Of a DNA stretch of 64,000 nt, positions 1 through 64,000 are shown one piece after another. The notes below the pieces were generated by a model. It did no database searches and was not told where the DNA came from. It worked only from the letters and a program-made list of their open reading frames with translations. The stretch is from assembly GCF_003428335.1 (NCBI RefSeq), contig NZ_CP031704.1, positions 2,604,001 through 2,668,000 on the forward strand. Reading direction: 5' to 3'. The position numbers and the translations under genes are program-made. Each line of letters begins with the position of its first letter. Position 1 is the first letter of the stretch. The stretch is from Solimonas sp. K1W22B-7. Lineage in GTDB: Bacteria; Pseudomonadota; Gammaproteobacteria; Nevskiales; Nevskiaceae.

Positions 1-1291
1 CGAAGCTCAGGAGCCAGTCGAAGTAGGGCTTCTGCGTGGCCAGCTGCAGCTGCACGGCCTGCGTCACCGGCCACAGCCAGAGGTGGCGTGCCTCCCACTG
101 CGGATGAAAGCAGTCCAGCGCGAGGTAGAAGGCATTGCGCGTGCCGATGCGTCCTTCCTGCACGCGCTCCCAGGCGATGCGCGCCGGCACGTTGGCGGCG
201 ACGCCGCCGTCCACGAACAGGGCCACATCGTGCTGCTGGCGCAAGGCGGCGAGGATGGCGTCGCTCTCGGCGTCGCGCGACGGCGGCTCGTACTGCAGCA
301 CCGCCGGGATGGCGGCCGACAGGCCCACGGCATCGACCACGCGCAGGTTCTGCGTGGCGGCGTCGCCGCCGAGCACGATCGGCTTGACCACGCTGGGATT
401 GACGATGGCGGCGAGCAGCAGCATGCGCTCCGCCAGCAGCTTGGAGAAGCTCTTGCCGCTGGTCAGCGGCGAGGTGAAGTCGCGCAGGCTGGAGGGCAGG
501 TGCTCATAGGCGCGGGTACGCATGCCGGAGACCACCGCGTCGTAGGGGATCTCCAGGTCCTTGAGCCGCAGCGGGCTGCCGTCGGGATGCGACATGACCT
601 GGTGCATGCTGTGCAGGTGCAGCCGCGTGATGCCCGGCATGCTGTGCGTGGCCCCGATATAGGGGCGGCTGAAGATGTCGCGCATGCGCAGCGCCTTGGC
701 CCACTCCATCAGGGCCTCGATGTCGGTATGCCGCGAGCGCGTCAGGAAGGCGCCGATCAGCGCGCCGATCGAGGAGCCGATCAGGTAGTCGGAGGAGCGA
801 CCTTCGGCGCGCAGCCTGGCGGCGGCACCGACGTAGACATAGCCCGCGCCGCCACCGCCGCCGGCGATCGTCACCAGGGCCTTGCGGCTGACCTCGGCAT
901 GCAGTTCCTCCTCGCTGAACTCGCCTGCGTGGCGCGCCAGCAGGGCCTTGCGCGCCAGCAGCAGGGCTGCGTGCAGCGCGTCCAGCGCCGACATGCAGCC
1001 GCCGAGCCTCGCGCGTGGCGTTTCGCCGTAGCGCAGCGGCTTGTAGAGGCTGCGCAGGACCAACTCGCGGAAGGGTGTGACGATGGCCGGGTCCAGTTCC
1101 ACGTCTGCACGTGCCGTCCTGCCCAGCGCGGCACCGGGGGCGAAGCGGTGCAGGCGCGCGAAGGAGAGGATGTAGCGCAGGCGCTGGTACTCCTTCGGCA
1201 GCAGGAAGGCCGGCTGTGCCAGCACCGCGCGGATCGCCGACATCTCCATGCGCTGGAGCTTGAGCAGGACCTTGGTGCCGGGGTCGGACAT
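1..1291 (-). CDS. Patatin-like phospholipase, C-terminus cut by window edge
   Basis: Reading from an ATG at 1291 gives about 430 residues before the window ends, still open. The glycine-rich oxyanion segment (AGGGGGAGYVY, near residue 140), the nucleophile elbow GSSIG (near 171) and the Asp-Gly-Gly motif in DGGVAANVPA (near 359) are the three marks of the patatin Ser-Asp dyad lipases. About 135 residues precede the domain, as in bacterial patatins with a DUF3336-like leader. No signal peptide is seen, so a cytoplasmic or membrane-peripheral acylglycerol or phospholipid hydrolase is likely. The substrate cannot be read from sequence. The family is firm; the length is unknown because the end is missing. 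Confidence 0.85.
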   Translation of the reverse strand, partial: MSDPGTKVLLKLQRMEMSAIRAVLAQPAFLLPKEYQRLRYILSFARLHRFAPGAALGRTARADVELDPAIVTPFRELVLRSLYKPLRYGETPRARLGGCMSALDALHAALLLARKALLARHAGEFSEEELHAEVSRKALVTIAGGGGGAGYVYVGAAARLRAEGRSSDYLIGSSIGALIGAFLTRSRHTDIEALMEWAKALRMRDIFSRPYIGATHSMPGITRLHLHSMHQVMSHPDGSPLRLKDLEIPYDAVVSGMRTRAYEHLPSSLRDFTSPLTSGKSFSKLLAERMLLLAAIVNPSVVKPIVLGGDAATQNLRVVDAVGLSAAIPAVLQYEPPSRDAESDAILAALRQQHDVALFVDGGVAANVPARIAWERVQEGRIGTRNAFYLALDCFHPQWEARHLWLWPVTQAVQLQLATQKPYFDWLLSF

Positions 1292-1384
1292 GCAGCGGTA
1301 CTCCGCGTTGTTATGATGGCGATCGCGGTCCGTATCATGCCATCGGCCAATGGCGCTCCGCTTCGGGAATCCGCATTTCCCCGT

Positions 1385-1921
1385 TCAGCCGGCGGCCAGC
1401 AGCTTGCCCGGATCGACGAAGAACATGCGCTTCCAGCCCTGGGTTGCGGCCGTTGCCTGCCAGGGCCGCGGCAACAGCGACAAGATGGCGTAGTGCAGGT
1501 GCGGGGGCTTGCCCGCGGCATTGCCGGACGTGCCGACGCTCCCGAGCCGGCTGCCGGGTGCTACCGCCGACAGGGGTTTCGCCGATGATTCGTCGAGGTG
1601 CGCGTAGTAGTGCAGCCGCCATTTCGGGCCGAGCACGGCGACGACCTTGCCGCCGATGCCCAGCTGTCCGCGGTACACCACGATGCCCCAGGTGGAGGAG
1701 CGCACCTCGCGGCCGCGGGGGGCAAAGACGTCGATGCCCTTGTGCACGCCCGACTGGCCCCAGGGCTCGTACCAGAAGGACTGCGGGTTCCAGTCCCGCG
1801 ACGTGGCGCCCTGCACCGGAATCTGCGCCCGTTCCGGTACCGCGAAGGGCAGGAGGAGAAGCGCGAGCAGCAGGAACAGGAGCCGGCGACACCGGCGCGG
1901 GCGGGGTGTCGCGTCGCTCAT
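1385..1921 (-). CDS. M23-family (LytM-type) metallopeptidase, membrane-anchored
   Basis: The protein has 178 residues from the ATG at 1921. I preferred this to longer in-frame starts because it places a basic stretch and a hydrophobic segment (about residues 14-28) at the N-terminus, a signal anchor or signal peptide. The zinc-peptidase pattern is complete: His60 and Asp64 in HKGID, His108 in YYAHLD, and the HLH motif at 141-143. M23 enzymes cut peptidoglycan cross-bridges, or regulate amidases when degenerate; with all ligands present this one is probably active in the periplasm. It lies 19 bp after the lipoprotein gene on the same strand and may share its transcript. Confidence 0.85.
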   Translation of the reverse strand: MSDATPRPRRCRRLLFLLLALLLLPFAVPERAQIPVQGATSRDWNPQSFWYEPWGQSGVHKGIDVFAPRGREVRSSTWGIVVYRGQLGIGGKVVAVLGPKWRLHYYAHLDESSAKPLSAVAPGSRLGSVGTSGNAAGKPPHLHYAILSLLPRPWQATAATQGWKRMFFVDPGKLLAAG

Positions 1922-1940
1922 GCGACTCCCCTCGGCAAGC

Positions 1941-2579
1941 CTAGCGGCCGTGGTCGTCCCAGGGCGAGGCGCGGCTGGGCCTGGTGTTCGCGAGCTCCAG
2001 CGATCCCAGGAATCTCTGCGAGTGGACGCGCTGCTCGTAGCTCGCGTCCTTCGGCACCACGGCCAGGGCGACGTACAGGCCGCGGCCATTGAAATAGACG
2101 CGGCCGACGCAGTTGTGGCGGCCGTCGGGGTGGATGATGGTGAGTTCCGTGCCGTCGTCGCGATCGCTCTCGTACGCGTCCGGCGTGGAGACCTGGCGGC
2201 GGTCGCTGACGTCCAGCGAGCGCGGGTCTATGCCGGCCGCGGCGCCGAGCAGGCGGTTGCCCAGTTCCGACACGATCCAGGACTTCTGCCGCAGGTCACG
2301 CGCGGCGGCCTCGGGGAACTTCATGTAGCTGACGTGGTACTGCACCTGGTCGAACTTCAGCTGGTAGCTGTGCGTCCCGATGACGCCGTACTCGGTCTGC
2401 TGTTCGCTGCTGCTTTCCTGGAAGACGCCGGGCGCCTTGATGGTGAAGCCGCCCTCGTCGGAGGTCAGGCGGCGCATCTGGTAGTCGTTGCCGCCGCAGG
2501 CGACGAGAACCAGCAGGGGCAGCAGCAGAAGCGCTTTTTTCAGGGTCAAGGCAGGGTTCCTCGGGAATCCGGTATCCAC
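1941..2579 (-). CDS. Predicted lipoprotein of unknown function
   Basis: The protein has 212 residues. The N-terminus has basic residues, a leucine-rich core and a lipobox ending LVAC near residue 28, so it should be lipidated and exported. The mature part (GGNDYQMRRLTSDEGGF onward) is soluble and I do not recognise a domain. It contains a segment rich in charged residues (SDRDDGTELTIIHPDG). It lies between the M23 peptidase and uup on the same strand; no shared function follows from that. Lipoprotein status is well supported, function unknown. Confidence 0.7.
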   Translation of the reverse strand: MDTGFPRNPALTLKKALLLLPLLVLVACGGNDYQMRRLTSDEGGFTIKAPGVFQESSSEQQTEYGVIGTHSYQLKFDQVQYHVSYMKFPEAAARDLRQKSWIVSELGNRLLGAAAGIDPRSLDVSDRRQVSTPDAYESDRDDGTELTIIHPDGRHNCVGRVYFNGRGLYVALAVVPKDASYEQRVHSQRFLGSLELANTRPSRASPWDDHGR

Positions 2580-2643
2580 ATCCTGACAAGCAGGACATTG
2601 CGCTGCAACATGATGGCCGAATCAGTCCATCGGCCAGGGCCCG

Positions 2644-4536
<1,893 letters not shown>

Positions 4537-4624
4537 TGCGGGGCGGAGTCGCGAAAAACGGGGCGCGGATTGTCGCATCCCGGGCCCCCGAGCGGGGCCT
4601 GGGGAGGGCGGGAATTTTACAAAC

Positions 4625-4637
4625 GAGAATAGTTCCT
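4625..4637 (+). promoter_or_regulatory. Possible Fur-box half-sites upstream of siderophore receptor
   Basis: GAGAATAGTTCCT lies about 95 bp before the receptor start. It matches the GAGAATNATTCTC form of a Fur site at about nine of twelve defined positions. The setting (a siderophore receptor cluster) supports iron control, but the match is partial. Confidence 0.4.
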
Positions 4638-4728
4638 ATCTAATATCCGTCTCTTCTGCCGGTGCAGCCAGTCCCAAGCACCAGCCACCCCCGGCCAGAG
4701 TCATTGCTGAACTTCCGGGGATCCTGTC

Positions 4729-6969
4729 ATGACCATGCAGTACGGGCGTCTGCGCCCGCTCCTTTCCGTTGCCGCCGGTGTGGGCCTGGCGGTGTTCTCC
4801 CATGGGTCCCTGGCGCAGGAGGCAGCCCCGGCCGCCGAAGCGGTGCCGGAAGCACAGGCCGCTGCGGTCGAGGAGCCGGCCAAAGCAGGCGCTGAGGAGG
4901 CGGTGATCCTGCCCGCCGTTACCGTGACCGACACGGCATTGCACCCGACCACCGAGGGCAGCGGCAGCTACACCAGCCGGCAGGTGACGATCGGCAAGAC
5001 CCCGCAGTCGATCAGGGAAACGCCGCAGGCGGTCACGGTCATCACGCGCCAGCGGCTCGACGACCAGAATCTGACCTCGGTGCCCAAGGCGCTGAAGCAG
5101 GCCACCGGTGTGACCGTGTTGCGCTTCGACGGTGCGGGCAACTTCAACAACTACTACCTGCGCGGCTACCAGGTCGATGCCATCCAGCTCGACGGCATCA
5201 ACTTCGGCGCCACCGGCAACGTGGTGGAGTTCGACACCGCGATGTACGACCGCGTCGAAATCCTGCATGGGCCGGGTGGCCTGTTCCAGGGTTCCGGCGA
5301 GCCCAGCGGCGTGATCAACCTGGCGCGCAAGCGTGCGCTGGCCTCCACGCAGTTCGGCGGCGCCTCCACCGTCGGCAGCTGGGACACCTACCGCACCGAG
5401 CTCGACGCCACGGGTGCACTGACGGCGGACGGCCGCCTGCGCGGCCGCGTGGTCGGTGCCTACAACCACCAGGATTCCTACCAGGATGTGGTCGGCTCGA
5501 CGCGCCAGATGCTCTACGGCACGCTGGAATACGACCTGACCCCTGCAACGACGCTGTCGGCCGGCATCGCCTGGCAGGATATCGACGCGGTGATCGACCA
5601 GGGCCTGCCGGCCTATGCCAACGGCGATCTCCTGAAGGTGCCGCGCTCGACCTTCATCGGTGCCGACTGGAACAAGCAGGAGCTGGAGTCCACCGATCTC
5701 TTCACCGAGCTGGAGCACCGCCTTGCCAATGGTGGCTACCTCAAGGCTTCCGTGCGCAAGCTGGACCGCTACATGCTGTACCGCGTGGCGCGCGCCAACA
5801 GTGCGGTCGATGTGAATACCGGGAATGTGAACCTGCAGACCGGCATCTACAGTCCGGATCGGGAAAACCTCAGCGCCGACATCTACGCCAGCCTGCCGTT
5901 CGAGCTCTGGGGCCTGACCCACAACCTGACGACCGGCTTCGACTGGCGCAAGCAGGAGGAGGAAGCAAAGTCCACCGCCTTCGCCAACACCGCGACGATG
6001 AACGTGTTCAATCCGGACCACAACGTCCCGCAGCCGAACTGGGTGTTCAACAGCCTGAGTGGAGTCGAGACGCGGCAGTATGGTGCGTACGCCCAGTTGC
6101 GGATCAAGCCGCTGGCCTGGGCCACGGTCGTCGGTGGCGGTCGCCTGAGCTGGTGGGAGTCGCAGTCGTACAACCGGCTCACCGGGGCCAGGACCGCCGA
6201 CTACGACGAGGAGGCGGAGTTCACGCCTTATGCGGCGCTGCTGTTCGACGTGACGCCCGACGTATCGCTGTATGCGAGCTGGGCCGAGGTGTTCCAACCG
6301 CAGAACAACATGACGGTCGACGGCAGCCAGCTGCCGCCGCGCACGGGTCGTCAATACGAGGCCGGCGTCAAGGCCGAACTGCTGCAGGATCGCCTGAATG
6401 CGCAGTTCGCCGTGTTCCGCATCCGCGACAACGACCGCGCAATCGCCGATCCGAATCCGCCGACCCCGCTACCGCCGACCTCGCCGGCCAATCCTTCGAT
6501 TTCCGCGGGCGAAGTCGAGAGCCAGGGGTTCGAAACCGAACTGGCGGGCCGCATCCTGCCGGGCTGGGACCTGACGCTGGGCTATGCCTATGTCGATACC
6601 GAGTACCTGCGTGGCGCGACCACTGCGCAGACCGGGCAGTCGTTCTCCACCGCGACGCCGCGCCATGTCGGCAATCTCTGGAGCAAATATGAGTTCGGCC
6701 AGGGCGTGCTCAGGGACCTGAGCATCGGCGCAGGCATCAAGGCCGTCAGCTCGTTCTATGCGCAAAGCGGGGCGGTTCGTTTCTGGGCTCCCGCCTACAC
6801 CGTGGTGTCGGCGCAGCTGGGCTACCGGCTGACGTCGCACTGGCAGACGACGCTGAGCGCCGACAACCTGTTCGACGAGAAGTACTACGAGAAAGTCAGC
6901 GGCGCCGGCCGTCAGAATTTCTACGGCGAGCCGGTCAACATGACGCTGGTCCTGCGCGGCTCGTTCTGA
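4729..6969 (+). CDS. TonB-dependent ferric-siderophore receptor
   Basis: The protein has 746 residues. A signal peptide ends near SHGSLAQ, followed by an Ala/Glu-rich stretch and the probable TonB box region (ILPAVTVTDTA). The plug domain follows (TPQSIRETPQAVTVITRQR, then LRGYQVDAIQLDGI), a form typical of FhuE/FoxA/FpvA-type receptors for hydroxamate or mixed siderophores. The chain ends in the strand VLRGSF, as expected for an outer-membrane beta-barrel. No N-terminal signalling domain for sigma/anti-sigma control is present. It is the first gene of a run of membrane genes with 1-4 bp spacings, so one transcript is likely. The exact siderophore cannot be told. Confidence 0.93.
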   Translation: MTMQYGRLRPLLSVAAGVGLAVFSHGSLAQEAAPAAEAVPEAQAAAVEEPAKAGAEEAVILPAVTVTDTALHPTTEGSGSYTSRQVTIGKTPQSIRETPQAVTVITRQRLDDQNLTSVPKALKQATGVTVLRFDGAGNFNNYYLRGYQVDAIQLDGINFGATGNVVEFDTAMYDRVEILHGPGGLFQGSGEPSGVINLARKRALASTQFGGASTVGSWDTYRTELDATGALTADGRLRGRVVGAYNHQDSYQDVVGSTRQMLYGTLEYDLTPATTLSAGIAWQDIDAVIDQGLPAYANGDLLKVPRSTFIGADWNKQELESTDLFTELEHRLANGGYLKASVRKLDRYMLYRVARANSAVDVNTGNVNLQTGIYSPDRENLSADIYASLPFELWGLTHNLTTGFDWRKQEEEAKSTAFANTATMNVFNPDHNVPQPNWVFNSLSGVETRQYGAYAQLRIKPLAWATVVGGGRLSWWESQSYNRLTGARTADYDEEAEFTPYAALLFDVTPDVSLYASWAEVFQPQNNMTVDGSQLPPRTGRQYEAGVKAELLQDRLNAQFAVFRIRDNDRAIADPNPPTPLPPTSPANPSISAGEVESQGFETELAGRILPGWDLTLGYAYVDTEYLRGATTAQTGQSFSTATPRHVGNLWSKYEFGQGVLRDLSIGAGIKAVSSFYAQSGAVRFWAPAYTVVSAQLGYRLTSHWQTTLSADNLFDEKYYEKVSGAGRQNFYGEPVNMTLVLRGSF

Positions 6970-6970
6970 C

Positions 6971-7279
6971 ATGACGGGCAGGGCGGCGCGGCGTGGTGGC
7001 TGGCGGGAGGCCGCTGGTGTGCTCTCGCGGCTGATCGCCGCGCTGCTCGGCGGTTACGCGCTGAGCGCGGCGCTGGCGGCTGTGCTCGCCCTGCACCTGC
7101 CGCTGGAACGCAGCGAGGCGGTGCTGGTCGGGACCATGCTGTCCTTCCTGGTCTATGTACTGGCGGTGATGTGGGCCTTCGCGGCGCGGCATGCCCTGCG
7201 CGCCTGGAGCGGCCTGCTGGCGCCGCTGCTGATACTGGCGCTGGTGCTGGCCGCGCCGGGCGGGACGGAGTGGCCATGA
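6971..7279 (+). CDS. DUF3649-type small membrane protein of iron-uptake cluster
   Basis: The protein has 102 residues with three hydrophobic segments (about 18-40, 48-70 and 78-96) and a basic N-terminus, so an inner-membrane protein. Size, composition and place directly after a siderophore receptor and before a PepSY protein match DUF3649 proteins. Their biochemical role is not known; co-occurrence suggests help in reducing or moving ferric siderophore across the inner membrane. The start follows the receptor stop by one base, and the stop overlaps the next start by four bases (ATGA). Confidence 0.7.
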   Translation: MTGRAARRGGWREAAGVLSRLIAALLGGYALSAALAAVLALHLPLERSEAVLVGTMLSFLVYVLAVMWAFAARHALRAWSGLLAPLLILALVLAAPGGTEWP

Positions 7280-8835
7280 AGCAGGGCTTCCGCCAGTCGA
7301 TGGCCTGGCTGCACACCTGGGGCGGACTGCTGTTTGCCTGGTTGCTGTTCGCGGTGTTCTTCGCCGGCACGCTGTCGTTCTATCGCGAGGAGCTGACGCT
7401 GTGGATGCAGCCGGAACTGCACGAGGCGCAGCCCGGTTCCGACCAGGGCGTGGCAGCGGCACTGTCGATATTGCAGCAGCGTGCGCCCGGGGCCAGGAGC
7501 TGGACGATCTCCTTGCCCGGACCGCGCGATCCGGTGACCGAGGCGCGCTGGAGCAAGGGCAAGTTCGACCGCAAGGCCGTGGTGGTGCTGGACCCGGCGA
7601 CGGGCAGGGCGCTGGAACCGCGCGATACCGCAGGCGGCAGCTTCTTCCGCAACTTCCATTTTTCCCTGCTGCTGAAGCGGACCGGTTACTGGATCGTCGG
7701 CGTGGCGACGCTGATGATGATGGTGGCGCTGGTCACCGGCGTGGTGATCCACAAGAAGATATTCAAGGACTTCTTCACCTTCCGCCCCGGCAAGTCGAAG
7801 CCGCGCGCCTGGCTGGACGCACACAATGTCAGCGGCGTGATGGCCCTGCCATTCTTCCTGGTGATCAGCTACAGCGGCCTGCTGACGTTGGCCTACGTGT
7901 TCATGCCGGCCGGGATGATTGCGGCAGGTGTGGACAGCGAGCGGTTTCTCGGCGAGATCAGCCCGCGCGAAGATCCGCCGGAGGCTGCCGGTTCGCCCGC
8001 AGCCCTGGCGGCGATCGCGCCCATGCTGGAGCAGGCCCGCGAGCACTGGCCCGATGCCGCACCGGGGTCGGTGACCATTCATCACCCAGGCGACGCAGCC
8101 GCGGTGGTGGATGTCTGGCGTCGCCGCGGCACCGGCATCACCGCGCGCATCGAACCGGTGCTGCGCTTCGACGGCGCAAGCGGGCGCCTGCTGCGCGAAT
8201 ACGACCAGGATGCGCCCGCTGCCGTCACCTACGGTGCGATGTATGGCCTGCACGTGGCCTGGTTCGCGCAGCCCTTCCTGCGCGCGTTGCTGTTCGCGAT
8301 GGGAGCCATGGGTTGCCTGGTGATCGCCAGCGGTGCGGTGATCTGGGGCGCCAAGCGACGCGAGCAGCATGGGGCGGCCTATGCCGCCGCCGGCTACCGG
8401 GCCGTGGAGGCGCTCAACGTCGCCGGCATCGCCGGCATGGCGGTGGCCACCGCCGCATTGCTCTGGAGCAACCGGCTCCTGCCGGTGGAACTGCTGGATC
8501 GTCCGCTGGCGGAGAAGCAGTGCTTCTTCGGGGCCTGGCTGCTGTGCCTGGCACACGCGCTGCTGCGGCCGCGCATCGCTGCCTGGCGCGAGCAGCTGTG
8601 GCTGGCGGCGGCCTTGCTGGCGCTGCTGCCGCTGCTCACGGGTTTCACCGACGGCCTGAGCCTGCCACGGGCCCTGTGGCAGGGACGCTGGCCGATCGCC
8701 GGCGTGGAACTGGCGGCTTTGGGCTTCGCCGCGCTGCTGGGCTGGGCAGGGCATCGCATCGGGGCGGTACGCGCTGCGCCCGGGCGGCGGCGTGCCTCCC
8801 GCCTGCAGTCCCCGGTCGTGGAGTCCGCGCCATGA
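7276..8835 (+). CDS. PepSY-associated TM protein, putative ferrisiderophore reductase (first copy)
   Basis: The protein has 519 residues from the ATG at 7276, chosen because it overlaps the upstream stop and begins with the family's usual MKQGFRQSMAWLHTWGG. It shows an N-terminal helix with HTW, a periplasmic PepSY region, a second helix near residue 140 followed by RPGKSKPRAWLDAHNVSG, a third helix, a second periplasmic region, and at least four C-terminal helices. Histidines in the helices (LHTW, DAHN, GLHVAWF) could ligate haem, as in PepSY-type reductases such as FoxB and FpvG that reduce ferric siderophores at the inner membrane. Reductase function is by family and context. Confidence 0.85.
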   Translation: MKQGFRQSMAWLHTWGGLLFAWLLFAVFFAGTLSFYREELTLWMQPELHEAQPGSDQGVAAALSILQQRAPGARSWTISLPGPRDPVTEARWSKGKFDRKAVVVLDPATGRALEPRDTAGGSFFRNFHFSLLLKRTGYWIVGVATLMMMVALVTGVVIHKKIFKDFFTFRPGKSKPRAWLDAHNVSGVMALPFFLVISYSGLLTLAYVFMPAGMIAAGVDSERFLGEISPREDPPEAAGSPAALAAIAPMLEQAREHWPDAAPGSVTIHHPGDAAAVVDVWRRRGTGITARIEPVLRFDGASGRLLREYDQDAPAAVTYGAMYGLHVAWFAQPFLRALLFAMGAMGCLVIASGAVIWGAKRREQHGAAYAAAGYRAVEALNVAGIAGMAVATAALLWSNRLLPVELLDRPLAEKQCFFGAWLLCLAHALLRPRIAAWREQLWLAAALLALLPLLTGFTDGLSLPRALWQGRWPIAGVELAALGFAALLGWAGHRIGAVRAAPGRRRASRLQSPVVESAP

Positions 8836-9161
8836 CCCTGGTGGCACTGGCCCTGAGCTATGCCGGCTGGGTGGCCTTGTGCCTGGCGCTGCCGCGGCAC
8901 CAGCGTCACCTCCTGCAGCGCGAAGTCGGCATCGGCCGGCAGCGCCTGCTGCGGGGTAGCGGCGCAGTGCTGCTGGCGCTCGCCTTTGCCGCGGCCGTCG
9001 CCGGCGAGGGCTGGCAGCTGGGACCGGTCGCCTGGTGCGCCTGCCTTGCGGTGGCCGGCCTGGGCCTGGTGCTGGCGATGCCGCATGCGCCGCGTGCCTG
9101 CCTGCGGCTGGCGGTGGCCGCGCCCTTGTTGGCCTTGCCAATGACTTTGTTGATGGCCTGA
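8832..9161 (+). CDS. DUF3325-type small membrane protein
   Basis: The protein has 109 residues, MTLVALALSYAGWVALCLAL onward, with three hydrophobic segments. The start overlaps the PepSY gene stop by four bases (ATGA), indicating translational coupling. DUF3325 proteins are regularly the small partner gene after DUF3649 and PepSY genes in siderophore uptake clusters. No catalytic residues are evident. This is the last gene of the first translationally coupled run; a short gap with a Fur-like site follows. Confidence 0.7.
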   Translation: MTLVALALSYAGWVALCLALPRHQRHLLQREVGIGRQRLLRGSGAVLLALAFAAAVAGEGWQLGPVAWCACLAVAGLGLVLAMPHAPRACLRLAVAAPLLALPMTLLMA

Positions 9162-9177
9162 GGGCAGTAATGGTTCA

Positions 9178-9196
9178 CATGCGAATGCTTCTCACC
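9178..9196 (+). promoter_or_regulatory. Possible second Fur box
   Basis: CATGCGAATGCTTCTCACC contains GCGAATGCTTCTC, two or three positions from the GAGAATNATTCTC Fur pattern. It lies in the only sizeable gap of the cluster, 33 bp before the next start, which suggests a second iron-regulated promoter. Sequence match only. Confidence 0.45.
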
Positions 9197-9228
9197 TACA
9201 ATCCGGGCTGTCTCGTACGAATGCCGCC

Positions 9229-9570
9229 GTGAACACTGCTTCGATTTCCGCTGATGCCGCCGCTTCTGGTCGCCGCTTCTGGTCGCGCTTCGCACTGGCA
9301 GGCCCGGTGACCTTCCTCTGCGCCGCGCTGGTGATGTGCGGCGGCGCGCTGTGGTTGCCCAAGGGCACGGCGCAGATCGACAACCTGGTGATGCCGATCG
9401 TGCTGTTTCCGGCGATCTGGGCGGCGCTGTTCTTCTATGCCTACCTCGATCGCAGCCTGGCGCGCGCCTGGGCGGTGATCGGCGGGCTGTCGCTGCTGCA
9501 TGCGGCGGTCATCGGGATCTATGTCATGCAGACCATGCAGGCCGCCAAGGCCGCGGGAGCGGGTTCGTGA
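9229..9570 (+). CDS. Small inner-membrane protein of siderophore cluster
   Basis: The protein has 113 residues with three hydrophobic segments (about 22-42, 53-72 and 80-100), including VMPIVLFPAIWAALFFYAYL. I do not recognise a named family with certainty; similar short membrane proteins sit before PepSY genes in iron clusters. The start is 33 bp after a Fur-like site and the stop overlaps the next gene's GTG start by four bases (GTGA). It resembles the first DUF3649 gene in size and position, as if the cluster repeats the pattern small gene-PepSY-small gene. Confidence 0.65.
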   Translation: MNTASISADAAASGRRFWSRFALAGPVTFLCAALVMCGGALWLPKGTAQIDNLVMPIVLFPAIWAALFFYAYLDRSLARAWAVIGGLSLLHAAVIGIYVMQTMQAAKAAGAGS

Positions 9571-11168
9571 TCAAGCTTTCGCAGGAGCGCAACAAGTCGC
9601 TGCTGGCGGCACACGGCTGGTCGGCCGTGTTCCTGGGTCTGCTGCTCTACGCGGTGATCCTCACCGGCGTGGCCTCGGTGTTCGCCGAGGAACTCGGCGA
9701 CTGGTCGAGCCCGCTGGCCGAGGAAGTGAAGGACCCGTTTCCGGCGGGTACCGATCGCATGCTGCGCGAACTGGCCGGCAGCATCGATCCGCAATACCAC
9801 GAAGAGATGTTCGTGTTCCCGCGCGCGGGAGACCGGCTCTATGCCTTCTTCCACAAGCATGAGATGGACGAGGACGGCAAGCCGCGCGAGCGCGGCGTGG
9901 CCGCCGAATTCAACCCGATCACGCAGACCCTGATCGAAAAGCGCGAGGGCACCGACGAGGAAGTGGATGCCGGCGATCGCGCCAACGCGCTGGGCGACTT
10001 CATGGTGGAACTGCACGTGCGCCTGCACCTGCCCAACCCCTGGGGCCTGCTGCTGACCGGCATGCTGGGCCTGGCGATGCTGGTGGCGGCGATCACCGGC
10101 TTCGTCGTGCATCGCCACCTGATCAAGGAACTGTTCACGCTGCGCCGCCACAAGGACAAGCTGCTGGCAGCGCGCGATACGCATGTCATCGCCGGCACCT
10201 GGAACCTGCCGTTCGCCTTCATCCTGGCCTTCACCGGCAGCTACTTCAGCTTCGGCAGCGCCTTCGGCATCCCGGCGGTGGCGATGGTGGTGTTCGGCGG
10301 CGACCAGGACAAGATGATCGAGACCGTGGTCGGCAATCCACCCAAGGAAGACAAGACGCCAGCGGCGATGGGCGATCTGGACAGGATGATCGCCGACGTC
10401 CGCGGCCGCAGCGATGCGAAGCTGAATTTCATCACCGTGCAGCACTGGGGCCGCGCCGACGCGCTGGTGACCATGTTCATGCAGTACCCCGAAGGCAAGC
10501 TGATCGGTCCGACCTACGTCTATGGTGGCGCTACCGGCAAGTTCCGCTACGCCAAGCCCAGCCTGGGACTGCAGCCCTCCACCGGCGGGGCGCTGTTCGA
10601 GCTGATGGGGCCGCTGCATTTCGGCAACTTCGCCGGGGTCTTCTCCAAGGCGGCCTGGTTTGCGCTGGGCTTTGCCGGCGCCTACGTGACGCTCACGGGC
10701 CTGACGCTGTGGACGCTGCGCCGCCGCGAGGAGCGCGGCTGGCAGCAGCTGGCGCGCGCCACGGTCTGGGTGGGCTACGGCCTGCCGCTGGCGCTGGTCG
10801 CCGCGGCCTATGGCTACTTTCCGCTGCGCGCGGCGGGCGAAATGGTGCATGGGCCGATGATGGCCGCCTTCCTGCTGGTGGCGGCCTTGTCCGCCGCCGC
10901 GGCCTGGGGCATCCGCAGCCTGACGCAGGCGCGCCGCATCCTGCTGGGTGCCACCGGTGCGGCGCTGCTGCTGCTGCCGGCGCTGCGTCTGCTGACCGGC
11001 GGGGTCGGCTGGCCGCAGGCCTTCGGCGCCGGCTTGCACACGGTGCTGGCCCTGGACATCGCTTTTGCGCTGGGCGGCGCGCTGTGCATCGCCTCGGCGC
11101 TGCGCCGTCCGCTGGCGCCGGTGATCTCGTCCACACCCGATGAGCTCGACGAGGCGGTGGAGGCATGA
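9567..11168 (+). CDS. PepSY-associated TM protein, putative ferrisiderophore reductase (second copy)
   Basis: The protein has 533 residues from a GTG at 9567 that overlaps the upstream stop. The start is a basic stretch with LLAAHGW and a helix (VFLGLLLYAVILTGVASVF). A periplasmic domain, a helix pair around the RRHKDKLLAARDTHVIAGTW segment, a second periplasmic domain (LDRMIADVRGRSDAKLNFIT) and at least four C-terminal helices follow. Architecture equals the first PepSY protein but sequence is clearly different, so this is not a recent duplicate. Conserved histidines in LHVRLHLPNPWG, VVHRHLIKE and DTHV fit a haem-bearing membrane reductase. Substrate specificity is unknown. Confidence 0.82.
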   Translation: MIKLSQERNKSLLAAHGWSAVFLGLLLYAVILTGVASVFAEELGDWSSPLAEEVKDPFPAGTDRMLRELAGSIDPQYHEEMFVFPRAGDRLYAFFHKHEMDEDGKPRERGVAAEFNPITQTLIEKREGTDEEVDAGDRANALGDFMVELHVRLHLPNPWGLLLTGMLGLAMLVAAITGFVVHRHLIKELFTLRRHKDKLLAARDTHVIAGTWNLPFAFILAFTGSYFSFGSAFGIPAVAMVVFGGDQDKMIETVVGNPPKEDKTPAAMGDLDRMIADVRGRSDAKLNFITVQHWGRADALVTMFMQYPEGKLIGPTYVYGGATGKFRYAKPSLGLQPSTGGALFELMGPLHFGNFAGVFSKAAWFALGFAGAYVTLTGLTLWTLRRREERGWQQLARATVWVGYGLPLALVAAAYGYFPLRAAGEMVHGPMMAAFLLVAALSAAAAWGIRSLTQARRILLGATGAALLLLPALRLLTGGVGWPQAFGAGLHTVLALDIAFALGGALCIASALRRPLAPVISSTPDELDEAVEA

Positions 11169-11470
11169 GCACTTATGCCCTGGCCGCCATCGCCAGCCTG
11201 GCGAGCCTGCTGCTGGTGCTGCCCATCGCCCTGCGCGATCCCAAGCGCCTGCGCAGCCTGCGCCGTCCGGTGCCCAGGGCCGGTGCGGAGCGTCGCGTGC
11301 TGGGCTGGGGCACGCTGCTGCCGGGCCTTGGCCTTGCCCTGGCAGGGCAGTGGCCGGCCTTCCTGATCTGGCTGGGCGCGGTGACTACGCTGGGCTGGCT
11401 GCTGGTGCAGCTGCTGGCGCGCGTCGGCGGTGCAGCCCTGCTCAAGGCCCGGAGCGAAGCCGGAGCGTGA
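11165..11470 (+). CDS. Small membrane protein, end of siderophore cluster
   Basis: The protein has 101 residues, MSTYALAAIASLASLLLVLP at the N-terminus, then a basic linker (RDPKRLRSLRRPVPRAG) and two further hydrophobic segments. The start overlaps the PepSY stop by four bases, so it is probably co-translated. It occupies the same position relative to the second PepSY gene as the DUF3325 gene does to the first and may be its functional counterpart; direct homology is not evident by eye. About 265 bp without a convincing gene follow. Confidence 0.65.
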   Translation: MSTYALAAIASLASLLLVLPIALRDPKRLRSLRRPVPRAGAERRVLGWGTLLPGLGLALAGQWPAFLIWLGAVTTLGWLLVQLLARVGGAALLKARSEAGA

Positions 11471-11735
11471 AACGCTGTCGCAAACCAACACCGAATTCGT
11501 CTCGGCGGGTCCTGAGCATTCCAGCGATATCTCCGGCCTTGCTTCGCGCAGGGCCATTGACATGGAGTTGCACGGCCGCGTCGAGCCCCAGGCTGCCGGA
11601 GCGGCTGCGGGAGTCCTGACCGCGATTTTCCGGCTGTTTCGCTATCCTGACAGTACGTTCAGGTGGAATGGATCCTGCAAGCCGGGGACAATGCGTCATC
11701 GGGGCCCGGATACGGCGGCCCGCAGGAGAAATCGT

Positions 11736-12296
11736 TTGAAACAGGGTATCGAGCGCAGCGGCCGGCTCCTCGTGGGGCGCGCGCTGCTGGTGGCGGGGCT
11801 GATGGCGGGAAGCGCGCAGGCAGCGGAACCGGTTGCGGCGGTGGGGCCGGCAGCGGCATTGCAGCGCTGCCTGGGTGACCTGGCCGGCGTGAACTGGCAG
11901 TGGCCCTACCTGCCGCGCCTGTCCGTCAGCCGCTGCATCAGCCCGGCGGGCAGCTACAACGCGACCGCCTCCATCGGCTCCAGCGGCAAGGAACGCATGC
12001 TGGGGCTCACCGCCCAGGGCGGTCTCAACCACGTCTATGCCGACGATGTCCTGATCGAGGAAAGCTTCGCCGACATGCAGAACGCGGTCTTCCTGCACTT
12101 CGACCAGCTGCTGCGCAGCCAGGGCTTCACCAAGCTCGCCGAGGTCCGCAACGGCGCCGCCACGCGTGGCGGCAGCTACCGCCGCCAGTCCGCCGAGAGC
12201 AACGTGACCGTCGTCTTCAGCGCCGACGGCGCCAACGACTGGAGTTTCAGCTTCGATGTTGCGGCTGCGCCGGCCGCCGCCGGGGTGACCCCATGA
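11736..12296 (+). CDS. Exported protein of unknown function (first of pair)
   Basis: The protein has 187 residues from a TTG at 11736. I chose this start because AGGAG lies about eight bases upstream and the product begins with a good signal peptide (basic residues, LLVGRALLVAGLMAGSAQA, cleavage near AQA-AE). An ATG at 11691 would add 15 basic residues before it. The mature part has two cysteines (CLGDL, SRCISP) that could pair. No domain recognised. The stop overlaps the next gene's ATG by four bases. Confidence 0.65.
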   Translation: MKQGIERSGRLLVGRALLVAGLMAGSAQAAEPVAAVGPAAALQRCLGDLAGVNWQWPYLPRLSVSRCISPAGSYNATASIGSSGKERMLGLTAQGGLNHVYADDVLIEESFADMQNAVFLHFDQLLRSQGFTKLAEVRNGAATRGGSYRRQSAESNVTVVFSADGANDWSFSFDVAAAPAAAGVTP

Positions 12297-13786
12297 GCAT
12301 CGTCGGCCGTTTCCTCGTCGCCGCCGTTGTCGCCGCCCTGGCCTGGCTGACCTGGGGCTGGTACGAATCGCGGCAGTCGCTGCCCGCAGCGGCCGGCATG
12401 TCCGACCCGGCGATCGAGTTCCATGCGCGGGATCATGGCCGCGACTACGGCGGTATCGATCGGTGGGCGCATGCGGGCATGGACGTGAGCAGCCTGCGCT
12501 CGCGCCTGCTGCAGGCCGGGTATCGCTGCGAGCTGGCTGGGGATCTGCAGCTGGAGGGAGCTCCGCTCAGCGGCCGGTATCCGCTGGAATGCCGGCAGGA
12601 CGTGCAGGGATGGCTGGCCCGGCAGCGGCTGATCAAGGCCATGATCGACTACGACCATGGCGGCCGCCTGCTGAGCGCCGAGGCGCGCTCCGATCTGCCG
12701 GGGTCTGCCGGGACGCTGCAGAAGGCAGTCCTGGGCCTGCTGCGTACGCTGGGCCGTGCCGAGCCCGAGAGCCTGAAGATCACCGGCCTGCCTGTGGACT
12801 CCAGCGAACTGCTGGCACGACTGGCGGCCGATGCGATCAACCCGGACGGCTGGACGGTGAGCTGCATCGCCGGTGAGAACCCTGGCTGTCCCGCGCTGCT
12901 GGAAGCACGCCGCAATGAAGGCCTGCCGCCGCTGCCGCAGCAGCCCCTGCCAGTGCGCGACCTGGACATGATCGGCGGTGCCCTGGGCGGCATCGGCCTG
13001 GTGCCGCCGGGCGCGGCGAGGGCGGACATCGTTCCGGTGCGCCTCGCCGGAGATGGCCTGTGGACCGAGTACCGCGGCAGCAGCCTGTCCGGCCAGGCGA
13101 TGAAGCTGTCGCTGCGGGTGAACTGGGAAGACGGCAGCAGCGACCGCCTGCGCGCGCAGCTGGAACAGGTGCCTGCCGTGGATGTGCCGCTCAAGGGGCA
13201 GCCGCGGTTGTCCTCGGGCCAGTCGATGGTGCTGGTGCCGTTGCGCCCCGACGATGCCGCGGGGCCGGCAATGGCCAAGTGGCTGGTCGTGCCGGGGCCG
13301 GCGCACGACGGGCAGGAGTGGGAGTGGGCCGGGCGCGACCTGCAGCGCGCGCACGCCGACTATGCACCGCGCCTGCTGCGCTTCCTGCTCGCACGCATGC
13401 TGTCCAACCGCACGCCCGACGAGGCGCTGGATCTGTATCCGCCCCTGGCGCTGGTGGAGGCCCTGGCGCAGGACATGCGCAAGGCGCAACTCAACACCTA
13501 CCTGCCCATTGCGGATGCGGTGGCGCTGATGAAGGGCTACGGCGAGCAGACGACGCTGCGCGCAGCCTGGGCCCTGGCGACCTGCCAGCCCGATCAGTAT
13601 GTGCCCAAGATCGACGACACCTGCTGGCAGCAGCTGGTGGTCGCCGATCCGGGGGTGTCGCGGCTGTTCGTCGATGAGCTGCAGCGGATCAAGCCGATCT
13701 ATGCACCCCTGCCGCTGGAGCATCCGCTGCGCCTGCGTCTCTGGCACCTGGAGCAGGCGCTGCGCAAGGGCGGCGTCCTGCACTGA
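12293..13786 (+). CDS. Membrane-anchored or exported protein of unknown function (second of pair)
   Basis: The protein has 497 residues from an ATG overlapping the upstream stop. Residues 5-23 are hydrophobic (GRFLVAAVVAALAWLTWGWY), giving a signal anchor. The rest is soluble and looks periplasmic, with cysteines spaced in possible pairs (YRCEL/LECRQ, SCIAGENPGC, ATCQ/DTCW). The C-terminal third is helical (NRTPDEALDLYPPLALVEAL, then repeats of Leu/Ala-rich helices). I do not recognise the family. It ends 44 bp before the convergent fadH, with a strong hairpin between them. Confidence 0.65.
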   Translation: MSIVGRFLVAAVVAALAWLTWGWYESRQSLPAAAGMSDPAIEFHARDHGRDYGGIDRWAHAGMDVSSLRSRLLQAGYRCELAGDLQLEGAPLSGRYPLECRQDVQGWLARQRLIKAMIDYDHGGRLLSAEARSDLPGSAGTLQKAVLGLLRTLGRAEPESLKITGLPVDSSELLARLAADAINPDGWTVSCIAGENPGCPALLEARRNEGLPPLPQQPLPVRDLDMIGGALGGIGLVPPGAARADIVPVRLAGDGLWTEYRGSSLSGQAMKLSLRVNWEDGSSDRLRAQLEQVPAVDVPLKGQPRLSSGQSMVLVPLRPDDAAGPAMAKWLVVPGPAHDGQEWEWAGRDLQRAHADYAPRLLRFLLARMLSNRTPDEALDLYPPLALVEALAQDMRKAQLNTYLPIADAVALMKGYGEQTTLRAAWALATCQPDQYVPKIDDTCWQQLVVADPGVSRLFVDELQRIKPIYAPLPLEHPLRLRLWHLEQALRKGGVLH

Positions 13787-13794
13787 TGCGCAGT

Positions 13795-13823
13795 GCGGGA
13801 GGCCCTGGCCCGGGGCCTCCCGC
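13795..13823. terminator. Bidirectional hairpin between convergent genes
   Basis: GCGGGAGGCCC (13795-13805) and GGGCCTCCCGC (13813-13823) form a perfect 11-bp stem with a 7-base loop, exactly in the 43-bp gap between two converging genes. There is no long U tract, so efficiency as an intrinsic terminator is uncertain. Confidence 0.6.
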
Positions 13824-13829
13824 CGGCGT

Positions 13830-15926
<2,097 letters not shown>

Positions 15927-16799
15927 CTATCGATGGCGCGACTGCAGCCAGCGCAACACCTGCGGCCAGACCTCGTCCTGCGCCGCCTTGGCGATGACGA
16001 TGCCGGGGTGATCGTAGTCCTTCGAGTAGCCCTGGTCGCGCGACAGCAGCACCCAGGTCTTGTCGCCGGAACTCATGTGTCCGATGAAGCGCACGCAACC
16101 CTCGGGCGGATCGACGCGGTCGGCGCCGCCGCCGAAGCCCAGCACCGGGCAGCGTACGGGCGCCAGGCGCCGCGCCATGCTGCCTTCGCGCTGCGCCTCG
16201 CCGACGATGGCGCAGGCGTCGTCCATGGCGGCCGGCGGTTCATCCTCCGGGCCCATGCCGAGGCGGCGCGCGGGAAAGCGGCCGAGCATTCGCGAGAGGC
16301 CGCGCAGGAACCAGCTGTAAGGCGGCGTCAGGCCGTTCTTGTCGACCTCGCACTGGGCGGCGAACAGCACCAGGCCGGCGACCAGGCTGGGGTCCAGCGT
16401 TTCCGCCGCCGCCAGCGTCGCCATCACGCCGCCGAAGGAATGGCCGAACCAGAAGGCCGGGCGCGGGTTGTGCTGCTGCAGCGTGCGCTGCACCTGCGGC
16501 AGGTCCTGGGCGATGTGCTCGGCCAGGCCGCGGCGGCCCGGTGAATTCGCCGCCAGGGCGATGCCGCGGCGCTCCACCAGCCAGGGCTCGTAGCCGGCAC
16601 GGGCCAGGAAGCCGGCCAGGCCCACGCCCTTGGGCGAGAGCCAGAAGTGCCGGTTGCTGAACATGCCCGGCAGCATCACCAGCGGTACGCCGACGGGTCG
16701 CCCCGGCAGGGTCACGCGCAGCAGCGAGCAATGCCCGCCATCCGCAGCCAGGGGCTGCAGGGCATGGACGGTGAAGTCGCCCCATTGCGCGGTACTCAT
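15927..16799 (-). CDS. Alpha/beta-hydrolase fold protein, divergent from tetR
   Basis: The protein has 290 residues. The oxyanion turn (PLVMLPGMFSNRHFW), the nucleophile elbow GHSFGG (Ser near residue 120) and a C-terminal acid/His region (GGGADRVDPPEG, YDHPGIVI) are visible. No signal peptide, so cytoplasmic; an esterase or lipase of unknown substrate. Its position before fadH in one unit, and opposite a TetR regulator, points to fatty-acid or lipid metabolism. The long gap between Ser and the final His region is filled by a helical cap. Confidence 0.82.
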   Translation of the reverse strand: MSTAQWGDFTVHALQPLAADGGHCSLLRVTLPGRPVGVPLVMLPGMFSNRHFWLSPKGVGLAGFLARAGYEPWLVERRGIALAANSPGRRGLAEHIAQDLPQVQRTLQQHNPRPAFWFGHSFGGVMATLAAAETLDPSLVAGLVLFAAQCEVDKNGLTPPYSWFLRGLSRMLGRFPARRLGMGPEDEPPAAMDDACAIVGEAQREGSMARRLAPVRCPVLGFGGGADRVDPPEGCVRFIGHMSSGDKTWVLLSRDQGYSKDYDHPGIVIAKAAQDEVWPQVLRWLQSRHR

Positions 16800-16807
16800 G
16801 TGGTGGC

Positions 16808-16836
16808 TTGTCAGCGGCTGGCTTATATGTGATAAC
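16808..16836 (+). promoter_or_regulatory. Putative tetR promoter
   Basis: TTGTCA (16808-16813), a 17-bp spacer and GATAAC (16831-16836) give 5/6 and 4/6 matches to a sigma-70 promoter. The -10 box is the left arm of the first operator, so repressor binding would block it (autoregulation). Confidence 0.5.
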
Positions 16837-16846
16837 GTCCGTTATC
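16831..16846. promoter_or_regulatory. TetR operator 1 (perfect palindrome)
   Basis: GATAACGTCCGTTATC is a perfect 7-bp inverted repeat around TC, in the 73-bp gap between the divergent hydrolase and tetR genes. A second near-copy lies 25 bp away. Size, symmetry and site are those of a TetR-family autorepression operator. Confidence 0.8.
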
Positions 16847-16873
16847 AAATCATCCGGTAACGACCGTTGTCAA
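16844..16873 (-). promoter_or_regulatory. Putative promoter of hydrolase-fadH unit
   Basis: On the minus strand TTGACA (16873-16868, perfect -35) is followed after 18 bp by TTTGAT (16849-16844). The -35 overlaps operator 2 and the -10 overlaps operator 1, so a repressor would shut off this promoter as well. Confidence 0.5.
16856..16871. promoter_or_regulatory. TetR operator 2 (imperfect palindrome)
   Basis: GGTAACGACCGTTGTC repeats the operator 1 pattern (GRTAACG-NC-CGTTRTC) with two imperfect positions and ends one base before the tetR ATG. Centre-to-centre distance to operator 1 is 25 bp. Confidence 0.7.
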
Positions 16874-17511
16874 TGTCAAAACAGACAACCGCTGTGGCTG
16901 GCGGGTCAGGGCGGGTCTACCGCGGCATCAGCGAGGAAGACCGCCGGGCCGAGCGCCAGCAGAAGCTGATCGAGACCGCGATCGAGGCCTTCGGCACCCG
17001 CGGCATCCGCCACGTGTCCCTGCGCGAGATCTGCGCCGCCGCCGGCTATACCCCGCGCTATTTCTACGAGTCCTTCGCCGATCTCGACGAACTGATGGCG
17101 GCCATGGTCGAGGTGCTGCTGCAGCGCCTGGTCGATGACCTGCGCGCCGCCCTGCTGGCCGGGCCGCGCGGCGATCCCGCCCAGTTGGCGCGCCTGCTGG
17201 TGCGGGCCTACCTGGAGTTCCTGCGCAAGGATGCACGGGTGACGCGCATCCTGATGATCGAGATCTACGGTATCGGTCTGGACATGGACCGGCTGGCCAA
17301 CCGCTTCATGCTGACGCTGGGGCCCGAGTTCGAGCCGCTGATGGCGCTGCAGCAGCAGTGGAGCCTGCCGCGCCGCGCCAGCGCCGGCCTGGTGGCGACC
17401 GGCGTGCTCGGTGCCATGGTCTTCATCGGCACGCGCTGGGTGTCCACCGGCTTCGGTGCGCCGATCGAGATCGTGACCGAGAGCTGCATGAGCTTTCTGG
17501 CCCACCAATAG
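16873..17511 (+). CDS. TetR-family repressor
   Basis: The protein has 212 residues from the ATG at 16873; a TTG six bases upstream is possible. The N-terminal helix-turn-helix is clear (IETAIEAFGTRGIRHVSLRE, then AAAGYTPRYFYESFADLDEL), and the ligand domain is helical with a hydrophobic pocket. There is no Shine-Dalgarno sequence because the operator occupies that place, so the mRNA may start close to the AUG. It faces the hydrolase-fadH unit across two palindromes and most likely represses both sides. The inducer is probably a fatty acid or acyl-CoA, by context only. Confidence 0.88.
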   Translation: MSKQTTAVAGGSGRVYRGISEEDRRAERQQKLIETAIEAFGTRGIRHVSLREICAAAGYTPRYFYESFADLDELMAAMVEVLLQRLVDDLRAALLAGPRGDPAQLARLLVRAYLEFLRKDARVTRILMIEIYGIGLDMDRLANRFMLTLGPEFEPLMALQQQWSLPRRASAGLVATGVLGAMVFIGTRWVSTGFGAPIEIVTESCMSFLAHQ

Positions 17512-17633
17512 CCAGGGCCGCGGCGCCAGCGCCCGTTGGCGCCGCCACCAAGGCCGGCGATCGGCGCAGGCGACAGACTGCGATCGCAATCCATGCAGAA
17601 TGAGCCGTCCCGAGAACGGCCAGGGAGCCCGAC

Positions 17634-18524
17634 ATGAGCAGCAACAAGCCCGCGCGCGCCGCATTGGCGCCGGTACGCAGCGGTTATCTCGCCTACGGCC
17701 AGTACCGGCTGGCCTATGAGGTCTGGGGCGAGCCGGACGGCATTCCGGCCCTGCTGGTGCATGGCATCCTGCTCGACGCCGGCATCAACCGCGGCATCGC
17801 CCGGCGCATGGCCGCCGAGGGCTACCGCGTGATCCTGCTGGACCTGCTCGGCCATGGCCGCAGCGACAAGACCAGCGATCCGAAGGAACACCGCGCCGAG
17901 TTCTACGCCGACCAGGTGATCGCCGCGCTGGATCACTTCAACATCGACAAGGCCCTGGTGGGCGGCATGTCGCTGGGGTCCATCACCTCGCTGCACGTCG
18001 CGCAGAAGGCACCGGAGCGCCTGCTCGGCCTGTTCCTGGAGATGCCGGTCATGGAATGGTCCACGCCCTGGGCCGCTTTCCTGCTGGGCCCGGTGCTGAT
18101 CGCCACACGCTACGCCGAGAGGCCCTACGGCTGGATGGCGCAGGCCTTCGCGCGCATCAAGCGCCCGCGCAACGACCTGCTGGCGACCCTGCTGAGCGCC
18201 GTCAGCCTGCCGCCGCGCAACGTCGCGGCGATCCTGCATGGCGTGCTGGTAGGGCCGCTGGTGCCGCCGCTGGCGATGCGCCGCGCCATCACCGTGCCGA
18301 CCCTGGTGATCGGCCATGGCGGCGACAAGCTGCACGGCTACCGCGACTCGGAATCCCTGGCTCGGCAGATCCCGAATGCACGCCTGCTGCCGGCAAAGCA
18401 CATCCTGGAAATGCGCCTGCACCCGGAGCGCGTCTGGCCCGAGATCAGCCGTTTCCTGAAGGAAGTCGCCGAAAGCCTGCCAGCGTCCGGGCCGCAGCGG
18501 AAACCGCGTCGCCGACAGGGCTGA
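17634..18524 (+). CDS. Alpha/beta-hydrolase fold protein
   Basis: The protein has 296 residues. It shows HGILLDAG at the oxyanion turn, LLDLLGHGRSDK, and the nucleophile elbow GMSLGS (Ser near residue 117). Late in the chain LVIGHGGDKLHGY and LPAKHILEMRLHPERVW give candidate acid and His residues. No signal peptide. It lies 122 bp after tetR on the same strand and before a DUF1329 protein, in a lipid-related neighbourhood. Its sequence differs from the hydrolase at 15927. Substrate unknown. Confidence 0.8.
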   Translation: MSSNKPARAALAPVRSGYLAYGQYRLAYEVWGEPDGIPALLVHGILLDAGINRGIARRMAAEGYRVILLDLLGHGRSDKTSDPKEHRAEFYADQVIAALDHFNIDKALVGGMSLGSITSLHVAQKAPERLLGLFLEMPVMEWSTPWAAFLLGPVLIATRYAERPYGWMAQAFARIKRPRNDLLATLLSAVSLPPRNVAAILHGVLVGPLVPPLAMRRAITVPTLVIGHGGDKLHGYRDSESLARQIPNARLLPAKHILEMRLHPERVWPEISRFLKEVAESLPASGPQRKPRRRQG

Positions 18525-18643
18525 CAGTCCCGGGTGGCGAAACAGCCATTGGCGACTGTCGCATTGTTGTCAGAATCGGCGCATTACTAGTAATGCGCCG
18601 CGCGCCCGTCCCTGGGCCGACGGACGCCCGGGAGGAGATGAGG

Positions 18644-19996
18644 ATGAGAACCCTGTCGCGGGCCCTGCTGGCCCTGGGCCTGGCTGTTGCCGCGGGTCCT
18701 TCGGTGGCGGCCGTCACTGCGGAGGAATCCGCGGCGCTGGGCAGCACGCTGACCGCCGTGGGCGCGGAACGCGCCGGCAATGCCGACGGCACGATCCCGC
18801 CCTGGGCGCTGGACCGCGAGAAGCAGGCGCCGGCCGGCAAGCTGATGGAACTGGGCGACGCCGAGCCGGGCGCACCGATGTTCGTCATCACCATCGACAA
18901 CATGAACCGCTTCCGCGACTGGCTCACGGAAGGGCACATGAAGCTGCTGCAGGAGTACAACACCTACTCCATGCAGGTGTATCCCTCGCGCCGCAGCGTG
19001 CGCTGGCCCGAGAACATCGAGAAGGCAAGCCTGCTCAATGCGCAGCGCTGCAAGCTCGCCGGCAGCGACGACCCCGCGGGTTGCTTGCTGGGCTTCCCGT
19101 TCCCGATCCCGAAGACCGGCGCGGAAGCGATCTGGAACCACAAGCTGCGCTGGCGCGGCGAAGCCCTGTCGCGCATCAACAACAACCTGGTGGTCGATCC
19201 GAAGGGCCAGTTCCAGGCCACCCGTGTGCGCGAGGACTTCCGCTTCAGCTATGCCAACCCGGCGCGGCCGCAGGCGCTGGACAGCGTCAACCGCGACATC
19301 TACCAGCTCGCCACCCAGACCCTGGCGCCGCCGCGCCTGGCGGGCACCGAGCTGCTGATCCGGGAGCGCACCGGCACCGGCACCGAAGGCCGCACGGCCT
19401 GGATGGGTAACCAGAAGCAGCCGCGCGTGCGCCGCGAACCCAGCGCCTGCTGCGACAACTTCACGCCGGGTGCCGAGGGCCTGCAGTTCTACGACCAGAT
19501 GGACATGTTCAACGGCTCGCTGGAACGCTACAGCTGGAAGCTGGCAGGCAAGCGCGAACTGCTGATCCCCTACAACAGCCAGCGCAGCGTCCTGGGTGCC
19601 GACAAGGGCGATTTCAGCCGGCTGGTGAAACCCTGGCATATCAACCAGACCTGGGCGCGCTACGAGCTGCACCGCGTCTGGGTGGTGGAAGCGGCGCTGA
19701 AGAAGGGCTCCGCCCACCCGGTACGCAAGCGCATCTTCTACATCGACGAGGACAGCTGGCAGATCGCCGCGGTGGACCTGCTGGACGTCTACGACCAGGC
19801 CTACCAGTTCCAGGAAGCGCACCTGAGCTACGACCCGCAGCTGAAGGCCACCGTGGCCTCGGCCGAGCTGGTGTACCAGTTCGACATCGGCCGCTACCTG
19901 GTATCGGGACTGGTGTCGCCGGGAGCGGGAGCGCCGCCGTCGGCGGAGTACTTCACGCCTGAGGCGTTGCAGAAAAGGGTGAGGGAAGGGAAGTAA
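18644..19996 (+). CDS. DUF1329 exported protein (lipid or hydrophobic-substrate associated)
   Basis: The protein has 450 residues from the ATG at 18644; the ATG at 18638 is in frame but abuts the GGAGGAG ribosome site at 18631-18637, so the later start fits better. A signal peptide ends near GPSVAA. The mature protein shows the DUF1329 features: the AGNADGTIPPW segment near the N-terminus, the FPFPIPKTGAEAIWNHKLR motif, the ERYSWKLAGKRELLIPYN stretch and the YIDEDSWQI region. DUF1329 proteins resemble LolA/LolB-type lipid carriers and are often found beside RND exporters or sterol and hydrocarbon genes. No exporter is next to it here. Confidence 0.85.
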   Translation: MRTLSRALLALGLAVAAGPSVAAVTAEESAALGSTLTAVGAERAGNADGTIPPWALDREKQAPAGKLMELGDAEPGAPMFVITIDNMNRFRDWLTEGHMKLLQEYNTYSMQVYPSRRSVRWPENIEKASLLNAQRCKLAGSDDPAGCLLGFPFPIPKTGAEAIWNHKLRWRGEALSRINNNLVVDPKGQFQATRVREDFRFSYANPARPQALDSVNRDIYQLATQTLAPPRLAGTELLIRERTGTGTEGRTAWMGNQKQPRVRREPSACCDNFTPGAEGLQFYDQMDMFNGSLERYSWKLAGKRELLIPYNSQRSVLGADKGDFSRLVKPWHINQTWARYELHRVWVVEAALKKGSAHPVRKRIFYIDEDSWQIAAVDLLDVYDQAYQFQEAHLSYDPQLKATVASAELVYQFDIGRYLVSGLVSPGAGAPPSAEYFTPEALQKRVREGK

Positions 19997-20011
19997 CAAG
20001 GCCGTGGAATC

Positions 20012-20066
20012 GTAGGAGCGAGCTTGCTCGCGACCTCGTCGTTGTCGCGAGCAAGCTCGCTCCTAC
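20012..20066. repeat. REP-like palindromic element
   Basis: A perfect 23-bp inverted repeat, first arm 20012-20034 beginning GTAGGAGCGAGC and second arm 20044-20066, with a 9-base loop. Sequence and layout are those of Pseudomonas-type REP elements (GTAGGAGCGAGCTTGCTCGC), which occur between genes and are moved by RAYT transposases; none is seen in this window. Confidence 0.85.
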
Positions 20067-20087
20067 AGGGCAAGAGTCGATAGCCAA

Positions 20088-20125
20088 CAAAAAAGCGGCG
20101 GACCGTTTCCGGTCCGCCGCTTTTG
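20088..20125. terminator. Bidirectional intrinsic terminator
   Basis: AAAAAAGCGGCGGACCG, loop TTTC, then CGGTCCGCCGCTTTT. The 13-bp stem is flanked by A and T runs and so can end transcription from both the DUF1329 gene and the convergent gene at 20144. Confidence 0.9.
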
Positions 20126-20143
20126 TTTGTTCCGTCCGAGCGC

Positions 20144-21019
20144 TTACTGCACCTTCACAGGCCCCGACAGCTTCTTGCCCAGCGTGCGGTTGTTGCGGTC
20201 GGCCAGGCCGTTGCCGACGGACACCGTGTAGGTACCGTTCTTCTGCACCGGCAGCACCAGCATCTTCTTGTTGGTGGGTCCGAGTTCCCACTTGCCGCTG
20301 ACGACCTTGCCGCTGGCGTCCTTGACCTTGATGTTCTTGTTGGCGGAGTCGGCGCTGTCGAAAGTGCCGCTGAACATCAGCACCACAGCCTTCTTGTAGG
20401 CCGCGGAGCCGGCGTACTCCAGCGACAGGCCGCTGGGCGAGGAAGCACCCCACCAGGGACCGCTGGCCTTGGCCGGCGTGGGCTTTTTCTTCTCGGCCGG
20501 CTTGGCGGCGGGCTTCGGAGCCTCGGCCTTCACCGGGGCCTGGGCTTTCGGCTTGGGCGCCTCGGCAGCCGGCGCGGGCGCAGGGGCCGGTTCCGCGGCC
20601 GGAGGCGGCTCGACGGCAGCCGGAGCCGGTTCTGCCGCGGCCGGGGCGGGGGCCGCTGCGACCTCGGTGGCGCCCATGTCGCCGCTGGCGGCATCGACGT
20701 CGCCCGACGGGGCCTCGGCGGCTTCACCCGGGGCGGGCTCGGCGGAAGCATCGACCGGGGCAGCCTCCTCGGTGGCGGCGGTGTCAGCGGCCGGGGTTTC
20801 GGCAACCGGGGCTTCGGCAGCGGGCGCGGGCGCGGCCGGCGGGGCGTCGCTGTCCAGCGCAGCCAGGTCCAGCTTGCCGGCGAACACGTCGTCCACCGTC
20901 GGGCCTTCCTGCTGGCGTTTCTCCTCCACATGGCGCTGCGGCGCGATCGTGTGCAGGACGAAGTAGGTGCCGGCAGTGATCGCCACGGCAGCGACGCCAA
21001 GCGTCAGGGCTTTGTTCAT
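20144..21019 (-). CDS. Single-span membrane protein with Ala/Pro-rich linker
   Basis: The protein has 291 residues from the ATG at 21019 (MNKALTLGVAAVAITAGTYF), which follows GGAGG. One N-terminal membrane segment is followed by a long linker of Ala, Pro and Glu (about residues 60-185), and a compact C-terminal domain of about 105 residues (GPWWGASSPSGLSLEYAGSA to the end) that reads as beta-rich. The layout recalls TonB- or FtsN-like envelope proteins in which a flexible linker carries a domain across the periplasm. I do not recognise the C-terminal domain. Confidence 0.7.
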   Translation of the reverse strand: MNKALTLGVAAVAITAGTYFVLHTIAPQRHVEEKRQQEGPTVDDVFAGKLDLAALDSDAPPAAPAPAAEAPVAETPAADTAATEEAAPVDASAEPAPGEAAEAPSGDVDAASGDMGATEVAAAPAPAAAEPAPAAVEPPPAAEPAPAPAPAAEAPKPKAQAPVKAEAPKPAAKPAEKKKPTPAKASGPWWGASSPSGLSLEYAGSAAYKKAVVLMFSGTFDSADSANKNIKVKDASGKVVSGKWELGPTNKKMLVLPVQKNGTYTVSVGNGLADRNNRTLGKKLSGPVKVQ

Positions 21020-21406
21020 CGGGTCCAACCCTCCAGAAAACGGTTTCGTTATGGGCGCCCGAAAAGTCGGCCGCTGGTCGGCCGGGGCGCAAATTTTCAC
21101 TTCCCCTAAGGGCGGGAACTATCCGATAGCGCCCGCATGCAGTCAATGCTCGGGCGCAAACCTTCGGCAAACGCGTTGGAGGCTGCGCGAAGGGACGATA
21201 CGGGACGATGGAAGACGATAGATGCCGAGGACCAAAGTGGCCCGCGGCATGGCGGAGTGGCGGGCGCCTGCTCGCCCCGGACATGCAAATGCTGAAAAGC
21301 AGGCTGTCAGAACGGCCAAGGACGCTGTGGCAGCGATGCGTTAGCTTGATTGTCTTGGCTGAGCCCCGCGGCTCTCACCCCCTTGCAAACACGATCAGGA
21401 GCAGCG
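21020..21406. other. Divergent intergenic region, 387 bp
   Basis: It separates the minus-strand linker protein from the plus-strand fabG and must hold promoters for both. I see no long repeat, RNA gene or convincing ORF. CAGGAGC just before 21407 is the fabG ribosome site. Confidence 0.5.
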
Positions 21407-22834
21407 ATGAGCGATCGCTTGATGGAATTCACCCAGACCCCCTTTGGCAAGAGCCTGGCCACCATGCTGGGCCTGCCGCAGCCGCCGCGCCTGAACCGCG
21501 CCAAGGCGCCCTGGGCCGACCGTCCGCTCGACGGCAAGTTCGTCACCGTGGGCGCCGGCAACGGCGCCGCGCTGACACAACCGCTGCTCGAGGCCCTGGC
21601 CGCCGCCGGCGCCGTGGTCCGCATCGTGCCGGAGCACGCTGGCCTGGCCCCGGTGAAGGCCGCCGCTGCCGCCCTCAACATCGCCGTCACCGGCAATCCG
21701 GGTGCCGACGCCAGCGCGCCGCGCAGCCATGCCGTGCTGTTCGATGCCTCGGGCATCACCGGTGCCGAGCAGCTGCGCGAGCTCTATGACTTCTTCCAGC
21801 CGCTGGTGCGCAACCTGCCGTCCAACGGCCGCGTGGTGGTGCTGTCGCGTGCGCCTGACGAGATCGAGGACATCGGCCTGAAGACGGCCCAGACCGCGCT
21901 GCGCGGCTTCGTGCGCTCGCTGGGCAAGGAAATCGGCAAGAACGGCAGCACCGCCAACCTGCTGGAAGTCGCCGAAGGCGGCGAGGCCTGGCTGGCGGCG
22001 CCGCTGCGCTTCTTCCTGTCGGAGCACTCCGCCTACGTCACCGGCCAGCTGCTGCGCGTCGGCAAGGGCCCCAAGGGCGGCGAGCCGCTGGCCCTGACCG
22101 GCTCGCTGGCCGGCAAGGTGGCCCTGGTCACCGGCGCCGCCCGCGGCATCGGTGCCTCGATCGCAGAGACCCTGGCCCGTGAAGGCGCCCAGGTGATCGG
22201 CATGGATCACCCGTCCGCCGAGGGCGGCCTGGGCGAGACCATGGCGCGCATCGGTGGCCATGGCCTGGCACTGGACGTGACCGCACCCGACGCGGCCGAG
22301 CGCATCGCCAAGGAAGTGGCGGGCAAGTTCGGCGGCCTGGACATCGTGGTCCACAACGCCGGCGTGACCCGCGACAAGATGCTGCGCAACATGTCGCCGC
22401 AGCAGTGGGACCTGGTGCTGAACATCAACCTGGGTGCCATCCTGCGCATCAACGAGGGCCTGCTGAACAAGGGCCTGAACGAGGGCGCGCGCATCGTCTG
22501 CATCTCGTCCATCGGCGGTATCGCCGGCAACGCCGGCCAGACCAACTACGGCTCGACCAAGGCCGGCGTGATCGGCTACGCCCAGGCCCTGGCCGCGACC
22601 ATGGCCAAGCGCGGCGGTTCGATCAATGCCGTGGCGCCCGGCTTCATCGAGACGGCAATGACCGCCGCGATGCCGCTGGGCCCGCGCGAAGTCGGCCGCC
22701 GCATCAACTCGCTGTCGCAGGCCGGCCTGCCGCAGGACATCGCCGAGACGGTGGCCTTCCTGGCTTCGCCGGCGGCCGGCGGCGTCAATGGCAGCACCTT
22801 GCGCGTCTGCGGTCAGAACTGGATGGGCGCGTAA
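21407..22834 (+). CDS. High-molecular-weight 3-oxoacyl-[ACP/CoA] reductase (FabG4-like)
   Basis: The protein has 475 residues from the ATG at 21407 with AGGAG eight bases upstream. Normal FabG has about 245. The C-terminal half is a complete short-chain reductase: GAARGIGASIAETLA, HNAGV, and the catalytic ISSIGGIAGNAGQTNYGSTK. The N-terminal half (about 1-210) is a degenerate Rossmann domain without the glycine motif, as in FabG4-type enzymes that prefer CoA esters and NADH. It probably reduces 3-oxoacyl thioesters in lipid metabolism. A strong hairpin follows the stop. Confidence 0.88.
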   Translation: MSDRLMEFTQTPFGKSLATMLGLPQPPRLNRAKAPWADRPLDGKFVTVGAGNGAALTQPLLEALAAAGAVVRIVPEHAGLAPVKAAAAALNIAVTGNPGADASAPRSHAVLFDASGITGAEQLRELYDFFQPLVRNLPSNGRVVVLSRAPDEIEDIGLKTAQTALRGFVRSLGKEIGKNGSTANLLEVAEGGEAWLAAPLRFFLSEHSAYVTGQLLRVGKGPKGGEPLALTGSLAGKVALVTGAARGIGASIAETLAREGAQVIGMDHPSAEGGLGETMARIGGHGLALDVTAPDAAERIAKEVAGKFGGLDIVVHNAGVTRDKMLRNMSPQQWDLVLNINLGAILRINEGLLNKGLNEGARIVCISSIGGIAGNAGQTNYGSTKAGVIGYAQALAATMAKRGGSINAVAPGFIETAMTAAMPLGPREVGRRINSLSQAGLPQDIAETVAFLASPAAGGVNGSTLRVCGQNWMGA

Positions 22835-22849
22835 GCGGACCCGAATGAA

Positions 22850-22874
22850 GGGGAGGGCCGCAACGGCCCTCCCC
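22850..22874 (+). terminator. Hairpin after fabG
   Basis: GGGGAGGGCCG and CGGCCCTCCCC form a perfect 11-bp stem around CAA, starting 16 bp after the fabG stop. No U tract, so strength is uncertain. Confidence 0.6.
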
Positions 22875-22998
22875 AACGGGTACGAAAGCAGTCACAATGC
22901 GCTGCGACCCCTCCGGCGAATGCCGGTCCGGGCGTAAAAAAGATAATTACATCAATGCATTCCGGGCGGCTGACGCCGGAAGGCCCGATAATCAGCGC

Positions 22999-23586
22999 AT
23001 GACTCTCCAACGGATCGCCGAATCCAAGCTGCCGACTCTCTTCGCCGAGTTCAGCATTACCGTGTTCCAGTCCGACGACGGCAAGGAGCACGTGGTGGTG
23101 TCGCTCGGCGACCTGGCGGGTGCACCGCCGCTGGTCCGCATCCATTCGGAATGCCTGACCGGCGACGCGCTGTTCTCGCTGCGCTGCGACTGCGGCGCCC
23201 AGCTCAATGCGGCGCTGGAGAAGATTGCGGCGGACGGGCGCGGGGCGGTGCTGTACCTGCGCCAGGAAGGCCGCGGCATCGGTCTGGGCAACAAGATCCG
23301 CGCCTACGCCCTGCAGGACAAGGGCGCCGACACGGTGGAAGCCAACCACCAGCTGGGCTTCCCGGCCGATGCGCGGGAGTACAGCCTGGCGATCGAGCTG
23401 CTCAAGGAACTCGGCCTGTGCCATATCCGCCTGATGACCAACAACCCGCGCAAGCTCGACGCGCTGGAGCAGGCGGGCTTCAACGTGGTGGAGCGCGTGG
23501 CGCTGGAAAGCGGCCGCAACCCGCATAACGAATCCTACCTGGCCACCAAGGCCGCCAAGCTGGGGCACCTGCTGGGCCTGCCGTGA
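22999..23586 (+). CDS. ribA: GTP cyclohydrolase II
   Basis: The protein has 195 residues, the usual size for RibA (E. coli 196). The zinc-binding cysteines lie in [20 protein letters not shown], the GTP-binding segment in [14 protein letters not shown], and the C-terminal motif is [13 protein letters not shown]. It opens the imidazole ring of GTP in the first step of riboflavin synthesis. An AT-rich stretch (AAAAAAGATAATTACATC, about 22936-22953) upstream is a probable promoter; no FMN riboswitch is seen. Its stop overlaps the GTG start of the next gene by four bases. Confidence 0.96.
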
Positions 23587-25586
23587 GCAAGATCGACCCT
23601 TCCGAGCTAAGCGAAAAGCAGCCAGGCCTGCTGCGCGGGCTGGGGCAGTTGACGGTCTCGACCTACCGCGTGTCCAAGGGCTTCGTGCCGCTGGTGAAGT
23701 TGCTGGCGTCGGAGCCCGATGTCACCCGCGATGAGCTGACCCATGCCATCGACAAGGCCTTCGAGGGCCTGTACCAGCATCCGCTGCTGCGCCAGACCGA
23801 GAAGCTGACGACCTACCTGCGTACGCGTCACCTGATTCCCAACGAGCAGTCCACCGAGGAGCTGATCCGCTTCATGGTGGAGCAGATCACCGCGCGCTCG
23901 CCGGTGCCGGTGCCCGATGCGCTGGTGCAGGAGTTCTGGCACTTCTTCAACGAGCTGTTCTCGTCTCCGGACCTGAAAGGCCTGGGCGAACTGACGCTGG
24001 ACATGGTGCGCCTGGTGCTGCGGACCTACGAGCAGCAGCTGGTGGAGATCGTCAACCTGCTCAAGGCCGGGCGCCGCTTCAACCAGTGGCAGCTCAACGA
24101 GATCCTGCGCCGTGCCGCGCTGATCCGCACCGATACCGTGATCGTGCGGCGCCAGATCCGCGCGCTGCGCCACATCAAGCCGTTCTTCCAGGCCGATCCG
24201 CGCGACTTCGCCGCGCAGGCGCAGATCGTGGCGGCGATGGTGCGCGAGTTCGGGCCGTTCTTCATCAAGATGGCGCAGGCCGCGGCCGCCAGCTCCGACT
24301 TCCTGCCGGAGGAGATCGCGAAGGAACTCGCGGTGTTCCACGAGGACGTGCCGCCGATGACGGAGGAGGAGGTGACCTCCGCCTTCCTCGAGTGCTACGG
24401 CAAGCCGGCGCACAAGCTGTTCATGGACTTCGACCCGGCGCGGCCGGTGAAGTCGGGCTCCATCGGCAGCGTCTACTTCGCCAAGAAGCCCTTCATCGAG
24501 GACGGCAAGGAAGTATTGAAGCCGGTGGTGATCAAGGTCGGGCGTCACAACATCGACCGCGAGTTCATCATCGGCAAGCTGGTGCTGGGCCTGGCGATCA
24601 TGTCCTCGCAGTACTGGGCGCCGCATACCAAGCTGGCGCCGTTCCTGCGCGCGATGCAGGAGCAGATCGACGAGTTCGTCGCCGGCTTCGTCGAGGAGCT
24701 GGATTTCGAGTCCGAGGCACGGCACCACCTGCGCTTCTACGAGCGCAGCCTCAAGTCGAACATGTGGAAGGTGCCGGCGATCTACAACCACACGCGGCGC
24801 ATCATAGAGATGGAATACCTCTCCGATGCGAGCAGCCTGACACGGGCGCTGCGCCGCATGCCCTCGTCCGAGCGCCGCCGCTTCCAGCGCCAGATCAGCG
24901 AGCGCCTGCTGTACACACTGCTGTACCACGTGATGGTGCACGGCGAGATGCACGGCGACCTGCATCCCGGCAACATCATGATCGGCTCCGACGGTGCGCT
25001 GCACCTGATCGACTGGGGCAACGTGGTGCCGCTGGACGGCAAGTGGAACCTGGTCTGGGACTACCTCGCCGGAGCCATCCTCGCCGATACCCATCTGCTG
25101 ACCGACACGCTGATCCGCGTCAGTACCCAGCCCGAGGCCAATGCCCTGCGGCGCGCCGAGATCAAGGCGCTGCTGGACGAGACGCTGGCGAAGAAGGGCA
25201 TTCGTCCGCTGACGCTGAAGACCTTCATTCCCGAACTCAAGCGCGAGGGCGCCGACGGCCTGTATCGCCGCGGCCAGGCGATCCTGCAGCTGATGTCCAA
25301 CACCCAGCATGCCGGGCTGGTACTCAAGCGCGACTACCTGCACCTGTCGCGCGCGCTGTTCGCCGCCGCTGGCAGTTTCGGCTCGCTGTACGAGAACGAG
25401 TCGAAGAAGATGCTCGCCGCCGACGTGGCGCGCGGCCTGCTGCGCCTGCCGGTGACCTTCACCCAGGACCGTCTTTATGAAGAAGGCCGCAGCCTGCGCT
25501 CGCGCCTGGCGCGGATGCTGCCGCTGCCGCGGATTCTCAAGCAACGCCTGGCGCCACCGGCGCACCCGGCCCTCAACGCCCCGTAG
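23583..25586 (+). CDS. AarF/ABC1/UbiB-family atypical kinase, long form
   Basis: The protein has 667 residues from a GTG overlapping the ribA stop. UbiB/AarF proteins usually have 430-550, so there are about 150 extra N-terminal residues, largely helical. The family core is present: the KxGQ-like [17 protein letters not shown], the Ala-rich-loop substitute [12 protein letters not shown], the lysine in VVIKVGRHN, the catalytic loop [12 protein letters not shown] and metal site LIDWGN. Members support ubiquinone synthesis or lipid handling and have ATPase activity. Coupling to ribA and pyrD is notable, because PyrD class 2 uses ubiquinone. No terminal membrane helices are obvious. Confidence 0.85.
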
Positions 25587-25595
25587 CCCCAAGAC

Positions 25596-26603
25596 ATGCT
25601 CTATTCGCTGGCGCGCAGCGCGCTGTTCCAGCTCGACGCCGAACGCGCGCACGAGCTGACGATCGCCTCCTTCAGGCACCTGCCGCGCCTGGCCACGGCG
25701 CCCTTCGCGGGGCGCGCGCCGGACGACCCGGTGCGCCTGTTCGGGCTGAACTTTCCCAACCGCGTGGGCCTGGCCGCCGGCCTGGACAAGAACGGCGAAT
25801 GCATCGAGGCCTGGGCCCGCCTGGGTTTCGGTTTCATCGAGGTGGGCACGGTCACGCCGCGGCCGCAGCCGGGCAACCCCAAGCCGCGCATGTTCCGCCT
25901 GGTGGAACAGCAGGCCCTGATCAACCGCCTGGGTTTCAACAACAAGGGCGTGGACTACCTGCTGCGGCAGGTGGCGCAGGCCGACTATTCCGGCATCCTG
26001 GGCATCAACATCGGCAAGAACGCCGACACGCCGATCGAGCGCGCGGCCGACGACTACCTGATCTGCCTGCGCAAGGTCTACCAGGCAGCCAGCTATGTCA
26101 CCGTCAACATCTCCTCGCCCAACACCAGGAACCTGCGCGACCTGCAGGACGAGGCCAAGCTGGAGGCCCTGCTCAAGGCGCTGAAGGACGAGCATCGGGG
26201 ACTGGCACAGCGCCACGGCAAGCACACGCCGATGCTGGTCAAGATCGCTCCGGACGTGAGTCCGTCGCAGCTGGACCACATTGCGCGGCTAGCGGTCGAG
26301 CTGGGCATCGATGGCCTGATCGCCACCAATACCACGCTGTCGCGTCCCGGCCTGGAACAGGAGCCGCTGGCCAGACAGCAGGGCGGCCTGTCCGGCGCGC
26401 CGCTGGAGAGCCTGGCCTGCGAGACCCTGCGCCAGCTGCGAGCCCGCGTCGGCAAGGACTACCCTCTGGTGGGCGTGGGCGGCATCTGCTCGGGCGAGGA
26501 CGCCCGGGCACGCCGCCGTGCCGGCGCCGACCTGCTGCAGATCTATACCGGCTTCATCTACCAGGGGCCGCGGCTGGTCGCGGAGTGCGCCCAGGGCGCC
26601 TGA
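25596..26603 (+). CDS. pyrD: Dihydroorotate dehydrogenase (quinone), class 2
   Basis: The protein has 335 residues (E. coli 336). It has the N-terminal membrane-associating helices (MLYSLARSALFQLDAERAHE) of class 2 enzymes, then FMN-binding NRVGLAAGLDKNGE and INIGKNADTP, the catalytic-serine loop NISSPNTRNLRDLQ, ATNTTLSR, and the phosphate-binding VGVGGICSGEDA. It oxidises dihydroorotate to orotate with ubiquinone as acceptor, in pyrimidine synthesis. It starts 10 bp after the AarF gene. Confidence 0.96.
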   Translation: MLYSLARSALFQLDAERAHELTIASFRHLPRLATAPFAGRAPDDPVRLFGLNFPNRVGLAAGLDKNGECIEAWARLGFGFIEVGTVTPRPQPGNPKPRMFRLVEQQALINRLGFNNKGVDYLLRQVAQADYSGILGINIGKNADTPIERAADDYLICLRKVYQAASYVTVNISSPNTRNLRDLQDEAKLEALLKALKDEHRGLAQRHGKHTPMLVKIAPDVSPSQLDHIARLAVELGIDGLIATNTTLSRPGLEQEPLARQQGGLSGAPLESLACETLRQLRARVGKDYPLVGVGGICSGEDARARRRAGADLLQIYTGFIYQGPRLVAECAQGA

Positions 26604-26768
26604 GGGGGCTTTCGGCCTGTCCGGAAGGCGACCACTAGGAATAATGGCCCATAGAATCGGGCAGGTTGCTGCTGTCATCGTCAATACATTATATTCGACG
26701 AATAATCACTCAAATTCCGGCAGTTCTTTGGTTTTTCTTTATTTGGCGGTTCAAACAGGGGAAGAGTA

Positions 26769-27974
26769 ATGCGCATGCGGATCATCAGCGCGGCGGCCTT
26801 GGCGATGTTCAGTGTCGCCCCGGCTTACGCAGTCACCACGGACGGCTACGAAATTCCGTATGTCGGAGCGTTCTACTCCTACGAGATCGGCGACAGCAAG
26901 CGCGATTCCGACGAGGGTCAGGGCTTCCAGATCAACGCCGGCATGCCGATCGACTGGGGCTCCAACAACGCCCTCGAACTGACGTTCTTCGACGCCGGCC
27001 GCGAGCGCGAGATCGACGGCAACAAGGACTACCAGTCGGCCCTGTCGCTGGACCTGGTGCACCACTACGGTGAGCCGAACACCGGCGTGAAGTATGTGCC
27101 GCGCTTCAAGCCCTTCCTGCTCGCCGGCCTCGGCGTGATCCAGGAAGACGTGCGTGGCGACGATCATGTGCATGGCGGCATCAACCTCGGCGCCGGCCTG
27201 CTGTTCCCGCTGCCCTGGTACGGCCTGGGCATCCGCACGGAAGCCCGCGCGCAGGCCCAGTACAACGACGAATCCGTGTCCGGTGAGGACATCCTGGTCG
27301 ACTATCGCGTCAACGTCGGCCTGCAGATCCCGCTGACCCCGTTCTTCGGCGAGCGCAGCGCGCCGGTCGGCAAGCCGGGCGAGTGCGAAATTTCCGTGGT
27401 CGATCCGGTCACCGGCCGCACCGACTGCGCCGTGGACACCGACGCCGACGGCATCTTCGACAGCGTCGACCAGTGCCCGGGTACGCCTCCCGGCACGCCG
27501 GTCAACACCAACGGCTGCCCGGTGGGCAGCACCGGCACCGATACCGACGGTGACGGCGTTCCGGATGTTGCGGACCGTTGCCCGGAGACCAAGCAGGGCA
27601 TGACGGTGGACGTCGCCGGTTGCGTGGTCGGCCAGACCATGACGCTGCAGGGCGTGAAGTTCCACAACAACTCCGCCGAGCTGACCGACGCTTCCCGCGG
27701 CATCCTCGATGGCGTCGCCCGTACGCTGGACAGCCAGAAGAACCTGGCCGTGGAGATCGGTGGCCACACCGACGCCATCGGCACGGAAGCCTTCAACCTG
27801 CTGCTGTCACAGCAGCGCGCCGAGTCGGTACGCCAGTACCTGATCGGCCGCGGCATCGCCAGCAACCGCATGACGGCGCAGGGCTACGGCGAGTTCCAGC
27901 CGGTCGCCTCCAACGAGGCCGAAGCCGGTCGCGAGTCGAACCGTCGCGTGGAGTTCAAGATCATCGTCGAGTAA
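26769..27974 (+). CDS. OmpA-family outer-membrane protein with type-3 thrombospondin repeats
   Basis: The protein has 401 residues. A signal peptide ends near APAYA. Residues about 22-195 form a predicted eight-strand beta-barrel. Two calcium-binding thrombospondin type-3 repeats follow (DTDADGIFDSVDQCP and DTDGDGVPDVADRCP). The C-terminal OmpA domain has VKFHNNSAEL, IGGHTDAIGTEAFN and LSQQRAESVRQYL, and binds peptidoglycan. It links the outer membrane to the cell wall. A hairpin with a T run ends the unit; upstream is AT-rich, suggesting strong expression. A second in-frame ATG lies six bases downstream. Confidence 0.93.
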   Translation: MRMRIISAAALAMFSVAPAYAVTTDGYEIPYVGAFYSYEIGDSKRDSDEGQGFQINAGMPIDWGSNNALELTFFDAGREREIDGNKDYQSALSLDLVHHYGEPNTGVKYVPRFKPFLLAGLGVIQEDVRGDDHVHGGINLGAGLLFPLPWYGLGIRTEARAQAQYNDESVSGEDILVDYRVNVGLQIPLTPFFGERSAPVGKPGECEISVVDPVTGRTDCAVDTDADGIFDSVDQCPGTPPGTPVNTNGCPVGSTGTDTDGDGVPDVADRCPETKQGMTVDVAGCVVGQTMTLQGVKFHNNSAELTDASRGILDGVARTLDSQKNLAVEIGGHTDAIGTEAFNLLLSQQRAESVRQYLIGRGIASNRMTAQGYGEFQPVASNEAEAGRESNRRVEFKIIVE

Positions 27975-28000
27975 CCTCGCCGGTCATCTGTCCGGACCAG

Positions 28001-28033
28001 ACCGCGTGCTACCCTCGGTGGCACGCGGTTTTT
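28001..28033 (+). terminator. Intrinsic terminator after ompA-like gene
   Basis: ACCGCGTGC (28001-28009) pairs with GCACGCGGT (28021-28029), followed by a T run. It starts 27 bp after the stop codon. Confidence 0.85.
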
Positions 28034-28064
28034 CATTTACCGATCCTCTTGAGAGGGCTGGATC

Positions 28065-29141
28065 ATGTTCAAACGCCTCCTGATGGCGACGGCGCTGGTG
28101 CTGGCCGGCTGCGGTGACTCTTCGGCTCCCGGCGGCGGCTCCTCCGATGCCGTCGTTCGCTTCATCGTGCTGGGCGACGGTGGCGCGCCGCCGGAATCCG
28201 GCGACGTGGCGAAGATCGTGGAAAAGGTCTGCGCGCAGCGCGGCTGCGACTTTGCGATCGGCGGCGGCGACAACATCTACGACCAGGGCGCCGATTCGCC
28301 CGACGACCCGATTTTCCAGGCCGCCTTCGAAGAGCCCTACAAGAACCTGGATTTTCCGTTCTTCATGGCGCTGGGCAACCACGACAATTCCAATTCCTCG
28401 CTGGGTGGTGGCGGCAGCAATGAGCGTGGCGACCACGAGGTGGCCTACACCGCCAAGTCACAGAAGTGGGTGATGCCGGCGCGTTACTACACGCAGGGCT
28501 GGCCGCGCGGCAGCGCCAACCCGGCGGTAGAACTGTTCGTGCTGGACTCCAGCCCGATCACGCATTTCTTCAACGATCTCAACCCGGCCTGGAACGGCAG
28601 CAGCCTGGAAACCTACATCGCCGAGCAGAAGACCGACATGCAGGCGGCGCTGGCGGCGAGCAAGGCCACCTGGAAGTTCGCGCTGGCGCATCATCCCTAT
28701 GTCTCCAACGGCATGCATGGCAACGCCGGCAACTACGAGGGCGGCGCGCAGCCGGACCTCTGCGCACTGGCCGGCCTGATCAGCCCGAGTTGCCGCGGCG
28801 CCGACTACAAGGCCTTCCTGGAACAGACGGTCTGCGACAAGGTGGACGTGTTCTTCAACGGCCACGACCATGAGCTGTACTGGCTCAAGCCGGTGACGGC
28901 CTGCGGCAAGACCCAGCACATCCTCTCCGGCGCCGCTTCCAAGCACCGCAGCATCCAGGACGCCGAGCGCAACCCGACCTACTACCAGGCCGGCGACACC
29001 TTCGGCTTCTTCTGGGTGGAACTGCGCGGCAAGCGCTTCACCGGCGCGGCCTACCGCGTGCAGGAAGGCGGGATCGCCACCGACGTCGATGCCCAGGGCG
29101 CGCCCAAGCCGGCCTTCGAAATGAGCTTCACCAAGCAATGA
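28065..29141 (+). CDS. Lipoprotein metallophosphoesterase (purple acid phosphatase-like)
   Basis: The protein has 358 residues with a lipobox (LVLAGC, Cys near residue 16). All metallophosphoesterase blocks are present: FIVLGDGG, GGGDNIYDQGA, LGNHDNSN, HHPYVSNGMHG and FNGHDHELYW. The spacing and the GGGDNIYDQG form resemble tartrate-resistant acid phosphatases more than nucleotidases. It is probably a periplasmic or outer-membrane-attached phosphatase. Its stop overlaps the next lipoprotein gene by four bases. Confidence 0.88.
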   Translation: MFKRLLMATALVLAGCGDSSAPGGGSSDAVVRFIVLGDGGAPPESGDVAKIVEKVCAQRGCDFAIGGGDNIYDQGADSPDDPIFQAAFEEPYKNLDFPFFMALGNHDNSNSSLGGGGSNERGDHEVAYTAKSQKWVMPARYYTQGWPRGSANPAVELFVLDSSPITHFFNDLNPAWNGSSLETYIAEQKTDMQAALAASKATWKFALAHHPYVSNGMHGNAGNYEGGAQPDLCALAGLISPSCRGADYKAFLEQTVCDKVDVFFNGHDHELYWLKPVTACGKTQHILSGAASKHRSIQDAERNPTYYQAGDTFGFFWVELRGKRFTGAAYRVQEGGIATDVDAQGAPKPAFEMSFTKQ

Positions 29142-29674
29142 GACGCCTGCTGTGGTCGATCCTGCTGCTGGCCGGCGTGGCGGGCTGCCAGCACGAGCCG
29201 GGGCCGCGTCCGGTGGACGTACCCGCCACCGGCATGCAGCTGCAGCTGCCGGGCAGCTGGCAGCTGGATTCCAGCCCCGGCAGCCTGCTGTTCGCGCTGC
29301 CGGTAGAGCAGGGCAAGGTGGTGGGGCGCAGCTTCTTCCTGGTGTCCAGCGACCCGATGCGCGAGCAGCCCAGCGGTCGCCCCGCGACCCTGGAGAGCTA
29401 CGTGCAGTTCAAGGAAGCGCAGGGCAGGGCCCAGGCCCGCGACTACCGCGTGGTCGAGTCGCGGCGCCTGCAGCTCGACGGCGTGGAGGTCGAGCTGCGC
29501 GAGGTGGAGCTGGGCGGCCAGATGGAAACGCGCCGCAGCCTCGCCGGGCTGCTGGTGCGGGGCCAGGAGGGCCTGCTGCTGGTGGGTTCGGCGCCGGCTG
29601 ACGACTTCCCGCGCCTGCGCAGGGATTTCGAAGGCGTGATCCGCAGCCTGCGCTGGAACGATGCCGTCCCCTGA
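29138..29674 (+). CDS. Predicted lipoprotein, coupled to the phosphoesterase
   Basis: The protein has 178 residues, start codon overlapping the upstream stop (ATGA). The lipobox LAGVAGC gives Cys17. The mature region shows alternating hydrophobic and charged residues (LESYVQFKEAQGRAQARDYR, LDGVEVELREVELGGQ) and no catalytic motif. Its role is unknown; translational coupling to the phosphatase suggests related function or shared timing. Confidence 0.7.
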   Translation: MRRLLWSILLLAGVAGCQHEPGPRPVDVPATGMQLQLPGSWQLDSSPGSLLFALPVEQGKVVGRSFFLVSSDPMREQPSGRPATLESYVQFKEAQGRAQARDYRVVESRRLQLDGVEVELREVELGGQMETRRSLAGLLVRGQEGLLLVGSAPADDFPRLRRDFEGVIRSLRWNDAVP

Positions 29675-29879
29675 GATGGAAGACGACGACGAAATCGTCT
29701 CGCCCTGCGTGGGCGTCTGCCGGCTCGATTCGCAGCATATGTGCATCGGCTGCCAACGCAGCATGGACGAGATCTCGGAGTGGTTCTACGCCAGCGACGA
29801 GCGCAAGCGCGAGATCCTGGAGCTGGCGCAGCTGCGGTTGGCGGGGCTGGACAAGCGCAAGCCGTTCTGGCGGCGCTGA
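29661..29879 (+). CDS. DUF1289-family small Fe-S/zinc-type protein
   Basis: The protein has 72 residues. The family signature is plain: SPCVGVCRLD, then MCIGCQRSMDEISEW, with four conserved cysteines, followed by a basic helix (SDERKREILELAQLRLAG). The cysteines probably bind a metal; the function is not established. The ATG at 29661 overlaps the upstream gene by 14 bases; an ATG at 29676 just after that stop would remove five residues. Neither has a strong ribosome site. Confidence 0.85.
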   Translation: MPSPEMEDDDEIVSPCVGVCRLDSQHMCIGCQRSMDEISEWFYASDERKREILELAQLRLAGLDKRKPFWRR

Positions 29880-29946
29880 CGGGGTCGACAACCCCCATTT
29901 CCCTCGCAACAGCGGCAGAATCTCCGGAATACCTTTCGGAGCCCCC

Positions 29947-30384
29947 ATGCAGCCCCAACGCAGCGACTACGGCCACTTCCTCCAGATCCCCACGCGCTGG
30001 GGCGACCTGGACGCCCTGGGCCACGTCAACAACACCAACTTCTTCGTCTTCGACGAGTCCGTGCGCCTGGACTATTTCGAGATGTTCAGCCGCGACAACC
30101 CGCGCTTCTGGAAGGAAGAGGGCCTGATCCTGGCCAACCTGGGCTGCGACTTCGTTGCGCAGCTGCGCCATCCCTCCACGGTCGAAGCGGGCTTCCGCAG
30201 CGCGCGCATGGGCCGTTCCAGCATGAATACCGAAGCCGGCATGTTCGTCGGCGACAAGCTGGTGGCGGTGACCCGGGGCGTGCTGGTGTGGTTCGACTAT
30301 ACGAAGCAGAAGCCGGCACCGATCCCGGAGAACGTCCGCGCCGCCATTCGCGGGCGCGAGAAGATCGCGCCGGAGGAAGCATGA
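29947..30384 (+). CDS. Acyl-CoA thioesterase, 4HBT hot-dog family
   Basis: The protein has 145 residues. The YbgC/FadM-like motif TRWGDLDALGHVNNTNFF includes the Asp used in 4-hydroxybenzoyl-CoA-type thioesterases, followed by RLDYFEMF. It should hydrolyse an acyl-CoA in the cytoplasm. A GC-rich hairpin follows 28 bp after the stop. Confidence 0.88.
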   Translation: MQPQRSDYGHFLQIPTRWGDLDALGHVNNTNFFVFDESVRLDYFEMFSRDNPRFWKEEGLILANLGCDFVAQLRHPSTVEAGFRSARMGRSSMNTEAGMFVGDKLVAVTRGVLVWFDYTKQKPAPIPENVRAAIRGREKIAPEEA

Positions 30385-30412
30385 TCCGGAAAACCTGATC
30401 CGGAAAAGAAAA

Positions 30413-30432
30413 CGGCCCGCTTGCGCGGGCCG
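30413..30432. terminator. Hairpin between convergent thioesterase and phoX-like genes
   Basis: CGGCCCGC and GCGGGCCG pair around TTGC, preceded by an A-rich stretch (AAAAGAAAA), so it could end transcription on the minus strand in particular. Confidence 0.7.
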
Positions 30433-30459
30433 AGTGGTGCAAAGTTGTAGCGGGATGCT

Positions 30460-32613
30460 TCAGATGGCAATGACACCGCCATCGTCACGAGTCACGACCA
30501 CCGTCGACGAGCGCGGACGGGCCGTGCCGCCGCCGGGCCAGTGGCTCAGCGGGGCGGCCAGGCTGCCGGTTTCACCCGGGTGCTGGATGTTGACGAACAT
30601 GGTCTTGCCGTCCGGCGTCATGTGGATGCCGGTGATCTCGCAGTCCTTGGGGCCGACCAGGAAGCGACGCAGGTTGTTGGAACCGAGGTTCTTGCCCTTG
30701 TAGGTCGCCTGGCCCGCCACGGTGACCGGACCGCCGTCGCCCACTTCACCCGGCACCGCCGCCAGCATCATGCAGTTGGTGGTGTCGGTGTAGGCGCCGT
30801 CGTCGGTCTGGATCCACAGCACGCCGCGCGGGTCGAACCAGAGGCCGTCGGGGCTGGACAGGTCGTTGTTGGCATTCAGGCCGGACTGGTTGACCTCGGC
30901 CGGGTAGGCTGCGCGCGCGCCGAACAGGAAGATGTCCCATTCGAAGGTCGTGGCCGCCGGGCTGTCGCCGTCTTCGTGCCAGCGGATGACGTGGCCGTTG
31001 ACGTTGCCGTTGAGGCTGGTCGTGGTGCTGCCGGTGTCCGCGTCGTAGTTGCGCGGGTTGGCGGCATCGACCGGCTGCGAAGCGGAACCGCGGTTGGAAT
31101 TGTTGGTGAGGGTCAGGTAGACCTCGCCATTGGCCGGGTTCACCGCGCCCCATTCCGGGCGGTCCATCTTGGTGGCGCCGACGGCGTCGCCGGCCAGGCG
31201 GCTGTTGAGACAGACGTCGGCCTGGTTGGCGAACGGATAGGCGGCATTGGCGGCGGTGAGGCCGTTCAGGTTGAAGGTCAGTTCGACCCAGTCGCCGGTG
31301 CCGTTGGCATTGAACTTGGCGACGTAGAGCTTGCCGCGGTCCATGTACTTGTCGCCCACGGCCATGCGGTCGGCCTTGTTGGCGTCGGCCGGGTTCCACA
31401 GCGCCTCGGAGACGAACTTGTAGACGTAGTCGCCACGGTTGTCGTCGCCCATGTAGAACACGATCGGCTTGCCGGCCGCGACGGGGCCCGGCCAGCAGCC
31501 TTCGTGCGCGAAACGGCCCAGGGCCGTGCGCTTCTTCGGCGTCTTGGTCGGATCGTAGGGGTCGATCTCCACCACGAAGCCGAAGGTGTTGATCACGTTG
31601 CGATAGTCGTCGGTGCCATCGGTCGTGGTGCCCAGGACCGAGGTGTTCCAGCGCGCGAAGTTGTCGCCGGTGACGGTTTCCCAGCGATGGCGGCCAACGG
31701 CGCCCTGGGCATTGCCGTAGCGGTTCAGCGCCGCGACTTCCTTGGCATGGTCACCGGTGCGCTTGGAGTTGTCGTCGGCGGCACGGGCGAAGTAGCCCGC
31801 CCAGTTCTCTTCGCAGGTCAGGTAGGTGCCCCAGGGCGTGTAGCCGTTGGCGCAGTTGTTGACCGTGCCGCGGGTCTTGGTGCCGGTGGTCGAATACTTG
31901 GTCTTGACCTGGGCATCGCCGCGCACCGGGCCGCTCAGTTCCATGTCGGTGAAGGTGGTGATGCGGCGGTTGAGGGCGCCCTTGACCACGGCGAAGCTGC
32001 CGGCGGTCTTCTTGACCTCGATCACGGAGACGCCATGGGCGTTCATCTCCTTGATGCACTCGTCCTCGATCGTGCGGACGCCGCCGACCGTGGTCGATCC
32101 CGCAGCATGCAGGTAGGTGGTGGTCAGCGCCTCGTGGTTCATGCACAGCATGCCGCGGTCGGAGGCCTTGTGGTCCGGCGTCGCGCCGGTGGCGGCCAGG
32201 CCGAAGAAGTACATGCCGTCATGGTGGTCGCCGGCACGGTCGGCGTAGGAACTGCCGGTCTCGGTGCCGGTGTCGCTCCAGGCCGGGATGCCTTCCTTGA
32301 TCGCATCGCCCAGCGAGTACAGCACGTTGGCGGTGTAGCCATCGGGTACCGTGAGGACGTCCGCGGTGCTCTTGGCCACCGGCACGAAGCTGAGCTTCGG
32401 CGTCGGCAGCGGCTCGGCAGGCGGAGGCGTCGAAGGGTCGTCGTCGTTGTCGCAGCCAGCCAGGCTCAGGCCGCCGAACAGGGCTACCGTGGTTGCGGAA
32501 AGGCCACCGAACAGCGTCTGGCGGCGGGTGAAGCGGGCTTCCGCGACTTCCAGGATGTGGGGGTTGTTGGAGGTATTGGTGACGACGTCGTCGTCATGGT
32601 CATGGTGACTCAT
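30460..32613 (-). CDS. PhoX-type (DUF839) alkaline phosphatase, Tat-exported
   Basis: The protein has 717 residues. After a His/Asp-rich start comes a twin-arginine signal (TRRQTLFGG) with a hydrophobic stretch and a Cys (LSLAGC), so a folded, possibly lipid-attached periplasmic protein. The DUF839/PhoX body has the typical MNHEALT segment, the CANGYTPWGTYLTCEENW block and the SSPDGLWFDPRGVLWIQTD block near the end. PhoX enzymes hold iron and calcium and cleave phosphomonoesters, often under phosphate starvation. No Pho box was confirmed. Confidence 0.9.
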   Translation of the reverse strand: MSHHDHDDDVVTNTSNNPHILEVAEARFTRRQTLFGGLSATTVALFGGLSLAGCDNDDDPSTPPPAEPLPTPKLSFVPVAKSTADVLTVPDGYTANVLYSLGDAIKEGIPAWSDTGTETGSSYADRAGDHHDGMYFFGLAATGATPDHKASDRGMLCMNHEALTTTYLHAAGSTTVGGVRTIEDECIKEMNAHGVSVIEVKKTAGSFAVVKGALNRRITTFTDMELSGPVRGDAQVKTKYSTTGTKTRGTVNNCANGYTPWGTYLTCEENWAGYFARAADDNSKRTGDHAKEVAALNRYGNAQGAVGRHRWETVTGDNFARWNTSVLGTTTDGTDDYRNVINTFGFVVEIDPYDPTKTPKKRTALGRFAHEGCWPGPVAAGKPIVFYMGDDNRGDYVYKFVSEALWNPADANKADRMAVGDKYMDRGKLYVAKFNANGTGDWVELTFNLNGLTAANAAYPFANQADVCLNSRLAGDAVGATKMDRPEWGAVNPANGEVYLTLTNNSNRGSASQPVDAANPRNYDADTGSTTTSLNGNVNGHVIRWHEDGDSPAATTFEWDIFLFGARAAYPAEVNQSGLNANNDLSSPDGLWFDPRGVLWIQTDDGAYTDTTNCMMLAAVPGEVGDGGPVTVAGQATYKGKNLGSNNLRRFLVGPKDCEITGIHMTPDGKTMFVNIQHPGETGSLAAPLSHWPGGGTARPRSSTVVVTRDDGGVIAI

Positions 32614-32809
32614 GCTCTGGCGTTCCTTGGCTGGAGAAATGGCTGGGATGATCCAGCCGCAGCCTAGGCGTGCTTCATGACGGTCTTCTGACCGTTTGGT
32701 TACGCCTGGATGCCGGCCGCCGCGCCCGCCATCCCGAAAACCGCCTCCCGGCGGAAAAACCGGCTACCTGGATCCGATAAAGGCACTATCATGACGAACG
32801 GAGGAAATC

Positions 32810-33475
32810 ATGCCGAAAATCATGCTGGTGGACGATCATCGCCTGGTAAGGGCGGGGCTCAAGCGGGTGCTGCAGGAAGTGCCTGACATGGAGGTCATTG
32901 CCGAGGCTTGCAGCGGCGAGGAAGCACTCGACCTGCTGCGCAACCACACGCCCGACGTGGTGCTGATGGACATCAACATGCCCGGCATCGGCGGCCTGGA
33001 AGCCACCCGGCGCCTGCTGCAGAAGCTGCCGGCCACCCGCGTGATCGTGGTGTCCATGCATCTTGAGGAGCCGTATCCCAGCCGCATGCTGGCGGCCGGC
33101 GCGGCCGGCTACATCAGCAAGGACTCCGCCGCCGACGAGGTCGTCGCCGCGATCCGCCGCGTCAGCGCCGGTGGCCACTACGTGGCGGCCGACGTCGCCG
33201 GCAACCTGGCGGCCTCCCTGGTCAAGGGCAACAACGGCGGCTCGCCCTTCGAGCAGCTGTCGCAGCGCGAGACCCAGGTCATGCTGATGGTGACCAAGGG
33301 TTATTCGACCCAGGAAATCTCCGACCGCCTGCACCTGTCGCCCAAGACGGTCAGCACCTACCGCTACCGCCTGTTCGAGAAGCTCAACGTCACCAACGAC
33401 GTGGAACTGACCCGCATGGCGATGCGCTACGGCCTGCTCGACGAGAAGTCCTCGGAGCCCAGCGCCGGAGCCTGA
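32810..33475 (+). CDS. uvrY: UvrY/GacA two-component response regulator
   Basis: The protein has 221 residues. The receiver domain has Asp8-Asp9 (VDDH), phospho-acceptor Asp54 (VVLMDINMPG), and the conserved Lys in YISKDS. The C-terminal LuxR helix-turn-helix reads LSQRETQVMLMVTKGYSTQE, then LHLSPKTVSTYRYRLFEKL. Direct linkage to uvrC is the hallmark of gacA/uvrY. It responds to a BarA/GacS sensor and usually activates CsrB/RsmZ-type small RNAs. The ribosome site GGAGG lies about seven bases upstream of the ATG. Confidence 0.94.
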   Translation: MPKIMLVDDHRLVRAGLKRVLQEVPDMEVIAEACSGEEALDLLRNHTPDVVLMDINMPGIGGLEATRRLLQKLPATRVIVVSMHLEEPYPSRMLAAGAAGYISKDSAADEVVAAIRRVSAGGHYVAADVAGNLAASLVKGNNGGSPFEQLSQRETQVMLMVTKGYSTQEISDRLHLSPKTVSTYRYRLFEKLNVTNDVELTRMAMRYGLLDEKSSEPSAGA

Positions 33476-33502
33476 GCCGGAGCCTGGGGTTAAAATCGGG
33501 GG

Positions 33503-35320
33503 ATGAAACCCCAGACGGAGTCCTTCGACTCCCGCAGCTTCCTGTCGCAGCTGACCACGCAGCCGGGCGTCTACCGCATGTATGGCGCGGAAGGCGAGCT
33601 GCTGTATGTGGGCAAGGCGCGCAATCTCAAGAAGCGCGTCGGCAGCTACTTCCTGCGCGCCAGCGGCAACCCGCGCATCGAAAGCATGGTGTCGCAGATC
33701 CGCCGCATCGAGGTCACGGTCACCCGTACCGAGGACGAGGCGCTGCTGCTGGAAAACAACCTGATCAAGGACCAGTCGCCACGCTACAACATCTCCTACC
33801 GCGACGATAAAAGTTACCCCTACGTCCGCTTCACCGCGCACCGCTTTCCGCGCATTGCCTACTACCGCGGCGCCAAGACCGGGCAGGACCGCTATATCGG
33901 CCCGTTTCCCTCGGCCAGCTCGGTACGCGACACCCTGGGCACCCTGCAGAAGCTGTTCCGCCTGCGGCCCTGTCGCGACAGCTTCTACAACCACCGCGAC
34001 CGGCCCTGCCTGCAGCACCAGATCAAGCGCTGCAGCGCGCCCTGCGTCGGCCTGATCGGTGAAGAGGAGTACGCCCGGGACGTGAACAACGCCCAGCGCA
34101 TGCTGGAGGGCCGGGCGGACGAGCTGGCCAAGGATCTCGGCATGGAGATGGAGCAGGCCGCCGAGGCCCTGGAGTTCGAGCGTGCGGCGCGGCTGCGCGA
34201 CCAGATCGCGGCCCTGCAGCGCGTGCGCGAGAGCCGGGCCCTGACCGGCGGCGCCGAAGACCTGGACGTGATCGCGGTGGCGCCGCACGCCTCCAGCAGC
34301 TGCGTGGCGGTGGTCAGCGTGCGTGACGGCGTCAACCTGGGGCACAGCAGCCACTTCCCGCGGCACCCGGCGCAGGCCGAGCCGGAGGAATTGCTGGAGA
34401 GCTTCCTCAGCCAGCACTACCTGGAGCAGCCGGCACCGCCGGAGATCCTGATCAGCCACCCCCTGGAAGACGTCGAACTGCTGGAGGCGGCGCTGAGCCA
34501 GCGGGCAGGGCGCAAGGTCGGCATCAACCACCCCCAGCGCGGCCCCAAGCAGCGCCTGCTGGAGATGGCGCAGAGCACCGTGCAGCAGGCCCTGACCACG
34601 CGCCTGACCGAGATGGCCAGCATGGACCAGCGCATGCTGGAGCTGCAGCGCGCCCTGGAGCTGGAAAGCCCGCCGCAGCGCCTGGAGTGCTTCGATATCT
34701 CCCACACCCAAGGCGAGCGCGCGGTGGCCTCCTGCGTGGTGTTCAACGACCAGGGGCCGCTGAAGACCGCCTACCGCAAGTTCAACATCGACGGCATCAC
34801 CCCCGGCGACGACTATGCCGCGATCAAGCAGGCTGTGGCCAGGCGCTTTGCCCGGGTCAAGAGCGGCGAGGTGCAGCGCCCCGACGTCCTGTTCATCGAC
34901 GGCGGCAAGGGCCAGCTCAACGCCGCCCTGGAGGCGCTGGACGAGACCGGCATCGAGGACCTGCGCATCGTCGCCATCGCCAAGGGGCCGACGCGCCGTC
35001 CGGGGCTGGAGGAGCTGATCCTGCCGGAGCGGGAGTTCGCCCTGCGCCTGCCGGGCGACTCGCCGGCCCTGCACCTGATCCAGCGCATCCGCGACGAGGC
35101 CCACCGCTTCGCCATCACCGGCCACCGCGGCCGCCGCGAGAAGGCGCGCCTGACCTCCGACCTGGAGAGCATCGAGGGCCTGGGGGCCACCCGGCGCCGC
35201 GCGCTGCTCAAGACCTTTGGCGGCCTGGCCCAGGTCAAGCGCGCCAATGTCGACGACCTGGCGCGCGTCGAGGGCATCTCGCGCACGCTGGCCGAGCGCA
35301 TCTACGCGCATTTCCACTGA
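33503..35320 (+). CDS. uvrC: Excinuclease ABC subunit C
   Basis: The protein has 605 residues (E. coli 610). The N-terminal GIY-YIG nuclease (QPGVYRMYGAEGELLYVGKA), a cysteine patch (HQIKRCSAPCVG), the UVR helix that binds UvrB (EALEFERAARLRDQIAAL), the RNase H-like 5' nuclease (LECFDISHTQGERAVASCVV), and a C-terminal helix-hairpin-helix pair (IEGLGATRRRALLKTFGG and ARVEGISRTLAERIY) are all present. It makes both cuts around DNA lesions. It starts 28 bp after uvrY. Confidence 0.97.
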   Translation: MKPQTESFDSRSFLSQLTTQPGVYRMYGAEGELLYVGKARNLKKRVGSYFLRASGNPRIESMVSQIRRIEVTVTRTEDEALLLENNLIKDQSPRYNISYRDDKSYPYVRFTAHRFPRIAYYRGAKTGQDRYIGPFPSASSVRDTLGTLQKLFRLRPCRDSFYNHRDRPCLQHQIKRCSAPCVGLIGEEEYARDVNNAQRMLEGRADELAKDLGMEMEQAAEALEFERAARLRDQIAALQRVRESRALTGGAEDLDVIAVAPHASSSCVAVVSVRDGVNLGHSSHFPRHPAQAEPEELLESFLSQHYLEQPAPPEILISHPLEDVELLEAALSQRAGRKVGINHPQRGPKQRLLEMAQSTVQQALTTRLTEMASMDQRMLELQRALELESPPQRLECFDISHTQGERAVASCVVFNDQGPLKTAYRKFNIDGITPGDDYAAIKQAVARRFARVKSGEVQRPDVLFIDGGKGQLNAALEALDETGIEDLRIVAIAKGPTRRPGLEELILPEREFALRLPGDSPALHLIQRIRDEAHRFAITGHRGRREKARLTSDLESIEGLGATRRRALLKTFGGLAQVKRANVDDLARVEGISRTLAERIYAHFH

Positions 35321-35405
35321 AATTCCCGCCGCTGCCGCGGCCCTGGCTTGCCGAGGTGACGGCCGAGTCAGGTAATCTGTCGGCTATGACGATCAGGAAG
35401 ACCGC

Positions 35406-35981
35406 GTGAAGCTGACCCTGCCTTTGGCCCTGACGATGGGCCGCGTGGCCGCCATCCCCGTGGTGCTGGCGCTGTTTTACGTCCCGATGTACGTCGCCGG
35501 CCATGAAATCTCGCGCCAGCTCGCCACGGTGCTCTACGCCGCCGCCGCGATCACCGACTGGCTGGACGGCTACCTGGCGCGCAGGTGGAACCAGACCAGC
35601 AAGTTCGGCGCCTTCCTGGATCCCGTGGCCGACAAGCTGCTGGTGGCGGTCTGCCTGGTGATGCTGCTGGAGGACCGCCCAGGCGGAATCCTGGCAGCGC
35701 TGGTGGCCGTGATCATCGGCCGCGAGATCACCATATCGGCCCTGCGCGAGTGGATGGCGGAGCTGGGCGCCCGCACCCACGTGGCGGTGAGCTGGATCGG
35801 CAAGGTCAAGACCGGCTTCCAGATGACCGCCATCGGCATGATGATCTGGGAGATCGACACCTTCCACCTGCCGATCTACCAGCTGGGCTACGGCCTGCTG
35901 TTCATCGCCTCGGTACTGACGATCTGGAGCATGGTGGTCTACCTCAGGGCCGCCTGGCCGCTGATGTCGGACAATAACTGA
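35406..35981 (+). CDS. pgsA: CDP-diacylglycerol-glycerol-3-phosphate 3-phosphatidyltransferase
   Basis: The protein has 191 residues from a GTG at 35406; an ATG at 35385 is in another frame and ends at the TGA overlapping the GTG. The CDP-alcohol phosphotransferase signature is split over DWLDGYLARR and GAFLDPVADK. It is a multi-helix inner-membrane enzyme that makes phosphatidylglycerol phosphate. The uvrY-uvrC-pgsA order is conserved in gammaproteobacteria and leads into the tRNA cluster. Confidence 0.95.
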   Translation: MKLTLPLALTMGRVAAIPVVLALFYVPMYVAGHEISRQLATVLYAAAAITDWLDGYLARRWNQTSKFGAFLDPVADKLLVAVCLVMLLEDRPGGILAALVAVIIGREITISALREWMAELGARTHVAVSWIGKVKTGFQMTAIGMMIWEIDTFHLPIYQLGYGLLFIASVLTIWSMVVYLRAAWPLMSDNN

Positions 35982-36020
35982 TCAATTTCAGGCTTCCGGC
36001 AAAAAAATGGCGCAAAAAGC

Positions 36021-36048
36021 TTGACTTGCCCTCGGCGGTCTATAAAAT
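36021..36048 (+). promoter_or_regulatory. Promoter of the tRNA cluster
   Basis: TTGACT (36021-36026), a 16-bp spacer and TAAAAT (36043-36048). A GC-rich discriminator (GCGCCC) follows, typical of stable-RNA promoters under stringent control. Confidence 0.7.
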
Positions 36049-36063
36049 GCGCCCTCTCATGAC

Positions 36064-36139
36064 GCGGGAATAGCTCAGTTGGTAGAGCGCAACCTTGCCA
36101 AGGTTGAGGTCGCGAGTTCGAGCCTCGTTTCCCGCTCCA
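36064..36139 (+). tRNA. glyW: tRNA-Gly(GCC)
   Basis: It has 76 bases with encoded CCA. Acceptor GCGGGAA pairs with TTCCCGC, the anticodon loop is CTTGCCAAG (anticodon GCC), and the T arm GCGAGTTCGAGCCTCGT is intact. Position after pgsA equals E. coli glyW. Confidence 0.97.
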
Positions 36140-36156
36140 GTTTCAAGAGTTTCAAG

Positions 36157-36187
36157 AAAACCCCGTTGCTACGCCTCGGGGTTTTTT
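36157..36187 (+). terminator. Terminator-like hairpin between tRNA-Gly and tRNA-Cys
   Basis: AAAACCCCG and CGGGGTTTT form a 9-bp stem followed by T residues. It may reduce read-through into cysT or act in precursor processing. Confidence 0.75.
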
Positions 36188-36221
36188 AGTCTCAACGGCT
36201 GGTAGACTCCAGTCGTCCGGT

Positions 36222-36295
36222 GGCCAGGTGGCAGAGTGGTTATGCAGCGGACTGCAAATCCGCGTACGCCGGTTCAATTCCGACCCTGGCCTCCA
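36222..36295 (+). tRNA. cysT: tRNA-Cys(GCA)
   Basis: It has 74 bases with encoded CCA. Acceptor GGCCAGG pairs with CCTGGCC, anticodon stem and loop CGGACTGCAAATCCG (anticodon GCA), T arm CCGGTTCAATTCCGA. Position equals E. coli cysT. An inverted copy of 43 of its bases lies at 36541-36583. Confidence 0.96.
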
Positions 36296-36317
36296 TTTCC
36301 CGCATCAAGTACCGCAT

Positions 36318-36358
36318 GCCCGTGTGGCGGAATCGGTAGACGCACGAGACTTAAAATC
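36318..36358 (+). pseudogene. leuZ: 5' half of interrupted tRNA-Leu(UAA)
   Basis: The 41 bases from GCCCGTG through the D arm, the anticodon stem 5' side CGAGA and the loop CTTAAAA stop two bases later and run into unrelated DNA. The missing 3' half is found at 38280-38323. Joined, they give an 85-base tRNA with all stems paired: acceptor GCCCGTG/CATGGGC, anticodon stem CGAGA/TCTTG, variable arm CGCC/GGCG. In E. coli the gene at this place is leuZ, the tRNA-Leu(UAA). As it stands the copy cannot give a mature tRNA. Confidence 0.9.
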
Positions 36359-36459
36359 GGTAAGTCAGCACGGACTTACTTTCTCTCGCGCAATAAAATC
36401 AGTGACTTACAGACTTTTTAGTCCTTGGAAGTCCCTCTAAATCCCCTCAAATCCTCGTC

Positions 36460-36480
36460 AAGTGTGGTGTCACCACACTT
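36460..36480. repeat. Palindrome in left arm of element
   Basis: AAGTGTGGTG-T-CACCACACTT, perfect 10-bp arms. The AAGTGTGG half also occurs as direct repeats near the right end (38139 and 38158), suggesting a shared DNA-binding protein. Confidence 0.8.
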
Positions 36481-36540
36481 GCGGTCTATACTTTTGTCTC
36501 ATGCAGGTTGAGTCGAACTGTGGATCGAGACTCTTGGCGC

Positions 36541-36583
36541 GGCGTACACGGATTTGCAGTCCGCTGCATTGCCACTCTGCCAC
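36541..36583 (-). pseudogene. Inverted tRNA-Cys fragment
   Basis: On the minus strand 43 bases match cysT 36228-36270 at 40 positions, covering the D arm and the whole anticodon arm with GCA. The acceptor and T stems beyond it do not pair (GCTGGAG has no partner downstream), so it is not a complete tRNA. It lies inside the element, opposite to the host gene's direction. Confidence 0.8.
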
Positions 36584-36692
36584 TCCAGCGCTGAAAATCG
36601 TGGAGGAGACAAGGGCGCCGTAGCCTCATTAGTTGTTCAGTCGCGAAACGAAACTACGGGGCGCAACCTCGCGGCGGCGCCCCGTAGTATTA

Positions 36693-36938
36693 CTACGTGA
36701 ACAACAACAGTTGGTACGGATTCGAGCGCCAGTGCTGGCACACCCACTCGGTTCGGCCGAAGCGGAAACGGGTGTATGCGTGCACGAACACGCTCTTGGG
36801 GTTTAGATGGACGGTATCCATTCCGACTCTCCAATGAGAATCGAAGGCGATAGTTGCCCACAGCGCCCGCAGGTCATAAACTGCGGAAGTCTTGGGTAAG
36901 ACAAGCTGTAGATGGTAGAGGGACGCCCTCACTACCAT
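36693..36938 (-). CDS. Small hypothetical protein of the element
   Basis: The 81-residue frame (MVVRASLYHLQLVLPKTSAV onward) is rich in Trp, His and Arg, with RFRFGRTEWVCQHWRSNPYQ near the C-terminus, then LLLF. That tail resembles short basic proteins in mobile elements that end in a PxQLxLF-like sequence; the resemblance is from memory and unproved. It lies downstream of the 268-residue gene on the same strand, with an inverted repeat between. Coding status uncertain. Confidence 0.4.
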   Translation of the reverse strand: MVVRASLYHLQLVLPKTSAVYDLRALWATIAFDSHWRVGMDTVHLNPKSVFVHAYTRFRFGRTEWVCQHWRSNPYQLLLFT

Positions 36939-36943
36939 ACCGG

Positions 36944-36972
36944 CCCCTGTAAGCGTTAGAGCGCTTATGGGG
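36944..36972. repeat. Inverted repeat between the two element genes
   Basis: CCCCTGTAAGCG and CGCTTATGGGG pair with one bulge around TTAGAG. T-rich on the plus side, so possibly a terminator or a processing hairpin. Confidence 0.55.
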
Positions 36973-37030
36973 GCTTCTTCATTTGCGGGGCGGCTTTTTC
37001 ACCCCCTTTTTCCGTTGGTTCGGCTGCTTC

Positions 37031-37837
37031 TTAGTCGGCATTCTTCGCGCCCTTCAAATTCACCATCAGATCGACGGGATCTATATCGTCGTCGTAAACC
37101 TGCGACACGTTCATCGCGAACGTATTGAACCAACGCAGCCGCTGCGCTTCCGGCCACTTCTCTCCGGTCTTCGGGATCTTTCGCAGTAACGCGATCAGCA
37201 GTGGGTCCAACTCCAATCCAGAGAAGTTGTCACCACCACCGCTTGAGCCGCCCGGAGGCGGCGGTGGGGGCGGGGGCGGTGGGGTGTCCTTAACCGCCAC
37301 GGCCGGCATCACAAGGCGATTCTTGCCGTGCTCGAAAAAGCCGGCTTGCTCTGCGGAGCGCTCAAATACTTGGCGCGCGCGGTCCTTCTGCTTCTCAGCT
37401 ACCCCAAGCCCGGCGATTTCTCGCTCCAACGCCGCAGTCGGCGGAAGAACGCCTTCCTTGTACTTTTCGAATAGCGCCTTGAAAAGGGGAACATTCAGAA
37501 ACGCCTCGGCTTTCGCCTTGCGCGCGTTGACGGGGTCAACAATGCGGCGCCCAAGAGGTGACAGCCGATACTTATCGGGGCCATCACTCTCGATGACCCC
37601 GAATAGGCGTGCTGCCGCAAGGTCCGTTCGAAACCCGCTGCTTTTGATGCTCATGTTCAACCAAGCAGCCAACTGCTGCTGCGAGCAATCGCCAGTCCCA
37701 GCGTTGTCATGTATCGCCTTCACAAGACAATCTGCCTCCGCTAGCGGGGCATAGGGGAAGCCAATTTTTGAACGCTGCCGCCCTTCGCCGTCACCCTCTT
37801 CGCCGGTCTCAGGCTTGACATCAAGATGCTCGCTCAT
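37031..37837 (-). CDS. Element-encoded protein of unknown function, DUF5343-like (tentative)
   Basis: The protein has 268 residues. The N-terminal part (FPYAPLAEADCLVKAIHDNA to LLSPLGRRI-like YRLSPLGRRIVDP) looks like a winged-helix or DUF5343-type domain, judged by the alternating helices and the RLSPLGRRIV segment. A run of ten prolines and a GGSSGGGD linker (about residues 188-208) separates it from a short C-terminal part (LDPLLIALLRKIPKTGEKWP, then WFNTFAMNVSQVYD). No integrase or nuclease motif. It is the only substantial gene in the element, so it may be cargo or a regulator. Its promoter region has three CTATCCAA repeats. Confidence 0.7.
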   Translation of the reverse strand: MSEHLDVKPETGEEGDGEGRQRSKIGFPYAPLAEADCLVKAIHDNAGTGDCSQQQLAAWLNMSIKSSGFRTDLAAARLFGVIESDGPDKYRLSPLGRRIVDPVNARKAKAEAFLNVPLFKALFEKYKEGVLPPTAALEREIAGLGVAEKQKDRARQVFERSAEQAGFFEHGKNRLVMPAVAVKDTPPPPPPPPPPGGSSGGGDNFSGLELDPLLIALLRKIPKTGEKWPEAQRLRWFNTFAMNVSQVYDDDIDPVDLMVNLKGAKNAD

Positions 37838-37888
37838 GTGGACGACCTCGCCGATATTCCGAACTGCGTAGTGCCCTTTATACGCCCG

Positions 37889-37946
37889 CTATCCAAATAT
37901 CGCAACAAAGTTGGATAGTTCCCTTGTGGAAAATTGCTCTATCCAA
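37889..37946. promoter_or_regulatory. CTATCCAA repeats upstream of element gene
   Basis: CTATCCAA at 37889-37896 and 37939-37946, and its inverse TTGGATAG at 37911-37918. The first two form an inverted repeat with a 14-bp spacer. They lie 52-109 bp before the gene start, a likely operator or activator site. Confidence 0.6.
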
Positions 37947-38054
37947 AAAAGTCAGCGCGTCTCCCAATGGGGCGATCTGGCAAGTGACAGAAATGGACAG
38001 GAGGGTCTGAGCACCCGGTTCCGCTAAACTTCGCGCTTGCCGCCGAATCTCTCA

Positions 38055-38139
38055 GCCCGTATGGCGAAATTGGTAGACGCAGGTGACTTAAAATCACCCG
38101 TCGTAAGACGTGCCGGTTCGAGTCCGGCTATGGGCACCA
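38055..38139 (+). tRNA. Complete tRNA-Leu(UAA) carried by the element
   Basis: It has 85 bases with CCA. Acceptor GCCCGTA/TATGGGC, anticodon stem GGTGA/TCACC around CTTAAAA, variable arm CGTC/GACG, T arm CCGG-TTCGAGT-CCGG are all paired. It differs from the reconstructed host gene in the anticodon stem and variable arm, so it is not a simple duplicate. It reads UUA codons and should replace the broken host tRNA. Confidence 0.95.
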
Positions 38140-38230
38140 AGTGTGGCGGTTGCGCCGAAGTGTGGCGATTCGGCGCCTGCATGAGACAGATTGGCGTGAT
38201 CTGTGGAAACGTGGCGGATCGGTGTGGCGC
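38139..38230. repeat. GTGTGG repeats in right arm of element
   Basis: AAGTGTGGCG at 38139-38148 and 38158-38167 (19 bp apart), then the related AACGTGGCGG near 38208 and GGTGTGGCGC at 38221-38230. Such short direct repeats beside a crossover core resemble arm-type sites of tyrosine recombinases or excisionase sites. Confidence 0.6.
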
Positions 38231-38279
38231 CCTTTTGCAAGGTCATGTTTTTTCTAAAAAATTAGGGTGACTTAAAATC

Positions 38280-38323
38280 TTGCGCCGCAAGGCGTGCCGG
38301 TTCGAGTCCGGCCATGGGCACCA
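38280..38323 (+). pseudogene. leuZ: 3' half of interrupted tRNA-Leu(UAA)
   Basis: TTG closes the anticodon stem, then the variable arm CGCCGCAAGGCG, T arm TGCCGGTTCGAGTCCGGC, acceptor CATGGGC and ACCA. Upstream of it lies the second core repeat; the local 5' side (GGGTGA) cannot pair with TCTTG, while the distant CGAGA at 36318-36358 can. Confidence 0.9.
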
Positions 38324-38373
38324 TCGGCAGGCCAGCCGGCAGCAGCAAGACGGCACAACGGATCGGTACAAAC

Positions 38374-38404
38374 AAAAAAGCCCCGGAGCGATCCGGGGCT
38401 TTTT
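38374..38404. terminator. Bidirectional terminator between tRNA-Leu half and dksA-like gene
   Basis: AAAAAAGCCCCGGA, loop, TCCGGGGCTTTTT. A strong stem with A and T runs, serving the tRNA operon and the convergent DksA-family gene. Confidence 0.9.
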
Positions 38405-38420
38405 CTTTGCTGCAACCCGC

Positions 38421-39281
38421 TCAGCGATCGCGGAACTGCGCTTCCACGCGCTCATCCTGGCCCTTGACGTCGACGCAGACGGTCGCGGTCGGGCGGGCCA
38501 GCAGGCGCGGGATGCCGATCGGGTCGCCGGTCTTCTCGCAGTAGCCGAACTCGCGGTTCTCCAGGCGGCGCAGGGCATCGTCGATCTTGCGCAGCAGCAG
38601 GGACTCACGCTCGCGCAGGCGCAGGTCGAGCCAGTGCTCTTCCTCGGCGGTGGCGCGGTCGGCCGGGTCGGCGAATACTTCGCGCTGGTGCAGGCGCTCC
38701 TTGACGTCGACCTCGCGCTCCAGCACCTCGGCGCGCATCTGCAGCAGGCGGTGACGGAAGAACTCCAGCTGGGAGTCGTTCATGTAGTCGTCGTCGGACA
38801 TCGCGCGCAGCTGGTCTTCGGTCGGCAGGCCGTCGAAGCTCATGCGCACGATTGGCTTGCGCGAAGCCGGCTTCTTCGGCGCGGGGGCCGGGGCCGGGGC
38901 CGCTGCGGCCTTCTTGGCCGGGGCTGCAGGCTTGGCCGGAGCGGCGGCGGCAGATTTGCTGGTTTTATCCGGGCTGGCAGATTTCATCGAGGAAGACGGG
39001 GCAGGGGATTTCGCCGCCGGCGCGGCCTTGGCCGGGGCAGCGGGTTTGGCAGGGGGCTTGGCCGCAGCCTTGGCGGCCGGCTTGGCCGGGGCAGCCTTGG
39101 CGGCGGGTTTGGGCGCCGGTTTGGCCGGGGCCTTCGGGGTGCTGGGCTCCGGCTTCTTGCTGCTCAGCGCGCCCTTGAGCTTGCTGAGGAGGCCGGGGGC
39201 ATTCTTGGAGCCGCCGGACTTGGCGGCCACTGCCTTCGCAGGCGCCGGTTTTGCCGGACTTTTCGTCGTTTTGACTTTCAT
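38421..39281 (-). CDS. dksA: DksA/TraR-family protein with long basic Ala/Lys/Pro leader
   Basis: The protein has 286 residues from the ATG at 39281 against 151 in E. coli DksA. Residues about 1-140 are a low-complexity Lys/Ala/Pro leader, similar in style to histone H1-like tails. The C-terminal 140 residues are DksA: coiled-coil arms around DPADRATAEEE with the acidic tip, and the globular zinc-finger region. Only two of four zinc cysteines remain: YCEKTGDP and TVCVDVK, where E. coli has CESC and CIDC. DksA binds the RNA polymerase secondary channel with ppGpp. Whether zinc is still bound is doubtful. Confidence 0.85.
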   Translation of the reverse strand: MKVKTTKSPAKPAPAKAVAAKSGGSKNAPGLLSKLKGALSSKKPEPSTPKAPAKPAPKPAAKAAPAKPAAKAAAKPPAKPAAPAKAAPAAKSPAPSSSMKSASPDKTSKSAAAAPAKPAAPAKKAAAAPAPAPAPKKPASRKPIVRMSFDGLPTEDQLRAMSDDDYMNDSQLEFFRHRLLQMRAEVLEREVDVKERLHQREVFADPADRATAEEEHWLDLRLRERESLLLRKIDDALRRLENREFGYCEKTGDPIGIPRLLARPTATVCVDVKGQDERVEAQFRDR

Positions 39282-39517
39282 TTTTACCAATCTAATGCCA
39301 TCTACCTTGGCGATGCAAAGTCGAACAAAGGTCGGGGTTTATACACCCCTAGGGGGGTGGGGTCAAACGCGCCGTCGGAGCCCCCCGGCGGCCGCCCCGG
39401 ACCAGCGACAAAGTGCAGCAAAAAGCCCGCCGATCGGCCGGGGATTCGCCGGGCGCCGCTTTGGACCGGCGGACCGCCGGAGCGTTCCTTTCGCGACCAG
39501 GGAATGGATGACAGGCC

Positions 39518-40156
39518 CTAGCGGGCCATGGGCATGCATTGCAGCAGCAGGACATGGGCCGGCAGGTACAGCAGCAGCGGAAAGCCCAGCAGCACCAGCA
39601 TCAGCCAGGCGCGCTGCGGCATCCAATGCTGCGGTTCGTCGCTGTTGAAGCCATAGACGTAGTTGATGTTGACCGGCGCCAGGCCGCGCTGGCGCGAGGG
39701 CGGCGGCATGAAGAAGTAGCAGACCAGCACCAGCAGGCTCGCAAGGCCGGTCCAGATCGGCAGGGCGCGCGGATCGTAGCCGGTGTGCAGCAGCAGGTAG
39801 ACCAGCAGCAGCGGCAGCCAGCCGTGGAACAGCGACAGGCCGCGCAGGAAGCGCGAGCGCTGCGCGTCGAACATGTAGTCGGTCATGCCGCTGAGGCGCC
39901 GGCCGAACAGATGCGACAGGAAGAACAGCAGCCAGAAGGCCTGCGGCAGCAGGATGCCGACCGTGGCCACGGACAGCAGCAGGGCATCCTCGCGCCAGAT
40001 GCCGGCCAGCGTCAGCAGCAGGGCCACGTCGCAGAAGTAGAGGAAATTGGTGGGCCCGTACTTGCGCAGGTAGACCGGCAGCAGTACGGCCATGAAGGCG
40101 CTGTAGGCCAGCTTGCAGGCCAGCGGGATCGGTGCCTGGGCGAGGGCTTCGATCAC
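39518..40156 (-). CDS. Multi-span membrane protein of unknown function
   Basis: The protein has 212 residues and about six hydrophobic segments (for example ALLLSVATVGILLPQAFWLLF and WLPLLLVYLLL). The segment PVNINYVYGFNSDEPQHWMP between the last spans is polar and distinctive. I recall similar uncharacterised membrane proteins but cannot name a family. It stands alone on the minus strand. Confidence 0.65.
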   Translation of the reverse strand: MIEALAQAPIPLACKLAYSAFMAVLLPVYLRKYGPTNFLYFCDVALLLTLAGIWREDALLLSVATVGILLPQAFWLLFFLSHLFGRRLSGMTDYMFDAQRSRFLRGLSLFHGWLPLLLVYLLLHTGYDPRALPIWTGLASLLVLVCYFFMPPPSRQRGLAPVNINYVYGFNSDEPQHWMPQRAWLMLVLLGFPLLLYLPAHVLLLQCMPMAR

Positions 40157-40253
40157 GTAGCGATCAGGTCGTTGCTTGCGCGCATTGCCGGATTCTAGCT
40201 TGCGCCGCTACAGGCACCGCCTGAAGATGTGTCGCCAGCCCCGACGCCACCCC

Positions 40254-40826
40254 ATGCAGCTACTCGAAGATCCAGCTCCGACGGCCTCTATCCATTGCCC
40301 GAAATGCGGTCACCTTCGCCAGCCGCAGGAAACCGTGCCGGACTGGCAGTGCCCGGCCTGCGGTGTGGCCTATGCCAAGGTACAGCTTGCAGGGGCGCAG
40401 GAGCCGCCCCCGGCAACCCCGGACTTGCCCTTGCAGGCGCAAGGCGGCCGCATGTTGCCGATGTCCGTGGGAAGGTGGCTGCTGCTGCTCGCGGTCCTCG
40501 CCGGCCTCTGGGCCGGATTCGGCCGGCAGCCGCAGGATGGCTTCGATGCCGCACGCGAGGGGGCCGTGAAGGCCCTGGCGGCCTCCGTACAGGAAGGAGA
40601 GATCCTGATGTATGGCTTCGAGGCCTGTCCTTACTGCAAACAGGCCCGCAAATGGCTGGACCGTTACGGCTTCGCCTACTCGGTCTGCGATATCCGCACC
40701 GACGCCGAGTGCGATCGACGACTGGCCGCATTGGGCCAGAACAGCGTGCCCTACCTGATCGTGCGCGGCCATCACCTGTCGGGCTTCGACGCAGACGAAT
40801 TCCTGGCAGCTCTGGATCCGTCCTGA
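40254..40826 (+). CDS. Zinc-ribbon, single-span, glutaredoxin-domain protein
   Basis: The protein has 190 residues from the ATG at 40254. An N-terminal zinc ribbon (CPKCGH, 16 residues, CPACG), a linker, one membrane segment (GRWLLLLAVLAGLWAGFG) and a C-terminal glutaredoxin/thioredoxin fold with the active site ACPYCKQARKWL and the cis-Pro region NSVPYLIV. It is probably a membrane-tethered thiol-disulfide oxidoreductase. The side of the membrane is unclear; a zinc ribbon suggests the N-terminus is cytoplasmic, which would put the redox domain in the periplasm. Confidence 0.78.
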   Translation: MQLLEDPAPTASIHCPKCGHLRQPQETVPDWQCPACGVAYAKVQLAGAQEPPPATPDLPLQAQGGRMLPMSVGRWLLLLAVLAGLWAGFGRQPQDGFDAAREGAVKALAASVQEGEILMYGFEACPYCKQARKWLDRYGFAYSVCDIRTDAECDRRLAALGQNSVPYLIVRGHHLSGFDADEFLAALDPS

Positions 40827-40893
40827 ACCCGGAACCATCTGGCGATTCGCCGGCCAGCTGTGGGACCATCGTCGAAATCGAGGAGCTCAGGGA

Positions 40894-41313
40894 ATGGAAA
40901 AGGCTTTCGCAGACCGCATCCGGTCGATGAATGCAATGTACAAGCTGCCGGCGGCGGAGCGGGTGACGATCCCGGCGGACGTGGCGGACCGGTTGAAGAA
41001 GTTCAAGGCCACCTTGCTGGACGAGGTCCACGAGATCGACGAGATCGTGGTTGCCGCCGAGCGCGGCGACGAGCAGATCGACCTGGCCGTGGCCATCGCC
41101 GACCTGCTGGGCGATGTCATCGTCTATTGCCGCTCGGAGGCGCTCAAGTACGGCATCCCGCTGGAAAGCGTGCTGGGCGTCATCATGGACAGCAACGAGA
41201 GCAAGCTCGGCGCGGACGGCAAGCCGATCTACGACGCCAACGGCAAGTTCCTGAAAGGTCCCAACTACTGGAAGCCCGAGCCCCGGATCAAGCAGCTGCT
41301 GTCGGGCGGCTGA
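40894..41313 (+). CDS. MazG/PRA-PH-like all-alpha pyrophosphohydrolase fold protein
   Basis: The protein has 139 residues. The helix EVHEIDEIVVAAERGD followed by DLAVAIADLLGDVIVYCRSE has the E-xx-E and D-xx-D acidic pattern of all-alpha NTP pyrophosphatases that bind magnesium. The C-terminal SNESKLGADGKPIYD and FLKGPNYWKPEPRIKQLL are typical of the PRA-PH branch. Substrate unknown; a nucleotide-clearing role is probable. Confidence 0.78.
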   Translation: MEKAFADRIRSMNAMYKLPAAERVTIPADVADRLKKFKATLLDEVHEIDEIVVAAERGDEQIDLAVAIADLLGDVIVYCRSEALKYGIPLESVLGVIMDSNESKLGADGKPIYDANGKFLKGPNYWKPEPRIKQLLSGG

Positions 41314-41341
41314 AGCGCGTATTCAGGACGGATAAAAAAGA

Positions 41342-41361
41342 AGGCCCCGAAGGGCCTTCCG
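41342..41361. terminator. Terminator between convergent genes
   Basis: AAGGCCCCGAAGGGCCTT-type hairpin preceded by AAAAAAG on the plus side and followed by TTTG; it can serve both the pyrophosphohydrolase and the thiolase genes. Confidence 0.75.
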
Positions 41362-41383
41362 TTTGTGTGTGCCTCTGCGACTT

Positions 41384-42571
41384 CTAGCTGACGCGCTGGT
41401 ATGCCGTCACGACGCATGCACCGCCCAGGCCGAGGTTGTGCTGCAGCGCCAGCCGGGCGTTGCTCACCTGGCGCCGTTCTGCATTTCCGCGTAGCTGCTG
41501 GACCAGTTCGGTGCACTGTGCCAAGCCGGTCGCTCCCAGCGGATGTCCCTTCGACAGCAGGCCGCCGGAGGGGTTGGTGACGATGCGGCCGCCATAAGTG
41601 TTGTCGCCGTCCTCGACGAACTTTTCGGCGCCGCCCAGGGGGCACAGACCCAGTGCCTCGTAGCTCAACAGCTCGTTGTGGGCGAAGCAGTCATGCAGCT
41701 CGACCACGTCGAACTCTTCGGGGCCGGCTCCGGCCGCTTCATAGACCTGCTGCGCGGCATTGCGCGCCATGCTGAAGCCGACCAGCTCGCGCATGTCGCG
41801 CTTTGCGAAGGCAACCTCGGTATCGGTCGTCATGGCCTGCGCCACGATCTGCACGTCGGCACGCAGGCCATGCTTCCTGGCGTAGCTCTCGGAGCAGAGA
41901 ACGGCAGCGGCGGCGCCGCAGGTGGGCGGGCAGGCCATCAGGCGCGTCATCACGCCCGGCCACATCACCGGCGAGTTCATCACGTCGTCCTCGGTCACGA
42001 CCTTGCGGAACAGGGCGAGCGGATTGTTTTCCGCATGCCGGCTGGCCTTGGCGCGGATCTTGGCGAAGGTTTCCAGGCGGGTGCCATATTCCTGCATGTG
42101 CGCCAGGCCCGCGCCGCCGAAGTAGCGCAGCGCCAGGGGGATTTCCGGATGGCCCACCAGTTCGGCGGCGAGGTCGTCGAAACGATCGAAGGGACCGGGG
42201 CGATCCGTGAACTGGCTGGCCAGCGCGCCGGGCTGCATCTGCTCGAAGCCCAGGGCCAGCACGCAGTCCAGGGCGCCGCTGGCAATCGCCTGCCTGGCCA
42301 GGAACAGGGCGGTGGACCCGGTGGAGCAGTTGTTGTTGACGTTGATCACCGGGACGCCCGACATGCCCACTTCATACAGCGCGCGCTGTCCGCAGGTGGA
42401 GTCACCGTAGACGTAACCCACGTAGGCCTGCTGGATACGGCCGTAGTCCACCCCGGCATCCTGCAGTGCCAGCTTCGCTGCCGCGGCGCCCATCACGAAG
42501 TAGCTTTCCGAGGTGCCGGGCTTGGCGAAGGGAATCATTCCGACTCCGGCGACACAGACTTTCTGTTGCAT
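41384..42571 (-). CDS. Thiolase-fold lipid-transfer protein (SCP-x-like thiolase)
   Basis: The protein has 395 residues from the ATG at 42571, which has GGAG seven bases upstream; an ATG at 42583 would add MESL. The nucleophile region NNNCSTGSTALFLA holds the reactive Cys, and SKGHPLGATG the conserved His. The EFDVVELHDCFAHNELLSYE segment is typical of SCP-x/lipid-transfer thiolases active on branched or steroid side chains. It should cleave or form a 3-oxoacyl-CoA. It is the last gene of a minus-strand run with ACAD, SDR and MaoC genes. Confidence 0.88.
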   Translation of the reverse strand: MQQKVCVAGVGMIPFAKPGTSESYFVMGAAAAKLALQDAGVDYGRIQQAYVGYVYGDSTCGQRALYEVGMSGVPVINVNNNCSTGSTALFLARQAIASGALDCVLALGFEQMQPGALASQFTDRPGPFDRFDDLAAELVGHPEIPLALRYFGGAGLAHMQEYGTRLETFAKIRAKASRHAENNPLALFRKVVTEDDVMNSPVMWPGVMTRLMACPPTCGAAAAVLCSESYARKHGLRADVQIVAQAMTTDTEVAFAKRDMRELVGFSMARNAAQQVYEAAGAGPEEFDVVELHDCFAHNELLSYEALGLCPLGGAEKFVEDGDNTYGGRIVTNPSGGLLSKGHPLGATGLAQCTELVQQLRGNAERRQVSNARLALQHNLGLGGACVVTAYQRVS

Positions 42572-42613
42572 GAGTGACTCCATCAGGTTGAAAAAGTAAA
42601 CGGGCTTCCGGCT

Positions 42614-43771
42614 TCAGCGGAACAGCTTGCGCGAGATCAGGTCTTTCATGATCTCGGTGGTGCCGCCGTAGATCCTCTGCACGCGTGCGTCGGCATAGAG
42701 GCGGCAGATGGGATACTCCGTCATGTAGCCGTAGCCGCCGAACAGCTGCAGGCATTCGTCCATGACCTTGCCCTGCTGCTCGGTACACCACCACTTGGCC
42801 ATGTAGGCCGCTTCGTCGTCAAGAATGCCGTCCAGCATGCGCTGTACGCAGTCGTTGACGAAGCTGCGCACCACGTGCGCCAGTGTCGCGCACTCGGCCA
42901 GCTTGAAGCGCGTGTTCTGGAAATCGGACAGCGACTGGCCGAAGGCCTTCCGCTGCTGCGTGTACTCCACGGTCAGCTTCACCGCCTGCTCGATCACTGC
43001 CGCGGCAGGAACGGTCAGCAGCAGGCGCTCGTAGGGCAGCTGGCTCATCAGCTGCTGGAAACCATTGCCCTCCTGCTCTCCGAGCAACTGGTCGGCAGGG
43101 ACCACCATGCCGTCGAAGAACAGTTCCGCCGTATCGGAGGCGTGCTGGCCGAGCTTCTCCAGGCGACGGCCAACGCGAAATCCCTTCTGGTTCCCGGTCT
43201 CCACCACGATCAGCGAAACACCGCGGCTGCCTGCCGCTCCGGTGCGCACGGCGATCACCAGCAGGTTCGCCGTGTAGCCATTGGTGATGAAGGTCTTGGC
43301 GCCGTCGACCACGTAGCCGTCGCCTTCCCGCCGCGCGCTGCTGCGCAGGGCCTTGAGATCGGAGCCGCAGCCGGGCTCCGTCAGGGCAATGCCGGCCAGC
43401 ATCTCGCCGCTGGCCAGCTTCGGCAGCCAGCGCTGCTTCTGCGCTTCGCTGCCATAGTCCAGGATGTAGTGCGCGGCAATGGTATGCACCGCCGTGTTGG
43501 CGGGCACCTCCGCCTTGGCCAGCTCGTCTTGGATCACCAGCTGGTAGGACAGGGGCGCGCCGCCACCGCCGTAGGTCTCCGCCAGTTCGGGGAGCATGAA
43601 GCCCATCTCGCCGAACGGGCGCCAGACCTCGCGCGGGATGTAGCCCTGGCGGCGCCAGGCGTCCAGCCGCGGCGACAGTTCGGCCGCGACGTAGCGGCGA
43701 ACCTGCTCGCGGAAGCTCTCGATCTGCGCATCCATCCACTGGTGCTGGTGCAGGCGCGGAAACATGCTCAT
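42614..43771 (-). CDS. Acyl-CoA dehydrogenase, IVD/LCAD-like
   Basis: The protein has 385 residues. Family motifs: ALTEPGCGSDLKALRSSA, TFITNGYTANL, and QLFGGYGYMTEYPICRLYAD. The segment IYGGTTEIMKDLI has Gly where medium-chain enzymes carry the catalytic Glu, but Glu248 in PYERLLL sits where isovaleryl- and long-chain-type enzymes have it, so activity is expected. It introduces an alpha-beta double bond with FAD. The start overlaps the SDR stop by four bases. Confidence 0.92.
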   Translation of the reverse strand: MSMFPRLHQHQWMDAQIESFREQVRRYVAAELSPRLDAWRRQGYIPREVWRPFGEMGFMLPELAETYGGGGAPLSYQLVIQDELAKAEVPANTAVHTIAAHYILDYGSEAQKQRWLPKLASGEMLAGIALTEPGCGSDLKALRSSARREGDGYVVDGAKTFITNGYTANLLVIAVRTGAAGSRGVSLIVVETGNQKGFRVGRRLEKLGQHASDTAELFFDGMVVPADQLLGEQEGNGFQQLMSQLPYERLLLTVPAAAVIEQAVKLTVEYTQQRKAFGQSLSDFQNTRFKLAECATLAHVVRSFVNDCVQRMLDGILDDEAAYMAKWWCTEQQGKVMDECLQLFGGYGYMTEYPICRLYADARVQRIYGGTTEIMKDLISRKLFR

Positions 43772-44601
43772 ATGCCCGTCAGGCCGCCGCTGCACATCAG
43801 GGTCTGGCCGCTGATGTAGTCCGACTCCGGGGTGCACAGCAGGTAGACCGAACCCGCCGCCTCTTCGGTGGTACCGGCGCGACCCAGGGGGATGCTCTTC
43901 TCCAGGACCTGCAACAGTTCCTTGCTCACACCGATCTTGATCTCGCGACCCTCGATGTTCGCCGTCGCGCCCTGGCCGGCGCTGGCAGCGGTCAGGCGCG
44001 TCTCGATGAAGCCGAAGGCCACGCAGTTCACGGTGGTGTTGAGACGTCCCCATTCCTTGGCCAGGGTCATCGTCATGCCGATGATGCCGGCCTTGCCCGC
44101 CGAGTAGTTGGTCTGTCCGGGGTTGCCGAACATGCCGGCGACCGAGGAGATGTTGACGACCTTGCGCACGACGCGCTGGCCCGCGTCCGCCTCGGCCTTG
44201 ATCAGCTTGCGGATCACCGGCTGTGCCGCGCGCAGGATGCGGAACGGTGCGGTCAGGTGGCAGTCGAGCATGGCGTACCACTGCTCATCCGACATCTTCT
44301 GGATGACATTGTCCCAGGTATACCCGGCGTTGTTGACGATGATGTCCAGGCCCTGGTAGGTCTGCACCGCCGTGCCGATGAAGCGATCGGCGAAGTCCGT
44401 GGCGGTGACGCTGCCGACACAGGCCACGGCGTCGCCGCCCATGGCCTTGATCTCGGCAACCACTTCGTTCGCCGGGGCTTCATCGAGATCGTTGACGACG
44501 ATGCGCGCGCCCTCGGCGGCCAGCTTGAGCGCCGTGGCGCGGCCGATGCCGCGGCCCGAGCCGGTGACCAGGGCAACTTTTCCATCGAGTTTCGGTTTCA
44601 C
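43768..44601 (-). CDS. Short-chain dehydrogenase/reductase of the beta-oxidation-like operon
   Basis: The protein has 277 residues. GSGRGIGRATALKLA binds the cofactor; the Asp in VVNDLDE suggests NAD(H). NNAGYTWDN and the catalytic ISSVAGMFGNPGQTNYSAGK follow. In this setting it is the likely 3-hydroxyacyl-CoA dehydrogenase between the MaoC hydratases and the thiolase. The last residues (SGQTLMCSGGLTGI) are typical of FabG-like SDRs. Confidence 0.9.
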   Translation of the reverse strand: MKPKLDGKVALVTGSGRGIGRATALKLAAEGARIVVNDLDEAPANEVVAEIKAMGGDAVACVGSVTATDFADRFIGTAVQTYQGLDIIVNNAGYTWDNVIQKMSDEQWYAMLDCHLTAPFRILRAAQPVIRKLIKAEADAGQRVVRKVVNISSVAGMFGNPGQTNYSAGKAGIIGMTMTLAKEWGRLNTTVNCVAFGFIETRLTAASAGQGATANIEGREIKIGVSKELLQVLEKSIPLGRAGTTEEAAGSVYLLCTPESDYISGQTLMCSGGLTGI

Positions 44602-44624
44602 TGCGGGAAGTCCTTGTTTGCGGT

Positions 44625-45044
44625 TCAGGGGGTGGGCAGGGCCACGATGGCCTCGCCGGCGATCTTGGTTTCGCCGTACTGGTTGACGCTGCGCAGCGTC
44701 AACCGGGCGCGTGGTTCACCGTCGACGACGAACAGTTCTGTCACCTGGCCGCTGCAGCTGATCGCGTTGCCGAGGTGGGTGATGCCCTGGAAGCGGGCGT
44801 TGAACTGGCGCAGCTGCGCCTGCGGCTGCCATTGCGTCAGCAGCCGGCCCAGCCAGGCCATGACCAGCATGCCGTGGGCGAATACGTCCGGCATTCCGGC
44901 CTTGCGTGCGAAGTCGATATCGACGTGGATCGGGTTGTGGTCGCCCGATGCGCCGCCGAACAGGGCCAGCGTCGTGCGGTTGACCGGCGGCAGCTTGAGT
45001 TCCGGCAGCGTGGTGCCGACGGTGATTGCGGTGTCTTGAGTCAT
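44625..45044 (-). CDS. MaoC-like enoyl-CoA hydratase
   Basis: The protein has 139 residues. The hydratase-2 motif is complete: GGASGDHNPIHVDIDFARKA, with the Asp and His used in catalysis, then GMPDVFAHGMLVM. It hydrates a trans-2-enoyl-CoA. Its start overlaps the stop of the other MaoC-like gene by four bases; in several actinobacterial and proteobacterial pathways such pairs form one heteromeric hydratase. Confidence 0.88.
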   Translation of the reverse strand: MTQDTAITVGTTLPELKLPPVNRTTLALFGGASGDHNPIHVDIDFARKAGMPDVFAHGMLVMAWLGRLLTQWQPQAQLRQFNARFQGITHLGNAISCSGQVTELFVVDGEPRARLTLRSVNQYGETKIAGEAIVALPTP

Positions 45045-45496
45045 GAGGGTTTCCCTTGGCTGCGGACGACGAGCGTGCAGCGCATTTCCGCGACGGGTTC
45101 GCCGTTCTGGTTGCTGGCCTGCGATTGCTTGACGACGAACTGCAGGGCGCCGTTCTTCTTGTCGTAGATGTCGGTGATCTTCGAACTCACCGAGATGCGG
45201 TCGCCGGCGTAGGCCATGCGGTGATAGCTGAACTCCTGCTCGCCGTGTAGCACGGTGCCGAGATCCACCTTCAGCAGCGCCAGCAGTTCCTCCAGCCCGC
45301 CGGAATCCAGCTCGGCGCCGAACAGGAAGCTGGGCGGAGCGGGCAGGTCCGGGTGGCCGGCGGCGCGGGCCGCGGCCTCGTCGAGATACAGGGGCGAGGT
45401 TTCCCCGGTGGCCTTGGCGAAGAACTTCAGCCGGCCTCGTTCGATATCCATGGAGCTGGCTGAGAGCTCGTGTCCAATCAGGTTGCGGTCGATCAT
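45041..45496 (-). CDS. MaoC N-terminal-type dehydratase subunit (FAS1-like)
   Basis: The protein has 151 residues. It has the hot-dog fold pattern of the MaoC_dehydrat_N/FAS1-DH type (KATGETSPLYLDEAAARAAG, then PPSFLFG and LHGEQEFSYHRMAYAGDRIS) and lacks the full hydratase-2 Asp/His motif, so it is probably the non-catalytic partner of the next gene. It is the first gene of the minus-strand unit. Confidence 0.85.
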   Translation of the reverse strand: MIDRNLIGHELSASSMDIERGRLKFFAKATGETSPLYLDEAAARAAGHPDLPAPPSFLFGAELDSGGLEELLALLKVDLGTVLHGEQEFSYHRMAYAGDRISVSSKITDIYDKKNGALQFVVKQSQASNQNGEPVAEMRCTLVVRSQGKPS

Positions 45497-45643
45497 GTCT
45501 GGGTTGCGGGCTGCGGAAGAATTTCCTGACGCAACACTAGAGGCATGGACGCAAGCGCAGACCCTCCCGATAGGGATGGGTAGAGAGGGGGTTGGTGCAG
45601 ATCTACACCCCCAGAAGGGGCGTGGGCGTCGCTGCCGGACCGC

Positions 45644-48388
45644 TCAGGACAGGATGCGCAGCTTGCGCGCCTTGGCCAGGGCATCCTCGCGCGACAGCGC
45701 GTTGAGCTTGGCGTAGAGGTTCTTGATGTGCCATTTCACCGTGCCCGGCGACACGTCCATGGCTCGCGCGATGCTCTTGATCGAGAGGCCTTGGGCCAGC
45801 AGGCCCAGGATTTCGCCTTCCCGGCCGGACAGCAGGCCGGTCGGGCGACGCACCGAGGGAGGGCTGGCGCGGTCGGGCTCCGCCGCTGCTTCGAGCGCGG
45901 AGCGGTCGGGCCGGGCCGGCTTGAGTTCGGCCATGGCCGCCTCCAGCAGCTGCCGCGCCGCGCCCTCGATTCCGCCCAGCAGCAGCGGTTCGGCCAGCAG
46001 CAGGGCGGCAGCCCCCAGGTCCGGCAGCACGCGCATCATGCCGGCCTCGGCGGCGATGTCGATCATCTGGCGGCCCAGCTTCAGGCCTTCGGCACCACGG
46101 CTGGCGCGCAGCAGTGCAATGGCACGCATCAGGCCCAGCCGCGTCGTCAGCAGCAGGCGGCGATTGAGACGTGCCGCTTCCTCTGCCGCCTCGATGGCGG
46201 CCAGGCATGCCGTGCCCTTTTCGTTGGCGAACGCCACGGTGGCGTGGGCCATCAATGCCGCCAGGCCGATCTCGCTCCAGGCGCAGTTCCGGGCATCCTG
46301 GTAGCGCGCGGCCAGCCGGTCGAGTTGCCCCAGCAGATCTCGGATCGGTGCGTTCTGCGCGGTGCTGAGCGCCAAGGTCACCTGTTCCGCCAGGCTCCAG
46401 GCGATGACGCGATCCAGGCGCCTCTGGTAACCGCTCTCTTCCAGGCGTACCAGCGTATCGTGGGCCGCCTTGTAATCACCTGCCAGTCTCTGCAGACGGG
46501 CGCGGACCAGGTAGGCGAACAGGATGCCGTCGGTGGAGCCCACCGCATCCACCAGGTCCAGGTAGCGGTCCAGAAAGTCCTGTGCCTGTCGCAGCATGCC
46601 GGACTGGTAGAACCCTTCCAGCAGATAACCGGAATACAGCCCCGCGGCGTCCACGCCGAAAGAGGTCCGCTCCAGTGCGTGCTCGATGAACGCCTGCAGC
46701 GAGTCCGTTGCCAGCCGGATGTTGCCCTGCAGAAGGTGGCTGATGCCGTTGACCACATCGATCAGGGGCCGCGGGTATTCCGGCCGCTCGCGGATGTCCA
46801 GCTGGTGGCGCAGCCGGGCCAGTTCGCGCGCCCGCTCGAAGTCGCTGGAATAGAGCAGCGACATGCTGGTCAGCTGATACAGCATGAAGGAATTGAAGGT
46901 ATTGGCCGGCGGCGACCCGCGCATCAGCGGCTCGAGGATGGCCAGGCAGGCGGCGGTATCGTCCTGCCTGTTGAAATGGAAGGCCCGCAGCAGCTGCACT
47001 TCCATTGCCACCTCCGGCCTGCTGCGATCGGGGTGCTGGGCAATGCCCGCCATGTTGCGCTCGAAGTCTTCCAGGCGGCTGCAGCAGAGCTGGGCCCAGG
47101 CGGCGCAGAGGCAGACGTTGAGGCGGCTGCGCAGGCTCTCCGGCGGCACTGCATCGCACCATTTGAGCAGCTCCACGAAATTGGCGCCGCTGATCATGCG
47201 GCGGGCGGCACGGTCGATCAGCTGGACGACGAAATCCGCATCTCCCGCCAGCGTGGCATGCCGCATGGCCTCGACATGCAGGTTCTTGCCGGCGAACCAG
47301 CGACTGGCCAGATGATGGATCTTGCGGACCTCGACCTCGCCCATGGCTTGCAGCCGGGTGTTGAGGAAGCCGGCGAAAAGGCGATGGAAGCGGTACCAGG
47401 GTTCGGCGTCGTCCGTGTCGATGGGAATCAGGAACAGGTTCTCGTTCTCGAACCGCGCCAGGTGTTTGGCGGCCTGCGGGTCTCCGGTCAGCAGTTCGCA
47501 AAGCTCGCGATTGAAGCGGCGGCAGGCGGATATCTGCACCAGGAAGCTGAACTCGGCCTCCGTCAGGTGCTGTACCACCGCGGTTTCGAGGTACTGCTCC
47601 AGCGCGTCGGCGCGCGCCAGCGACAGCTTGCCCTCGCGCTCGAAGAACTGGTCGGGGTTCTTTTCCTTGCGCAGCGAGAACGCCAGCAGCTGCAGGCCGG
47701 CGGCCCAGCCGTCGGTCATCTCGTGGAGCATGTTTTCCTGCGCGGCGCTCAGTTCCTTCAGGCCCTGGGCCTGCAGGAAGAGATGGGTTTCCTCTCGGCT
47801 GAACTTCAGCTCCGGGAACTGCAGCTCCGTCAGCTCGTCTTCGGCGCGCAGACGCGCGGTCTGCAGGGGCGGCCGGGTGCGCGAACTCAGGACCAGGTGA
47901 CAGCGTTCCGGGGCCATCGACAGCCAGCGGTCGAACAGCTTCAGCGTGCCGAACGAGGAGATGTGGTGCAGGTCATCCACGATCATGTAGATGTCGCCGT
48001 CGTGGCTCTGGATGTCGTCGATCAGCGAAGCCACCAGCGGCCGCCACGCCCTGGAGCCGGAACGCAGGTAGACGTGCAGGGCTTCCTTGTCGATGGCCAC
48101 GCCGGCCTGCACCAGGCTTTCCACGATGTAGTGGGCGGCCTGCGCCTCGTTGTCGTCCGTGCCGGCGTTGTACCAGGCGACCTTCGCCCCCTGCAGGAAC
48201 AGCTTGCGGCGCCATTGCGCCAGCAGCATGGTCTTGCCGCTGCCCGCAGGGCCGACCACCAGGGTCAGCTTGCGGCCGCGGCCGTCGTCGAGCTGCCGCA
48301 GCAGGGTGTCGCGGCTCACCGGCGCGCTGCCTACTCGCGGCGGGGCGAGCTTGGTACGTATCAGGGGCAGGTCGCCTGGACTGGTCAC
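45644..48388 (-). CDS. MalT-type LuxR-family ATP-dependent transcriptional activator
   Basis: The protein has 914 residues from a GTG at 48388 (TSPGDLPLIRTKLAPPRVG, the usual MalT-like start); an in-frame ATG at 48478 would add 30 residues. Walker A is GPAGSGKTMLLA, and the STAND-type NTPase is followed by a long helical-repeat region of about 500 residues. The C-terminal LuxR helix-turn-helix is LSGREGEILGLLAQGLSIKS, then SPGTVKWHIKNLYAKL. Such proteins are switched on by a small ligand. It lies between the MaoC operon and the divergent acyl-CoA synthetase and probably controls both. Confidence 0.92.
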   Translation of the reverse strand: MTSPGDLPLIRTKLAPPRVGSAPVSRDTLLRQLDDGRGRKLTLVVGPAGSGKTMLLAQWRRKLFLQGAKVAWYNAGTDDNEAQAAHYIVESLVQAGVAIDKEALHVYLRSGSRAWRPLVASLIDDIQSHDGDIYMIVDDLHHISSFGTLKLFDRWLSMAPERCHLVLSSRTRPPLQTARLRAEDELTELQFPELKFSREETHLFLQAQGLKELSAAQENMLHEMTDGWAAGLQLLAFSLRKEKNPDQFFEREGKLSLARADALEQYLETAVVQHLTEAEFSFLVQISACRRFNRELCELLTGDPQAAKHLARFENENLFLIPIDTDDAEPWYRFHRLFAGFLNTRLQAMGEVEVRKIHHLASRWFAGKNLHVEAMRHATLAGDADFVVQLIDRAARRMISGANFVELLKWCDAVPPESLRSRLNVCLCAAWAQLCCSRLEDFERNMAGIAQHPDRSRPEVAMEVQLLRAFHFNRQDDTAACLAILEPLMRGSPPANTFNSFMLYQLTSMSLLYSSDFERARELARLRHQLDIRERPEYPRPLIDVVNGISHLLQGNIRLATDSLQAFIEHALERTSFGVDAAGLYSGYLLEGFYQSGMLRQAQDFLDRYLDLVDAVGSTDGILFAYLVRARLQRLAGDYKAAHDTLVRLEESGYQRRLDRVIAWSLAEQVTLALSTAQNAPIRDLLGQLDRLAARYQDARNCAWSEIGLAALMAHATVAFANEKGTACLAAIEAAEEAARLNRRLLLTTRLGLMRAIALLRASRGAEGLKLGRQMIDIAAEAGMMRVLPDLGAAALLLAEPLLLGGIEGAARQLLEAAMAELKPARPDRSALEAAAEPDRASPPSVRRPTGLLSGREGEILGLLAQGLSIKSIARAMDVSPGTVKWHIKNLYAKLNALSREDALAKARKLRILS

Positions 48389-48515
48389 TTCTTCGGGCCT
48401 CTGGTCGGCGCCTCGGGGCGCTCGTCTCCTCGCATGGGCGTCGCGCAGGAAACCGGCCGCGACGCCGTGCCCGAGCATACCGCCCTGCGTGGTCGCCAGG
48501 GGTGGGGTCCAGGGC

Positions 48516-48543
48516 CAGCCCCTCCCTCACAGGGAGGGGGCTG
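48516..48543. repeat. Inverted repeat in luxR/acyl-CoA synthetase gap
   Basis: AGCCCCTCCCT and AGGGAGGGGGCT pair around CAC with one bulge. It sits 65 bp before the synthetase start. It may be an operator or a short dispersed repeat of the CCCTCCC-type. Confidence 0.55.
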
Positions 48544-48607
48544 CGGTAGCGGGCTGCCCATAGCCTGCTTCACACGTTATCGGCAGCGCCGGGATCAAGG
48601 GAAAACA

Positions 48608-50164
<1,557 letters not shown>

Positions 50165-50261
50165 GGCGCGGACGCGTAATTGCCGTAACCGGATCGGTTG
50201 CGGCACAAAATATCAAGCCGGCCCGGTCCCCTGGACCCTGCCGGCAGCGAGGAGCGAGCAG

Positions 50262-52709
50262 ATGCAGAAGAAATGGGCGACAGGCGCGATCCTGTTGTTG
50301 GCCGCGAGTGCTGTTCAGGCACAGGGCGACCCGGGTACCGCTGCGAGCGGCAGTCCCGAAAGCGATTCCGACCTGGCCCTCGACGAGTTGCTGTCGGCTG
50401 CGGAAACCGAAAACAATGCCGCTGCCGCAGCGACACCGGCAGAGTCCGCCCCGCCGCCGGCCGATGCAGCATCCGGCGATGCCGCGACGCCGACGCCCGA
50501 CGTGCTGCCGACCATCCCCGTCGCACAGCAGCCCGAGCCCCTGCCGGAAACGAAACCTGCCGCTCCGCGCTCTGCGCAGATCGAAGAGATCGTGGTCACC
50601 GCCACCAAGCGCGAGCAGTCCATCCGCGAGATCCCCGCGAGCATCTCCGCGCTGACCGGCGCGGACCTGGAGCGCAGTGGCGCCCAGGGCGTGGAAGACA
50701 TGGCGCGGATGGTGCCCGGCGTGAACTTCAGCGCCGACTCCATCAATGCCTCCAAGGTGACGATCCGCGGCATCTCCACCACCACGCTCGGCAACCCGAC
50801 CACCGGCGTGCTGTTCGGCGACGTTTCCTTCACCGAGTCCTATCTGCCGCGCGTCACGCTGGACCCCAACCCCTTCGACATGCAGACCGTCGAAGTGCTG
50901 AAGGGGCCGCAGGGCACGCTGTTCGGCTCGGCCGCGCTCAACGGTGCGGTGCGCTATGTGCCGCAGCCGGTCAAGTTCGGCGAGTACGAAACCCGCTGGT
51001 TTGCGCAGTACAGCATGGTCGAGCAGGGCGGCTCCGAGCCCATGTACGGCGCCGCCGTGAACGTTCCCTTCGGCGAGGACCTGGCCTTCCGCGCCATGGG
51101 CTTCAAGCGCGATGCCCCGGGCTGGATCGACAACACGCGTACCGGCGCGGTCGACGTCAACAGCTTGTCGCAGGAGGGCGCGCGCGGCCTGGTCGGTTGG
51201 CGTCCGACCGAAAACTGGGATGTGCGCCTGACCTATCTCTGGCAGCAGACCAACGTCAACGACTTTCCTTTTGCGGGTGGCCGCGACGGCGAGCTGACGC
51301 GCGAAAGTACCACCAAGCCCAGCCCCATCGACAGCCAGTACGAGCTCGCCGACCTGGTGCTGCGCTACTCCTTCGAGAGCATGGACCTGGTCTCGGACAC
51401 GGCCTGGGTGGGCAAGTCGGCGCACAAGCTGATGGATACCTCCACCGACCTGACGGGAACCACCTTTCCGTTCGTGCTGCTCGAGGACATCAGCAACTCC
51501 GACACCTACAGCCAGGAGCTTCGGCTGGTGTCCACCGACACCGCGTCCGACTGGCGCTGGGTCGGCGGCGTGGTCGGCTCGCGCCAGGATATTTTCTTCG
51601 TGCCGCAGTACTCCATCGAACTGCTGCCGGGTCTGAACCTGCAGGGTCTTCTCGAGGGTCTCGGCCTGCCCGCCGACAACTTCCTGGCGCGGGGCGACTC
51701 GCTCAACCTCCTGCGCGTGCTCACCAAGGCGAAGGTCGACGAGCTCGCCCTGTTCGGCGACCTGACCCGCCGCGTCGGCGACTCCGTGGAGCTGAGCCTC
51801 GGCGGGCGCCTGTATCGCTCGAAGTCCGACGGGTACGTGCTGCAGGACGGCGTGTTCGTGCTGCTCAAGGGCAGGCCGGAAGTGGTGAACGATCGCGTCA
51901 TCAAGGAGTCCGGCTTCAACCCCAAGGCCTCCGCGCAGTGGCGCGCCACCGACGACGTGATGTTCTACACCGCCGTCTCCAAGGGCTTCCGCAGCGGCGG
52001 TCTGCAGCCGGGCTTCACCACCTCGCTGTCGGCCAAGCAGGCACCCGAGGAGTTCACCTCCGATACCCTGTGGAACTACGAGGCGGGCACGCGCACGAGC
52101 TGGCTGGAAAACACGCTGCACCTGGATGCCACCGCGTTCTACATCGACTGGACAGACCCGCAAATCCTGCTGGGCGACTCCGTCATCCACCTGCCTTACC
52201 TCGATAACGTCGGCCGGGTGAAGAGCACCGGCGTCGAAGCCGCCATGCAGTGGCTGCCGTCCTGGGTGCCCGGCCTGTCGGTCAATGCTTCCGCAGCCTA
52301 CATCCGCACGCAGACCGCCGAAGCTTTCGAGGGCCAGACCGGCGCCACCATTCCCGAAGGCACGCCCTGGCCCTATGCCCCGCGCTGGCAGACGGCCACC
52401 ACCCTGTCCTACGCGCGGGAGTTCGGCAACTGGAGGGCGGGTTCCGCGGTCACGCACGCCTGGCTCGGCAAGTCCCACACCGACCTGGAAATGACCCAGT
52501 CGATCTTCGGCTTCCAGACCTGGGATGCCCAGCTGAGCCTGGCCAACCCGGCGATCGTCTGGCTGCCGGAGATGAGCGTGACCGTCAGCAACCTCACCGA
52601 CGAGCGCGGCATCTCCAATGCCACGGTGGGCGGTGTCGTGACCCAGACCGAAAAGACCACCTACATCCAGCCGCGCACGGTACTGTTGCGGCTTGGCGGG
52701 AGCTTCTGA
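50262..52709 (+). CDS. TonB-dependent receptor, catabolic type
   Basis: The protein has 815 residues. The signal peptide ends near AVQAQG. A long Ala/Pro/Glu-rich stretch (about 25-100) precedes the TonB-box-like IEEIVVTATKREQSIREIPA and the plug domain (VEDMARMVPGVNFSADS). The C-terminal strand is VLLRLGGSF. The EIVVTATKREQS form is common in receptors that take up non-siderophore compounds in lipid- and terpenoid-degrading bacteria. It follows the acyl-CoA synthetase and is coupled by overlap to a hydrolase, so uptake of the pathway's substrate is likely. Confidence 0.92.
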   Translation: MQKKWATGAILLLAASAVQAQGDPGTAASGSPESDSDLALDELLSAAETENNAAAAATPAESAPPPADAASGDAATPTPDVLPTIPVAQQPEPLPETKPAAPRSAQIEEIVVTATKREQSIREIPASISALTGADLERSGAQGVEDMARMVPGVNFSADSINASKVTIRGISTTTLGNPTTGVLFGDVSFTESYLPRVTLDPNPFDMQTVEVLKGPQGTLFGSAALNGAVRYVPQPVKFGEYETRWFAQYSMVEQGGSEPMYGAAVNVPFGEDLAFRAMGFKRDAPGWIDNTRTGAVDVNSLSQEGARGLVGWRPTENWDVRLTYLWQQTNVNDFPFAGGRDGELTRESTTKPSPIDSQYELADLVLRYSFESMDLVSDTAWVGKSAHKLMDTSTDLTGTTFPFVLLEDISNSDTYSQELRLVSTDTASDWRWVGGVVGSRQDIFFVPQYSIELLPGLNLQGLLEGLGLPADNFLARGDSLNLLRVLTKAKVDELALFGDLTRRVGDSVELSLGGRLYRSKSDGYVLQDGVFVLLKGRPEVVNDRVIKESGFNPKASAQWRATDDVMFYTAVSKGFRSGGLQPGFTTSLSAKQAPEEFTSDTLWNYEAGTRTSWLENTLHLDATAFYIDWTDPQILLGDSVIHLPYLDNVGRVKSTGVEAAMQWLPSWVPGLSVNASAAYIRTQTAEAFEGQTGATIPEGTPWPYAPRWQTATTLSYAREFGNWRAGSAVTHAWLGKSHTDLEMTQSIFGFQTWDAQLSLANPAIVWLPEMSVTVSNLTDERGISNATVGGVVTQTEKTTYIQPRTVLLRLGGSF

Positions 52710-53572
52710 TGAACGATGCACTGAGCAGCGCTGCGATGCCTTCCTACCCCGACGACGCGCTGCCGCGGCCCGAGGTCTACGAGGGCGGGGCGGGCACGCC
52801 CCTGGTGCTGATCCACGGTTTTGGCGGCAACTGGCGCATGTGGAAGCCGGTGCTGCCGCTGCTGGAGAAACATCACCGCGTGATCGTGCCGACGCTGCCG
52901 GGCCACTCGGGGGGGCTGCCGCTCAGCCGTCGCGCCACGCCGGCGGTCATCGCCGACGCCCTCGCCGTGCAGTTGCGTTCGCGCGGGCTGGACCAGGTGC
53001 ACGTGGTGGGCCAGTCCCTGGGCGGCTACATGGCGGTCGAGATGGCGCGGCGCGGCCTGGCCCGCTCGGTGCTGGGCATTTCTCCGGGCGGCGCCTGGAA
53101 GGACGACAGTCACCAGCAGGCACTGCTGAAGCGCATCCGCGGAACTTTCAAGCTGATGCCCTACCTGCTGCCCCTGCTGCGGCTGCTGATCGGCTTCAAA
53201 TTCATGCGCAAGCTCATCCTGCGGGACGAGATGCAGCACGGCGACAAGATGTCGGTGCAGGAAGTGCGCGGGATGCTGCATCACGGCCTGAACTGCAGTA
53301 TCGCCCACGAGTTCCTCGACGATGGCATCGCGCAGATCGAGCCGCTGCCCAGGGACAACACCACCCCCGTCCGCATCGTCTGGTGCCAGAACGACAGGGT
53401 GCTCACCTTCCCGGAATTCGGGCAGCCCTTCCTCGATCGTCTCGGCCTGAAGACCAACGGCTGGCTGCCGGGATGCGGTCACAACCCGATGTATGACGAC
53501 CCCGCCGGCGTCGCCAAGGCCATCCTCGACTTCACGCGCGCGGTCGAAAGCGGCAGGCCCCAGCTTTCCTGA
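52709..53572 (+). CDS. Alpha/beta-hydrolase next to the catabolic receptor
   Basis: The protein has 287 residues from an ATG that overlaps the receptor stop by one base. Motifs: LIHGFGGNWRMWKPVLPLL, the nucleophile elbow GQSLGGYMA (Ser near 111), acid in WCQNDRVLTFPE and His in PGCGHNPMYDDP. No signal peptide, so it works in the cytoplasm, probably hydrolysing an ester of the imported compound before CoA activation. Confidence 0.88.
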   Translation: MNDALSSAAMPSYPDDALPRPEVYEGGAGTPLVLIHGFGGNWRMWKPVLPLLEKHHRVIVPTLPGHSGGLPLSRRATPAVIADALAVQLRSRGLDQVHVVGQSLGGYMAVEMARRGLARSVLGISPGGAWKDDSHQQALLKRIRGTFKLMPYLLPLLRLLIGFKFMRKLILRDEMQHGDKMSVQEVRGMLHHGLNCSIAHEFLDDGIAQIEPLPRDNTTPVRIVWCQNDRVLTFPEFGQPFLDRLGLKTNGWLPGCGHNPMYDDPAGVAKAILDFTRAVESGRPQLS

Positions 53573-53603
53573 ATCGAACCGACCTCAGCCCTTCGCATCG
53601 TCG

Positions 53604-55097
53604 ATGAAGCCGCTGCTCCGCAACGAAAGCCTGGGCCATCTGGGAGAGCATCTCGTCGATGGCCGTCCAGCGGAGCTCCCGACCTACGCTCGCCATCTGC
53701 GCAAGCGGATCTGCCATATCGGCGTGGGCGCGTTCCATCGTGCCCATCAGGCCCTGTACCTGCATCGGCTGCTGCAGCAGGGCGACGGAGAGGGTTGGGG
53801 GCTCTGTGGAATCGGTCTGCGCGCGGCGGACCGTGCCATGCACGAAGCCCTGCGGGACCAGAATGGCCTCTACTCGCTGTGGGAGCTCGAAGGCAGCTCG
53901 CGTCGCGTAACGGTCGTGGGTTCGATCATGGATCATGTCGACGCCAGCGCCGACAGCAGCGCGGCCGTTGCGCTGATGGCAGACCCCGACACGCATATCG
54001 TCTCGCTCACCGTGACGGAGGCCGGCTATTGCCTGCGTGGCGGCGCGCTGGACCTGGCGCAGCCGGACATCGTCCACGACCTTGCCCATCCGGCGCAGCC
54101 CCGCAGTGCTCCGGGCCTGCTGGTCGCGGCGCTGGCGGCGCGCCGGGCCGGGGGCCTGGGCGCGTTCACGGCCATGTCCTGCGACAACATCATCGAGAAC
54201 GGCCATCGCCTGTGCGGCGCGGTGCTGGCACTGGCGCGGCAGCTGGATCCGGCGCTCGCGCAATGGATCGAAGCCGAAGCCCGCTTTCCCTGCTCGATGG
54301 TAGACCGCATCACGCCTGCAACCGACATGGCCCGGCGTGAGCGGCTATGCGAGGACTGGGGGGTGGACGACCGCATTCCGGTGATCTGCGAACCCTGGCT
54401 GCAGTGGATCATGCAGGACCATTTCGTCGCCGGGCGTCCTGCCCTGGAGCGGGTCGGCGTCGTGTTCTCCGACGAGGTGACGCGCTACGAGGACATGAAG
54501 GTCGGCCTGCTCAACGGCGGGCATAGCGCGATCTCGCACCTGGGCCTCCTGCTCGGCCATGAAGCCGTGCACCACGCCCTGGCAGACCCGCTGATCCATC
54601 ACTGGCATGCCGGCTACATGAGAGAGGTCACGGCCACGCTTGCTGCGCTGCCGGGCGTGGACTACGCCGGGTACGAGGATGCACTGGCCCGGCGCTTCAG
54701 CAATGCCGCCATCGAGGACCGGCTGCTGCGCCTGGCGATGGACAGCTCGACCAAGTTTCCGCAGGGGCTGTTGCCGCCGGCCCTGCGGCGACTGGAAGCC
54801 GGTCTGCCGATCGATCATCTCGCCACGGCGATTGCCTTGTGGATCGTCTATCTCGATGGCCTGTCGCGCGACGAAGCGGCCGGCCTGGCTTATGTCGATC
54901 ACGACCGGGAGGGACTGATTGCGCAGGCCCGCGCTGCGGTAGCCAGCGGAAACCCTGCGAGCTTCCTCGCGGCCAGGCTGCCCATGCCGGAAGCTGGCGC
55001 GGCGCGCTTTGCCGGGGCCGTGCAGCAGCAGTTGGCCTCACTGCGCCGTCTCGGTCCGAAGGCCCACGTCCAGGCCCTGGCCGCGCAGTCCCGATAG
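53604..55097 (+). CDS. Mannitol/fructuronate dehydrogenase family (polyol dehydrogenase)
   Basis: The protein has 497 residues from the ATG at 53604. Signatures: ICHIGVGAFHRAHQALYL (nucleotide binding), LTVTEAGYCL, SCDNIIENGHRL, and the catalytic-lysine helix KVGLLNGGHSAISHLGLL, which fits the long-chain polyol family (KxxLLNxxHxxx). It oxidises a sugar alcohol or reduces a keto-sugar with NAD. Its place beside the receptor and hydrolase suggests a polyol part in the substrate, for example a sugar ester; that is inference. Confidence 0.9.
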   Translation: MKPLLRNESLGHLGEHLVDGRPAELPTYARHLRKRICHIGVGAFHRAHQALYLHRLLQQGDGEGWGLCGIGLRAADRAMHEALRDQNGLYSLWELEGSSRRVTVVGSIMDHVDASADSSAAVALMADPDTHIVSLTVTEAGYCLRGGALDLAQPDIVHDLAHPAQPRSAPGLLVAALAARRAGGLGAFTAMSCDNIIENGHRLCGAVLALARQLDPALAQWIEAEARFPCSMVDRITPATDMARRERLCEDWGVDDRIPVICEPWLQWIMQDHFVAGRPALERVGVVFSDEVTRYEDMKVGLLNGGHSAISHLGLLLGHEAVHHALADPLIHHWHAGYMREVTATLAALPGVDYAGYEDALARRFSNAAIEDRLLRLAMDSSTKFPQGLLPPALRRLEAGLPIDHLATAIALWIVYLDGLSRDEAAGLAYVDHDREGLIAQARAAVASGNPASFLAARLPMPEAGAARFAGAVQQQLASLRRLGPKAHVQALAAQSR

Positions 55098-55114
55098 GGT
55101 AGACGCAACAGCTT

Positions 55115-56665
55115 CTAGCGGCAGGCCCAACTGGCGTAGTCCGCGGGATCACCCTGGCCGAGGTAGACGGCGCGCGCAGGCAGGGCGCAGAGCGGCTCGC
55201 TGCGTGTCACGCGGCCGCTGGTGTCGCGGCGGGTGGCGATGAGCGCCGCCGGCGCCTGGCCCTTCTCGACCCAGTTCTCCAGCGCGCTGAGCGCATCGAA
55301 ATCGCCGGAATCGTAGCCGGGGAGTTGCGGGCCTTCGCCGTTGCCGCAGTGCCCCATGCCCGGTATCAGGAACATGCGCACGGTGTCCGCCGCGTTCTCG
55401 CCGAGGCGGGCCTGGGCCTCCTGCCAGTAGGCGACGTTGTAGGCCGGCGGCACGGCAATGTCGCCGAGGCTCTGGGTGATGAGCAGCTTGCCGCCACGGG
55501 CGCGTAGACCGCTGAGATCGCGCGAAGGGGTCATCTCGGCGGCAAACGGCTGCAGCCGCGGCAGATCGCGCGCGGGGTCGAAGTCGCGGGCGTCGTAGTC
55601 CGGATCCAGGGCCGGGGTGGAGAGCACATCGCGGATGAGGATGCCGGATCCCAGCTTGATCGACACCAGCACGTCGTCCAGCGAGGCGCCATAGAGGACG
55701 CGCGTGAGCATCCGGGTGAGCAGCGGCGGTGGACTCCGCGGCAGCCAGAAAGCTTCGGAGCCCTTCGGAACGCCACCGAGCCCCTCATAGGCGTCCGAAG
55801 CCGGCGGGCCCGCATACCACGCGCGCACGACGCGCACTTCATCGGCGCTCAGGCAATCGTCGCGCTCGCCCTGCGGGCATTGCAGCGCGACGGGATCGAA
55901 ATCGCATTCCATGCCCGTGACCACGCCGTCGCGGTCGCCGCAGGCCTTGGCGACGGCGCGCTGCAGCAGCGGCAGCTTCTCGCGCCGGAAGATGGGCTTG
56001 CCGTCGGCGCCGGTGTCGTCGAGCAGCGCATGGGTCCAGACCATCAGGATGGGGAGCACGTCCTGCGCCGGAGACTCGGCGAGGATGCCGTCGAAATCTT
56101 CCGGAAAGCGGGTGGCCTGCATCAGGCCCTGGCGTCCGCCATTGGAGCAGCCGTTGAAGTAGGCGCGCTGCACGCCGGCACCGTAGTAGGTCTCGGTGAG
56201 CTTGCGGCCGCTGCCGGCGGTGCGATGCACGGCGCGCCAGGCATGGTCGCTGCGCGCCTCGGGATCGTCCCGCGCCCAACTGGAGCCGCCCGAGGTCCAG
56301 GACTGGTGGCCGGCGTCGGAAATGATCGTGGCGTAGCCGCGCTCGATACCGAGCTTGTACTGCGGATCGCCGGTGCCAACGACCCCACAGAAAGTGCCGC
56401 AGCCGGCCATGTAGTACTTGCCGTTCCAGCGCTCCGTCGGCAGGCGCAGTTCGAAGCGGGCGCGATCCACGACCCCCTTGACGCGGCAGTACTCGGGCTG
56501 GCCTTTCTCGGGTTTCGGGATCGAGGCGGACTTGACCTGCACGCCGGGCAACTCCACCCGGCTCAGCGCCTCGCAGCGCGCCGAGGGGCCGAGGGGCGTT
56601 GCCGACGGGGCGCAGGCCGCGAGCGCGCAGAGAACGAGCAGGGTACCGGCAAACCGCAGGATCAT
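55115..56665 (-). CDS. Tannase/feruloyl-esterase family lipoprotein
   Basis: The protein has 516 residues with a lipobox (LCALAAC, Cys near 18). The tannase family CS-D-HC arrangement is visible: GCSNGGRQG with the Cys just before the nucleophile Ser, and PGMGHCGNG with the Cys just after the catalytic His, normally joined by a disulfide. A calcium-site-like region DGVVTGMECDFDP precedes. It should hydrolyse phenolic or other esters at the cell surface or in the periplasm. It converges on the polyol dehydrogenase with a 17-bp gap. Confidence 0.9.
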   Translation of the reverse strand: MILRFAGTLLVLCALAACAPSATPLGPSARCEALSRVELPGVQVKSASIPKPEKGQPEYCRVKGVVDRARFELRLPTERWNGKYYMAGCGTFCGVVGTGDPQYKLGIERGYATIISDAGHQSWTSGGSSWARDDPEARSDHAWRAVHRTAGSGRKLTETYYGAGVQRAYFNGCSNGGRQGLMQATRFPEDFDGILAESPAQDVLPILMVWTHALLDDTGADGKPIFRREKLPLLQRAVAKACGDRDGVVTGMECDFDPVALQCPQGERDDCLSADEVRVVRAWYAGPPASDAYEGLGGVPKGSEAFWLPRSPPPLLTRMLTRVLYGASLDDVLVSIKLGSGILIRDVLSTPALDPDYDARDFDPARDLPRLQPFAAEMTPSRDLSGLRARGGKLLITQSLGDIAVPPAYNVAYWQEAQARLGENAADTVRMFLIPGMGHCGNGEGPQLPGYDSGDFDALSALENWVEKGQAPAALIATRRDTSGRVTRSEPLCALPARAVYLGQGDPADYASWACR

Positions 56666-57016
56666 TCGCGCCCCCTAGTCATTCAGGCGGGCCAGTGTAG
56701 GCGGCAGCTACTTCGCCGAACCCTCCCGGATGGGTGGGGCATCATTGGAAATGAGAAGAATGGAAGCAACCTGACTGAGTTGTCAGGTTGCGCTGCGGGC
56801 GCTTGATGTTAGATTTGCTCATCTACCCAAAAAATGTGTGACAGGATTGTCTCGGGTCCGATGCGTTGGGGGAAACGTGGAAGGACTTCATCGGGGAATA
56901 TCTGACTTATGTGCCGCTGCAGCCCGCACGGACCCAGCGCGCCATGCCGCGCGCGAGCGGTGGCCCGTTTCGTTTGAAGTTGGAACAAGTTCGCTCAGAC
57001 TAATCGGGAGCTTCCC
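56666..57016. other. Divergent intergenic region upstream of the hydrolase module
   Basis: The 351 bp are less GC-rich toward the right. The only clear structure is the hairpin at 56766-56791. GGGAG at 57006-57010 is the ribosome site of the next gene. No ORF or RNA gene recognised. Confidence 0.5.
56766..56791. repeat. Strong hairpin in divergent region
   Basis: GCAACCTGAC and GTCAGGTTGC form a perfect 10-bp stem around TGAGTT. No T run follows, so a regulatory site or an attachment-related palindrome is as likely as a terminator. Confidence 0.6.
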
Positions 57017-58309
57017 TTGCATTCATTGACTCGCCGCGCGGCTTGGCGCATGACCGGGGTTCCGCGCGCGCTATTGATGGTTGTTCTCATGAGCGGCTGC
57101 TCGTACTTGGACCCGTACAAAAACGTGCAGGTCGCGACGGACAACCCGAATGACGTGCGGCGCTTGCTGCCGCCAATGGAATCAGCCTCAGGGCCGGCGC
57201 CCAGCTTTGTCGGGACCCTGCCTGCCGCGCTTGAGCAGGCAGACGCTCGACGGCGTGGGTTGCTTCAAAGTGCCCTGTCGATGAGCAATGAGCGCGCGGC
57301 ATACGATGCCTTGGTGTGGACGCTGACTCCGTACCTGCTATATCGCGCAATTACTTCCGACGGTGGGGCAACCAGGGTGCTTACGGGAGGAGCGGCTGTG
57401 CTGGGGGCGGGTTACGGTTTTTTGAACGCTCGCCCCAAGGAGTATGAGCAGATTCATCAGGACGGTGCTGCACGCATAGGCTGCTTGATGCTGAGCTACA
57501 CACGATATCTCTACACAACCGACGAATATCAAACCGCTTCCGGGACACCATTCGCGAAGCTGGCCGACGATCTGGAACTGGCAATCAATGAGTACAGCAA
57601 TGCGGCCGATGATGTAGTTCGTTCTGCAAGCAATCTGCCGCGCCCGGAGAGCAAGACCTCCTGTGCTCTCGGGGGAAGTTCGGACTGCCGTGCGCGCCAG
57701 GCCGTGCGCGATGGCCGTGCCCCTGATCGCGAGCGGCTGGCATCCACGATATCGGGCCGGTCGGCCCTCCAGATCGCCAATGCCGAGAAAAAACTCACTG
57801 CCCTGCGAGGCCTGCTGGAGCAGGTGGATCGAAAAGCTGCGGAAAATCTCAGTCTCGAGTCTCAAAACCTGATGAAGCTCGTGGAGGCGGAGCTTCGAGC
57901 CAAGCGCCCGGACCTCAAGCAACCCGGCGATGCAGCTGACGACATCAAGAAATCGATCGTCCGATTTATCGCCGCTGCTCGTGCTGAAAGCTCGGGGCAG
58001 GGCCGCGGAGAGCACAGGGAAGACGTCGATGGTCGACTGCTCGTCCTGCCGTCGTCTCTGGACAAAGATGTGAAGCGCAGGATGTACCTTGCCGAGCGGG
58101 CTTTGCAGGGGGAACTGGTACGTACTCGCATTGTCTTGGCGGTCCAGGCGGACAAGGATCAGCGTACCGCGGCTTTGTCAGAATCACAGGGTTGCCCGGC
58201 GATACGTTCCAGCGGACTTCAGACGACCGGCACTACCGGAGCCAACCCACCCCTGTCTACGACAGGAAATCCTCCGGCCAGCATCGAAAGCGGCCTTCCC
58301 GCGCAATGA
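57017..58309 (+). CDS. Lipoprotein of unknown function, first gene of module
   Basis: The protein has 430 residues from a TTG at 57017, six bases after GGGAG; an ATG at 57050 would start at MTGVPRALLMVVL. The lipobox LMSGC gives the lipidated Cys. One further hydrophobic stretch (LVWTLTPYLLYRAI, then GGAAVLGAGYGFL) lies near residues 95-135, and the middle is helical and charged (ANAEKKLTALRGLLEQVDRK). The C-terminus is Ser/Thr/Gly/Pro-rich. No family recognised. Its stop overlaps the next gene by four bases. Codon use is less GC-rich than in the flanking genes. Confidence 0.7.
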   Translation: MHSLTRRAAWRMTGVPRALLMVVLMSGCSYLDPYKNVQVATDNPNDVRRLLPPMESASGPAPSFVGTLPAALEQADARRRGLLQSALSMSNERAAYDALVWTLTPYLLYRAITSDGGATRVLTGGAAVLGAGYGFLNARPKEYEQIHQDGAARIGCLMLSYTRYLYTTDEYQTASGTPFAKLADDLELAINEYSNAADDVVRSASNLPRPESKTSCALGGSSDCRARQAVRDGRAPDRERLASTISGRSALQIANAEKKLTALRGLLEQVDRKAAENLSLESQNLMKLVEAELRAKRPDLKQPGDAADDIKKSIVRFIAAARAESSGQGRGEHREDVDGRLLVLPSSLDKDVKRRMYLAERALQGELVRTRIVLAVQADKDQRTAALSESQGCPAIRSSGLQTTGTTGANPPLSTTGNPPASIESGLPAQ

Positions 58310-59733
58310 CGGCTCGAACTCGCAGGCAATCCGAGCACTTTTGCCTGTCGTCGCCGACGATGCGCCTCTATGCAGCGCTTTGCACCGTACTTCGGGATCG
58401 GCGAAATATTGAGGGCGATGGGCTGGCTTGGTGCGCCGATGGCGCTGTCGATGCCATTTCCCTGCCATTGCCTGGAACGGCAGGCGCCGTTGGCATCGAA
58501 ATCTGGTTGGGCAGGGGCGCAAGCAAGGGTGATGTGCCCAGGCGCATACGTGGTTCGTTGGGCTGGCTACCATTGCAGGTTGCCGCCGGTTCGCGTCCGC
58601 GCGCGCATGTCGCGACCGCCTGCAACGATGAGATCAACGCCGGAACCGGAACCGCCGCTGGGCTCGTACGTGACCGCTTTCATCCGGAAAGGCACTATCT
58701 GCTGAGCTGTGGCCACGTCATGGCAGGTGCGGGCGGAGCACGTGTCCGCGCGCCGATCCGCGTGGCGGTAGGCACTGTCAAGGGAACAGCTTACCTGACC
58801 GACTGGGAGCCTGCGTTGGGAGCGGGAGTCCTTCGAACCGGCATCGATGCTGCAATCGCTCGTGTCGATGATCAGAGACTGCTGCAGGCATTGCGGCAAG
58901 AAAAGCTGCCGAGCGGCATAGCTACAGAATTTCTCGCTGACCAGCCCATTACCGTAATGGCTCCTACCCGGAAGCAGGGCAGGCTAAAGACACGCTGGTC
59001 GGGTTATATCGACATTGCAGGAAATGAGCTGACGCGAGACTACTGGCTACAAGATGCTATCGGCTACCGCGCCGAACCGAAGGCGACGGAGCCCGGCGAC
59101 AGCGGGGCGGCGATCTGGGATGACCGCGAACGCTTGCTGGGTATACACGTCGCCGCGCCGATCGGTGACGAGCGTTGGCGCTCAAACGCAGTGCTGTGTC
59201 CTATCGACCGCATCATGGATTGGTTCGATGTCGAGCCGTTGATGCGAGGGCCTATGCCATCAGCGCTTCCGCGCAACGCACCCGCAACAGCACCACCGCC
59301 CCGTGTGGCACCAGTGCCTGCAGCCTCAAGCGAGGAAATCGGCATCGTAGCAAAAACGCTCTGGGGTGAGGCACGAGGCGAGCCGGAGACGGGTATGCGT
59401 GCCGTTGCCTGCGTGATCGGAAATCGCAAGGCACGGCACTGGCGAGGCAAGCTCGGATTTGCCGACGTCTGTCTGGACCGCTGGCAATTCAGTTGCTGGA
59501 ACGAGAAGGACCCCAATCGCTTGCGCATGGATGCCATCGAGCGAAACCCGGATGCTGTCTACATTCGGGCACTGACGATCGCCCGCGAATTGATCAGTGG
59601 GCAGCTCGCGGATTTTACCTTCGGTGCAACGCACTATTTTGCAACCAGCCTGCGGCGCAGGCCTGACTGGGCGTTGGGAAAGAATCCCTGCTACCAGATT
59701 GGCCGGCACATCTTCTTCAACAACGTCAAGTAA
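58306..59733 (+). CDS. Trypsin-like serine protease fused to SleB/CwlJ-type cell-wall hydrolase
   Basis: The protein has 475 residues from the ATG overlapping the upstream stop. Residues about 60-320 are a chymotrypsin-fold protease: His137 in LLSCGHVMAG, Asp181 in GIDAAIARVD, and Ser266 in EPGDSGAAIWDD. A Pro/Ala linker (about 320-340) leads to a Hydrolase_2 (SleB-type) domain from residue 343: IVAKTLWGEARGEPE with the catalytic Glu355, then ACVIGNRK, WQFSCW and a C-terminal GRHIFFNN. SleB-like domains are muramidases or lytic transglycosylases. No signal peptide is visible. I know of no characterised enzyme with this fusion. Confidence 0.85.
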   Translation: MTARTRRQSEHFCLSSPTMRLYAALCTVLRDRRNIEGDGLAWCADGAVDAISLPLPGTAGAVGIEIWLGRGASKGDVPRRIRGSLGWLPLQVAAGSRPRAHVATACNDEINAGTGTAAGLVRDRFHPERHYLLSCGHVMAGAGGARVRAPIRVAVGTVKGTAYLTDWEPALGAGVLRTGIDAAIARVDDQRLLQALRQEKLPSGIATEFLADQPITVMAPTRKQGRLKTRWSGYIDIAGNELTRDYWLQDAIGYRAEPKATEPGDSGAAIWDDRERLLGIHVAAPIGDERWRSNAVLCPIDRIMDWFDVEPLMRGPMPSALPRNAPATAPPPRVAPVPAASSEEIGIVAKTLWGEARGEPETGMRAVACVIGNRKARHWRGKLGFADVCLDRWQFSCWNEKDPNRLRMDAIERNPDAVYIRALTIARELISGQLADFTFGATHYFATSLRRRPDWALGKNPCYQIGRHIFFNNVK

Positions 59734-59751
59734 TCAAGGAGTGCGCGGCGC

Positions 59752-62376
59752 ATGGAGATGAAGCTGATCGAGGTCGCGCTCGCACTGGTGACGATATACC
59801 TCATCCTTGCTCTGCTTGCGACACAGCTGAGCGAGTACTGGTCTGGCGCGACCGGCAGCAGGAGCCGGAACCTGCAAGCAATGGTGAGAGAGGCGTTTGG
59901 CCGGCAGAGCGGTCTGGTCGAAAAGTTCTTCGAGTACGGTCCCATTTTTTCCCTCTCGAAGGGAAAGTCCAAGCCGAGTGCCATCGCCCCCGATTTGTTC
60001 GCGACTTCGTTTCTGGCTGTGTTGAACAAAGGGCAACCACCCCGCCTCGCATGGCGTACTCCGTCTGAATTCGTCGATGCGCTGGACATCGACCTTCGTC
60101 TGAATGAAATCCTGCGTTCTCAGCTCGGAGGGGTGGAGACGAGCTGGGACGGTTTTGAAGCACGTATTGCACGCTGGTACTCCGACATCGGCGATCGTGC
60201 AGAAGGCTGGTACAAGAAGAGGAATACGCTGTGGATGTTCGGGTGCTCCCTGATGTTGGCGGTAGCCTTCAATGTTGACAGTGCCTACATCTTCAAGGCC
60301 CTTTTCCAGGACGATGATGCGCGTGTAGCATTCGCCAATATCGGGCAACTCCTGGCGGAGTCGCAATCCAGTGGCGACAACGCTGTTTCCCCTGGCGTTT
60401 CGACGGTGATCGAGGCTGCAGTCTCGGACTATGAACGTGCAAGCAGAGCAGCAGCGGAGTTCGACATCGCACTGGGCGGAGTGCGCACGGCAATCAAGCA
60501 CGACGCTCGCGTTGCCGGCTTTGGATACGACTTTGAGGACCTGCGGCAGCGCTGCAGCCGCGTTGCGGCGGTGAACGCCAAGGAATGGTACGCCACGAAC
60601 TCCGATGCCTGGTTGCTGCTGTTGCCATCGATTCAGCAAAAGCTTGACGAAGCCCGTTACGGGACAGCAGCCGATGCCAGCGCGCTGGATCAGTCCGAAC
60701 GCGTAAAGCGCTTGCGTGAAGTGTTGGCGTGTGCACCTGCAGTGGCGGTGTGGGTCAAGGCCGCACAAGGTGACAGGTTCACCGAGAAAGCACGTTCGGC
60801 CTTGAAGGAAGCCGGCGATGCGCTGGAGCGCGCACACAAGATTGTGCTCGATCTGGTCTTCAGGGCATCAGGCCAGCGTCATCTGCTGCAGCGATATGTG
60901 CGTGACGCAGGAAACTTCAGGCAGTGCGCGAACGAAGCCGGGAATTCCAGAGCCGATTTCGATCAATGCCTGGAGGGCACGCAAAGCCGACCTCTTGTTC
61001 TTGGCTGGCCGGCACGCGTGGATCAGTTCTGTGACGTTACGGTATCCAACCTCAGCGATGGCACGGCGGCGGGACCCGATCCCGGAAACAACGGTTGGCC
61101 CGACTGGTGGGGCTGTGCCGACTTTGAAAAGCGCGAAGCGCTAGGCATCCCCGCGATGGATGCAGGCTTCTCGATCATGAAGCTAATTTCCTTTCTGCTG
61201 GGAATACTGACTACAGCCGTGCTGGTGTCCCTTGGCGCGCCGTTCTGGTTCGGGTTGCTCAGCAAGATCGCCAACCTGCGTACTGCCGGCAGGGTGCGCG
61301 GACTCGGTGAAGGCACGTTGCCAAGTGAGAACCGGCCCCAGGCAACGACGGCGGGGCCGCCGGGCAGCGACCCGGGTGGCGCTGCCGAGGCGCCGGCCCC
61401 CTTCAGCGATGCCCGCAACGAATTCGAGCGCGGATTGCGTCCGCAGGACGTGAGTCGATTGCAGAAGGCCCTAGGCCTGTCTCCGAGCGGACAACTGGAT
61501 CAAGTGACGCGTCAGGCCTTTTCTGCGCGCCTGCAGGAACTCGGAGAGGCGGCTGATCAGGAACTCAGCCCCGTCAACTACGAGATCATTGTCGGACGGC
61601 GCGCGCCGGCGGCCATGGGCGTCTCTTCGGCGGCTTCCAACGATGGTCCTTGGCAGCGTAGCCACGAAGGGCAGGCAGTGACGCCTTTGGTCGAGGCGCT
61701 GAACCGTATCTTTCCAGCCCCGGCCTGGCCCGCACTGCAGGAATCTGTTTTCAACGATGAGGTTCGCGCACGCGTCGTGCTGTATCGCGTTCGGACGGAT
61801 AGCGCCGCCGTCTATCCAGAAAAGCAGGCCGTGAGTTTGGCGGCCAAGCCGAACGGCGAACTCAATCGCCTGGATTCCACGCTGCGGGATCTTATCCTGG
61901 CTGACAAAACCCACGTCTTCGGACGCCAGGATCCCTCTTGGTTGGATGATGCCATCGGCGAGTTGGGGATTACGGAAGACGGTGCGGAGGCGCAAAGTGA
62001 TCCGCGGGTCATCCAGTATCTGGAAAGCATTGCAGTCGTCCCCATCGCAGGAGACCAGACGCCTTGGTGCGGCGCCTTCGTCGGGTGGGTCATGAAGCGC
62101 GCAAATCGCTTGGATGGGTTGGCAGGTCAACCTGCCGACTTGCTTGCCGCCACGAGTTGGAAAAATTTCGGTACCGATTCGAGTGCGTCGCCCATGCCTG
62201 GGGACATCTGTGTCGTCGAAAAGGAGGGGCATCACCACGTAGCCTTCTGGATTGCGCAGGATTCATCACGCGTCTGGCTGCTTGGCGGCAATCAAGGAAA
62301 AACCGGAGCGGGAGCTGTCACGCTGGTGGCTTTCCGGTTGCCTGCTCACAAAATCGTCGCGCTGCGTCGCCCGTAG
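59752..62376 (+). CDS. Large membrane protein with PG-binding-like and papain-fold (CHAP/TIGR02594-like) domains
   Basis: The protein has 874 residues, 18 bp after the previous gene. Hydrophobic segments: about 5-26, 158-180 and 478-505, the last followed by APFWFGLLSKIANLR, a motif of several uncharacterised bacterial membrane proteins. A peptidoglycan-binding-like helical repeat (about 559-600: RLQKALGLSPSGQLDQVTRQ) comes next. The C-terminus is a papain-fold amidase-like domain: Cys773 in TPWCGAFVGWVMKRA, PGDICVVEKEG, His829 in HHHVAFWIAQ and LLGGNQG. By the positive-inside rule the C-terminal part would face the cytoplasm, odd for a wall enzyme. Function unknown. Confidence 0.82.
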   Translation: MEMKLIEVALALVTIYLILALLATQLSEYWSGATGSRSRNLQAMVREAFGRQSGLVEKFFEYGPIFSLSKGKSKPSAIAPDLFATSFLAVLNKGQPPRLAWRTPSEFVDALDIDLRLNEILRSQLGGVETSWDGFEARIARWYSDIGDRAEGWYKKRNTLWMFGCSLMLAVAFNVDSAYIFKALFQDDDARVAFANIGQLLAESQSSGDNAVSPGVSTVIEAAVSDYERASRAAAEFDIALGGVRTAIKHDARVAGFGYDFEDLRQRCSRVAAVNAKEWYATNSDAWLLLLPSIQQKLDEARYGTAADASALDQSERVKRLREVLACAPAVAVWVKAAQGDRFTEKARSALKEAGDALERAHKIVLDLVFRASGQRHLLQRYVRDAGNFRQCANEAGNSRADFDQCLEGTQSRPLVLGWPARVDQFCDVTVSNLSDGTAAGPDPGNNGWPDWWGCADFEKREALGIPAMDAGFSIMKLISFLLGILTTAVLVSLGAPFWFGLLSKIANLRTAGRVRGLGEGTLPSENRPQATTAGPPGSDPGGAAEAPAPFSDARNEFERGLRPQDVSRLQKALGLSPSGQLDQVTRQAFSARLQELGEAADQELSPVNYEIIVGRRAPAAMGVSSAASNDGPWQRSHEGQAVTPLVEALNRIFPAPAWPALQESVFNDEVRARVVLYRVRTDSAAVYPEKQAVSLAAKPNGELNRLDSTLRDLILADKTHVFGRQDPSWLDDAIGELGITEDGAEAQSDPRVIQYLESIAVVPIAGDQTPWCGAFVGWVMKRANRLDGLAGQPADLLAATSWKNFGTDSSASPMPGDICVVEKEGHHHVAFWIAQDSSRVWLLGGNQGKTGAGAVTLVAFRLPAHKIVALRRP

Positions 62377-62433
62377 CACGAGGGTGGCGGCGTTGCTGCG
62401 GCGGCGCTCGAGGTAACCCGTGCCGGGTGCAGG

Positions 62434-63066
62434 CTATTCCTTGCTCTGGCGCAGCTTCGATGCGCCCGCAGCGAGCTGGCGGATGGCGTCCCAGTCGCGC
62501 GCGGCGGTCCGGTCCGCGGGCGCGAGCCAGGAGCCGCCGACGCAGCCTACGTTCGGCAACGCCAGGTACTCGACCGCGCGCGCCGGATCGATGCCGCCGG
62601 TGGGGCAGAACTGGACCTCGGGGAAGGGGCCGCGGAACGATTTGAGCATGGCGCAGCCACCCGCGGCCTCGGCGGGAAAGAACTTGAGCGTGTCGTAGCC
62701 GGCGCTGCGCGCGGCGAGGATGTCGGAGGGCGTCATCACGCCCGGCAGGAAAGGCCAGCCTTCGAGGCGGCCTGCGGCCAGCAGCTCCGCAGTGGCACCG
62801 GGCGAGACACCGAAGCGTGCGCCCGCCTCTCGCGCCGACGCCACGTCGGCGGGCGTCAGCAGCGTGCCGGCTCCCACCACCGCATCCGGGACTTCGGCGG
62901 CGATGGCGCGGATGGCGGCCAGCGCTGCCGGCGTGCGCAGGGTTACTTCCAGGGCATACAGGCCGCCGTCCACCAGGGCGCGCGCCAGGGGCACGGCCAG
63001 GGCGGCGTCTTCGATGACCAGCACCGGCATCACCGGCCCCAGCTGCAGGAGTTCGCGAGCCTTCAT
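62434..63066 (-). CDS. eda: KDPG aldolase
   Basis: The protein has 210 residues from the ATG at 63066 ([20 protein letters not shown]). Motifs: the Glu-containing [48 protein letters not shown] and the Schiff-base lysine in [14 protein letters not shown]. It splits 2-keto-3-deoxy-6-phosphogluconate into pyruvate and glyceraldehyde-3-phosphate in the Entner-Doudoroff pathway. The start overlaps the edd stop by four bases. Confidence 0.95.
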
Positions 63067-64000
63067 GACACCGCCTCCGTCACCGCGACCGTGTCCGGCG
63101 CCGGCCAGCCGAAACTCATGGCGCCTTGCTCGGCGCCGCTGGCCAGGCTGCGGAAGCCTGCGAACAGCGGGCGGCCGAGGCTGCTGCCGGAAGTGGGTCC
63201 GCGCGGCGCGGCGGGCACGCGTGCGGCCCACGCGACGGCATCGACCAGGGCCTCCAGGTGGCCGTGCTGGCCGTCGACGCGGATCAGGTCGCCGTCACGC
63301 ACGCGGGCCAGCGGGCCGCCGTCGAGACATTCGGGAGTGACGTGGATCGCGGCCGGGATCTTGCCGGAGGCGCCGGACATGCGGCCGTCGGTGACCAGTG
63401 CCACGTGCAGGCCGCGGTCCTGCAGGATGCCCAGCGTCGGCGTCAGCTTGTGCAGCTCCGGCATGCCGTTGGCGCGCGGCCCCTGGAAGCGGATCACCGC
63501 GACGAAGTCCTGCGTCAGCTCGCCGCGCTTGAATGCAGCCAGCAGTTCTTCCTGGTCGTCGAACACGCGGGCCGGCGCGGTGACCGACTGGTGCTCGGGC
63601 TTCACCGCCGAGGTCTTGATCACCGCGCGGCCGAGGTTGCCGGTGAGCAGCTTGAGGCCGCCGTCGGCGGAAAAGGGGGCCGCGCAGCCGCGCAGCACGT
63701 CGGTGTCGCGGCTGGCAGCCGGCGCGTCGCGCCACCGCAGCTCGCCATCCTGCAGGAAGGGCTCGCGGGTGTAGTGCGCCAGGCCCTGGCCCATCACGGT
63801 CCGCACGTCGGCATGCAGCAGTCCGGCCTGCAGCAGTTCGCGGATCAGCAGGCCCATGCCACCGGCGGCGTGAAAGTGATTCACGTCGGCGCCGCCGTTG
63901 GGATAGACGCGCGCCAGCAGCGGCACCACGGCGGACAGTTCGTCGAAATCGCTCCAGTCGATCAGCACGCCGGCGGCGCGCGCGATGGCGACCAGGTGCA
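63063..64000 (-). CDS. edd: Phosphogluconate dehydratase, N-terminus beyond window edge
   Basis: About 312 C-terminal residues lie in the window, half of the usual 600. Visible blocks are typical of the IlvD/Edd family: [20 protein letters not shown] with HFHAAGG (Edd form), [35 protein letters not shown], and the near-C-terminal [22 protein letters not shown]. It dehydrates 6-phosphogluconate to KDPG with a 4Fe-4S cluster; the cluster cysteines are partly outside the window. Translationally coupled to eda. Confidence 0.95.

Follow-up and report, generated by a model that had tools for sequence, protein, structure and literature searches.

In the 64-kb stretch of DNA analysed here (the window), a tRNA-Leu(UAA) gene is cut in its anticodon loop by 1.9 kb of other DNA. 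This locus raises the question of what the insert is, how it came to lie inside a tRNA gene and which tRNA-Leu(UAA) is left to the genome. Very probably, a site-specific integrative element, inserted by a tyrosine-type integrase, broke the host gene at an 11-bp core, and a foreign tRNA-Leu(UAA) carried by the element takes over. The breaking and replacing of tRNA genes is known from phages; the integrative element in the window would be a tRNA-replacing one of reduced size (1.9 kb). The more surprising part of the analysis is not this insert but the intron-bearing elements found elsewhere.

The split tRNA-Leu(UAA) gene

The 5' half of the host gene (positions 36318 to 36358, plus strand) and its 3' half including the CCA end (38280 to 38323, plus strand) were read directly from the sequence. 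The split by a 1.9-kb insert described in the initial annotation is thereby borne out, as is the gene order given there for this locus: the tRNA-Leu gene follows pgsA, tRNA-Gly and tRNA-Cys. Joined, the halves fold as a tRNA (ARAGORN) with five of five pairs in the anticodon stem (CGAGA/TCTTG), in agreement with the stems that the annotation had stated to be restored. The annotation also named a direct repeat flanking the insert. The 11-bp sequence GACTTAAAATC is indeed present at both cuts, but the annotation passed over a third copy, which lies inside a complete tRNA-Leu. All three copies in the 64-kb window are on the plus strand, at 36348, 38085 and 38269, compared to a chance expectation of 0.00 (100 shuffles of the window). 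The first copy forms the 3' end of the 5' half (36348 to 36358) and the third, identified by sequence reading and the shuffle test, the right junction (38269 to 38279, plus strand). Neither junction yields a tRNA, either in the sequence or with ARAGORN, so the target gene is not rebuilt, unlike in a classical tRNA island. A short core of this kind, from which the target is not rebuilt, is a mark of tRNA-dependent integration or lysogeny.

Three other species of the genus (G048, G049 and G050) were used for comparison. The joined halves are identical to the genes of G048 and G049 in 85 of 85 bases and to that of G050 in 83 of 85 (two differences). In G049, tRNA-Gly, tRNA-Cys and tRNA-Leu(UAA) are adjacent without an insert, whereas the intact gene is separated from the Gly-Cys pair in the two other species, by 94 kb in G048 and by its location on a different contig in G050. 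The initial annotation had proposed a mobile-type insert with an empty site in relatives; G049, uninterrupted after tRNA-Cys, provides this site exactly, and none of the three congeners shares the interrupted arrangement. Since the joined halves equal the intact gene of two congeners in all 85 bases, the interruption is an insertion and not an intron. The lack of any change in the released halves (0/85 compared to these two congeners) suggests that the insertion is recent.

The replacement gene in the insert

A complete tRNA-Leu(UAA) gene is located inside the insert (38055 to 38139, plus strand; ARAGORN; Rfam tRNA, 57.2 bits) and contains the second core copy at 38085 to 38095. It differs from the host gene in 12 of 85 bases. 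Its own anticodon stem (GGTGA/TCACC) forms five of five pairs, while the two cross-combinations of host and replacement strands form three of five each, so that host halves and replacement represent two separate genes. The core is retained in the replacement, flanked by different stem bases, and the gene has no intron. In a tRNA family search of the whole genome, it was the only tRNA-Leu(UAA) found among 55 tRNA matches; the eleven long-armed tRNAs (at least 82 bases) comprise tRNA-Leu with the anticodons CAA, TAG, CAG, GAG and TAA (the last being that of the insert), four tRNA-Ser and two tRNA-Tyr. A full tRNA with the isotype of the target, carried on the element, and the lack of another host copy are both features of tRNA-dependent integration or lysogeny. 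The earlier claim that the host copy stays broken holds with respect to rebuilding; it overlooked that the loss is compensated, on paper, by the insert's own gene.

No promoter-like site scoring at least 9 of 12 was found within 320 bp before the replacement. TTA codons are read solely by tRNA-Leu(UAA), and TTG codons should also be read by it, in common with tRNA-Leu(CAA). No TTA is present in the 13,212 codons of the 31 likely genes of the window, which were taken as open reading frames with a GC3 of at least 0.78, a threshold that itself disfavours TTA. Five TTA codons occur in ten open reading frames surrounding a tRNA-Phe gene that has an integrase beside it; they are confined to two genes on the downstream side of this integrase. 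A 268-aa open reading frame of the insert contains one. The rarity of this codon weakens the expectation that the replacement tRNA would be needed for survival.

Other contents of the insert

Between the first and third core copies, the insert extends from 36359 to 38268 and has a GC content of about 56%, compared to 66.7% for the window. Repeat analysis revealed an inverted pair, CAAGTGTGGTG/CACCACACTTG, at the left end (36459 to 36481), a 13-bp sequence, TGTCTCATGCAGG (36495 to 36507), with a perfect inverted copy at 38176 to 38188, and two copies of AAGTGTGGCG(G/A)TT, 19 bp apart, at the right end (38139 to 38170, plus strand). All three resemble integrase arm sites and are regarded as candidates for this function. 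The 5' part of a tRNA-Cys relic (36540 to 36583, minus strand) shares 93% identity, across 44 bases, with the host tRNA-Cys at a distance of 300 bp. An open reading frame of 81 codons (36693 to 36938, minus strand), without a family match at the family cut-off, is probably not a gene.

The 268-aa protein (37031 to 37837, minus strand) has no match in Pfam, PADLOC or PHROG, and none in phages, plasmids or viral contigs. One good and two weak, short relatives were found in 58 genomes of the family, while among 369 genomes of the class, four beyond the own genome gave weak, mostly short matches. The relative in G024 (approximately 60% identity) is encoded within an IS1595-family transposon with 31-bp inverted ends, which also contains the transposase and a protease matching phage head-maturation protease families. 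A second relative, from a Thermoleophilaceae MAG (39–43% identity), likewise has an IS1595 transposase nearby. Judged by these surroundings, the 268-aa protein resembles the passenger of a transposon. The inverted repeat at 36495 and 38176 was considered as a transposon end and rejected, as it is absent at both relatives of the gene. A search of solved structures gave no meaningful match.

The insert is not part of a known plasmid, for plasmids match the tRNA-Cys relic only (seven records; query without the tRNA-Leu). Nor does it belong to a known phage: among the matches listed (40 of 195 phage records), similarity is restricted to the tRNA. No phage gene was detected in the insert, and its 19-base end junction had no match in viral contigs.

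Integrase-bearing elements in other genomes

Family genomes with an interrupted-looking tRNA-Leu were read at ten places in seven genomes. In two of them (G021 and G036), a 5' half ending in GACTTAAAATC is followed by a tyrosine recombinase and then by a complete tRNA-Leu(UAA) whose loop contains an insert; the matching 3' halves are located on other contigs (L110 and L112). The integrases of both genomes and five relatives (alignment A2) served as queries for further searches. Matches were obtained in 4 of 58 family genomes, two of them strong, with the integrase of L109 alone as query, and in one of 369 class genomes with the G021 and G036 integrases as queries. Further matches came from 8 of 398 phylum genomes and 13 of 385 genomes of another class; judged by gene order and by hits to named plasmids, the phylum is probably Proteobacteria. 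Four loci on viral contigs were found with the integrase alignment, two of these short and weak, and none with single-protein queries; the L109 integrase had no match in named phages.

Thirty loci were tabulated, 13 of which correspond to 12 tRNA-Leu-linked elements. The table leaves out the broken integrases of G452 (L143, L149 and L151) and the weak relatives L121, L122, L124, L144, L145, L154 and L155; L150 belongs to the element of G666, which was already counted, and L123 lies on the G036 element. A complete tRNA-Leu is located just downstream of the integrase in 10 of the 12 elements, which split tRNA-Leu at the position also cut in the window. These replacements have the anticodon UAA in G021, G036, G777 (C26), G1080, G812 and G891, CAA in G176, G666 and one IMG/VR contig, and UAG in G777 (C20). 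In nine of these cases, the replacement and the gene that was broken agree in their anticodon; in the tenth, G777 C26, half and integrase are too decayed to judge. The upstream tRNA of G812 has its full length, though damaged (36.1 bits), instead of being reduced to a half, G666 has two integrases in succession and the integrase of G777 C20 adjoins the 3' half. Both junctions of the G176 element are found on one contig, approximately 39 kb apart, with the integrase and the whole tRNA-Leu(CAA) at the left junction. In G1135, a tRNA-Leu-like half precedes the integrase and a replacement was not found, and in G1097 the contig ends approximately 320 bp past the integrase.

The other 17 loci present a different picture. 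A complete tRNA precedes the integrase in 11 of them (tRNA-Met(CAT) in ten, tRNA-Arg in one), which has the look of ordinary rebuilding. Only a 3' part is present in five, three tRNA-Met-like and two tRNA-Lys-like by our reading. The last locus, L184, represents a second integrase within one of these elements. On these counts, break-and-replace goes with tRNA-Leu in this sample. The tRNA-Met-linked locus L183, with a second complete tRNA-Met downstream of its integrase, counts against this reading, as does the missing replacement in G1135.

Group I type introns in the replacement genes

Introns in tRNA-Leu(UAA) are known in cyanobacteria and one gamma-proteobacterium. A group I type intron interrupts the attachment core in each of the six UAA replacements, which are not independent samples, but in none of the four CAA and UAG replacements. 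The introns are 218 to 281 bases long and follow ...GACTT. Since the 3' exon starts with AAAATC, the spliced RNA would again carry GACTTAAAATC. All are matched by the Rfam model for group I introns, three above its cut-off of 50 bits (56.0, 54.2 and 52.2 bits) and three below (44.5, 38.7 and 32.9 bits; E 2e-8 to 7e-5). The CAA and UAG replacements (n = 4) differ from their targets by core bases, with the exception of G176, which differs beside the core only.

Of the 29 best-matching loci in the family (30 minus the window itself), 27 have an intron-free tRNA-Leu(UAA), the selection favouring uninterrupted genes. The intron-bearing tRNA-Leu(UAA) genes seen in the family are those of G008, G021 and G036, and each is located beside a second tRNA-Leu 5' half. 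On the simplest reading, the intron may protect the core against the integrase of the same element: the tRNA would be regained by splicing, and the intron-split DNA would cease to be a target. If the intron were such a shield against re-integration, its position inside the attachment core would be explained. G041, in which a tRNA-Leu(CAA) contains an intron and no broken neighbour was seen in the 5 kb read, counts against this reading. No report of an intron shield in a tRNA replacement was found among the matches listed in a full-text literature search, viewed as titles and abstract starts and with subscription journals mostly outside its range.

Origin of the insert

An integrase, intact or broken, was not detected in the insert among the matches listed (tblastn with seven integrases), so that the insert has no tyrosine integrase of its own by this search. 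On the reading preferred here, an integrase, probably of the tyrosine type, would have placed the element within the anticodon-loop sequence of the host gene. As the attachment core would comprise the 11-bp loop sequence only, integration would break the host gene, and the complete foreign tRNA-Leu(UAA), if expressed and used, would take over. The present 1.9-kb form would either lack an integrase that it once had or depend for its movement on one acting in trans. The same layout with the integrase present, as in G176 and altogether 10 of the 12 tRNA-Leu-linked elements, supports this reading; the intron-free replacement with its core retained, unlike the six UAA cases elsewhere, counts against it, as do the missing integrase, the lack of a promoter-like site before the replacement and the absence of TTA codons from the window genes counted. 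The end repeats of the insert are also unlike the CTTACACA-like repeats that precede many surveyed integrases. Due to these two differences, the insert is linked to the surveyed elements by layout and not by descent.

It appears somewhat probable that the insert is the stripped remnant of a longer element, which lost integrase and cargo through internal deletion and was retained for its tRNA. A comparable reduction is seen in G008, where a 5' half, approximately 190 bp and an intron-bearing tRNA-Leu(UAA) form a locus without integrase, and the tRNA-Cys relic and the IS1595-type passenger gene in the insert fit such a history as well. Against a remnant stand the lack of any integrase trace and the survival of both ends with their repeats. 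The retained end repeats and the lack of an integrase remnant would rather suit a non-autonomous cassette, which retains its two ends together with the replacement tRNA and is mobilized by an integrase encoded elsewhere. So would the host halves, which, although presumably free of selection, are undecayed and look recently separated. The cassette is nonetheless a rather doubtful possibility, as only one copy is present in the own genome, the right end beyond the tRNA has no other match among the 58 family genomes and the 268-aa protein has a single good relative in these genomes (60% identical), in a different setting. No member of the surveyed integrase family (L109 type) was found in the own genome. 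The Pfam integrase model (PF00589) recovered three recombinases there, two of which are XerD and XerC (NCBIfam cut-off), while the third adjoins the tRNA-Phe gene. This search is an incomplete control and could overlook divergent integrases, for even the integrase of L109 gives no match to Pfam at E 0.001.

Two nested insertions, via core copies 1 and 2 and copies 2 and 3, would account for three cores of which the last two are separated by 184 bp, but are rejected as very improbable on the anticodon-stem pairing, complete in both the inner gene and the outer halves and reduced to 3/5 in the crosses. An intron spliced out of a joint transcript of the host gene, suggested by the anticodon-loop location, is rejected with near certainty by the uninterrupted genes of three congeners, the complete tRNA inside the insert itself and the lack of a match to the group I intron family RF00028 in the genome (G000) at E 0.01 or in the window at the gathering cut-off.

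Integration with replacement of the tRNA gene thus remains the preferred reading. It suggests that break-and-replace is not confined to whole phages and can persist in an integrase-less 1.9-kb insert, by which a chromosomal tRNA gene was swapped for a foreign one with 12 of 85 bases changed. A wider reading, for and against which we see the chances as even, joins both parts of the analysis: group I introns would act as attachment-site shields in replacements, the elements would be a route for introns into bacterial tRNA-Leu genes, and the window would show the stripped, intron-free end of this range, a cassette without integrase for which the tRNA that it broke would be the only essential cargo. 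With the integrase-bearing elements, it becomes possible to test an old question, the reason for the patchy distribution of group I introns among the anticodon loops of tRNA-Leu(UAA) genes. If the shield exists, intron-bearing bacterial tRNA genes should bear the scars of a broken neighbour.

Comparison with known systems

Classical tRNA islands, as compiled with Islander, share with the window the use of tRNA genes as targets of tyrosine integrases, with an anticodon-loop crossover in about half of them according to the available text (PMC4383910). They rebuild the target from an attP fragment, which the element in the window does not. The closest counterparts in the available text of the literature are mycobacteriophages and other actinobacteriophages which break a tRNA gene and bring a replacement, termed 'tRNA-dependent lysogeny' (Guerrero-Bustamante & Hatfull 2024, PMC10865867). 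As in the window, the core is approximately 10 bp long, the host tRNA is not rebuilt and a complete tRNA of the same isotype is located on the element. These are whole phages with an integrase in Actinobacteria, in contrast to the 1.9-kb insert, in which neither integrase nor phage gene was detected; the word 'intron' occurs once in the available text of that paper, within a reference title (PMC10865867).

Integration into tRNA-Leu with a replacement tRNA-Leu on the element, as in the window, is also described in the available text for vTRX32-1-like phages of Rhizobium (PMC8631192) and Lo5R7ANS-like prophages of Sinorhizobium, the latter breaking and replacing tRNA-Leu(UAG) (PMC11476347), while phiLM21-like prophages show no break-and-replace in the text available (PMC12429752). 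In the 42–45-kb Rhizobium phages, the phage copy is without the 12-bp motif, which was proposed to prevent super-integration. There, the motif is lacking by sequence and an intron is not mentioned in the accessible part of the article (PMC8631192), whereas the replacement in the window retains its core.

Introns in tRNA genes

All six tRNA-Leu(UAA) genes sited behind a tyrosine integrase (L109/L119, L111/L120, L148, L176, L178 and L182, each in another genome) contain a group I type intron within the attachment core, the anticodon-loop sequence at which such elements enter tRNA-Leu. An intron of the same type was found in a tRNA-Leu(CAA) gene (L116 in G041), where ARAGORN delimits 221 bases and the match to the Rfam family, at 23.2 bits, lies below the family cut-off; no broken neighbour was seen at this locus. 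Group I introns are also present in tRNA genes of G002 and G008 (L170, L171), which ARAGORN labels as Gln and Met and which, judged by eye, look like tRNA-Ile(CAU).

tRNA remnants in the insert and in congeners

Inside the insert, the 5' part of a tRNA-Cys is located on the minus strand (window 36540-36583), a 44-base stretch with 93% identity to the tRNA-Cys of the host. It was perhaps left behind by an earlier target, or by a second tRNA that was carried along. The congeners G048 and G050 (L010-L013) have their tRNA-Leu far from tRNA-Gly and tRNA-Cys or on a different contig, with a partial second copy of tRNA-Cys standing before it, and the tRNA-Cys of both probably holds a large island, which in G048 would span about 94 kb. 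A fragment resembling an arm of tRNA-Leu(CAA), GGTAGACGCAGCAGACTCAAAATC, is found downstream of tRNA-Leu(UAA) in G049 and G050 (L009 from 1921, L013 from 1359, minus strand) and is missing from the G048 locus.

Other tRNA-like features, codon usage and a transposon with a related gene

Elsewhere in the genome, six tRNA genes (Tyr, His, Arg, Cys, Phe and Asp) form an array (L067, G000 479000-481500), several of them with low Rfam scores; a mobile element perhaps carries it. At window 20558-20649 ARAGORN reports an unusual tRNA whose anticodon has two bases; Rfam gives no match there at its cut-off.

TTA is absent from the 13,212 codons of the window ORFs selected by GC3. The ten ORFs at L164 contain five TTA codons, all confined to two genes downstream of an integrase that adjoins tRNA-Phe.

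The 268-aa protein of the window has a relative that is encoded, together with a protease, as cargo of an IS1595-family transposon with 31-bp inverted ends (L057, 11076-14559).
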